A stretch of DNA of 37,714 nucleotides, taken from positions 1-37,714 of the forward strand of contig NZ_JADCBK010000024.1 of assembly GCF_020253525.1 (NCBI RefSeq), read 5' to 3'. Made by a program: the position numbers and the translations under genes. This document shows positions 1-37,714 of the stretch, piece by piece. Under the pieces are notes generated by a model. That model saw nothing but the letters and a program-made list of their open reading frames with translations, searched no databases and was not told where the DNA came from. This stretch comes from Aquidulcibacter sp. (GTDB taxonomy: Bacteria; Pseudomonadota; Alphaproteobacteria; Caulobacterales; Aquidulcibacteraceae). Position 1 is the stretch's first letter; every line of letters begins with the position of its first letter.

Positions 1-289
1 CCAATTGGACCCTGCCCTGCACTTTGCCTTGGAAGTTAAAGGCGATTCCATGATTGACGCGGGCATTTTGGAGGGCGATTTCGTTATCATCCGCCGCACC
101 GATGACGCCCAATCCGGCGATATTGTGGTTGCCCTTGTCGATGATGAAGAAGCCACGTTGAAGCGCCTGCGCCGCCGTGGGCAATCCATCGCGCTAGAAG
201 CCGCCAACCCCCGCTATGAAACCCGCATTTTCGGGCCAGATCGCGTCAAGGTTCAAGGCGTGCTGGCGGGGCTGTATCGGCGCTACTAG
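1..289 (+). CDS. lexA: LexA repressor, C-terminal part (5' end outside window)
   Basis: This is the C-terminal self-cleaving peptidase (S24) domain of LexA, the SOS repressor that undergoes RecA-stimulated autoproteolysis. The reading frame is open to the left edge, so the DNA-binding domain and cleavage site are missing from view. Visible catalytic features are the Ser in [10 protein letters not shown] and the Lys in EATLKRL, the family's Ser-Lys dyad, followed by the usual C-terminal beta-strands ending in VLAGLYRRY. The gene faces dnaE convergently. Its product should bind GTTC-N7-GTTC boxes in this class of bacteria, and one such box lies at 4407-4421, so regulator and probable target are neighbours. 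Identity is secure; only the partial extent limits it. Confidence 0.93.
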
Positions 290-312
290 GGCCAGCTTGG
301 CTGAAACTAGGG

Positions 313-365
313 TGCCATTGTGATGGGAATGCACGGGCGTGTCTGTGCACCCATGGCATCTTTTT
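313..365 (+). terminator. Probable Rho-independent terminator of lexA
   Basis: TGCCAT (313-318) pairs with ATGGCA (353-358). Inside it GGG (325-327) plus TGCAC (330-334) pair with GTGCACCC (345-352). A T5 run follows (361-365). The stem is bulged, so this is a moderate call. It starts 24 bases after the lexA stop codon. Confidence 0.5.
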
Positions 366-404
366 GCCTAAGAACGCCTTTGCCAAAGGCCCGGCCTAGG
401 CAAA
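363..404. repeat. Nested inverted repeat between lexA and dnaE
   Basis: TTTGCCTA (363-370) is the perfect inverse of TAGGCAAA (397-404). Inside it GCCTTT (376-381) and AAAGGC (385-390) form a second perfect stem. In addition AACGCCTT (373-380) is inverted at 447-454. There is no T-run on the minus side, so it is not a clear dnaE terminator. It may be a cruciform-type end structure between convergent genes. Confidence 0.45.
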
Positions 405-494
405 GACAAGTGTCGGGCGGCCTCGAGGCAAGCAAAGTGTGACCTGAAGGCGTTCCAAGTCATGCCCATAAAAGCCGCATCCCCCGTGTCGCGT

Positions 495-536
495 TCCCTT
501 GGAGCGCTCCCTTGGAGCGCGCAACAAAAGTTGCGC
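495..536. repeat. 13-bp tandem repeat plus 7-bp hairpin in the lexA-dnaE spacer
   Basis: TCCCTTGGAGCGC occurs twice head to tail (495-507 and 508-520). It runs into a perfect hairpin, GCGCAAC (519-525) / GTTGCGC (530-536) with an AAAA loop. The spacer 290-596 otherwise holds only the terminator and nested repeat listed separately. I see no gene in it. Confidence 0.5.
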
Positions 537-596
537 ATGTTCCCGCCTCGTCAGGCGCTGCCCTTGCTGCGCGATCCTTGGCTCAGAGCCGTCCCC

Positions 597-3500
597 CTAA
601 AACTCCGCCACCAAATCCACGCCAGACGCGCTCTTCAAGGCCCGCCTTGCTGCGACGTCGATGGGGAAGCGGCCGGGGGCTTGGATTTCGACTTCGCGGC
701 CATCGGCCAATTCAACCACGACGCGTAATTCACCAAAGCTGGAGGAAGTGGCGCCGCGCAAGGTCTCGGTCACGCGGGCAAGTTCTTCGATGGGTGCGCC
801 GCGAGCAAGGAAGACTTTAATGCCAGCACAACCCGACATGTCAGTCTGGTCTAGCAATTCAATCTTTTCTGCCGACAGCTTCAAATCACCATCGCGCAGG
901 CGCGCTTTGGCCCGGAAACTCACCGATGTGCCGGGCTCGAGATAGTCGCGCGCTTCATTGAGGGTCTCGGGCATGATCATGACTTCAAACTCACCCGTCG
1001 GATCACTCAATGTCACCCACGCAAATTTACCGCCATCCCGCGCCGGCCGCTCTTTGCGGGCCCGGACCACGCCCGCCATGCGGAAGATCGCATCAGACCC
1101 CTGCATTTTGGACTGAATCTCTGAGAAAAAGACTGTCTGGCGGCGGCGCAGCGCTTCAATCAAATCATCAAGCGGGTGGCCCGATAGGAAGAGGCCGAGG
1201 GCGGCAAACTCATTATCCAAACGCTCTTGCGCCGACCAGGGTTTGACGCTGGGCAAAGGGGCCCGCGGCGGCGGTGCCGCATCGCCAAAGAGGCTGGTCT
1301 GCGCACTTTGCCGGTCTGAAGCTGCCGCATTGGCATGGGCGACCAATTGATCAGATGAGGCAAATACCAAAGCGCGATTGGGCTCAATCGAGTCAAAAGC
1401 CCCGGCCTTGGCTAAAGTCTCCCACGTGCGGCGACCCAGAACGCGCGGGTCCACCCGTTCCGCCAAATCATGCAAGGACTTAAACTTCCCGCCTGCTTGG
1501 CGGATTTCTACCACTTGCGCCATCGCCGCGACGCCCACAGACTTGATGCCGCCTAAAGCATAGCGAATGGCATTATCTTGGACGGTAAAGTCCGCCTCGG
1601 AATAATTAAGATCGGGCGACAACACTTTGATCTTCATGCTTTTTGCCTCTTGCATGAAGGCACCCAGTTTATCGGTATCATCAATATCAAGCGACATGGA
1701 TGCGGCCATGAACTCAACCGGATGATTGGCCTTGAGATAGGCGGTTTGATAGGCGATAACCGCATAGGCGGCGGCGTGGGACTTGTTGAAGCCATAGCCC
1801 GCAAATTCGCTCACCAATTCAAAGATGCGGTCAGCAAGCTCGCCATCCACGCCGCGTTCGGTCGCCCCGCTGACAAAGCGGTCTTTTTGTTTGGCCATTT
1901 CTTCGGGCTTCTTTTTACCCATGGCGCGACGCAAAAGATCGGCTTCCCCTAAAGAATAGCCCGACAGGATCTGGGCGATTTGCATCACCTGTTCCTGATA
2001 AATGATGACGCCTTGGGTTTCTTTGAGGACCGAAACCAAGCTTTCATGCAGATAATCGGCTTCTTTGCGACCAAATTTCACGTCGCAATAGGTCTCAATA
2101 TTCTTCATCGGGCCGGGGCGATAAAGCGAGATCAAGGCGATGATGTCATCAAGCGTATCGGCGCGCATTTTGCGCAACGTGTCGCGCATGCCTTGGCTTT
2201 CCAACTGAAACACGCCCATGGTCTTGCCAGAGGCCAAAAGCTCGTAGGTTTTGGGATCATCAAACGGCAAGGTGTCGAGATCAACCACGATGCCGCGTGC
2301 CTTCAAAAAGTCTAAGGCGCGCTGAATCACGGTGAGGGTTTTAAGGCCCAAGAAGTCGAACTTTACAAGGCCTGCAGGCTCCACCCACTTCATGTTAAAT
2401 TGGGTGGCAGGCAGACTGGAACGGGGGTCCTTATAAAGCGGCACCAGCTCATGCAGGGGCCGATCGCCAATCACCACACCCGCAGCATGCGTAGAAGCGT
2501 TGCGGTAGAGGCCCTCAAGCTCGATCGCGGCATCAAGAAGCGTGCGCACATCGGCATCGCGCGACCGCTCTTCTTGCAAGCGCGGCTCATCCTTAATGGC
2601 TTGGGCCAAAGTCACCGGTGCAGCGGGATTATTCGGCACCATTTTGGCCAGCCGGTCGACTTGGCCGTAGGACATATCCAAGACGCGGCCCACATCGCGC
2701 AGGGCCGCGCGCGCCTGCAAGGTGCCGAAGGTGATGATTTGGGCAACCCGATCTGCGCCATATTTCTTCTGCACATACTCAATAACTTGATCGCGCTTTT
2801 CCTGACAGAAATCGATATCGAAGTCAGGCATGGAGACGCGTTCTGGGTTCAAGAAGCGCTCAAACAAGAGGCCGAAAGCGAGGGGATCAAGGTCGGTAAT
2901 GGTCAGCGAATAAGCAACCAGAGAGCCAGCGCCCGAGCCCCGTCCGGGGCCGACTGGGATATTGTTTTCCTTAGACCATTTGATGAAATCGGCAACGATC
3001 AGGAAGTAGCCCGCAAACCCCATGCGGTTAATCACATTGATTTCGTGTTCTAGCCGCTGCTCATAAATTTCGCGGGCCACAACAGGCGGGCGCTTTAACA
3101 GGCGCGCTTCCAAGCCTTGGCGCGCTTGGGTGGCCAATTCTTCGGGCTCATCGCGCCCTTCGGCAGTCGTAAAGCGCGGCAGGATAGGCGCGCGCATCAG
3201 GGGGCGGATGGCACAACGCCGGGCAATATCCACACTATTGGCCAAAGCCTCAGGCAGGTCGGCAAATAAAGCGACCATATCGGCTTCGCTTCTGAAATAA
3301 TGATTGGGCGAGACACGCTCTCGCTTGTCATCGGCCACACGCGTAGCCTGACCAATACACATCAGGATATCTTGCGCGCGATGCCGCTCAGGGCTGTCAA
3401 AGCGCACATCATTGGTGGCCACCAGTGGCAAATGGGCTTGATAGGCCAGATCAATCAGAAGCGGCTCAACCAGGGCTTCATCGGCTAAGCCGTGGCGCTG

Positions 3501-4199
3501 CAGCTCGACATAAAGGCGATTGGGAAAGGCCTTGGCCAAGTGCCGCACCAAGATATCGGCCTCGGACTTCAGATTGGCCGCAAGGGCGCGGTTCAACAGC
3601 CCTTCCCGCCCCCCGGTAAGGCAGATCACACCTTCTCTATGCTCCAGCACGTGGTTTAGGCCGACATGGGGCAGGCTGCCTGCTGGTGCCTCAAGGAAGG
3701 AGAGGCTGGAAAGCGCCATCAGATTGGCCCAGCCCTTTTCATTTTGGGCAATCAGCGCCAAACTACCATCAGGTCCTGCTGCTGCGCCGGGCTTTTGACT
3801 TAAGAAGGAAACAGGCAGGGTTAAGCCCATGATGGGCTGAATGCCTTTTTCGGCCAAGGCTTCTGAAAATTCGAGCGCACCAAACAGGTTTGGGTCTGAG
3901 ATGCCGACAGCGACACATCCTGCCTTCGCAGCATAGCCCGCGAGCTTCTTGACCGTCATCGCGCCATCCAGCAGCGAATAAGCCGACCGCACCCGCAAAT
4001 GCACAAAACCGGGGCCTGCCAGAGCGGGCCTTACCGCATGCCGGAAACCACTTGGCCCAGAGCCAACAAATTCGGCACCAACAGGTTCAACTCCACCGGG
4101 ACCAGAACCAACAGGCTCTGAACCAACTGTCCCAGCGACATCACCCGCGCCCTGACCATGGCCAGAGAAGTCGCCGCTAGAGAAAGTATCATCCGCCAT
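597..4199 (-). CDS. dnaE: DNA polymerase III alpha subunit
   Basis: This is the replicative DNA polymerase catalytic subunit (C family), 1200 aa. An N-terminal PHP domain begins near residue 62 (FVHLRVRSAYSLLDG). The polymerase active site carries the Asp pair in MPDFDIDF (about residues 457-464). A helix-hairpin-helix/OB region lies near the C-terminus (FRMAGVVRARKERPA...TLSDPTGEFEVMIMP). ATG at 4199 is preferred because AGGTGG lies 5 bases upstream; a GTG at 4232 would add 11 residues but has no good ribosome site. The first ~60 residues are an unusual Gly/Pro/Val/Glu-rich low-complexity stretch with repeated GSGP and EPVG units. It lies 106 bases downstream of the SOS-boxed micropeptide gene and may share its transcript. 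Length and motifs fit the essential DnaE rather than the mutagenic DnaE2, as no imuA/imuB genes are adjacent. Confidence 0.97.
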   Translation of the reverse strand: MADDTFSSGDFSGHGQGAGDVAGTVGSEPVGSGPGGVEPVGAEFVGSGPSGFRHAVRPALAGPGFVHLRVRSAYSLLDGAMTVKKLAGYAAKAGCVAVGISDPNLFGALEFSEALAEKGIQPIMGLTLPVSFLSQKPGAAAGPDGSLALIAQNEKGWANLMALSSLSFLEAPAGSLPHVGLNHVLEHREGVICLTGGREGLLNRALAANLKSEADILVRHLAKAFPNRLYVELQRHGLADEALVEPLLIDLAYQAHLPLVATNDVRFDSPERHRAQDILMCIGQATRVADDKRERVSPNHYFRSEADMVALFADLPEALANSVDIARRCAIRPLMRAPILPRFTTAEGRDEPEELATQARQGLEARLLKRPPVVAREIYEQRLEHEINVINRMGFAGYFLIVADFIKWSKENNIPVGPGRGSGAGSLVAYSLTITDLDPLAFGLLFERFLNPERVSMPDFDIDFCQEKRDQVIEYVQKKYGADRVAQIITFGTLQARAALRDVGRVLDMSYGQVDRLAKMVPNNPAAPVTLAQAIKDEPRLQEERSRDADVRTLLDAAIELEGLYRNASTHAAGVVIGDRPLHELVPLYKDPRSSLPATQFNMKWVEPAGLVKFDFLGLKTLTVIQRALDFLKARGIVVDLDTLPFDDPKTYELLASGKTMGVFQLESQGMRDTLRKMRADTLDDIIALISLYRPGPMKNIETYCDVKFGRKEADYLHESLVSVLKETQGVIIYQEQVMQIAQILSGYSLGEADLLRRAMGKKKPEEMAKQKDRFVSGATERGVDGELADRIFELVSEFAGYGFNKSHAAAYAVIAYQTAYLKANHPVEFMAASMSLDIDDTDKLGAFMQEAKSMKIKVLSPDLNYSEADFTVQDNAIRYALGGIKSVGVAAMAQVVEIRQAGGKFKSLHDLAERVDPRVLGRRTWETLAKAGAFDSIEPNRALVFASSDQLVAHANAAASDRQSAQTSLFGDAAPPPRAPLPSVKPWSAQERLDNEFAALGLFLSGHPLDDLIEALRRRQTVFFSEIQSKMQGSDAIFRMAGVVRARKERPARDGGKFAWVTLSDPTGEFEVMIMPETLNEARDYLEPGTSVSFRAKARLRDGDLKLSAEKIELLDQTDMSGCAGIKVFLARGAPIEELARVTETLRGATSSSFGELRVVVELADGREVEIQAPGRFPIDVAARRALKSASGVDLVAEF

Positions 4200-4248
4200 A
4201 GGGCCACCTGAATCCGTCGACTGAATCACCACCAGAAAGGGGCTTAGT

Positions 4249-4275
4249 CTGACAGGACTCTGAGGCCTCTGTCAG
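4249..4275 (-). other. Hairpin between the SOS micropeptide gene and dnaE
   Basis: CTGACAG (4249-4255) and CTGTCAG (4269-4275) form a perfect 7-bp stem around a 13-base loop that contains AGGCCT. There is no T-run after it on the minus strand, so it is not a standard terminator. It could be an attenuator, an mRNA-processing structure or chance. Confidence 0.35.
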
Positions 4276-4305
4276 CCCTCGCCGACAGAAATCTTAAAGC
4301 CATCC

Positions 4306-4392
4306 TCAGCCGATGACAGCGCCCCAACCCCAAGCCATGAGGGTGAAAGCGAGAATTGCTGCGAAAGCGGCTGCGTCTTGAAGTTGGGCCAT
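4306..4392 (-). CDS. SOS-controlled single-TM micropeptide, SidA-like (28 aa)
   Basis: This short reading frame encodes 28 residues. It starts MAQLQDAAAF, has a hydrophobic segment over about residues 7-20 and ends WGWGAVIG. That is one membrane helix with almost no charge. The start is supported by GAGGTGG just upstream (AGGTGG then AAC then ATG). A LexA-type operator, GAAC-N7-GAAC, lies 15 bases upstream and overlaps a plausible -10 box. In Caulobacter, SidA is a 29-residue SOS-induced inner-membrane peptide that binds FtsW and blocks division. I recall that it is encoded beside dnaE, but cannot verify that here. Size, topology, operator and neighbourhood all match, so a division-inhibitor role is the leading inference. 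No sequence alignment was possible. Confidence 0.75.
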   Translation of the reverse strand: MAQLQDAAAFAAILAFTLMAWGWGAVIG

Positions 4393-4406
4393 GTTCCACC
4401 TCGTTT

Positions 4407-4421
4407 GTTCTGCCTTCGTTC
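4407..4421 (-). promoter_or_regulatory. LexA (SOS) box, GTTC-N7-GTTC
   Basis: The plus strand reads GTTCTGCCTTCGTTC, which is GAAC-N7-GAAC in the direction of transcription. This is the direct-repeat LexA operator known from Alphaproteobacteria. It overlaps the -10 element of the putative promoter. Extra GTTC half-sites lie at 4393-4396 and 4434-4437 with non-canonical spacing. Confidence 0.85.
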
Positions 4422-4446
4422 TATTCTTGTTTTGTTCTCATGGCAA
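4418..4446 (-). promoter_or_regulatory. Putative promoter of the SOS micropeptide (and perhaps dnaE)
   Basis: On the minus strand TTGCCA (4446-4441) and TAGAAC (4423-4418) are separated by exactly 17 bases. The -10 shares its GAAC with the LexA box, so repressor binding would block polymerase. Transcription would start roughly 20 bases before the micropeptide ATG. Confidence 0.6.
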
Positions 4447-4486
4447 GAGGTTTTTTGCAGAAATATGGAACATCGAGAAAGGCGCT

Positions 4487-5167
4487 TTAGTCCTGTACGA
4501 GGCGGCCGCCCTCTATGCGGAACACGCGGTCCATTTGCCGGGCTAAATCAAGATTATGGGTGGCAACCAGAGCGGAAGTCCCCTCCTCCCGCGTGGCTTT
4601 GCGGAAGGTATCAAACACAAAGCTGGAGGTGGCAGGATCCAGATTGCCAGTGGGCTCATCGGCGATCAAAAGGGCCGGTTGATTGGCAAGGGCGCGCGCG
4701 ATGGCAACGCGCTGTTGCTCGCCGCCCGAGAGTTGGCCGGGCTGGTGCAGTTTCCGGTCAGCCAGCCCCATCATGTCGAGAAGTTGCTCTGCCCGTGTGC
4801 GCGCTTCGGCTTGGCCAACGCCTGCTATCCATTGTGGCAGGGCGACATTATCAACCGCGCTAAACTCGGGCAGCAAATGGTGGAATTGATAGACAAAGCC
4901 CAGCGCGGTGCGGCGCAGCGCAGTGCGCGCGGCGTCAGGCAGTTTTGTGGCATCAATGCCTGCAAGCTCGACCGTCCCGCCTTGGGCGGCTTCTAACAGG
5001 CCAGCGGCATGGAGCAGCGAGGACTTGCCCGAGCCTGAAGGGCCAATCAGGGCGACGATTTCGCCGGGCATAATGGTGAGGTTGACGCCCTTGAGAACTT
5101 CAAGCTCGCCCGCGCGGGTCTGATAGACGCGGCGTAAATCGGTGAGGCGCAGAACCGGGCTACTCAT
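4487..5167 (-). CDS. lolD: Lipoprotein-releasing system ATP-binding protein
   Basis: This is the ABC ATPase that powers extraction of outer-membrane lipoproteins from the inner membrane to LolA. In 226 aa it shows Walker A GPSGSGKS (42-49), a Q-loop [17 protein letters not shown] that is characteristic of LolD, the signature LSGGEQQR (146-153), Walker B LLIADEP with TGNLD, and an ATHN H-loop. The start is ATG at 5167, which overlaps the end of the preceding permease gene by 8 bases. An upstream in-frame extension (to 5248) would only read through the permease C-terminus and is rejected. The length is close to the family's usual ~230 aa. Confidence 0.95.
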
Positions 5168-6437
5168 AGCGAAGCGCCTCCACCGGATCGAGCTTAGAGG
5201 CGCGCCACGAGGGCGGCAGCGTGGCGACAATGCTGGCAATGGCCGCAAACACGGCCGTTGTAATCACCTCATGCCATTCCACTTTGGCGGGGATTTGGCT
5301 TAAGAAATAAATATCGGCATTGAAGACGGGGCCAAACACAAACTCCACGACTTTTTGGATGGTGCCAATATTGAGGCAGAATAAGGTGCCGCCAATGGCC
5401 CCGGCTAGGGTGGCAAGAATGCCCACACTGGCCCCCGACATCATGAATACCCGCATGATCGAAGCACGCGAGGCCCCCATGGTGCGCAGAATGGCGATAT
5501 CGCGACCCTTGTTCTTGACCAGCATAACAAGGCCAGAAATGATATTCATCGCGGCAATGGCAACGATCAGCATCAGGATTAAGCGCATCACATTCCGCTC
5601 AATCTGCAGGGCAGAGACAAGGCTTTCCGATTGCTGACGCCAGTCGGTCACAAAGCGGTTTTGGCTGAATTTCGCAACTTCCTGCGTCAGAAGATCCGCC
5701 TTGTCTGGGTCCTCAATCCGCAACTCAATCGTGTCCCAAGAGGTTTCTTTCGAGAAAAAGAGCTGGGCTTGTTCGATCGGCATATAGATGAAGGTGGCAT
5801 CATATTCGCTCATGCCGATGTCGAATATGGCCGAGACGGTGTAATCCTTCACCCGCGGCGTGGTGCCAAAGGGGGTAGAGGCCCCTTGTGGCGAAATCAA
5901 TTGCACCGAATCCCCCGGCAAGACGCCCAAGGCTTCGGCCAGGCGAGATCCCATGGCGATCTCGTCGCCGCCATAGTCACCCTTGCCCCAACTGTTGAGA
6001 TTGCCGCCGACCAGATTGCCCGAAACAATTTTGAGCTTGGCGAGGTCAGACGCTGCAAGGCCCGTGACCATCGCCCCGCGCGCTAAGGTGCCGCCTTGGC
6101 CAACAGCCATGACTTGGCCATCGATTTTGGGCATGACATCCACCACACCGGGCAGCGTTTTGGCTTTGGCGACAATGGCGCGCGCTTCTGGGATCGGCAT
6201 ATTGCGCACGTCAATAAAAACATGGCCATTGACCCCTAAAATGCGGCCCAATAATTCTGCCCGAAAGCCATTCATCACGCTCATCACGATGATGAGCACA
6301 GCCACGGCCAGAAAAATGCCGATAAAACTGATGAGCGAGATCAAAGCGACCCCGCCATCTTCACGCCGAGCCCGCAGATAACGTGCGGCTAGCGTGCGCT
6401 CCCACATGCCAAATGGCCCCGCGCTGCCAGCTTTCAT
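5160..6437 (-). CDS. lolC: Lipoprotein-releasing ABC transporter permease, LolC/LolE (LolF) type
   Basis: This is the inner-membrane permease of the Lol export complex, 425 aa. The N-terminus [30 protein letters not shown] leads into TM1 (about 30-52). A periplasmic MacB-like domain (about 53-285) follows, then three C-terminal FtsX-type TM segments (about 285-310, 335-360, 385-410), ending in the family tail [12 protein letters not shown]. Only one permease is present beside lolD. This is the arrangement in Alphaproteobacteria, where one LolC/E hybrid probably forms a homodimer, so LolC and LolE cannot be separated by name. Its ATG overlaps the proS stop (ATGA), and its own 3' end overlaps lolD. 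Confidence 0.93.
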
Positions 6438-7783
6438 GCCGATGCCTTAGCGGTCAAACGCGCAAGTGCGCTTTCCAAAGATATTTCTTCTTTGGTGCCG
6501 GTCTTGCGATCCTTCACCTCAACCACGCCATTGGCCAGGCCCTTGGGCCCAACGATCAATTGGGTGGGCACGCCAATCAGATCCATGGTGGCAAATTTCG
6601 CCCCAGGGCGATCTTGGCTGTCGTCATAAAGTGGGTCTAGGCCCGCCTTCAACAGGGCCTGATAGGCTTGCTCGCAGGCCGTATCAACCGCTTCATCGCC
6701 GGGGCGTAGGCTGATCACACCCACATCAAACGGGGCCACCGCATCAGGCCAGATAATGCCATTGTCATCATGGCTGGCCTCAATAATGGCACCAACCAGA
6801 CGCGACACACCAATGCCGTAAGAACCCATTTGCACCAAAACGTCTTTGCCGTCCGGGCCAGAGACTTTGGCATTCATCGGCGCAGAATATTTGGTGCCAA
6901 AGAAGAAGATATGGCCCACTTCAATGCCGCGGCCAGTGCGGCGGCGGTCTGCCGGCACTTCGCTTTCAAAGCGGGCCTCGTCATGGATTTCATCGGTTGC
7001 GGCATAAGCCCTCACAATCCGCGACACGGTTTCAGCGCGCTTGGCGCGGGCCGCGTCGTTATTGTCAAAGCTGATGTCCATGCCGGCCCAATCGGTCTCG
7101 TCATAAATGGCATCGTAAAACACGCCACTTTCGCCCGTGGGGGCCAGCACCAGAAACTCATGGCTCAAATCCCCGCCAATTGGCCCGGTATCAGCGCGCA
7201 TCGGCACAGCCTGCAGGCCCAAGCGCTGGAACGTCTTCAGATAGGCCAAGAACATCTTATTATAGGCATCGCGCGCGCCTGCTTCATCCAGATCAAAGCT
7301 ATAGGCATCTTTCATCAAGAATTCACGGCCTCGCATCACGCCAAAGCGCGGGCGCACTTCATCGCGGAACTTCCATTGGATATTATAGAGGTTCAGCGGC
7401 AATTCCTTATAGGACCGCACATGGTTGCGGAAAATATCGGTCACAACTTCTTCAGCTGTCGGTCCAAACAGAAGGTCGCGCTCATGGCGATCGGTGATGC
7501 GCAGCATTTCAGCGCCATAAGCATCATAGCGGCCGCTTTCGCGCCACAGATCGGCCCCTTGCATGGTTGGCATCAAGACTTCTAGCGCGCCAGAGCGGTT
7601 TTGCTCTTCACGCACAATGGCCTCGATCTTTTGCAAGACCTTCAAGCCCAAAGGCAGCCAGGAATAAATGCCGGCGGAATGTTGCTTGATCATGCCGGTG
7701 CGCAGCATCAGCTTGTGCGACACGATTTCGGCATTGGCTGGGGTTTCTTTTGTAACAGGCAGGAAATAGCGCGACATGCGCAT
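6434..7783 (-). CDS. proS: Prolyl-tRNA synthetase, short alphaproteobacterial type
   Basis: This class II synthetase charges tRNA-Pro in the cytoplasm; 449 aa. It has the N-terminal motif [22 protein letters not shown], motif 2 around [25 protein letters not shown], and a C-terminal anticodon-binding domain ending near residue 449. At ~450 residues it lacks the ~180-residue editing insertion of the E. coli enzyme, as is normal for this clade. ATG at 7783 is chosen because AGAAGG lies 8 bases upstream and the protein then begins MRMSRYF like relatives. A GTG three codons earlier sits on top of that ribosome site. The stop overlaps the start of lolC. Confidence 0.96.
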
Positions 7784-7884
7784 GGCGATCACCTTCTCTT
7801 GGACGCTCTGCCATAGTCTGTGCCGCGCGCGGAGGCAATTAGCCAGCGCTGCGGGTGGTGGGTGGCGGGTGGTGAACGTTTCCC

Positions 7885-8076
7885 TCTGGACCTATTTTGG
7901 TGACAACTTTGTTGCACCAAAATAGATGATCAAGGATGCGCGCGACATCTGGGTCGTCCAGTGTCCGTTTTCTTTGAAAACGGATCGCGTCGCGACGCCG
8001 CAAAGCTGCGCACTTGACTGCCCAGAGATCGCACAAACAACTTCGTAAGCGGTTTGGTGGACCAGAGGGATCACTA
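7885..8076. repeat. Structured intergenic repeat, copy A
   Basis: This ~190-bp element recurs at 37217-37409. Left arm 7885-7955 contains a strong hairpin: CTATTTTGGTG (7892-7902) pairs with CACCAAAATAG (7915-7925), and CAAC/GTTG pairs inside. The core, 7964-8010, starts with the perfect hairpin TCCGTTTTC-ttt-GAAAACGGA and is bounded by GTCCAGTG (7956-7963) and CACTTGAC (8011-8018), an imperfect inverted pair. Right arm 8019-8076 ends near GGATCAC. Relative to copy B the arms are inverted while the core is not. It has no coding potential. It is a non-autonomous, REP/MITE-like element or a structured RNA; its function is unknown. Confidence 0.8.
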
Positions 8077-8171
8077 GAGCGCATTTGTCCGCGAATGCCC
8101 ACTCAGCAGCTAACTTGGAATGGTTCAAGGCCGCACTTCGCTTGCCTTGAAGCCACCCGACAATTGTTTCT

Positions 8172-8248
8172 GCGCAAGCTGGGGCGTCAAGGGGTGAAAT
8201 CGGCTTCGCCGACGCGCGAAGCGCGCCTCTTGACACCCCATCTTGCGC
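8172..8248. repeat. Long imperfect palindrome with internal hairpins
   Basis: GCGCAAGCTGGGGCGTCAAG (8172-8191) is inverted at 8229-8248 with 2 mismatches in 20. Inside the loop are two further perfect stems, TCGGC-ttc-GCCGA (8200-8212) and CGCGC-gaa-GCGCG (8213-8225). The whole could fold as a three-way cruciform. It differs in sequence from repeat copy A beside it. Between copy A, this palindrome and the gene ending at 8327 I see no coding sequence. Confidence 0.65.
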
Positions 8249-8326
8249 GCTCAAACTCGAAGTAGGTCTTGGCCAAGGCACAGCCTGCGGCAAAGGCCTT
8301 CTAAGAATAGAAGCTTGTGAGCCGCC

Positions 8327-9121
8327 CTACACCCCCTGCAACTCCAAAACATAGTCCGGCATAGCCAGTTCAGCCTCGCGGACGAGCGCGGAATGGGCGA
8401 TTGCTGTGGGGGTATTGAGGATGGCCTTATTGGCTTGGAGAGCAAGCCACGCGCCACCACCGCAGGCCGCCGCTTTCCCCACTTGACCTAAAATCTCCAT
8501 CGGGGTGCGTTGGCAGGGGCACGGCAAGAAATCGGTGGCCCATCGATAGAGGTACGTCAGGGACCACCAAATGGCTGAACCAAGGAAGATGATGGCTAGA
8601 AACCCCAGAAGCAGCATGCCAATGATCGCAGCACTTGACGCATGGGTTTGCCAGATCGGCTTGATTTTGCGTGTTTCACGCGCCCCATCCATATCGACCC
8701 GCTGGACCTTTAAGCGATAGTCGCCGGGCGGAATGTTTAGGATTTGAGTATCCCTTTCCGCCACTTCTTTAGGGTCTTGGGTGCCTGGGTCATCTATGCC
8801 GAGGTCCTTGATCACATATTCCGCGCCACAGACCACCAAGGTGCCACTGGGGCAGGTAAAGCGGATGAAGTCGGACTGCTCGATGACTCTCTCTTGGACA
8901 TAGGGCTCAAGAATGGGCGCTTCATTGACATAGACATGAACGACATACGTGCCATCGCCACCGGTCTCATCCTGCCAAGCGCGGCCATCGCCTGCCAATT
9001 CCGCGATCAAATCTACTCTGTCCCCACCATACTTGTGGTCAAAATCATCCGGCAAAATCGACGGATCATAGGCGCAAATGGCCGCCCCATCGGTACCAAT
9101 TTCCAAAATATGCTTGCTCAT
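8327..9121 (-). CDS. Hypothetical single-TM protein (264 aa)
   Basis: I do not recognise this protein. Residues 1 to about 160 are hydrophilic and acidic, beginning MSKHILEIGTDGAAICAYDP. A strong hydrophobic segment follows at about 164-190 (IIGMLLLGFLAIIFLGSAIW). A short Cys-containing stretch, CPCQ, then precedes a second weakly hydrophobic C-terminal region. There is no signal peptide, so the large N-terminal domain is probably cytoplasmic. The ATG at 9121 has no convincing ribosome site. The gene stands alone between a terminator (9227-9260) and a repeat-rich spacer, a typical accessory position. The coding call rests on ORF length and composition. Confidence 0.65.
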   Translation of the reverse strand: MSKHILEIGTDGAAICAYDPSILPDDFDHKYGGDRVDLIAELAGDGRAWQDETGGDGTYVVHVYVNEAPILEPYVQERVIEQSDFIRFTCPSGTLVVCGAEYVIKDLGIDDPGTQDPKEVAERDTQILNIPPGDYRLKVQRVDMDGARETRKIKPIWQTHASSAAIIGMLLLGFLAIIFLGSAIWWSLTYLYRWATDFLPCPCQRTPMEILGQVGKAAACGGGAWLALQANKAILNTPTAIAHSALVREAELAMPDYVLELQGV

Positions 9122-9226
9122 AAAAGGTTAGCCCAAATCCTAGAATTTGGAACCGATATAGCCTCAACGGGTAAATATGGGCTTTCAACCGGCGCATGCT
9201 AAACGAGACATGCGACCCCCCAAATG

Positions 9227-9260
9227 AAAAAAGGCCGCGCTTGAACGAGTCAGGCGCGGC
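9227..9260 (-). terminator. Rho-independent terminator downstream of mce-DUF1467
   Basis: On the minus strand GCCGCGC (9260-9254) pairs with GCGCGGC (9240-9234) around a 13-base loop, followed two bases later by T6 (9232-9227). It lies 225 bases after the DUF1467 stop and 105 bases before the next minus-strand gene, so it separates the two transcription units. The rest of the gap 9122-9484 holds only a near-duplicate of CTCGCAAGTGCA (about 9319 and 9345) and no gene. Confidence 0.65.
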
Positions 9261-9484
9261 GCAAAGGTTCTGGGAGGAAACGCCATCAGGCATTTACGAG
9301 GGGGCGACAGGCCCGTCTCGCAAGTGCACAATCGCCTTTCCGCCTCGCAGGTGCAACAAAGGGGCTGCCCAATTGCCAAAAAAACATGCCATTGCCCATG
9401 ATGCGGCTAAATGTGGGGCAAACCCTGCTCTCTTTTTGGGCTCGAAGGCGAAATTGACTGGATTTTAAGGACGATAAGGCCCCC

Positions 9485-9748
9485 TCACCCCATCAAACGG
9501 CCGAGCGGATGCTCCAAAGAGACCCATCCAGACATCAAAAGCAGGGCGAAAGCTGTCCACACGATGGACGTGATTGCCGTCGTCCACACGAGCTTCTGCT
9601 TAATGTTGGCAATAACGGGGGCACCGGGGTCTGTGCCCGCAACCACTTCCCCGCTTTCTTCCTGGCTGCGCACGCCAATCGGCAAGACACAAAAGAGGAT
9701 GACCCACCACATGGTGAGGAAGATTGCGATCCCCGTAAACCAATCCAT
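9485..9748 (-). CDS. DUF1467 family small membrane protein
   Basis: This is an 87-residue protein with two predicted membrane helices, about residues 2-24 (WFTGIAIFLTMWWVILFCVL) and 52-74. They are joined by an acidic loop, SQEESGEVVAGTDPGAP. The pattern PIGVRSQEE matches the DUF1467 family of Alphaproteobacteria, which has no assigned function. Its ATG directly abuts the mce stop codon (TAG then ATG) with AAAGGGG upstream. Co-translation with methylmalonyl-CoA epimerase is likely, and the same pair recurs beside proS in many alphaproteobacteria (from memory). Confidence 0.88.
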   Translation of the reverse strand: MDWFTGIAIFLTMWWVILFCVLPIGVRSQEESGEVVAGTDPGAPVIANIKQKLVWTTAITSIVWTAFALLLMSGWVSLEHPLGRLMG

Positions 9749-10174
9749 CTAGTGGGCCCCTTTCGGCGTTTCCATTAATTCGATCAGAACGCCATTAGAA
9801 TTTTTTGGGTGCACGAAGATAATCAAAGTGCCGTGAGCCCCGATGCGAGGCTCGCCCAGAATCGTGGCCCCTTTGGCCTTCATCGCGTCGCAGGCGGCGT
9901 AAATCTCGGGAACTTCAAAGCACACATGATGCTGGCCACCATTGGGGTTCTTTTCAAGGAACTTATGGATGGGGGAGGCCTCACCCAAAGGCTCAATCAA
10001 TTCCAGCTGGCTATTGGGAATATCGACAAAGGCCACTTTCACGCCCTGTTCGAGCATATCGCGCATGGGCGTGATATCGGCATCGGTGACCCCATAAAGC
10101 GCCTTATAATTTTCTAAGGCAGCAGCGATAGACGGAACGGCAATGCCGACGTGATTGAGACGACCCAGTTTCAT
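9749..10174 (-). CDS. mce: Methylmalonyl-CoA epimerase
   Basis: This VOC-fold metalloenzyme interconverts (R)- and (S)-methylmalonyl-CoA in the propionate/methylmalonyl pathway. It is 141 aa, standard length. It begins MKLGRLNHVGIAVPS, with the metal His in LNHVGIA, a second ligand region GQHHVCFEV and a C-terminal Glu in VLIELME. ATG at 10174 has AGGAAG upstream; the in-frame extension to 10210 lacks support. It is the first gene of a two-gene unit with DUF1467 and is transcribed divergently from the M20 peptidase gene. Part of the 10175-10332 spacer must hold both promoters, but I could not fix them. Confidence 0.93.
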   Translation of the reverse strand: MKLGRLNHVGIAVPSIAAALENYKALYGVTDADITPMRDMLEQGVKVAFVDIPNSQLELIEPLGEASPIHKFLEKNPNGGQHHVCFEVPEIYAACDAMKAKGATILGEPRIGAHGTLIIFVHPKNSNGVLIELMETPKGAH

Positions 10175-10332
10175 GATGCGCTTCCTGTGCAAGTGGCCCG
10201 CTTCCATCATGGCTTTAGGCGACTACGTCAATCTTAGCCGACAGGTAGGCTTCACTTTTGAATAGACAAGTGCATCAGCGGCCCGTAGCTTCACGAAACT
10301 GTGATTGATGGACTGCACTTGGAGCGATGTTT

Positions 10333-11673
10333 ATGACACGAACAACCACTTTAGCCACGATAGCCGCCCTGATGATCTTGGGCGCTGCCGCACCCAAACC
10401 ATCTGCGCCCGTGCAGAACCTTAAGGTGTCGGAGTTAAGCGCCAGTGTGGCTGCTGATTATTCAAGCTCTCTCAAAGCCTTGTGGGAAGACTTGCACGCC
10501 AATCCAGAGCTTTCCTTCCGCGAGACCCGCACCGCAGGCGTGGTCGCGCGCGAGCTTCGCGCCATTGGCGGTATTGAGATCACCGAGAAAGTCGGCGGCA
10601 CCGGAATTGTCGGTGTGATCCGTAATGGTGCTGGCCCAACCATCATGCTGCGCGCCGATATGGACGGCCTGCCCATCCTTGAACGCAATGGCCTTCCTTA
10701 TGAATCCAAAGTGCGCCAAATCGATGCTGACGGGGTTGAAATGCCTGTTATGCATGCCTGTGGCCATGATGTTCACGTTGCCGCTTTGATCGGGGCAGCA
10801 CGGCAACTCATGGCGCGCAAAAGCCAATGGCGTGGCACGATTGTGCTGGTCTTCCAACCCGCTGAAGAGCGTTTGGGTGGGGCCTTGGCCATGCTGCAAG
10901 ATGGCCTCTATACCCGTTTCCCAAAGCCAGACATCGCGCTGGGGCTCCATATTGCCAGCGGCCTTGAGCGCGGCAAATTCAAAGTGGAAAACCGGGTCGC
11001 CAATTCCAGTTCTGACGGCGTCAATATTATCGTGCGCGGGGTCGGCGGCCATGGCGCCTCGCCCCAACAGACGGTTGATCCAATTGTTGTGGCCTCGAAC
11101 CTTGTGATGGCCTTGCAGACTTTGGTAAGCCGCAATATCTCGCCCCTAGAGCCTGGCATTGTGACGGTGGGCGTGGTGCATGCTGGCTCAAAGCGCAACA
11201 TCATCCCGGAAGAAGCGCGCTTGGAACTGACCGTGCGGGCCGATACGCCTGAAGTGCGGGCAAAACTGCTTGATGGGATCAAGCGGATTTCAGATGGGGT
11301 GGCCCGCACCTATGGCGTGCCGGAAGACCGTATGCCCATCGTAACCAATCTGGCAGAAAAAGCCCCACCTAATCTGAATGATCCAGACACGGCCACCAAG
11401 CTGCGCAACAGTTTGGAAGCAGCTTTTGGCCCTGACCGTATGTCCAAAATTCCCCGCACCGGCATGGGGGCAGAAGACTTTGCCTATTATGGCGCGCCGG
11501 AATGGGGCGGGATCAAAAGCGTGTTCTTCAATGTGGGCGGCAGCATCACCGATGACATGAGCCAAGCCCCACCCCATCACTCCCCCTTGTTCCGGATTGA
11601 GCCCGAAGCCTCGGTCAAGTCGAGTGTGGAAGGCTATGTCGTGGCCGCCATGACATTCTTGGGCACACCTTAG
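10333..11673 (+). CDS. Exported M20-family metallopeptidase / amidohydrolase
   Basis: This is a zinc-dependent hydrolase of the M20D (IAA-amino-acid hydrolase / hippurate hydrolase-like) family, 446 aa. A Sec signal (TLATIAALMILGAAA, cleavage likely after AAA) precedes the catalytic domain. Metal and catalytic motifs are HACGHDVH (141-148), PAEE (176-179) and GLHI. The dimerisation domain has GGHGASP, and a last ligand lies in GMGAEDFAYY. The substrate is probably an N-acyl amino acid or peptide in the periplasm and cannot be fixed. Of two in-frame ATGs, the second (10333) has GGAG 8 bases upstream; the first (10327) has it only 2 bases away. It is a lone plus-strand gene between minus-strand units. 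Confidence 0.92.
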   Translation: MTRTTTLATIAALMILGAAAPKPSAPVQNLKVSELSASVAADYSSSLKALWEDLHANPELSFRETRTAGVVARELRAIGGIEITEKVGGTGIVGVIRNGAGPTIMLRADMDGLPILERNGLPYESKVRQIDADGVEMPVMHACGHDVHVAALIGAARQLMARKSQWRGTIVLVFQPAEERLGGALAMLQDGLYTRFPKPDIALGLHIASGLERGKFKVENRVANSSSDGVNIIVRGVGGHGASPQQTVDPIVVASNLVMALQTLVSRNISPLEPGIVTVGVVHAGSKRNIIPEEARLELTVRADTPEVRAKLLDGIKRISDGVARTYGVPEDRMPIVTNLAEKAPPNLNDPDTATKLRNSLEAAFGPDRMSKIPRTGMGAEDFAYYGAPEWGGIKSVFFNVGGSITDDMSQAPPHHSPLFRIEPEASVKSSVEGYVVAAMTFLGTP

Positions 11674-11705
11674 AATTTCAGGTCTTCGGGGACAAAAATG
11701 TGGAA

Positions 11706-11739
11706 GACTTGAATGCATAGCTTTGCTTGCATTCAAGTC
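11706..11739 (+). terminator. Long hairpin, possible terminator of the M20 gene
   Basis: GACTTGAATGCA (11706-11717) pairs perfectly over 12 bp with TGCATTCAAGTC (11728-11739), 32 bases after the stop codon. The following tract is CCCGTCAATTTT, so the U-run is weak. An alternative pairing, CGGGGAC (11687-11693) with GTCCCCG (11737-11743), is mutually exclusive with the base of this stem. Confidence 0.4.
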
Positions 11740-11896
11740 CCCGTCAATTTTGATATTGCCCTTGGGCTTGGGACCCAAAGTTCGCTTTTCAACTCACCCA
11801 GGACGCAAGCATTTGGATTAATCGCCCGGCACAGTTCCGAGTAGCATTCCAGTCAACCAGACTCTTAAATATCTAGAGTTATCTTTAAATCTATGA

Positions 11897-11925
11897 TTGA
11901 ATTTTGAACGGCACTGCGGCATAGT
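11897..11925 (+). promoter_or_regulatory. Putative promoter of the PemK/MazF-like gene
   Basis: TTGAAT (11897-11902) and CATAGT (11920-11925) are 17 bases apart in a markedly AT-rich stretch. ACTCT (11861-11865) and AGAGT (11875-11879) form a small inverted repeat just upstream that could be an operator. The evidence is weak-to-moderate. Confidence 0.4.
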
Positions 11926-11947
11926 GTAGGGTGAATGGAGCCTATTC

Positions 11948-12349
11948 TTGCCCCTTGCCTCTCATCCAGCGCCAGGAACCGTTCTAAGGGTTGACCTATC
12001 CGAGGGCTTTCGGCCACCGGAAATGGTAAAGAGGCGGCCAGCAATCGTATTGAGTCCACCTATTCGAAATCGGCAGATGCTTTGCACGATCGTACCGCTG
12101 AGCACATCGCCGCCGCGTCCCGTCTTGGCGCATCATTTGCAGATCGGCTTTGAACCATTACTTCCTGCCCCATACAATTCACCTGTTATGTGGCTAAAAG
12201 GCGACGTGGTCCTAACGGTTGCCTTTCATCGATTGCGTCTTTTGTTTTCAGGTTGGGATAATGGGCAACGCATCTATGACGTACGCGTTTTAGACGCGGA
12301 GACATTTGAAAAAGTCCGCAGCTGCGTCAGATCTGGCCTTGGCATCTAA
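11948..12349 (+). CDS. PemK/MazF-family toxin-like protein (solitary)
   Basis: This is a 133-aa protein with the PemK/MazF fold signature. PGTVLRVDLSEGFRPPEMVKRRPAIVLS gives the first strands and the conserved KRRP loop, LCTIVPLSTSPP is the core, and VMWLKGDVV...VAFHRLRLL forms the C-terminal strands. Family members are usually sequence-specific mRNA interferases. The start appears to be TTG with GGAG 7 bases upstream; an in-frame TAG at 11927 rules out a longer form. No antitoxin reading frame is visible immediately upstream or downstream on either strand. It may therefore be an orphan, controlled elsewhere, or belong to the subfamily that acts without an adjacent antitoxin. It has its own terminator at 12478-12511. 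Confidence 0.85.
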   Translation: MPLASHPAPGTVLRVDLSEGFRPPEMVKRRPAIVLSPPIRNRQMLCTIVPLSTSPPRPVLAHHLQIGFEPLLPAPYNSPVMWLKGDVVLTVAFHRLRLLFSGWDNGQRIYDVRVLDAETFEKVRSCVRSGLGI

Positions 12350-12477
12350 GTTGACTTTTAGCATAAACAATTGTAACAATCTTAGGTCGTCAGATGCACC
12401 GACACCGTTGCGCTGACAATTAAGTCCAACTTCGGTTGGCCGCTTTGGGTGGAGATCGCAAACCGTCCAGAGTGTCT

Positions 12478-12511
12478 GCAAAGCCCCGCATGTGCGGGGC
12501 TTTGCCTTTTT
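12478..12511 (+). terminator. Strong Rho-independent terminator after the PemK-like gene
   Basis: GCAAAGCCCCGC (12478-12489) pairs perfectly with GCGGGGCTTTGC (12494-12505) over 12 bp with a 4-base loop, followed by C and T5. On the minus strand the hairpin is not followed by T's, so it serves the plus strand, 129 bases after the toxin stop codon. The leader between (12350-12477) shows no gene; ATTGTAACAAT is a small palindrome there. Confidence 0.85.
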
Positions 12512-12549
12512 AGGCACGCGCCCAACTCCAAAAACGAGCCAACCCACCC

Positions 12550-14232
12550 CTAAATCGTCATCACCACCACATCGACAATGGGTCGCTTGTTGAAGATGCG
12601 GTCGCAGGCTTTACGGACGGCGCGCATGACAAAGCCTTCGGCGGTTTCTTCATCCATACGTTGATCTGGCTTAAGGCGATTAAAGGCCTCTTCTGCGGCA
12701 TCGGCCAATTGCTCCAGCCGGCCTTCGGCGGGGCTGCCATTACGTTCAGATAGCCCACGTGCGCGCACATCAGGGCCTGCTTTGATGCGGCCCTTGGCGT
12801 CAATGGCGATGGAGACCATCACATAGCCATGCTCTCCCAAACGAATACGGTCACGGATCGTCTCGCTATCGGAAGCGATGATGGCGTCGCCATCGACCAA
12901 CAACCGGCCATTGGGCACTTCATCAATGACCGCTGCAGGGCCCGGGGCCAAGCGGATCATATCGCCATTTTTGACGGCCAAGGCCTCGGGCACTTGCAGG
13001 CTCAACGCAAATTTGGCGTGCTCCATCAAATGGCGCTGTTCACCATGGGTTGGAATGGCGATTTGTGGGCGCACCATCTCATACATGGCGCGCAATTCAT
13101 CGCGGCACGGATGGCCCGAGACGTGAATATGGCGATCTTTGCCCGTGATGATATTGACGCCACGCATGGCGAGCTTGTTTTGCAGTTCTAAAATTGCCCG
13201 CTCATTGCCTGGAATTTCGCGGCTAGAGAACAGGCAGGTATCGCCCCGTCCAAGGGTTACAAAGGGGTGGTTGCCTTCGGCGATGCGGGCCAAAGCGGCG
13301 CGCGGCTCACCCTGACTGCCGGTGCACAGATAGAGCACTTTGTCGTCTGGCAAATGGCGGGCCATTTCAGGCTCAATAAAGGTGGCATCTTTCAACAGGC
13401 CAACCGCTTTGGCGGCCCCCGTGATGCGCAACATCGAACGGCCAATCAGCGAGACTGAGCGGCCTGCTGCAGTTGCAGCCTCCACCGTCGATAAAATGCG
13501 CGCCACATTCGAGGCAAAGCACGCTACAGCCACTTTGCCCTTTTGTTCGGCAATAGCTTCAAACAGGCCTTGGCGCACGCCAGCTTCAGAGCCTGCTTCG
13601 CCTTCGGAAAACACATTTGTGCTGTCACAAATCATAGCCAGCACGCCATCATCGCCAATCTGGCGAATGCGGGCGCTATCGGTCTGCTCGCCGATCAAAG
13701 GATCGATGTCGATCTTCCAATCCCCCGTATGCATCACCGTGCCCAAGGGCGTGTGGATGGCAAGCCCATTGGGCTCTGCAATCGAGTGGGTCAGTGTCAC
13801 ATATTCAATGTCGAACGGCCCGATTTGGAAGCGGTGCTTCAAGGGCACTTCATGAAGCGGGACTTTGCGCTCAATCCCGCGTTCGCGCAGCTTGTCGCGC
13901 AAGAGATGGGCGGTAAACGGCGTGGCATAGACAGGTGCCGGGATACGTGGCCACAACCAGCCCATCGCGCCAATATGATCCTCATGGGCATGGGTCAGGA
14001 TGATGGCGAGAATATCGTCCTTATTGGTCTCTAGAAATTCTGGGTCAGGCAGGATCAAATCCACGCCCGGAATGCCTTCCTCGCCGGCAAAGGTGACACC
14101 GACATCAACCACAATCCACTTTTTATCGCCTTCCGGCCCGAAGCCGTAAGCGTTGAGGTTCATGCCGATTTCATTAGAGCCACCAAGGGGGAGAAAGACG
14201 AGTTCATCTGTTTTATTTTTTGTTTTTGTCAC
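12550..14232 (-). CDS. rnj: Ribonuclease J
   Basis: This is a metallo-beta-lactamase/beta-CASP ribonuclease (5' exo- and endonuclease in RNA decay and maturation), 560 aa. The zinc motif HAHEDH is at 81-86. Further motifs include [18 protein letters not shown], the beta-CASP motif [11 protein letters not shown] and PTHGEQRHL, and a C-terminal domain ending VDVVVMTI. The start is GTG at 14232 inside a 4-base GTGA overlap with the coaX stop, so translation is probably coupled. The first codons are strikingly A-rich (MTKTKNKT). It is last in the nuoN-birA-coaX-rnj run. Confidence 0.95.
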
Positions 14233-15020
14233 GTTGGGTTCCGATTGGCGGACCTACCGCCATTGCGTTCAAAGATTTCCAATAGCCCGACCGTGGTCAG
14301 GTCTTGATCATAATGATCAATATGGGTCGATGCGCCTTCAAACAAAGAGGCGACACCCCCGGTTGCGATCACTTTCATGGGGACACCATACTCGGCCTTG
14401 ATCCGGCCAATCAGACCATCAATCAGCTCTATATAGCCCCAAAAAACGCCAGACTGCATCGCACCGACCGTGTCGGTCCCGATAACTTTGTCTGGCTTGC
14501 GAATTTCAATGCGCGGCAAACGCGCCGCGGCTGTGTGCAGCGCCTGAAGGGAAAGGTTGATCCCGGGCGAAATCACACCACCCTCAAATGCGCCATCTGG
14601 GCCTACGATGTCAAATGTGGTCGCCGTGCCGCTGTCAATCACAATGGAAGGACCGCCATATTGGATGAAAGAGCCAATGGCATTGACGAGGCGGTCTGCC
14701 CCCGCTTCCGATGGTTTTGGGATGCGCACATCAATGCCTAGCTCGGCATTTTCCCCCACCACCCAAGGCTCTGCGCCTACATAGCGACGCGACAAGTTGC
14801 GTAAGTGAAACAAGGCTTGCGGCACCACTGTTGAGATGACGCAATGATTGAGGTCGTTGATAGACAAGCCCGCAAAGCGCATGGCGGCATCCAGCCAAAC
14901 GGCATATTCGTCCGCCGTGCGTGACGAATTACTGGCCGCGCGCCACGTGCCGCGCCATTTGGTACCATCATGAACCGCGAATTTCGAATTGGTGTTCCCA
15001 ACATCAATGGCCAGCAGCAT
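14229..15020 (-). CDS. coaX: Type III pantothenate kinase
   Basis: This enzyme catalyses the first step of coenzyme A synthesis, ATP-dependent phosphorylation of pantothenate; 263 aa. It shows the ASKHA-type phosphate loop [11 protein letters not shown] (5-15), the GADRL pantothenate-site motif, and DSGTATTFD with EGGVISPGI, all diagnostic of CoaX rather than CoaA. ATG at 15020 is preceded by AGGGGG. Its stop overlaps the rnj start. The 114-base spacer to birA holds no recognisable element. Confidence 0.95.
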
Positions 15021-15134
15021 GCATCCCCCTAGGTCTGTCTGTGATACGGGGCCCGGCCCACGTGGGTTACCATTTTCGTGCTCTCTTTAGCCTGTCCGGT
15101 GGGGGCTGCGCCAGTGCCACAGATGCAGGCGAGC

Positions 15135-15887
15135 TTAGCCAAAAAATACATCGCCCGCTGTGACATCCACAATCGTGCCATCGGCTTGTTCTAATTGCAG
15201 CGCGCCACTCACAGCCAGCCCATGAAAACGACCCTCCAACGTCTCATGCGGCAAACGCACAATCATCGGCTGACCCAGCCCCGAGGCACGTGCCAGCCAC
15301 GCCTTGGCAATTGGCGCAAAGCCTTGTTGAGCCCAAAGGTCGAACCAGTCGTGAAAGCGCGCCCGCAAACCCTCAAATAGGATTTCTGCGCTGACAGGGC
15401 TTTGGCCAGTGCGCCTATGATCCGCAACACAGGTAATGGGTTGATCGATCCCATCGGGGCTGGTGCGCACATTCACCCCGATGCCAATTGCCAAGTGAAA
15501 GCCATGCGGCCCCTGCCAGCTTTCTAACAAAATGCCGCTGGTCTTTTTGCCTTCGATCAGAACATCGTTCGGCCACTTCAAGCTAACAGCATGTGGGGGC
15601 ACAAAGGGGTCGATCGCTTCGGCCACGGCCAAGGCGGCAACGAAGGACAGATTGGCGGCTTCAGCGGGTCCGCAGGTTAAGGTGAAGAGGCCTGTTGTGA
15701 ACAGATTTCCGGGTTCTCCTAGCCAGGTGCGGCCCCGCCTGCCCCTGCCCTGTGTTTGCTCCAGCGCACGCACCCACAAAGGACCGGTCTCACCACCTTC
15801 GCTGAGGCGGCGCGCTTCGTCATTGGTGGAATCAATCGTGTCATAAAGCCGGACGTCGCCCCGCCCGCCTTCTAGGCCTGGCTTCAA
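15135..15887 (-). CDS. birA: Biotin--[acetyl-CoA-carboxylase] ligase (no DNA-binding domain)
   Basis: This enzyme attaches biotin to the carrier domain of biotin-dependent carboxylases; 250 aa. The catalytic loop QGRGRRGRTW is at 46-55, KWPNDVL at about 104-110 and KTSGILLE follows. The protein starts directly with the ligase domain (VRLYDTIDSTNDEA), so it is a monofunctional group I enzyme without the HTH that lets E. coli BirA repress bio genes. Its ATG overlaps the nuoN stop as ATGA. A C-terminal SH3-like domain ends at VTAGDVFFG. Placement after nuoN is a common alphaproteobacterial arrangement. Confidence 0.95.
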   Translation of the reverse strand: MKPGLEGGRGDVRLYDTIDSTNDEARRLSEGGETGPLWVRALEQTQGRGRRGRTWLGEPGNLFTTGLFTLTCGPAEAANLSFVAALAVAEAIDPFVPPHAVSLKWPNDVLIEGKKTSGILLESWQGPHGFHLAIGIGVNVRTSPDGIDQPITCVADHRRTGQSPVSAEILFEGLRARFHDWFDLWAQQGFAPIAKAWLARASGLGQPMIVRLPHETLEGRFHGLAVSGALQLEQADGTIVDVTAGDVFFG

Positions 15888-17362
15888 TGGAAGCCAGCCC
15901 CAGCAATGCTTGCTGCAGAACCGACAAGGCCAATCACCAAGGTCAAGGCCGCCAACACAAAGGTTGCCCCGGTCAGGGTAAGCGTAGTGGAAGCCCCCAC
16001 CGGCACCATGGCGATACGTGGTTCGTCAAACCAAACCGTCTTGATGATGCGCAGATAATAGAAGGCCGAGACCACAGAGGCCAAGATCAGCACGATGGCC
16101 AGTGGCAATAAGCCAGAGGAACTGGTCGCCAGAATGACTTCCCACTTCCCGAAGAAGCCTGCCAATGGCGGGATGCCCATGACGGAGAAGAGCAGCATGG
16201 TCAAAGCCGATGCCAAGAGCGGGTTGGAGCGCGATAGGCCTGACAGGGCCGAAATGGTCTCTACCCGTTCGCCTTCTGCATTGCGCAAAGATAGCACCAC
16301 CCCGAACAAGCCAACCGAAGTGATGGCATAGATGGAAACAAAGACCAAAAGGGCTTTGGGGCCAAATTCCGGTCCGCACGCAATGGCTACCAACGCATAG
16401 CCCATATTGGCGATCGAGGAATAGGCCAGCAGGCGCTTGATATTGGTCTGCTGCAGCGCAAACAAAGCGCCAATCGCCATCGAAAGGACAGCCATAATGA
16501 TTACAATGCCCAGCCAATCCTTTTGCAAGGGCCCGAAAGCTTCAAAGCAGACCCGGGCAAACAGCACAGAGGCTGCAACCTTGGGCGCAGAGGCAAAGAA
16601 GGCGGTCGATACCGTGGGCGAGCCTTCATAGACATCGGGCGTCCACATATGGAAGGGGGCTGCCGACATCTTAAACGCCAGCCCGCACAAGATGAACACC
16701 AAGCCAAATACGACGCCGATGGAGCGTTCGCCTGCCACTTGTGCGGCGATCACATCGAAATTGACCGAACCGGTGAAGCCATAAACAAGCGAGCAGCCGT
16801 AGAGCAAAAGGCCCGACGACAAGGCACCCAGCACGAAATATTTGAGGCCCGCTTCAGAGCTTTTTGCGTCATCGCGCGCATAGGCTGCAAGCACATAAAG
16901 CGCCAGCGATTGCATCTCTACGCCCACATAAAGCGCGATCAAATCATGGGCAGAGACCATGATGAACATGCCCAAGGTTGCCAATAGGGCCAACACAGGA
17001 AACTCTGGCTTATCAAGCTTTTTCTCGGCCAAAAAGTCGATGGAGAGCAAAAGCGCGCTACTGGCGGTCAAGGCGATGATTAGCTTGGCATAGGCCGAAA
17101 AGCCGTCTGCGGCATAAGAGCCCGAGAAGACCACCACTTGTTCGGGCGGCATATGTAAAACCGCAATCGAGCCTGCGGCGAGGATGGTTGCAACACACAG
17201 CCACGTCACCAAGCGTGCGCCCTTGTCGCCCATAAAGGCCCCGATCAACATGATGATCAAAGCCCCTGCTGCAAGGGTAATCTCTGGCAGGATATAGGGC
17301 ACCTGCTGGAAGAAGAGCTCTGCTGTCATGGTTTGGTTGATGGCCATTACCGCACCGGTCAC
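15884..17362 (-). CDS. nuoN: NADH-quinone oxidoreductase subunit N
   Basis: This is a Mrp-antiporter-like membrane subunit of complex I, contributing to proton translocation; up to 492 aa and about 14 TM helices. Family signatures include [49 protein letters not shown] and the [10 protein letters not shown] motif near the C-terminus. The listed start is GTG in a GTGA overlap with nuoM. ATGs at 17347 and 17329 are alternatives, and the latter ([17 protein letters not shown]) resembles family N-termini best, but none has a strong ribosome site. It is the last nuo gene, coupled to birA. Confidence 0.95.
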
Positions 17363-18849
17363 TTGAAGTTGGCGTGGAAGGCGTCCACGAGCGCAACGGC
17401 AGAAGTCGCCGTCTGGTCAAAGATGATATTGGGCTGGAAGCCCAGATAGAGGGCTGCTGCGATCAAAGGCACGAAGATCAAGATCTCGCGCGCATTCATA
17501 TCGGTGATGGTGTTGAGCGCCGGATTGACGATCACACCAAAAATCACCTTGCGATAGAGCGTCAACATATAGGCTGCCGACAAGATCACGCCGCTGGCGG
17601 CCACCATGGCTGTCACGGGGTCCACATTGAAAGCCCCCTGCATGGTCAGGATTTCGCCAACAAAGCCGGAAGTACCCGGCAAGCCGACATTGCCCATTGT
17701 GAAGAGCAGGAAGACAGCCGCATAAATCGGCATGCGGTTCACAAGGCCGCCATATTGGGCGATCTCGCGGGTGTGCATGCGGTCATAAATCACGCCGACA
17801 CACAGGAACAAGGCGCCCGAAATCACCCCGTGGCTGAGCATTTGGAACATGGCCCCTTGGATACCCTGCTCATTACCCGAGAAAATCCCCATGGTGACAA
17901 AGCCCATGTGGGCGACCGAGGAATAAGCAATCAGCTTTTTGATGTCGGTCTGACGGAAGGCAACCAGCGAGGTATAGACAATCGCAATGCCCGACAACGC
18001 AAAGATAAAGGGGGCAAAGTCGTTGGAGGCCTCTGGGAACATGGGCAAGGAGAAGCGCAGGAAGCCATAGCCGCCCATCTTCAACAAGACCCCCGCCAGA
18101 ATGACAGAGCCTGCCGTCGGCGCTTCCACGTGCGCGTCTGGCAACCAGGTGTGGACTGGCCACATCGGCATCTTCACCGCGAAAGAGGCAAAGAAAGCCA
18201 GCCACAACCAAGTTTGCGCATCCTTGGCAAACTCAAAGGCTTGCAGATCAGGGATAGAGGTCGTTTTGGCGGTGATCGCCATCCACGCAATTGCGATCAG
18301 AAGGAAAAGCGAGCCCAAAAGCGTGTAGAGGAAGAATTTATAGGCCGCATAAACGCGGTTCTTACCGCCCCAAATCCCGATGATGAGATACATCGGAATA
18401 AGGCCCGCTTCGAAGAAAATATAGAAGAGCACGATGTCGAGCGCGCAAAACACGCCAATCATCAAAGTCTGCAAGATCAAGAAGGCCGCCATATATTCGA
18501 CGACGCGCTTCTCAATCGAGGTCCAGCTGGCCAAGATACACAGCGGCATCAGGAAGGCCGTCAACAGGATCAAAAGCACCGAAATGCCATCAATGCCCAA
18601 ATGATATTGGATCATGCCATACCAATCGGCCCGCTCGACAAATTGATAGCCGGGATTGGTTTCATCAAAGGCCAAGGTCATCCACAGCGCGAGACCAAAG
18701 ACGATGAGGGTGGCAATTAAGGCAATCCAGCGCGCCGCATTGGCGCGCGCGGCCTCAGGGCTCTTGATGATTTGCGGCAAGAGCAGAATCAGGACGGCCG
18801 CGATAGCGGGCAGCCAGGTGAGGATCGAGAGGATGGGCAGCGTGTCCAT
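17359..18849 (-). CDS. nuoM: NADH-quinone oxidoreductase subunit M
   Basis: This antiporter-like proton-pumping subunit of complex I has 496 aa and about 14 TM helices. It starts [19 protein letters not shown]. Conserved features include [46 protein letters not shown] and [13 protein letters not shown], with the family's TM5 Glu in FFEAGL and TM7 Lys in VKMP. ATG at 18849 is chosen over TTG at 18888 because GAGG sits 6 bases upstream. It follows nuoL after 7 bases and overlaps nuoN. Confidence 0.97.
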
Positions 18850-18856
18850 GATAGCC

Positions 18857-20995
18857 TCAGGCACCCCGGAATAGAACAAAAGCGCCAAGCGCGACCGCCG
18901 CGATCAGCATCAAAAAGGCATAGTGATAGACATAGCCCGACTGGATTTTCACGGCTTTCTTCGAACCAAAGTTCAAAGCGGCGGCAATACCATTGGGCCC
19001 AAGCCCGTCGATCAGCTTGCCGTCACCGATTTTCCAGAAGAAGTCGCCCAGCGCGCGGGCACCCTTCACAAAGACGATCTCATAGAGTTCGTCGAAATAC
19101 CATTTGTTCTCCAAGAAGGCGTGCGCCATGCCCTTGCGGTCGGCAATCTTTTTGCCGAGGCCCTCATTGAACAAATAGAAGTAAAGGGCTGCCGCAAGGC
19201 CGATCACCATCACCACCAAAGGCGCATAGAAGACCCAGCCTGGAATGGAATATTTATCCTTCAAGACCGTATTGTCTGGCGCGGTATAGATAGAGCTACC
19301 CCAGAATTCCTTGGCATGATGGCCAACAAAGGCATCATAGAAGATCGAGCCGGCAAACACCGCACCAAAGGCCAGAAGCACCAGCGGGATCAACATCACC
19401 AGCGGGCTTTCATGTGGGCCATGCCACGCATGATGGCCATGGTCGTCGTCATGGCTGCCAGCGGCATCGGTGGCCACGTCGCCAACATGGGCCACGGCTG
19501 GAAGGCCATGGGCATGGGCGGCATCGCTATGGCTATGATCATCATGATGGCCATGATCGCCATCGGCTTTCCACTTGGGCGTGCCATGGAAGGTCATAAA
19601 GGCCAAGCGCCAAGAGTAGAAGCTGGTGAGGGTTGCCGCCAGCAAAGCCATCCAGAAAGCCAATTGAGCCGACGTATTGCCCGTCATGCCCGCCGCATAG
19701 GTGGTTTCGATAATGGCATCTTTGGAGAAGAAGCCCGCAAAGCCAAAGGGTGTGTGGGGGATACCCACGCCCGTAATGGCCAAGGTGCCGATAATCATGA
19801 TCACGAAAGTGATCTTCATATGCTTGGCCACATCGCCCATTTTGCGCATGTCTTGTTCGTGATGCATGCCATGGATCACGCTGCCTGCGCCCAAGAACAA
19901 CAAGGCCTTGAAGAAGGCGTGGGTGAACAAATGGAACATGGCTGCCTGATAGGCCCCAATGCCTGCGGCAAAGAACATAAAGCCCAATTGCGAGCAGGTG
20001 GAATAAGCAATCACGCGCTTAATGTCGTTTTGCGCAAGGCCAACCGTTGCCGCAAACAAGGCCGTCACCGCCCCGATGATGGTGATAAAGCCCGCCGTCA
20101 TGGGTGCCGCTTCATAAATGGGCGAGCACAGGCAGACGAGCACAACGCCAGCCGTCACCATGGTCGCGGCGTGGATCAAAGCCGACACAGGGGTTGGGCC
20201 TTCCATCGCGTCAGGCAACCACGTGTGCAGGAAGAATTGCGCCGATTTGCCCATCGCACCGATGAACAGCAAGAAGGCGATGATTTCGATGGCGGGCAGT
20301 TGATAGCTGCCCCATTTCAGCATCACGCCAACCTTTTCAGGCACGAGGGCAAAGACTTCCTTGAACTCAATCGAGCCGAATACAAAGAAGACCGCCATAA
20401 TGCCCAAGGCAAAGCCAAAGTCGCCAACCCGATTGACCACAAAGGCCTTGATCTGGGCGTCATTGGCTGAGCGCTTGTGATACCAGAAGCCGATCAAGAG
20501 GTAGGAGGCAAGGCCCACCCCTTCCCAGCCGAAGAAGAGTTGCATGAAGTCTGCCGCCGTAACGAGCGACAACATGGCAAAGGTGAAGAGCGACAAATAG
20601 GCAAAGAAGCGCGGCTTGTGCGGGTCTTCGGCCATATAGCCCCAGCTATAGAGGTGCACCAAGGACGATACGCCCGTAACCACAATCATCATCACTGCAC
20701 TGATGGCGTCCAAACGGATGGACCAGGTGCTTTTCAAGTCCCCCACATGAATCCAAGTCGCGATGCGAATGGGTTCTGCCGGCAAATGCAGGCTGTGCTG
20801 CCAATGGCCGATGAAGATGGTTCCGGCGCAGGCTGCGGCGACAAACAATAAAGCGGTGGCGACAAACATCGCCACTTTCTCGCCAATGAAGCGATTAAAG
20901 AGCCCGCAAATGATGGCCCCCAAAAGGGGTGCGAACACGACAATGATCGCAAGCGTTTCGGCAAGGCCTGTCGTGGCGTGAGGTTCAGCAGACAC
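18857..20995 (-). CDS. nuoL: NADH-quinone oxidoreductase subunit L with a His-rich loop
   Basis: This is the distal antiporter-like pump subunit, which carries the long lateral helix; 712 aa. Motifs are [56 protein letters not shown] and [13 protein letters not shown]. Residues about 478-528 are a loop with 14 His in 51 residues, mixed with Asp and Gly ([23 protein letters not shown]), between two TM segments. Alphaproteobacterial NuoL often has some His here (from memory), but this one is long and could bind metal. The start is GTG with GAAGGG 7 bases upstream. No other ribosome-site-backed start exists. Confidence 0.96.
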
Positions 20996-20998
20996 GCG

Positions 20999-21304
20999 TT
21001 AGCCCTTCATCAGATTGAGATCTTCAACCGCAATATTGCCGCGGTTTCGGAAATAGACGACCAGAATGGCAAGACCGACGGCGGCCTCAGCGGCCGCAAC
21101 GGTCAGCACGAACATCGCAAAAACTTGGCCAACCAAATCGCCCAAGAAAGACGAGAAGGCCACCAGATTGATGTTCACAGCAAGAAGAATAAGCTCTACC
21201 GACATCAGAATGACGATGACATTCTTGCGGTTCACGAAGATGCCGAACACGCCAATGGTGAACAGCGCGGCGGCAACCGCCAGATAATGGGATAGGCCGA
21301 TCAA
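20999..21304 (-). CDS. nuoK: NADH-quinone oxidoreductase subunit K
   Basis: This small three-TM complex I subunit (101 aa, standard length) begins [22 protein letters not shown]. It has the conserved membrane Glu in [13 protein letters not shown] and the second in [13 protein letters not shown]. The start is TTG, which is unusual but convincing: GGAG lies 7 bases upstream, and the TTG shares its bases with the nuoJ stop (TTGA). The tail EDLNLMKG is typical. It is separated from nuoL by three bases. Confidence 0.95.
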
Positions 21305-21918
21305 AGTACCACTCCTTCGCCCGGCTTCGGGTCAGTCATTTCAACGCCGCCCGCGCGGGTGCGGCCAACTTGGGCGGTGACATTCTGGCGGCGGATGCCG
21401 TCGCGATGGCGCAGCGTCAGCGCAATCGCCCCCACCATGGCAATAAACAGAATGATACCAGCCGATTGGAACAAGAAGATGTAATCGGTATAAAGGATGC
21501 GCCCGATGGCTTCGGCATTGGTCACCGCCGCCGCTGCCGGTGTTGGCGCGGCAATGGCTTCTGCGGATACGGACTTTTCAATCCAAGCCCCACCGACCAT
21601 GACAAACTGGCCAAACAAGATCAGCGCGATCAATCCGCCAAATGGCAGATAGGTGAAAAAGCCTGCCTTCAATTCGGCAAAGTCGATGTCGAGCATCATG
21701 ACGACGAACAGGAACAAAACCGCGACCGCGCCGACATAGACGACGATCAAAAGCATGGCGAGGAATTCTGCCCCCAGCAACACGAACAGGCCCGCTGATG
21801 TGAAGAAGGTCAGGATCAGAAACAAGACCGAGTGCACAGGGTTGCGGGCCACCACGACCATAAAGGCCGAGGCAATCGCAATCGCACTCAAAATGTAAAA
21901 GGCGGCGACCGCAATCAT
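21301..21918 (-). CDS. nuoJ: NADH-quinone oxidoreductase subunit J
   Basis: This membrane subunit of complex I has 205 aa and five TM helices. It starts [36 protein letters not shown] and contains the conserved [22 protein letters not shown] helix with its pi-bulge region. ATG at 21918 has a GAGAG purine tract upstream. A longer in-frame reading from 22047 overlaps nuoI and is rejected. An Ala/Pro-rich loop (about 128-143) precedes the last helix. The gap to nuoI (21919-21995) is 77 bases without a recognisable gene. Confidence 0.95.
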
Positions 21919-21995
21919 CGCTACTCTCTTCCCCTCTGCGCCCTGCCCTATGGTTGAGCAGAAACGCGCTTTACAAAAATGCCCCAGCCTACGGC

Positions 21996-22481
21996 TTAAC
22001 GATAAGCCGCATCCAACTCTAGATTCTTCGCGATTTCGCGCTCCCACCGGTCGCCATTGGCCAGAAGCTTGTCCTTGTCATAGAACAATTCTTCCCGCGT
22101 CTCGGTAGCAAACTCGAAATTCGGACCTTCCACGATGGCATCCACCGGGCAGGCTTCTTGGCAGAAGCCGCAATAGATGCATTTGGTCATGTCGATGTCA
22201 TAGCGCGTGGTGCGGCGTGAGCCGTCTTCGCGCGGCTCTGCCTCAATCGTAATGGCTTGTGCGGGACAGATGGCTTCGCACAATTTACACGCAATGCAGC
22301 GCTCTTCGCCATTGGCATAGCGCCGCAACGCATGCTCGCCCCGGAAACGCGGGCTGATATGGCCCTTTTCAAACGGGTAATTGATGGTGAATTTCGGCTC
22401 AAAGAATTTCTTCATCGCAAGGCCGAAAGCCCCTGCAAAGTCGAGCATCAAAGCGCCTTTGAGTGCTTGGGCAATGCTCAT
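21996..22481 (-). CDS. nuoI: NADH-quinone oxidoreductase subunit I (two 4Fe-4S clusters)
   Basis: This is the TYKY-type subunit that carries clusters N6a and N6b towards quinone; 161 aa. The two ferredoxin motifs are [12 protein letters not shown] (Cys 62, 65, 68, 72) and [12 protein letters not shown] (Cys 101, 104, 107, 111), so all eight ligands are intact. The N-terminal amphipathic helix and [12 protein letters not shown] are typical. Its ATG overlaps the TGA of the 57-aa small protein upstream (ATGA), so its translation is probably coupled to that gene. Confidence 0.97.
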
Positions 22482-22651
22482 AATTTTTGATCCTTGATCA
22501 TCGCATTCAACTTCACTTGGTTTTGCTTGATTTTAAGTTTCAACAGCGTGGAGAAATCCAAGAGAATAATGACAGTCACGACGAATACGACCACGATCAA
22601 AATCGCCCAAAAGGCGACCATAATCAAAGTCAAAAGCCCAGGCGAGGACAT
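22478..22651 (-). CDS. 57-aa single-TM protein between nuoH and nuoI
   Basis: I do not recognise this small reading frame. It starts [15 protein letters not shown], has one long hydrophobic helix (about residues 5-31, rich in Val/Ile/Leu) and a basic, amphipathic cytoplasmic tail from about 38 ([10 protein letters not shown]) ending MIKDQKL. The start is backed by GGGAGG 9 bases upstream, overlapping the nuoH stop. The stop overlaps the nuoI ATG as ATGA. The flanks are filled exactly: 6 bases to nuoH and a 4-base overlap with nuoI. That geometry is hard to explain unless it is translated. It could be an extra complex I subunit or assembly factor. No homologue is known to me at this position. 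Confidence 0.8.
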
Positions 22652-22657
22652 CGCGGT

Positions 22658-23749
22658 CTACCTCCCGAAATAAGCGACATGGCCGCCTACCACTGCCACG
22701 GCGACCAAGGTCGTGGGCAGAAAGATTTTCCAGCCAATGCGCATCAGCTGGTCATAGCGATAACGAGGCACAATCGCCTTCACCATGGCGAACATGAAGA
22801 AGACGAGCCAAATCTTGATATAGAGGATCAAGAATCCGACCCAAGGGTTCTCAATCGGGCCCCAAGGCGCGTTCCAGCCGCCCAAGAACAGGATGGAAAT
22901 CATCGCGCACATCAGCACAATGGCCAGATATTCCCCGATCATGAACAAAAGATAGGGGGTGGAGCTATACTCGACCTGATAACCCGCCACGAGTTCAGAT
23001 TCAGCTTCAGGCAAATCAAAGGGCGGGCGATTGGTTTCAGCCAGAGCAGACACAAAGAAAATGCCCAGCATCATGAACATCACAAGGCCAACGATAAAGC
23101 CATAGATGGTTCCAACTAAGCCTGCGCCTTCTTGAGGATTGATAAGCGCACCAATGAAGGAAAAGGCGTGCCAGTCCCAAATGCCAGCCTTTTGATGGTC
23201 GACAATGTCAGTCAGATTGAGGCTTCCAACCACCAGAAGCACGGTGATCAGCACAAAGCCGATCGAGACCTCGTAAGACACCATTTGGGCTGCAGAACGC
23301 AAAGAGCCCAAGAAGGGATATTTAGAGTTAGAGGCCCAGCCCCCCATGATGATGCCGTAAACACCCAAGGACGACATGGCGAGCAGGTACAAAATCCCGA
23401 CATTCATGTCGGAAATCACCCAGCCCGGCGCAAACGGCACAACCGCATAGGCAACAAAGGCGAGGGTAATGGTGATCAGAGGGGCCAGGATAAAGACGGT
23501 CTTATTGGCACCCGCTGGAATGACGATTTCCTTGACGACAAATTTCAAGAAGTCGGCAAAGCTTTGCAAGAGGCCGAAGGGGCCCACCACGTTTGGCCCT
23601 TTGCGCATCATCACAGCCGCCCAAACCTTGCGGTCAAACAACAGGATGAAGGCGAGGGTCAATAACAGCATGACCATGATCGCCAAGATCTGGCCTGCCC
23701 CACCAATCACGCCCCAGACAGGGCCCCAATCGCGAACGAGATCCTGCAT
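22658..23749 (-). CDS. nuoH: NADH-quinone oxidoreductase subunit H
   Basis: This membrane subunit forms much of the quinone channel, at the junction with the peripheral arm; 363 aa, eight TM helices. Signatures are [33 protein letters not shown], the acidic loop [19 protein letters not shown] and the tail [17 protein letters not shown] at 23749 lies 6 bases after the nuoG stop, with GTAGGG upstream. All family hallmarks and lengths are normal. Confidence 0.97.
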
Positions 23750-23755
23750 AGGGCC

Positions 23756-25840
23756 CTACTCCGCTGCTATCGCAGCCTGAGAGGCTGCTTTCTTGGCTGC
23801 CGAGCATTCCGCCATGATTTGGCTGGACCGGGCAATCGGATTGGTCAGATAAAAGTCTGCAACCGGGCTGGCAAAAGGCGCTGCATCCACATCGCCGGCC
23901 ACACCCAATAGCTTCAATTCCAAAGGCGTGCTGGCCCCTGGTGCGAAGTCGAGACCGGCAAAGCTGGGGCAGTCGGCCATCAGCTTGGCGCGCAGGGCGT
24001 CGAGATTGTCATAGGGCAAAGTCTTGCCAACCAACGCTGAGACTGCGCGGAAGATGGCCCAGTCCTCGCGGGCATCGCCCTTGGGGAATACTGCCCGGCG
24101 CGCCTGTTGTACGCGGCCTTCGGTGTTGACATAGGTCGCACTTTTTTCGGTATAGGCCGCCGCTGGCAGGATCAGATCAGCCTGTTGGGCACCCGCGTCA
24201 CCATGGCTTCCGACATAAACCACAAAGGTTCCTTGAGGCGCTTTGACTTCATCGGCCCCCAAAAGGATCAAGGTGTCGAGCGCGCCTGCTTGCAACATTT
24301 GCGCGGTGGAGAGGCCCTGCTCTGCTGGCAAGAAGCCCAAATCGAGGGCACCGACGCGGCCAGCAGCGGTATGGACGACGTTCCAGCCATTCCAGCCTTC
24401 GCGCACGATCTTGGCTTTCATACCAATTTCAGCGGCAAGCTTCAGGATTTGTGCGCCATCAGGACGCGCCAAAGCGCCCATGCCGAGGACGATCATCGGA
24501 CGCTCAGCCTTGGCAAAGCGCTTGAAGAAATCGCCCTTGCCCTTGGCTAAATCGGCCAAAGTCTTTGGCCCTGCCCCGACATGCTCATACCCATAGGTCA
24601 GGTCGGTGGCCTCGCCCACAACGCCGATGAGATCGAGTGTGCCGCGCAGCCACGTCTTGCGAACGCGCGCATTGATCAACGGGGCTTCCAGACGCAGATT
24701 AGAGCCGATGATCAACAACGCATCGGCATCTTCAATGCCCATGATGGTGGTGTTGAAAAGATATTCGCCGCGTTGCCCCGACAGGCCAATCGCTGCCCCA
24801 TCTTGGCGGCAATCAGTATTGGCGACACCTAGCCCGCGCAACAAGTCGAGGGCGGCTTTCAGGCCTTCCGCATCGCTTAAGTCGCCCGCAATTGCGCCAA
24901 TCCTTGCCGCATCACCTTTAAGGCGGGCTGCCAAAGCCTCTAAAGCTTGTGGCCAGCTGACCGGGGCCAGTTTGCCATTGGTTTTGAGATAGGGCTTGTC
25001 GAGACGCTGACGGCGCAGGCCATCGACCGCGTGACGCGACTTATCCGATAACCATTCCTCATTAATCTCTTCATTCAGGCGCGGGAGCACACGCAGCACA
25101 TCATTGCCCCGCGCATCCACCCGGATGTTAGAGCCGACTGCATCCATGATATCCACGGTCTCAGTCTTCTTCAACTCCCAAGGCCGCGCATTAAAGGCAT
25201 AGGGCTTAGAGGTCAGCGCACCGACGGGGCAGAGATCAACCACATTGGCCGATAGCTCGCTCGTCAAGGATTGTTCCAGATAGGTGGTGATTTCCATGTC
25301 TTCGCCGCGGCCAATGGCCCCGAGCTCTGACACGCCCGCCACTTCGGTCGCAAAGCGGACGCAGCGTGTGCATTGGATGCAGCGCGTCATCACCGTTTTG
25401 ACCAAGGGGCCCATGTTTTTTTCTTCAACCGCGCGCTTATTCTCATCATAGCGCGAACCAGCCCGGCCAAAGGCTACGGCTTGGTCTTGCAGGTCGCATT
25501 CCCCGCCTTGGTCGCAGATTGGGCAATCGAGCGGGTGGTTGATCAGCAGGAATTCCATCACGCCTTCGCGTGCGGCCTTTACCTTCGAAGACTTGGTGAC
25601 AACAACGGGTGGCTCACCATTTGGGCCGGGGCGCTGGTCTTTGACCTGTTGGGCGCAAGACGCCACAGGTTTAGGCGCACCTTTGACTTCGACCAAACAC
25701 ATGCGGCAATTGCCAGCCACACTTAAACGCTCATGATAACAGAACCGTGGAATTTCTGCCCCTGCGGCTTCGCACGCTTGCAACAGCGTGTACTCGCCAG
25801 GCACATCTACTTCGGTTCCATCGACGACGATTTTCGTCAT
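23756..25840 (-). CDS. nuoG: NADH-quinone oxidoreductase subunit G
   Basis: This is the largest peripheral-arm subunit, 694 aa, carrying electron-transfer iron-sulfur clusters. The N1b 2Fe-2S ligands are Cys 34, 45, 48 and 62. The N3 site is His 102 and Cys 106, 109, 115. The N4 site is Cys 154, 157, 160, 204. No extra N7 motif is evident. The molybdopterin-like C-terminal domain follows (about 220-690). Its ATG overlaps the stop of the 78-aa membrane protein upstream (ATGA). Between it and nuoF lie ~2.9 kb of non-nuo genes. Confidence 0.97.
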   Translation of the reverse strand: MTKIVVDGTEVDVPGEYTLLQACEAAGAEIPRFCYHERLSVAGNCRMCLVEVKGAPKPVASCAQQVKDQRPGPNGEPPVVVTKSSKVKAAREGVMEFLLINHPLDCPICDQGGECDLQDQAVAFGRAGSRYDENKRAVEEKNMGPLVKTVMTRCIQCTRCVRFATEVAGVSELGAIGRGEDMEITTYLEQSLTSELSANVVDLCPVGALTSKPYAFNARPWELKKTETVDIMDAVGSNIRVDARGNDVLRVLPRLNEEINEEWLSDKSRHAVDGLRRQRLDKPYLKTNGKLAPVSWPQALEALAARLKGDAARIGAIAGDLSDAEGLKAALDLLRGLGVANTDCRQDGAAIGLSGQRGEYLFNTTIMGIEDADALLIIGSNLRLEAPLINARVRKTWLRGTLDLIGVVGEATDLTYGYEHVGAGPKTLADLAKGKGDFFKRFAKAERPMIVLGMGALARPDGAQILKLAAEIGMKAKIVREGWNGWNVVHTAAGRVGALDLGFLPAEQGLSTAQMLQAGALDTLILLGADEVKAPQGTFVVYVGSHGDAGAQQADLILPAAAYTEKSATYVNTEGRVQQARRAVFPKGDAREDWAIFRAVSALVGKTLPYDNLDALRAKLMADCPSFAGLDFAPGASTPLELKLLGVAGDVDAAPFASPVADFYLTNPIARSSQIMAECSAAKKAASQAAIAAE

Positions 25841-26073
25841 CTTCTCGCCCCATCGTTTGAAACAGACTCAGCCAAGCTGACCCGCCGTCCGCCGAGATAC
25901 GACGCTACGACCCAAATTGCCACCGCCAAACTCACCCCAAAACCAGCAAAAATCCAGCCAGATACAGCAAGCTCATAAACCAGCGCCAAAACGATCCAGC
26001 CAGCCATGCAGAGGGGGGCCAAGATGGCGAGGATCAAACGTAAAATGAGACAGGCTTGGCAGGGCTGCTTCAT
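25837..26073 (-). CDS. 78-aa two-TM protein coupled to nuoG
   Basis: I do not recognise this small membrane protein. It begins MKQPCQACLILRL, with a CxxC pair (Cys 5 and 8) directly before the first helix (about 9-33). A second helix follows at about 36-60, then a short basic tail GGRRVSLAESVSNDGARR. GGAGG lies 12 bases before the ATG, a longer spacing than ideal. The stop overlaps the nuoG start as ATGA, so it belongs to the nuo transcript. From memory, Paracoccus also has an unidentified frame between nuoF and nuoG, but homology is untested. The CxxC could bind metal or take part in assembly; that is speculation. Confidence 0.75.
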   Translation of the reverse strand: MKQPCQACLILRLILAILAPLCMAGWIVLALVYELAVSGWIFAGFGVSLAVAIWVVASYLGGRRVSLAESVSNDGARR

Positions 26074-26172
26074 GGGTCAGATTGTCCTCCACCTTGGTTT
26101 GAGAGGGTGATCTTTGTTTAAATCAATTTGGAACGGCGGCGAAGCCCATATCGGCAGGGGCGCTAATTTGTG

Positions 26173-26212
26173 TTGCCAAATGGCAGCCTTTGTAATATAT
26201 CTTGCCAAATGG
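26173..26212 (+). promoter_or_regulatory. Putative promoter and operator of the Xre-RES pair
   Basis: TTGCCAAATGG occurs twice in direct orientation (26173-26183 and 26202-26212, 29 bases apart). The first copy forms the palindrome TGCCA-aa-TGGCA (26174-26185). TTGCCA also serves as a -35, with TATATC (26196-26201) 17 bases on. Antitoxin autoregulation here is inferred from family behaviour. Confidence 0.5.
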
Positions 26213-26219
26213 AGACCCC

Positions 26220-26633
26220 ATGCTGGCTTTAGAACGCATTGACACATCTGGCCCCGCCTTTCGGGCAGAACCCATTACCCAAGATGAGGGTGCGGCCATG
26301 TTTCGGGCGGCCCTCAATCTGTTTGGCAAATGGGACATAACGGACGAGCAGGCAGCCATTTTGCTCGATATGCCAGTCCGGACCTATCGCCGCTGGAAGG
26401 CAGAGGGGCCGGGTCGCTTGTCGCGCGATGGGCGGGCGCGGCTTTCAAACCTCATGGGCATCCACAAAGCGCTTCGCATCATCTTTACAGACCCTGCACG
26501 CGGCTATGCCTGGATTAAAGCCGCCAATACGGCCTTTGGCGGTGCGCGGGCGCTGGATGTCATGCTGGGTGGGGAATTGACGGATTTGATGCGCGTGCGC
26601 CGCTATCTTGATGCAGAGCGGGCGGGCTGGTGA
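26220..26633 (+). CDS. Xre/MbcA/ParS-family antitoxin (DUF2384)
   Basis: This is the antitoxin of a RES-type toxin-antitoxin pair, 137 aa. The N-terminal half carries a degenerate HTH (WDITDEQAAILLDMPVRTYRRWKAEGPG). The C-terminal half is the DUF2384 toxin-binding domain (IHKALRIIFTDPARGYAWIKAANTAFGGARALDVMLGG). ATG at 26220 has GGAG 5 bases upstream; an in-frame TTG at 26202 falls within the promoter/operator repeat and is rejected. Its TGA overlaps the toxin's GTG (GTGA), the usual antitoxin-first, coupled layout. It sits on the strand opposite to nuo. Confidence 0.92.
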   Translation: MLALERIDTSGPAFRAEPITQDEGAAMFRAALNLFGKWDITDEQAAILLDMPVRTYRRWKAEGPGRLSRDGRARLSNLMGIHKALRIIFTDPARGYAWIKAANTAFGGARALDVMLGGELTDLMRVRRYLDAERAGW

Positions 26634-27352
26634 GTGGGGTGGCAGCTATTGAGGTCCCACACATAGACTGGCCCAAAGCGGTTCGGATTATCCGCTCGAG
26701 CTTTCCACCCATTGATTTGTTTGAGGACATTGCCGACCCTGAAGATTGGGCCTTACTGATCTCTGCTGAGCAAAAGACCAATCCTCGCTTGATGGCCTCG
26801 ATTGGCAATCTTGATCTCGTGCCGCCCGCACGCCGTGTTGGTGGCACGGGGGCAAGCTATCTCATGGCCCCCTTCACCCATATCAGCCCAGATCGGCCAA
26901 GCCGCTTTAGTGACGGCAGCTATGGCGTGCTTTATGTCGCGGCCCAGTTCGACACGGCGCTATTTGAAACCATCCATCATCATGCCCGTTTCATGGCGCG
27001 CACGGGGGAGGCCCCCGGTTGGACGTCGCAGTTTCGCGAAATGATCTTGGCGGTTCATGCAGACTTGCACGATCTTCGCTCTGGCGCGACGGGCCATCAA
27101 GATGCGCTTAACCCCGATTCCTATGCGGTCTCTCAAGCCTTGGCTGCGAGCCTGAGGGCTACAGGGTCTGATGGCATCGTCTATCCCAGTGTCCGTCATG
27201 TCGGCGGGGAATGTGTGGGCCTCTTCTATCCAGACTGCGCCTCTAACCCCACCCAAGGCCGCCATCTTGCCTATCATTGGGATGGCCAACGGGTTGATCT
27301 GGTACGGGATGCAAGCACCGGCGAAGTGTTTCGGGTGGTGGAGACGCGGTGA
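26630..27352 (+). CDS. RES-domain toxin (NAD+ phosphorylase/ADP-ribosyltransferase-like)
   Basis: This 240-aa RES-family toxin belongs to a group whose members deplete NAD+ or ADP-ribosylate a target. The defining Arg-Glu-Ser residues are identifiable: Arg 92 in RPSRFSDGSYGVLYVA, Glu 113 in TALFETIHH and Ser 187 in GIVYPSVRHVGGECVGLF. The N-terminal extension (about 1-70) resembles that of Xre-RES partners. The start is GTG overlapping the antitoxin stop. Because NAD(H) is the substrate of complex I, its lodging between nuoF and nuoG is notable, though probably coincidental. Confidence 0.92.
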   Translation: MSGVAAIEVPHIDWPKAVRIIRSSFPPIDLFEDIADPEDWALLISAEQKTNPRLMASIGNLDLVPPARRVGGTGASYLMAPFTHISPDRPSRFSDGSYGVLYVAAQFDTALFETIHHHARFMARTGEAPGWTSQFREMILAVHADLHDLRSGATGHQDALNPDSYAVSQALAASLRATGSDGIVYPSVRHVGGECVGLFYPDCASNPTQGRHLAYHWDGQRVDLVRDASTGEVFRVVETR

Positions 27353-27368
27353 GAGTGGGGTGCTGGGA

Positions 27369-27980
27369 CTAATAGCGTATGGTGTAGATAGGCACATCCT
27401 CGAACGTCATCTCAGGAACCTTTGCGGCCAATAAAGCCCAAACGGCGGCGGAGGTGTCATAGGTGCAGGCCTCGACCGTGTTTTCGGGGCAAAAGGGGCC
27501 ACCAAAAGTCAAAGACATCGCACGGGCACCGTCTGGAGACCTCGCAATGATGACCGAGCCAAAAAATGCGGAGGCCGCTTCACGCTGTGCCATCCGCAGT
27601 TCAGACTTGGTTTTGCGCCCCTTTATATCATCAGGGAGGTCAGATTTCGGGATTGCATAGCCATAAACGTCACCACGTGGATTTGAGCCCAGATATTTAA
27701 TTGCCAACGCGCCGCCAAAGCTGTCCTCATTGGGTGACGAGGCGTAAAACTCAGCCCCATTCTTCGTCCGCACAATTTTGATGGTTTGAGGGGGCGCAGG
27801 CAGCCAATCATCGGGCTGAAGCTCTAATGTAACTTCGCTTACATCCGCCCCAAATGGCCAATCACGCGACGAAGGATATGGTCCGACTAGCAGGGTGCAG
27901 CCCACCGTAAACGCCAAAGCGCATAACGCCAAGGCCCGCTTGGCCCATCGCCAGTCCCGACAGATCTGCTCCAAACCCAT
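27369..27980 (-). CDS. Putative lipoprotein or membrane-anchored protein, unknown function
   Basis: This 203-aa protein is not recognised. The N-terminus has basic residues (RDWRWAKR) then a hydrophobic run ALALCALAFTVGC ending in a lipobox-like TVGC (Cys 28), so it is probably a lipoprotein. The rest is a soluble domain with no motif known to me (TLELQPDDWLPAPPQTIKI, SVIIARSPDGARAM). ATG at 27980 is preferred because GGTGAGG lies 8 bases upstream; a TTG at 28034 would add 18 residues. It is transcribed toward the RES gene and lies between two toxin-antitoxin pairs, so it is probable accessory cargo. Confidence 0.65.
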   Translation of the reverse strand: MGLEQICRDWRWAKRALALCALAFTVGCTLLVGPYPSSRDWPFGADVSEVTLELQPDDWLPAPPQTIKIVRTKNGAEFYASSPNEDSFGGALAIKYLGSNPRGDVYGYAIPKSDLPDDIKGRKTKSELRMAQREAASAFFGSVIIARSPDGARAMSLTFGGPFCPENTVEACTYDTSAAVWALLAAKVPEMTFEDVPIYTIRY

Positions 27981-28161
27981 CCTCAAATCCTCACCTAAAG
28001 TCAGGATTTGCTCACGCACTGAGCTATTCGTCAAAGGGTGAAAATGACGTGATAGCTATGCGATTTTGGGTGGACGTCGAATTTTCCATGGTGCCTCCCA
28101 CAAGTCTCGGATGGGTTGAGGTCCGTAACCATCTTGGGCCATGGGCGATAAAGGACCAAGC

Positions 28162-28190
28162 TTGAACTTGTACAAGTAGCATGCTAAAGA
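28162..28190 (+). promoter_or_regulatory. yefM-yoeB promoter with TGTACA operator
   Basis: TTGAAC (28162-28167) and TAAAGA (28185-28190) are 17 bases apart. Between them lies the perfect palindrome CTTGTACAAG (28167-28176), whose core TGTACA is the known YefM recognition core. The predicted start of transcription falls at or next to the yefM ATG (28197), so the message may be nearly leaderless. Confidence 0.7.
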
Positions 28191-28196
28191 AGTGGC

Positions 28197-28493
28197 ATGT
28201 CCAATTCAGCACTTGACGTCGTCACCTACTCTCACGCCCGCCAAAACCTTAAGGCCGTGATGGATCGCGCAACAGACGATCACATGCCTGTCGTCATTAG
28301 CCGACGCGATGGCAAACCGGCTGTTCTTGTGTCCTTGGACGATTGGAACGGCATGCAAGAAACCGCTTATCTGTTGGGGACAGAAGCTAATCGCAAGTCG
28401 TTGCTAAAAAGCATTGCTGAGGCAGAGCGTGGCGAGACCCTCGTGGTGGAAGTGGGCGCGCAGGGTGGGTTTCGCGTTGCGGGCAAACCCTAG
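28197..28493 (+). CDS. yefM: YefM/Phd-family antitoxin
   Basis: This antitoxin of a YefM-YoeB pair has 98 aa. The N-terminal Phd/YefM DNA-binding fold is seen in DVVTYSHARQNLKAVMDRATDDHMPVVISRRDGKPAVLVSLDDWNGMQETAYLLGT. The disordered C-terminal part that wraps the toxin follows (NRKSLLKSIAEAERGETLVVE). An extra Gly-rich tail ends VAGKP. ATG at 28197 is fixed by the promoter position and homologous N-terminus. The gene precedes yoeB by 6 bases. Autorepression through the TGTACA palindrome upstream is expected. Confidence 0.93.
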   Translation: MSNSALDVVTYSHARQNLKAVMDRATDDHMPVVISRRDGKPAVLVSLDDWNGMQETAYLLGTEANRKSLLKSIAEAERGETLVVEVGAQGGFRVAGKP

Positions 28494-28499
28494 TTTGTA

Positions 28500-28766
28500 A
28501 TGAAAGTTGGCTTCACACCAACAGGCTGGGCGCAATTACAACATTGGATGGAACACGATCCCTCCATGTTGGCGCGGATCTCCAAATTGATCGAGCACTG
28601 TCGCCGATCGCCCTTTCAAGGCATCGGCAAGCCGGAACCTCTCAAGAATGAATTGCGCGGCTGGTGGTCTAGGCGGATCGACGGCGAACATCGCCTTGTC
28701 TATCGCGTCACGGGAACAGGCGACGATCAGCGGCTAGAGATCGCGCAATGCCGATATCATTATTGA
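28500..28766 (+). CDS. yoeB: YoeB-family mRNA interferase toxin
   Basis: This ribosome-dependent endoribonuclease (RelE superfamily) has 88 aa. Catalytic residues known from E. coli YoeB are all present: Glu 46 (GKPEPLK), Arg 65 (EHRLVY) and the C-terminal His-Tyr pair (CRYHY, residues 87-88). It should therefore be active. It follows yefM closely and ends 16 bases before the convergent nuoF stop. The module sits inside the nuo locus on the opposite strand, presumably a later insertion. Confidence 0.95.
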   Translation: MKVGFTPTGWAQLQHWMEHDPSMLARISKLIEHCRRSPFQGIGKPEPLKNELRGWWSRRIDGEHRLVYRVTGTGDDQRLEIAQCRYHY

Positions 28767-28782
28767 AACCAGCACCTGCTCC

Positions 28783-30087
28783 CTACTCCGCCGCGATAGC
28801 TGCCCCCATCACATGGGGCTTGCCCAAGCGATAGCGGTCGATGCGCTCTTCGATTTCGCCCCGGAAGCGCCAGATGAGGCCTTGGACGGGCCATGCAGCG
28901 GCATCGCCCAAAGCACAAATTGTGTGGCCCTCAACTTGGCCAGCCACTTCCAGCAACAGGTCAATTTCGCGGTGTTCGGCTTGGCCGACGGCCATGCGTT
29001 CAAGTACGCGCCACATCCAACCCGTGCCTTCGCGGCACGGTGTACATTGGCCACAGCTTTCGTGCTTATAGAAATAAGCAAGCCGCGCGATGGCTTTGAT
29101 AAGGTCAGTGGACTTATCCATCACGATCACGCCCGCAGTGCCAAGGCCCGACTTCAGGGCCGACAGGCTGTCAAAGTCCATCAAGGCATCTTCAGCCATT
29201 TCCTGGGTAATCATGCGCACCGACGAGCCGCCGGGGATGACGGCTTTCAGGTTAGACCAGCCGCCGCGCACGCCGCCGCAATGCTCTTCCAACAGATATT
29301 TGAGCGGGATCGACATCGCATCTTCAACATTGCAGGGCTTGTTCACATGGCCTGAGACGCAGAAGACTTTCGTGCCGGTATTATTCGGGCGGCCAAAGCC
29401 TGCAAACCACTGGGCACCCCGGCGCAGAATGGTTGGCACCACCGCGATAGATTCGACATTATTGACCGTGGTGGGGCAGCCATAGAGACCCGCATTGGCT
29501 GGGAACGGCGGCTTGAGGCGCGGCTGGCCCTTTTTGCCTTCCAAGCTTTCCAAAAGTGCGGTTTCTTCGCCGCAAATATAGGCCCCTGCCCCGTGGTGGA
29601 CATAAAGGTCAAAGTCCCAACCATGAATGTTATTCTTGCCGATCAGCTTGGCCTCATAGGCCTCTTTGATGGCGGCTTCTAAGTGCTCACGCTCCAGCAC
29701 ATATTCGCCACGAATATAGATATATGCCGTATGCGCCTGCATGGCGAAGGAAGCGATCAAGCAGCCCTCGATCAGCAAATGCGGATCGTGGCGCATCATG
29801 TCGCGGTCTTTACAGGTTCCAGGCTCCGACTCGTCTGCATTGACGACCAAATAATGCGGCCGATCTTTGACTTCTTTGGGCATAAAGGACCATTTGAGGC
29901 CCGTCGGGAAGCCCGCGCCACCCCGGCCACGCAGGCCTGAGTCTTTGACTTGCTGAATGATCCAATCGCGCCCCGCGTCAATCATATCCTTGGTGGCATT
30001 CCACGCGCCACGCTGTTTGGCCCCCTCCAAGCGCCAATCATGGCGGCCATAGAGGTTCAGAAAGATACGGTCTTTATCGGCAATCAT
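28783..30087 (-). CDS. nuoF: NADH-quinone oxidoreductase subunit F (NADH-binding)
   Basis: This subunit oxidises NADH via FMN and cluster N3; 434 aa. The NADH/FMN loop [13 protein letters not shown] is at 54-66, [13 protein letters not shown] follows, and [19 protein letters not shown] is the FMN site. The 4Fe-4S ligands are Cys 345, 348, 351 ([11 protein letters not shown]) and 391. All functional residues are intact. Upstream, 30088-30300 separates it from a divergent protease gene, so nuoF probably has its own promoter there. A TTTGAT/ATCAAA inverted pair (30242-30260) is the only structure I noted in that spacer. Confidence 0.97.
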
Positions 30088-30300
30088 AGAACACTCGATC
30101 AGCTAAGCGTGATAGGTCGTATCTAGGCTTCTATAGGGCTTCATCCAGCCTGCCAACGACATTTGCAGCCCAAAGCGCATTCGCACTGCAGGAGGGAAGC
30201 TACTGCCTAGTCATCCTAAACTGGCCTGCCTAGCCTGCGAATTTGATTAGCCAGATCAAACTAATGCCGCCATCATGCGCCTCAAATCTGGAGAGATGTG

Positions 30301-31740
30301 ATGCGCAAGAATTGGGTTCTTTTTGGAGCGTTAGCTGTCTTTGCCGCACATGTCGCTACCCCGGCTGCGGCCCAAATCATCAAGCCGAATGAGCGCGCCC
30401 AAGCCATCAGGCAACATCCCCAAATCGTCGCCCAATTTGGCGGGGCCATCACCGGCCCGCTTGCCACCTATGTCTCAAGTGTTGGGGCAAAAGTGGCGAC
30501 CACCGCCGGGCTCAAAGACCAATGCACCTTTACCGTGATCAATTCAGACGTGGTCAACGCCTTTGCTGTGCCAGGCTGCTACATCTATATCACGCGCGGC
30601 TTGATGGCGATTATGAATTCCGAAGACGAGCTGGCCAGCGTGTTAGGTCATGAAGTCGGCCATATTGTCGGCAAGCATTCGCTGAAGCGCACCCAAGCTT
30701 CCACCCTGTCAACTTTAGGGGCTATCGCCCTTGGGATTGCCACCAAATCTGACGAAATCATGCAAACGGCCGGGCAATTGGCGCAAGTCTATACGCTCAG
30801 CTATTCGCGCAAGCAGGAAAATGAGTCCGACGATTATGGCGTGCGCTATCTGCAAGCCAATGGCTATAATCTCTATGCGGCGTCCGACATGTTGGCGGCT
30901 TTAGCCGCCCAAGAAGCACTCAACGCCAAAGTGAATAACCGCCAATCGCGCAATGTGCCGACTTGGGCGCGCAGTCACCCCATCACGTCAGAGCGTGTCG
31001 CGCGCACCGCCAACGCCGCCCGTGCCGCCAAGGCCAGCCGCGATGTGCCGCCCGAACTCGTCCGCCCTTATTTAACGGCGTTAGCGGGCCTGCGCGTGGG
31101 CGATGATCCCGAACAAGGCTTTGTGGATGGGCGGCGGTTTTCCCATCCCAGCATGAAGATCACTTTTGAAGTGCCGCAAGGGTTTTCCCTTAACAACACG
31201 ACAGAAGCTGTTGAAATTGAAGGACCAAATGGCCTCAAAGGCCGGTTCGGAGGTGGCAGCGCCTTATCTGGCGGTCTGGATGCGTATGCCATCGCCAAAG
31301 CGCGCGAGACCCTAGGCCAGACGCCTGCGACTTTAGGACTGGCAACGCCTGGCACGACCAATGGCATGCCGACAGTCACTTTACTGGCGCGCGCGCAAAC
31401 CCGCTCTGGCCCTGTCGATGTCGGCGTGATTGCCTATAATTTGAACGGGCGGGCCTTTCACTTCGTGATGATGGGCCCCGCAGACGGCCTACAACCCACC
31501 TTCCCCATCACCCAAACCTTCCGCGAGTTATCGGCCACCGAGATTGCGGCCCTACGCCCGCGTGAGCTAGAGATTGTGACCGTGCGCGCTGGCGATACGG
31601 TGGCAAGCCTATCTGCCCGCATGGCCTATCCCGACTTCAAGACCGAGCGCTTCTTGATGATCAATGGTATGAGTGCAGAGCGGCCCTTAAAGCCCGGTGA
31701 GCTTTTAAAGATCGTCCGCTTTAGCCCTGCTGGGCGCTAA
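30301..31740 (+). CDS. Periplasmic M48-family zinc metalloprotease
   Basis: This is an exported protease of the M48 family (BepA/LoiP-like envelope quality control), 479 aa. A signal peptide ends near ATPAAAQ (about residue 24). The zinc motif HEVGH is at 117-121, with a third ligand probably Glu in NESDDYG (about 175). A Ser/Thr/Gly-rich central region follows. The C-terminal ~50 residues (VTVRAGDTVASLSARM...LKPGELLKIV) look like a LysM-type or similar repeat, suggesting cell-wall contact. ATG at 30301 has GGAG 7 bases upstream; GTG at 30298 is less likely. It interrupts nuoE-nuoF on the opposite strand, and its 3' end overlaps the next minus-strand gene by 36 bases. Confidence 0.92.
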   Translation: MRKNWVLFGALAVFAAHVATPAAAQIIKPNERAQAIRQHPQIVAQFGGAITGPLATYVSSVGAKVATTAGLKDQCTFTVINSDVVNAFAVPGCYIYITRGLMAIMNSEDELASVLGHEVGHIVGKHSLKRTQASTLSTLGAIALGIATKSDEIMQTAGQLAQVYTLSYSRKQENESDDYGVRYLQANGYNLYAASDMLAALAAQEALNAKVNNRQSRNVPTWARSHPITSERVARTANAARAAKASRDVPPELVRPYLTALAGLRVGDDPEQGFVDGRRFSHPSMKITFEVPQGFSLNNTTEAVEIEGPNGLKGRFGGGSALSGGLDAYAIAKARETLGQTPATLGLATPGTTNGMPTVTLLARAQTRSGPVDVGVIAYNLNGRAFHFVMMGPADGLQPTFPITQTFRELSATEIAALRPRELEIVTVRAGDTVASLSARMAYPDFKTERFLMINGMSAERPLKPGELLKIVRFSPAGR

Positions 31741-32145
31741 AGCGCGATAGGTCACAAACGCACTCCACGCTGTCAGGCTCGCGCACACGCCATAAACCAA
31801 GCGGGCTGGAAGATCGCGGGTATAGATCAGGCCAAACCAAGCCCAAGCAACAGTGACGGCAATCATCATGGCCAGCACGATCCACGCCTGTGTCCGCGGC
31901 AGCCGCATGCCGGTAGGCAAGGGCCGTTCCAAGCCCTTAAAGATCGATACGCCGATCAAGCCAATCCCCGCCACCGCGATCAGATTGACGGCCCATTTGT
32001 CGACATCGAGCAATTGGTCCAGCGATTGGGCCACCCAGGACAGCATTAAAGACGCCCAAAAGGCGGCATCACTGGTAATTGGTATACCGACGCGATTTGG
32101 ATCATCCTGCGGGCGCAGATAGGGCGGTTTGGAACCCACACTCAT
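31705..32145 (-). CDS. 146-aa membrane protein downstream of nuoE
   Basis: I do not recognise this protein. It has predicted TM segments at about 28-45, 53-70, 87-108 and 115-135, including WAVNLIAVAGIGLIGVSIF and AWIVLAMMIAVTVAWAWFGL, with a charged loop KGLERPLPTGMRLPRTQ. It begins 26 bases after the nuoE stop, in the same direction, so it is probably on the nuo transcript. Its last 36 bases overlap the end of the convergent M48 gene. Position after nuoE recalls the unidentified frames found there in the Paracoccus nqo cluster, but homology is untested. Confidence 0.72.
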   Translation of the reverse strand: MSVGSKPPYLRPQDDPNRVGIPITSDAAFWASLMLSWVAQSLDQLLDVDKWAVNLIAVAGIGLIGVSIFKGLERPLPTGMRLPRTQAWIVLAMMIAVTVAWAWFGLIYTRDLPARLVYGVCASLTAWSAFVTYRALAPSRAKADDL

Positions 32146-32171
32146 GGGAAAGCCCGCCCCCTGCCCGTGCC

Positions 32172-32831
32172 TTAAGCCTTCTCGGGCAGGTTTGGCAGTT
32201 TGATCTTTTTGGCGAGGCTGCCGTCAAACAAGCTCTCATCCTTCAAGACATTGGGGCCACCATCTGGCGCACTGGTCAGACGACCAATGGCAGAACCGGG
32301 GGTGACATCCTTGCCAGCGGCCAGATCGTCGATGATGGCGCTAAAGCTCTCTGCCGTCAGGTCTTCATGATAATAATCATGGATGGCAACGATGGGCGCA
32401 TTGGCGCAGGCCCCCATGCATTCCATCTCTTCCCACGAGAATAAGCCATCGGGGGTGACATGGTGGTGATTGCCGATGCGCTTCTTGCAGACTTCGATCA
32501 AATCGCCAGAGCCACGCAGCATGCAGGGCGTGGTACCGCACACTTGCAAATGGTGTTTGCCGACCGGGGCCAAGTGGAACATCGTATAAAAGGTCGCCAC
32601 TTCATAAACGCGGATATAGGCCATACCGAGGTCGACCGCGATCTTGCGCAAGGCAGGCTCACTTACCCAGCCTTCTTGCTTTTGCGCCAACCACAATAAC
32701 GGGATGACCGCCGATTGCTTGCGGGCTTCTGGATATTTGCCAAGCCAGAACGCGACTTTGGCGGCACTGTCTGCCGACCAGTCAAACGACTTGGGCTGAA
32801 CTTCAGGGGGGGCGAGGCGACGTGTGGCCAT
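32172..32831 (-). CDS. nuoE: NADH-quinone oxidoreductase subunit E (2Fe-2S)
   Basis: This thioredoxin-like subunit binds cluster N1a; 219 aa. Its four ligands are Cys 98 and 103 (CGTTPC) and Cys 138 and 142 (CMGAC), and EVATFYTMFHLAPVG is typical. A C-terminal extension beyond about residue 165 (SAIGRLTSAPDGGPN...) is common in alphaproteobacteria. ATG at 32831 follows the stop of the 130-aa membrane gene by 2 bases. The first ~50 bases of this gene are duplicated at 33283-33333 (chimeric remnant). Confidence 0.96.
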   Translation of the reverse strand: MATRRLAPPEVQPKSFDWSADSAAKVAFWLGKYPEARKQSAVIPLLWLAQKQEGWVSEPALRKIAVDLGMAYIRVYEVATFYTMFHLAPVGKHHLQVCGTTPCMLRGSGDLIEVCKKRIGNHHHVTPDGLFSWEEMECMGACANAPIVAIHDYYHEDLTAESFSAIIDDLAAGKDVTPGSAIGRLTSAPDGGPNVLKDESLFDGSLAKKIKLPNLPEKA

Positions 32832-32833
32832 GA

Positions 32834-33226
32834 TTAGTTGCTGCCTTCAAGCGACGTGTGGAGGTTAGGAGTTGCGCGTGCGCGAGCTTCGGCTTCCTCA
32901 AGCTCGACGAAAAGCAGGCGAAGCGGGCCTGCATAGAAAAGTGCCAGCCCACCGGCGGCCAAGAATAAGCATGTGAATCCCACAACCCAAGACCAGATGG
33001 AATTGCTGAACTCGTTTGCCGCAGCCACGCCGACAAAGGCGAAAAACATCACAAAGAGCGGGATTAAGCCTTTTAGATGCAATGCCCGGCGCAAGGCCGC
33101 GTCACCACCCTGAAAATGCCCTTTCAATCGCTTGAAATCTTTGCCAACGCCCGGCACGAAAATGAAGAAGGCGACAATCAGCATCGCCACCAAATACCAA
33201 ATTGCGGTGGGCAAAAATTCACTCAT
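32834..33226 (-). CDS. 130-aa membrane protein upstream of nuoE
   Basis: This unrecognised membrane protein starts MSEFLPTAIWYLVAMLIVAFFIFVPG. Hydrophobic segments are at about 6-26, 55-75 and 82-104, followed by a charged helix with an Ala/Glu/Arg run (VELEEAEARARA). ATG at 33226 overlaps the TGA of the chimeric remnant (ATGA), and its stop lies 2 bases before nuoE. It may be a distant paralogue of the 123-aa protein (33350-33721): both have a basic loop before TM2 and a PLR.LL pattern after the last helix. Confidence 0.72.
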   Translation of the reverse strand: MSEFLPTAIWYLVAMLIVAFFIFVPGVGKDFKRLKGHFQGGDAALRRALHLKGLIPLFVMFFAFVGVAAANEFSNSIWSWVVGFTCLFLAAGGLALFYAGPLRLLFVELEEAEARARATPNLHTSLEGSN

Positions 33227-33333
33227 ATCACAAAATCCATGCAAGCGATTTTGCCGTCGCGTACGGAAATAGCAGCCAAGACGCCAAGCGACTTAAGCTG
33301 AACTTCCAATGGTGCGAGGCGACGTGTGGCCAT
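33223..33333 (-). pseudogene. Chimeric 36-codon remnant: nuoE head joined to SnoaL tail
   Basis: The first 15 codons (MATRRLAPLEVQLKS) copy the NuoE start (MATRRLAPPEVQPKS). After a short bridge, the last codons (SVRDGKIACMDFVI) copy the end of the SnoaL-like protein (TVRDGKIARVDFVK). It ends in an ATGA overlap with the next gene, exactly as the intact SnoaL gene does with its own neighbour. It is best read as the junction of a tandem duplication. The open frame and coupling mean it could still be translated as a 36-residue peptide. Confidence 0.7.
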
Positions 33334-33349
33334 GGGTGCAGAACTTTCT

Positions 33350-33721
33350 CTAGCGTCTTGAATTGAAATCTTTGAGTCTCTGCAGACGTCCGGCTTCATA
33401 ATGTGCGTTATCGAGATCATGCAGCAATGACCGGAGCGGGCTAAAGCGACTAACCACAACCCACGAGATCATACTAAGGCCAAGTGCGACAAGATAGGCA
33501 TATTCGGGCAAATCAAAGCCAAGCAAGGCCAGAATTAGATTACCGAGCACGGGCCATAGCAGCGCAACCATCGACGTCAAGTTCGCCAACCTAAACCTTT
33601 CTAGGCCACCGGGCATTTGTGCCACAACTTTCGGATTTGGCCGGATAAAGGTCAGCCAAATCACAGCAAACATGGTTCCCACCATCAGTGGCGGCAAAAA
33701 AAGGATCAAAAGCTCCTTCAT
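33350..33721 (-). CDS. 123-aa membrane protein in the nuoD-nuoE interval
   Basis: This unrecognised membrane protein starts MKELLILFLPPLMVGTMFAVIW. Three hydrophobic segments lie at about 3-25, 45-68 and 74-92, with a charged C-terminal tail (LLHDLDNAHYEAGRLQRLKDFNSRR). Its ATG overlaps the SnoaL-like gene's TGA (ATGA), implying co-translation. It is followed after 16 bases by the chimeric remnant. Confidence 0.7.
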   Translation of the reverse strand: MKELLILFLPPLMVGTMFAVIWLTFIRPNPKVVAQMPGGLERFRLANLTSMVALLWPVLGNLILALLGFDLPEYAYLVALGLSMISWVVVSRFSPLRSLLHDLDNAHYEAGRLQRLKDFNSRR

Positions 33722-34395
33722 TTCACAAAATCCACGCGCGCGATTTTGCCGTCGCGCACCGTGTAAATTGCCAGCACTTCAAAGGGTTCGCCCTCGGGGC
33801 TGCGACGGACGCGCTCATGATCAACAACCACATTGCCACAGGCCAAACGGTTCACAAGCTCGGCATGGTTTTTGGGATATTGGGCGAAAACGCCTTGATA
33901 ACGTGCGCGATAATCGGCGATGCCGTGCAGGTTTTCAGCGCCATTCAAGTCGGCAATCACCACATCATCGGCAAAGCAGGCGACATGGGCGTCTAAATCT
34001 TGGCAATTATAGGCTTCAAGCTGTTTGGCGACGACCGCAACAGCGGCGGCTTCATCGCCTTGGCGACTGATAGACTCACACCGGGCGATCAACCCATCGC
34101 GCACGGTATAAATCATCATCACATCGGCGCTGGGGGCTTTGGAGCCCTCGCCCGGCTCTGAATGTTCGCGCTTGATGGTGACATTGGCCAAGTCCATCCG
34201 GCCCAGCACATCGGTGCGGTCCATCGGATAATCGACCAAATGGCGGGCATACATCTTCCGCGCGCCTTCCTTACTGGTTAGCCACGGTGCACCACCAAAG
34301 GGCGAGACGGTATAGTCATCGGCCAAAGTGGCCAACACGCCTTCAAGGTCATTGGCGGCATAGGCAGCATAGTTTGCGTCGATGATGGCGCTCAT
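33718..34395 (-). CDS. SnoaL-like protein with two tandem domains
   Basis: This 225-aa protein has two consecutive SnoaL/NTF2-like domains. The first (about 1-110) starts MSAIIDANYAAYAANDLEGVLATLADDYTVSP and ends MMIYTVRDGLIARCE. The second (about 120-225) starts VAKQLEAYNCQDLDAHVACFADDVVIAD and ends LAIYTVRDGKIARVDFVK. The shared ending shows internal duplication. Such domains bind small hydrophobic ligands or act as isomerases; the function here is unknown. ATG at 34395 has GGAAG 8 bases upstream and overlaps the previous stop (ATGA). Its 3' end has been copied downstream. Confidence 0.85.
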   Translation of the reverse strand: MSAIIDANYAAYAANDLEGVLATLADDYTVSPFGGAPWLTSKEGARKMYARHLVDYPMDRTDVLGRMDLANVTIKREHSEPGEGSKAPSADVMMIYTVRDGLIARCESISRQGDEAAAVAVVAKQLEAYNCQDLDAHVACFADDVVIADLNGAENLHGIADYRARYQGVFAQYPKNHAELVNRLACGNVVVDHERVRRSPEGEPFEVLAIYTVRDGKIARVDFVK

Positions 34396-34733
34396 AATGA
34401 TACTTCCTTCGTTTCGCCGCCAACCCAAGCAGCAATCCTGCGGACGACACGCATGGCCTGAAGCCAAAGCATAATGAAAAGGGCCGTCGTGACCAGCCCA
34501 CCGAAATCAGCGTTAACGCCCAGACCAAATAGATTGAAACTCAGGTCTGCGTCCAAGCTCGGCCAATAAGTCAAAGCCAGCCGGTATCCCGACAATACAA
34601 GTACGACCGCACCGACTAACGCCATACCTGACAGCAACACATAGACAAACACAGCCTGCCTCGCTTTCGGCAAGGCAGTCAGGTCGTCAAACGTCGCAAG
34701 CCATTTTGATGTAGTTGGCTCAACTTGTGCCAT
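34392..34733 (-). CDS. 113-aa two-TM protein directly after nuoD
   Basis: This small membrane protein is not recognised. It has a hydrophilic start (MAQVEPTTSKWLATFDDLTALPKARQ), TM helices at about 28-52 (AVFVYVLLSGMALVGAVVLV) and 78-96 (GGLVTTALFIMLWLQAM), and a basic tail RVVRRIAAWVGGETKEVSL. It begins 2 bases after the nuoD stop and its own stop overlaps the SnoaL-like start, so it is part of the nuo transcript. It resembles no known complex I subunit to my eye. Confidence 0.72.
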   Translation of the reverse strand: MAQVEPTTSKWLATFDDLTALPKARQAVFVYVLLSGMALVGAVVLVLSGYRLALTYWPSLDADLSFNLFGLGVNADFGGLVTTALFIMLWLQAMRVVRRIAAWVGGETKEVSL

Positions 34734-34735
34734 AT

Positions 34736-35965
34736 CTAGCGATCCACCTCACCAAACACGATGTCGAGCGAGCCGAGGATGGCCGACACGTCAGCCAGCA
34801 TATGGCCTTTGTTCAAATGGCTCATCGCGGCCAAATGGGCAAAGCCAGGGGCGCGGATCTTGGCGCGATATGGCTTATTGGTACCATCGGCAACCAGATA
34901 GACGCCAAACTCACCCTTGGGTGCCTCAACTGCCGCATAGACTTCGCCTGCGGGTACATGGAAGCCTTCGGTATAGAGCTTAAAGTGATGGATCAAAGCC
35001 TCCATCGAGCCTTTCATATCGGCGCGACGCGGCGGGGTCACTTTAGAGTTTTCGGCCAGAACTGGGCCTTTCGGCATCATCTCAATACATTGTTTGATGA
35101 TGCTGGCGCTCTCACGCATTTCATCCATCCGGCACAAATAGCGATCATAGCAATCGCCATTCTTGCCAACAGGCACTTTGAACTTGAGCTCTGAATAAAC
35201 TTCGTAAGGCTGGCTGCGGCGCAAGTCCCAAGGAATACCCGAACCACGCACCATCACGCCCGAGAAGCCCCAGTCGAGAATGGTCTTTTGGTCAACCACG
35301 CCAATATCGACATTGCGCTGTTTGAAAATGCGGTTATCGGTCAACAAGGTCTCGATATCATCGCACAGCTTCAAGAAGGGGTCGCACCACTCATAAATGT
35401 CGCGCACCAAAGCATCAGGCAGGTCTTGGTGGACGCCGCCGGGGCGGAAATAGGCCGCATGCATGCGCGAACCCGAAGCGCGCTCATAAAAGCCCATCAG
35501 TTTTTCGCGCTCTTCAAAGCCCCACAAGGGCGGGGTCAGCGCGCCCACGTCCATGGCTTGGGTAGTGACGTTCAAGATATGAGACAGGATGCGGCCAATT
35601 TCAGAGAAGATCACACGGATGAATTGGGCGCGGCGCGGCACCTCAATCCCGGCCAAACGCTCAATCGCCAAGCACCAAGCATGTTCTTGGTTCATGGGCG
35701 CGACATAGTCCAGCCGATCAAAATAAGGCATGGCTTGCAGATAGGTCTTATATTCGATCAGCTTTTCGGTGCCGCGATGGAGAAGACCAATATGGGGGTC
35801 GACGCGCTCAACAATCTCGCCGTCCAATTCCAGAACCAGACGCAACACGCCGTGGGCGGCGGGGTGCTGTGGCCCGAAATTGATATTGAAATTGCGCATG
35901 GCGGTCTCGCCCGGCAAAAGATCGGCAGAAGAATTGGTTTCTAGGGTTTGTGTGCCGTCTGCCAT
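34736..35965 (-). CDS. nuoD: NADH-quinone oxidoreductase subunit D
   Basis: This 49-kDa-type subunit forms the quinone site with NuoB; 409 aa, not fused to NuoC. Motifs are [47 protein letters not shown] and the C-terminal [14 protein letters not shown] at 35965 has GTAGGA 9 bases upstream. It is the first nuo gene seen here; nuoA, nuoB and nuoC do not precede it. The upstream 190 bases hold a vapC remnant and no nuoC sequence, so a promoter must lie there or beyond. Confidence 0.97.
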
Positions 35966-36080
35966 GGGTCAAAATCCTACCAAGTCATGCGCGACGAAAC
36001 GCGCCCGATTCATGGTGTCCTTGTGGGCCAAGATGGCCACAGGATCAATAGTTTTGCCTGCGGTTTTCATGCACAACAAT

Positions 36081-36149
36081 CTAGGAAGGCGCGGCTGAAA
36101 CCAATCCCAAATGCTTCACAAACGGCTCAAAGTCGTCCTGCAGTGAATA
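36081..36149 (-). pseudogene. vapC remnant (last 22 codons only)
   Basis: Directly after the VapB-like antitoxin gene, the minus strand reads YSLQDDFEPFVKHLGLVSAAPS then TAG. The DDFEPFVKHLGL pattern matches the C-terminal end of VapC PIN-domain toxins. The preceding ~110 codons, including the catalytic acidic residues, are absent; only 7 bases separate the vapB stop from this fragment. An internal deletion is inferred. Confidence 0.6.
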
Positions 36150-36156
36150 GCAACGG

Positions 36157-36366
36157 TTAGAGCTCATTCGGTCTATCGAGCCGCAACGCATCTAGGTCGC
36201 CTATCCACTCAATTTTCCCGTGCAGGGCTCGCAGGCCGTGAACACGCCGTCGGCGCTCCAACAACTCCCGCAAGGCCGTCTCCACCGCCTCTTGCCTTGT
36301 GGAAAAGCCGCCTGCCATCATGGCAGCAGCCACTAGGGATTCGTCACTGTGAACTTCTGTTGGCAT
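36157..36366 (-). CDS. vapB: VapB-family antitoxin, partner toxin deleted
   Basis: This short antitoxin (69 aa) has the VapB layout: a ribbon-helix-helix-like start (MPTEVHSDESLVAAAMMAGGFSTRQEAVETALRELLERRR), then a toxin-binding tail with HGKIEWIGDLDALRLDR, matching the G-K-x-x-W-x-G-D-L-D signature. The start could be ATG at 36366 or three codons earlier at 36375; spacing to the weak AGG favours 36366. It should form a pair with the VapC toxin, of which only a tail remains. It sits where nuoC would be expected. Confidence 0.8.
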   Translation of the reverse strand: MPTEVHSDESLVAAAMMAGGFSTRQEAVETALRELLERRRRVHGLRALHGKIEWIGDLDALRLDRPNEL

Positions 36367-36425
36367 GGGGTCCATCCTAGCGGCAGACCCTAAATGTTAC
36401 CCACGAGAATACAACAAAAAATAGC

Positions 36426-37022
36426 CTAAGGGCAACCCGGATCATCGCGCGGTACGCGTCTACGATAGGCATCAAGCGTGATGGGCTTGAGGGGCTTTAC
36501 CATCACATGACTTAGATGGATTTTGCCAGTTGGGGCGGTGCCTTGGCGTTGGCGCGTCTCTAAGAAGCCATGACGGGTCCAAAATGCCATGCCGCGCGCA
36601 TTGCCCTCCAAAACCCCAAGGCGCAGGACGTCCATGCCGCATGTGGCCAGCCAATCTTCCAAGCCTTGGTAAAGCCGATGGGCTAATCCCCCGCCATGCA
36701 AGGCCGTGGCGACTTGAAACAGGCCAATATGGCCGACGCCCCGGTCGATCATGTCTAGGGTGACATCCATAATGGCCGCAATGGTGCTGGCATCTTGGTG
36801 TCTGCGCACGATCAATTTGTGGGTTGCAGTCCAATTGAATGAGGCGGGTGGCAGGTCGGTCAAAAAGTCCTCAACCCACTCTGCCTCATCGGGCACTTCG
36901 CCCGTCAAGAACACATCATACTCGGGATTATCGCGACAAAAGGCCGCCAAGTCCGCCCGATCCGCATCGGTCGCAGCCCAAATATCGGCATCGGTGAGGG
37001 AGAATACGGGTTTGGGACTCAT
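36426..37022 (-). CDS. GNAT-family N-acetyltransferase
   Basis: This is a 198-aa acetyl-CoA-dependent acetyltransferase of unknown substrate. The core strands VGHIGLFQVATALHGGGLAHRLYQGLEDWL contain a GGGLAHRL variant of the acetyl-CoA pyrophosphate loop. LRLGVLEGNARGMAFWTRHGF is the classic GNAT motif (N-x-x-A-x-x-F/W-x-x-x-G-F). The N-terminal ~90 residues are acidic and divergent. ATG at 37022 lacks a clear ribosome site. It lies between vapB and the repeat patch, with no link to the nuo genes. Confidence 0.88.
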   Translation of the reverse strand: MSPKPVFSLTDADIWAATDADRADLAAFCRDNPEYDVFLTGEVPDEAEWVEDFLTDLPPASFNWTATHKLIVRRHQDASTIAAIMDVTLDMIDRGVGHIGLFQVATALHGGGLAHRLYQGLEDWLATCGMDVLRLGVLEGNARGMAFWTRHGFLETRQRQGTAPTGKIHLSHVMVKPLKPITLDAYRRRVPRDDPGCP

Positions 37023-37094
37023 GGGGGCGGATTAGCGCTTTTTGAGGCCAGCGTCACGGGGCTGGTGCCGCGAAGTCCTTTTTGCATTCCGTTA

Positions 37095-37183
37095 TCATCC
37101 CGGACAGCGTCAGCCGCGTCCCAGACCTCCGAGCGCAAAGTCCCCTGAGGTCCCCGCTCTCCACTTCGTTCCGGCGGGGATGA
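37095..37183. repeat. Intergenic repeat with TCATCCCGG / CCGGCGGGGATGA ends
   Basis: TCATCCCGG (37095-37103) faces an inverted CCGGCGGGGATGA (37171-37183), and within it CCCCG/CGGGG can pair. The text (cattccgttatcatcccgg, ctccacttcgttccggc) resembles dispersed intergenic repeats I recall from other alphaproteobacteria. It is followed by T-rich sequence (37188-37204). I see no gene in 37023-37714. Confidence 0.5.
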
Positions 37184-37216
37184 CATCGTTTTTGATGGGT
37201 TTTTATCTGGAAGCGT

Positions 37217-37409
37217 TTTGGTGATCCTTCCGGCCCACCAAACCGCAAATGAAATTGTTCTTGCGACATCGGGGTAGTCAAGTGTCCGTCTTCTTTGAAA
37301 ACGGATCGCTTGCGACGCAGCAAAGCTGCGCACTTGACGACACAGATGTCGCGCTCATGCTTGATGATCCATTTTGGTGAAACAAGGTTTCCACCAAAAT
37401 GGGTCTAGA
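37217..37409. repeat. Structured intergenic repeat, copy B
   Basis: This is the second copy of the element at 7885-8076. Its left arm (37217-37276) is the reverse complement of copy A's right arm (CCACCAAACCGC is shared), and its right arm (37339-37409) that of copy A's left arm. The core 37285-37330 is in the same orientation as in copy A, bounded by perfect inverted GTCAAGTG (37277-37284) and CACTTGAC (37331-37338). The arm hairpin is CCATTTTGGTG (37369-37379) / CACCAAAATGG (37392-37402). The core ends with the hairpin CGCAGC-aaa-GCTGCG. Confidence 0.8.
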
Positions 37410-37417
37410 TGGAACCT

Positions 37418-37564
37418 CCCCTCTCCCTGTGGGAGAGGGGTCGGGGGTGAGGGCTTACACCCACAAGAATGAAACGATGACGGTCAGCCCTAAGTCCCAG
37501 AACACAATCAGCTTTTGTGCCCTACAAGCCCTCACCCCTTTCCCCTCTCCCAGTGGGAGAGGGG
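37418..37564. repeat. Inverted pair of CCCCTCTCCC-type repeats
   Basis: Each unit is a hairpin (CCCCTCTCCC...GGGAGAGGGG) followed or preceded by GGGGTGAGGGCT or its complement. The left unit is 37418-37455 and the right unit 37527-37564, in opposite orientation and ~75% identical. Such units are common dispersed repeats in proteobacterial spacers. They create a spurious 98-codon frame (37399-37695). The remaining bases to 37714 show nothing. Confidence 0.75.
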
Positions 37565-37714
37565 AGTGCATAGAAAAAAACTTATCCCCCACCATCCAAA
37601 CCTCAGATATCCTACCCCCATCTCCAATGAGAGGGCGTTGTTGCTGCAGCGGCAACACCGGTTGGGGATTGGTAAGCGGGACTAAGCAGGGTTGAAGTGG
37701 CGACCTTGTGTTTC

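Follow-up and report, generated by a model that had tools for sequence, protein, structure and literature searches.

The window, by which we mean the whole 37,714-nucleotide stretch of an Aquidulcibacter sp. contig that was analysed, carries on its minus strand a frame of 28 codons, MAQLQDAAAFAAILAFTLMAWGWGAVIG, between a lolD-like transporter gene and dnaE, both of which are read in the same direction. The frame opens with ATG at 4392 and closes with TGA at 4306, and the features of the region, in the order in which they would be transcribed, are:

4487..5248, minus strand: ABC transporter gene, lolD-like by reading of its frame, with a likelier start near 5167
4418..4446, minus strand: putative promoter TTGCCA-N17-TAGAAC, read from sequence, its spacer and -10 covered by both LexA boxes
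4423..4437, minus strand: distal LexA-like box GAACAAAACAAGAAT, imperfect at one position and lying within the promoter spacer, kept in 9/9 same-genus genomes
4407..4421, minus strand: proximal LexA box GAACGAAGGCAGAAC, perfect GAAC-N7-GAAC, overlapping the -10, perfect in 8/9 same-genus genomes
4396..4401, minus strand: putative ribosome site AGGTGG, read from sequence, varying within the genus
4306..4392, minus strand: 28-codon gene of a probable SidA-type micropeptide, from its frame, genus conservation, codon-position bias and profile
4269..4288, minus strand: stem-loop CTGTCGGC-GAGG-GCTGACAG with no T-run, between the peptide stop and dnaE
597..4232, minus strand: dnaE, for the replicative alpha subunit of DNA polymerase III, its frame opening at GTG 4232 (TIGR00594, 1182 bits)

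An earlier sequence-only reading had described a perfect LexA box overlapping the -10 of a promoter with 17-bp spacing, followed by an AGGTGG ribosome site and a 28-codon frame for a single helix. This description holds, coordinates included, on the minus strand, which that reading had left unstated; the second, imperfect box at 4437-4423 had escaped it. The claim also survived comparison with relatives, where frame or box might have been missing, as the peptide is 93-100% identical in all nine same-genus genomes (among 101 related genomes searched) and the boxes are kept. Across the 84 aligned coding columns of the nine congeneric genomes, variable columns fall at codon positions 1/2/3 in the proportion 1/0/18, with a pooled pN of 0.010 against a pS of 0.369. 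By this comparative evidence the frame is a real gene under strong purifying selection as a protein, with predicted translation into 28 residues that form a single hydrophobic helix (hydropathy 1.84 over 17 residues). The window peptide has no Pfam or NCBIfam match, and six family peptides gave none against NCBIfam; a Pfam zinc ribbon match for one relative (E 0.033, under the family cut-off) was dismissed as chance.

Taken by itself, the perfect LexA box is at chance level and proves nothing: the window holds one against 0.73 expected in shuffles, 49 of 100 shuffles hold at least one, and the whole genome (3.49 Mb) holds 53, the same pattern read backwards being commoner. It is the location of the box, with its conservation in the genus, the order and beyond, that greatly exceeds chance expectation. 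Among congeners, G005 is the one genome with a change in the proximal box, and 69 of the 91 located family members have two or more boxes, none with more than one mismatch, in the 120 nt ahead of them. The putative promoter (TTGCCA at 4446-4441, TAGAAC at 4423-4418) is weak by consensus and was not detected by a standard sigma-70 consensus scan of the window. Reading 30 of the 53 perfect boxes of the genome as loci showed that several frames have such a box 12-124 nt ahead of their earliest possible start; in NCBIfam these frames match RecA, LexA, UvrA, SSB, ImuA and RuvC, as well as DnaB, a helicase of the PcrA/UvrD type and an ATPase of the YifB type. Most of these scores fall under whole-protein cut-offs because only the first 116-180 residues of each frame were scanned, the LexA frame being cut by a contig end. 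Most of the remaining boxes among the 30 adjoin no gene recognisable as SOS, as expected from the chance rate. Two of these loci deserve mention in their own right: one (L022, C66:10411-10425) has a perfect box 46 nt before the start of the replicative helicase DnaB, a second replisome gene beside a LexA-type site, and another (L003, C4:10688-10702) has its perfect box 30 nt upstream of a frame apparently encoding a membrane pyrophosphatase.

The position upstream of dnaE provides a search for relatives that does not depend on the peptide sequence. A search for the DnaE N-terminus succeeded in 168 of 170 order genomes and in 276 of 289 class genomes, from which we examined 92 regions of the order (30 best loci, 60 picked from the order list and two from the class search) and, among the best DnaE matches, 106 further regions of the class (27 loci and 79 regions). 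Chosen in this way, the samples lean towards DnaE sequences closest to that of the window. A region passed when a perfect box lay at most 500 nt from the dnaE match and an ATG frame of 22-60 residues, with hydropathy above 1.3 over 17 residues, started at most 100 nt after the box. This arrangement was found in 60 of the 92 order regions and 19 of the 106 other class regions, close to the numbers with a perfect box with or without a frame (61/92 and 20/106), and in none of the 198 opposite strands (box present in six) or 3,960 dinucleotide shuffles. Within the class sample, perfect box and hydrophobic frame together are limited to 11 families. Allowing one box mismatch yielded 92 peptides, one of which (G237) was judged spurious.

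The distribution has gaps. None of nine examined genomes of family f2 passed the rule, nor did any of 11 examined genomes from six genera of the window's own family f1 (g3, g5, g8, g9, g11 and g14), where G012 of g5 has a box and no qualifying frame. Moved copies were sought in 24 genomes, namely G011, G013 and 22 chosen since they, or genus or family mates, were without box and frame before dnaE; besides the known relatives in G011 and G013, this search returned only weak matches (E >0.01), mostly inside long frames, and no convincing moved copy. The profile search described below likewise gave no convincing match elsewhere in the genomes of f2 or of the six f1 genera, and the absence of both kinds of match from several genera of f1 suggests that the peptide can be lost. 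The relative in G013 (L041, C215:2319-2402) is a SidA-type peptide with a box nearby; dnaE is absent from the 1.5 kb that follow it, and the downstream frame there looks like a radical SAM/B12 protein.

The closest described counterpart is SidA of Caulobacter, reported as a 29-residue, LexA-controlled inner membrane protein that binds FtsW (PMC4211646, PMC12700426). A scan of named genomes with the DnaE start gave 37 loci, 35 of which were examined. In 25 of the 26 loci assigned by title to Caulobacter, Brevundimonas, Phenylobacterium and kin (L262-L287), a helix frame of 29-32 residues precedes dnaE, the exception (L271) having 42 nt of upstream sequence only. Boxes that are perfect or have a single mismatch occur in 24 of the 26 (in L276, one-mismatch boxes only); the two loci lacking one are L271 and L272, where the contig provides just 42 and 137 nt of upstream sequence, respectively. 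Box and frame were found together in none of nine loci from Dongia, Cypionkella, Pseudorhodobacter and others (L288-L296). In C. vibrioides DSM 9893 (L263) the order, with names read from translations, is a lolD-like gene, a nucleoside hydrolase gene on the opposite strand, the boxes with a 29-residue helix frame, and dnaE. Started from an in-frame ATG farther upstream, the peptide would have 40 residues, against the published SidA length of 29, and sidA is listed among genes whose annotated start was corrected (PMC4117421). Published tags identify sidA as CCNA_02004 (PMC10769358), CCNA_02005 as a nucleoside hydrolase (PMC3667746) and dnaE as CC1926 (PMC1839093). From these tags and the gene order, rather than from comparison with the SidA sequence, we infer that the 29-codon frame before dnaE in L263 is sidA.

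Peptides were scored with position matrices against a background of 2,872 transmembrane windows and 295 decoy frames. Of 55 other peptides scored with a matrix built from Caulobacteraceae (f3) alone, 37 exceeded the 95th percentile of the transmembrane windows and 19 the 99th; the window peptide came no higher than the top 3.2%. With a matrix from all families except f1, the window peptide reached 23.1 bits, against a maximum of 14.2 among the transmembrane windows, and stood above all decoy frames but two, both of which are the G011 relative itself. Of 78 distinct peptides, 60 have an acidic residue no more than five positions ahead of the helix core, compared with 50 of 295 decoys; this residue anchors a signature of two hydrophobic residues, R/K/Q, D/E, any two residues, A/G/S, L/F, any four, G/A/S, F, any one, W, any four, W and G/A, these being the commonest residues and not invariant ones. 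The matrices point to homology with Caulobacter SidA through intermediate families, the link through Caulobacteraceae alone being weak.

A sequence profile (A1) made from 25 of the box-linked peptides was run over whole genomes, the profile rows themselves being among its matches. At E<=0.05 it found matches in 100 of the 170 genomes of the order and in 34 of the 289 of the class, some of the weaker matches lying inside long frames. Within the order, all 75 placeable matches at E<=1e-4 lie upstream of dnaE on the same strand within 700 nt, with four more for which no dnaE place was listed; 87 lie upstream of dnaE and three elsewhere at E<=0.01, and 90 and 11, respectively, at E<=0.05, corresponding to 90 of the 150 order genomes for which a dnaE place was entered. 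In the order, the distance from the end of the matched helix to the DnaE match downstream has a median of 84 nt (range 18-335). Outside the order, 12 of 13 placeable matches at E<=1e-4 are likewise placed before dnaE, the exception (G115) lying at the edge of another contig. The peptide is thereby recognised in four families within the order and, by profile at this threshold, in six families of other orders. Eight matches that were not profile rows were read, and in six of them (L347, L357, L358, L360, L370 and L372) a perfect box begins 36-67 nt ahead of the matched stretch, the other two (L361 and L366) having no perfect box. The boxless match in G200 (L366) looks like a helix of another protein. 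The fragmented assembly G291 has matches at C84:4352-4417 and C77:7006-7089, neither on the listed dnaE contig, and the one of them that was read (L361) has no box. As delineated by the profile, the predicted dnaE-linked SidA family is patchy but widespread over the alphaproteobacteria.

The place next to dnaE, the LexA boxes, the length, the topology and the profile link to C. vibrioides sidA together make the window peptide very probably a SidA orthologue, in support of the SidA-type assignment of the sequence-only reading. The window peptide and SidA (Caulobacter crescentus/vibrioides, CCNA_02004) are both single helices, of 28 and 29 residues, from the same order of bacteria, with LexA boxes in the promoter, dnaE next on the same strand and a common signature with an acidic residue at the helix start. 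They differ in that pairwise identity is 11% in the alignment, that the upstream neighbour is lolD-like in the window and a nucleoside hydrolase in Caulobacter, and that the window peptide has QD instead of RE and ends in WGWGAVIG. The lolD-like protein of the window aligns at 58% in locus L120, on the 5' side of the relative's peptide there.

Between the peptide stop and dnaE, the stem-loop is conserved within the genus. Its consensus fold in the same-genus alignment reaches -23.9, compared with -12.4 +/- 2.9 for column shuffles, none of 100 being as low, and it forms in eight of nine single-sequence folds, the exception being G007, which has a broken pair. At the base of the stem, eight genomes have C-G as the terminal pair and G006 has A-T, a paired change. 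The element might act as a weak transcript end, as a site of processing or in stabilisation. The sequence-only reading had dnaE following on the same strand without a clear terminator, so that its expression may also rise in SOS; the strand is indeed the same and a consensus scan of the window detected no terminator, and the conserved stem-loop between the two genes lacks a T-run.

Three other readings of the locus have to be weighed. Under LexA control, the peptide could depolarise the membrane in the manner of TisB and DinQ, as a type I toxin that slows metabolism and leaves the divisome unblocked. It belongs to the same size class, is hydrophobic and lies under LexA boxes. TisB of Escherichia coli is a tiny hydrophobic peptide under LexA with membrane effects and antisense control, and we know of no link of TisB or DinQ to dnaE. 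DinQ of E. coli is described in PMC3567139 as an SOS-regulated, LexA-controlled, tiny hydrophobic peptide, toxic and with a single transmembrane segment, which differs in its membrane effects and antisense control. The orthologous place and the profile link to sidA make this reading very improbable. A regulatory leader, an upstream reading frame whose translation would tune dnaE together with the stem-loop while the peptide itself has no job, would account for the steady position ahead of dnaE, both within the order and outside it, and for the stem-loop that the congeners have downstream of the stop codon, ahead of dnaE; against it stand the purifying selection on amino acids, the residue signature common to the families, the box-linked relative L041, without dnaE in the 1.5 kb behind it, and the action of sidA itself as a protein (PMC4211646), and we regard it as very improbable. 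A chance box beside a chance frame, which the expectation of 0.73 perfect boxes per window would allow, is refuted by the conservation, the dnaE-linked recurrence and the profile scores, and its probability is negligible.

We have high, though not complete, confidence in the reading of the window peptide as the SidA orthologue of this Caulobacterales genus, acting as a LexA-controlled division block through FtsW. In the Caulobacter model (PMC4211646), SidA holds FtsW/I/N inactive, and the ftsW substitutions A31K, F145L and A246T confer resistance to SidA; low-confidence models in PMC13396833 place SidA on TM7 of FtsW. In a residue check of five genomes, with G473 and G071 left out, C. vibrioides FtsW has A31, F145 and A246 at those numbers, and FtsW of the window's genome keeps F145 and A246 and has I at residue 31. 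The resistance sites, the two kept residues and the TM7 models led us to choose a division block through FtsW as the proposed mechanism. In this scheme LexA bound to the two neighbouring boxes would cover the promoter and keep the peptide gene silent. DNA damage would lead RecA to trigger self-cleavage of LexA, and the peptide would be made and enter the inner membrane as one helix. There it would hold the FtsW/FtsI/FtsN septal synthase inactive so that division waits until repair is done. Damage induction, membrane insertion, FtsW contact and division arrest are all carried over from Caulobacter by analogy and should be understood as predictions. Four observations count against the SidA reading: the Caulobacteraceae-only profile ranks the window peptide no higher than the top 3.2% of transmembrane windows, so that the link needs intermediate families; FtsW A31, the residue at which A31K blocks SidA in Caulobacter (PMC4211646), is I here; the perfect box is at chance level; and the examined genomes of six genera of the peptide's own family have neither box with frame nor a convincing profile match.

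Other phyla also have small membrane proteins that are induced by DNA damage and block division at a late step. YneA of Bacillus carries a LysM domain. With SosA of Staphylococcus and ChiZ of Mycobacterium it belongs to this functional class, and a 2026 paper proposes FtsW as a target common to YneA, SosA, ChiZ and SidA, models SidA with low confidence on the opposite side of TM7, and describes ChiZ with and SosA without a LysM domain (PMC13396833); our comparison with these proteins is by description. Within Caulobacter, DidA is also a small single-transmembrane division inhibitor acting on FtsW/I/N, which differs in having 71 residues, in being induced by DriD independently of SOS and in binding FtsN (PMC4211646). 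Checkpoint peptides of the SidA type are already known, and the interest here lies in the broader dnaE-linked SidA family with its patchy spread over the class. Among the literature matches listed, at the level of titles and the beginnings of abstracts and outside the founding SidA paper (Modell 2011), there was no report of a link between sidA and dnaE or of relatives of SidA throughout the class. The published SidA work covered in this way concerns one genus, and the combination of place, operator and residue signature now allows recognition where pairwise search fails. The signature residues, that is, the acidic residue at the helix start and the small residues and tryptophans in the helix, are candidates for tests of FtsW contact.

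The constancy of the dnaE link invites a broader and more tentative proposal. SidA might be one branch of an old alphaproteobacterial SOS checkpoint family wired to the replicative polymerase gene, with sidA and dnaE forming one damage-inducible unit in which a single LexA-controlled promoter provides both the division halt and the polymerase supply, and the stem-loop sets their ratio; we consider this possible, although on balance doubtful. The steady link makes a shared damage-induced transcript, for polymerase supply together with division block, directly testable. As to dnaE itself, ATG 4199, preceded by AGGTGG, is a likelier start than GTG 4232. From there, the window DnaE has about 60 residues rich in G, P, S and V (4005-4199, minus strand), with a repeated GSxPVG-like pattern, ahead of the usual FVHLRVRSAYS start.
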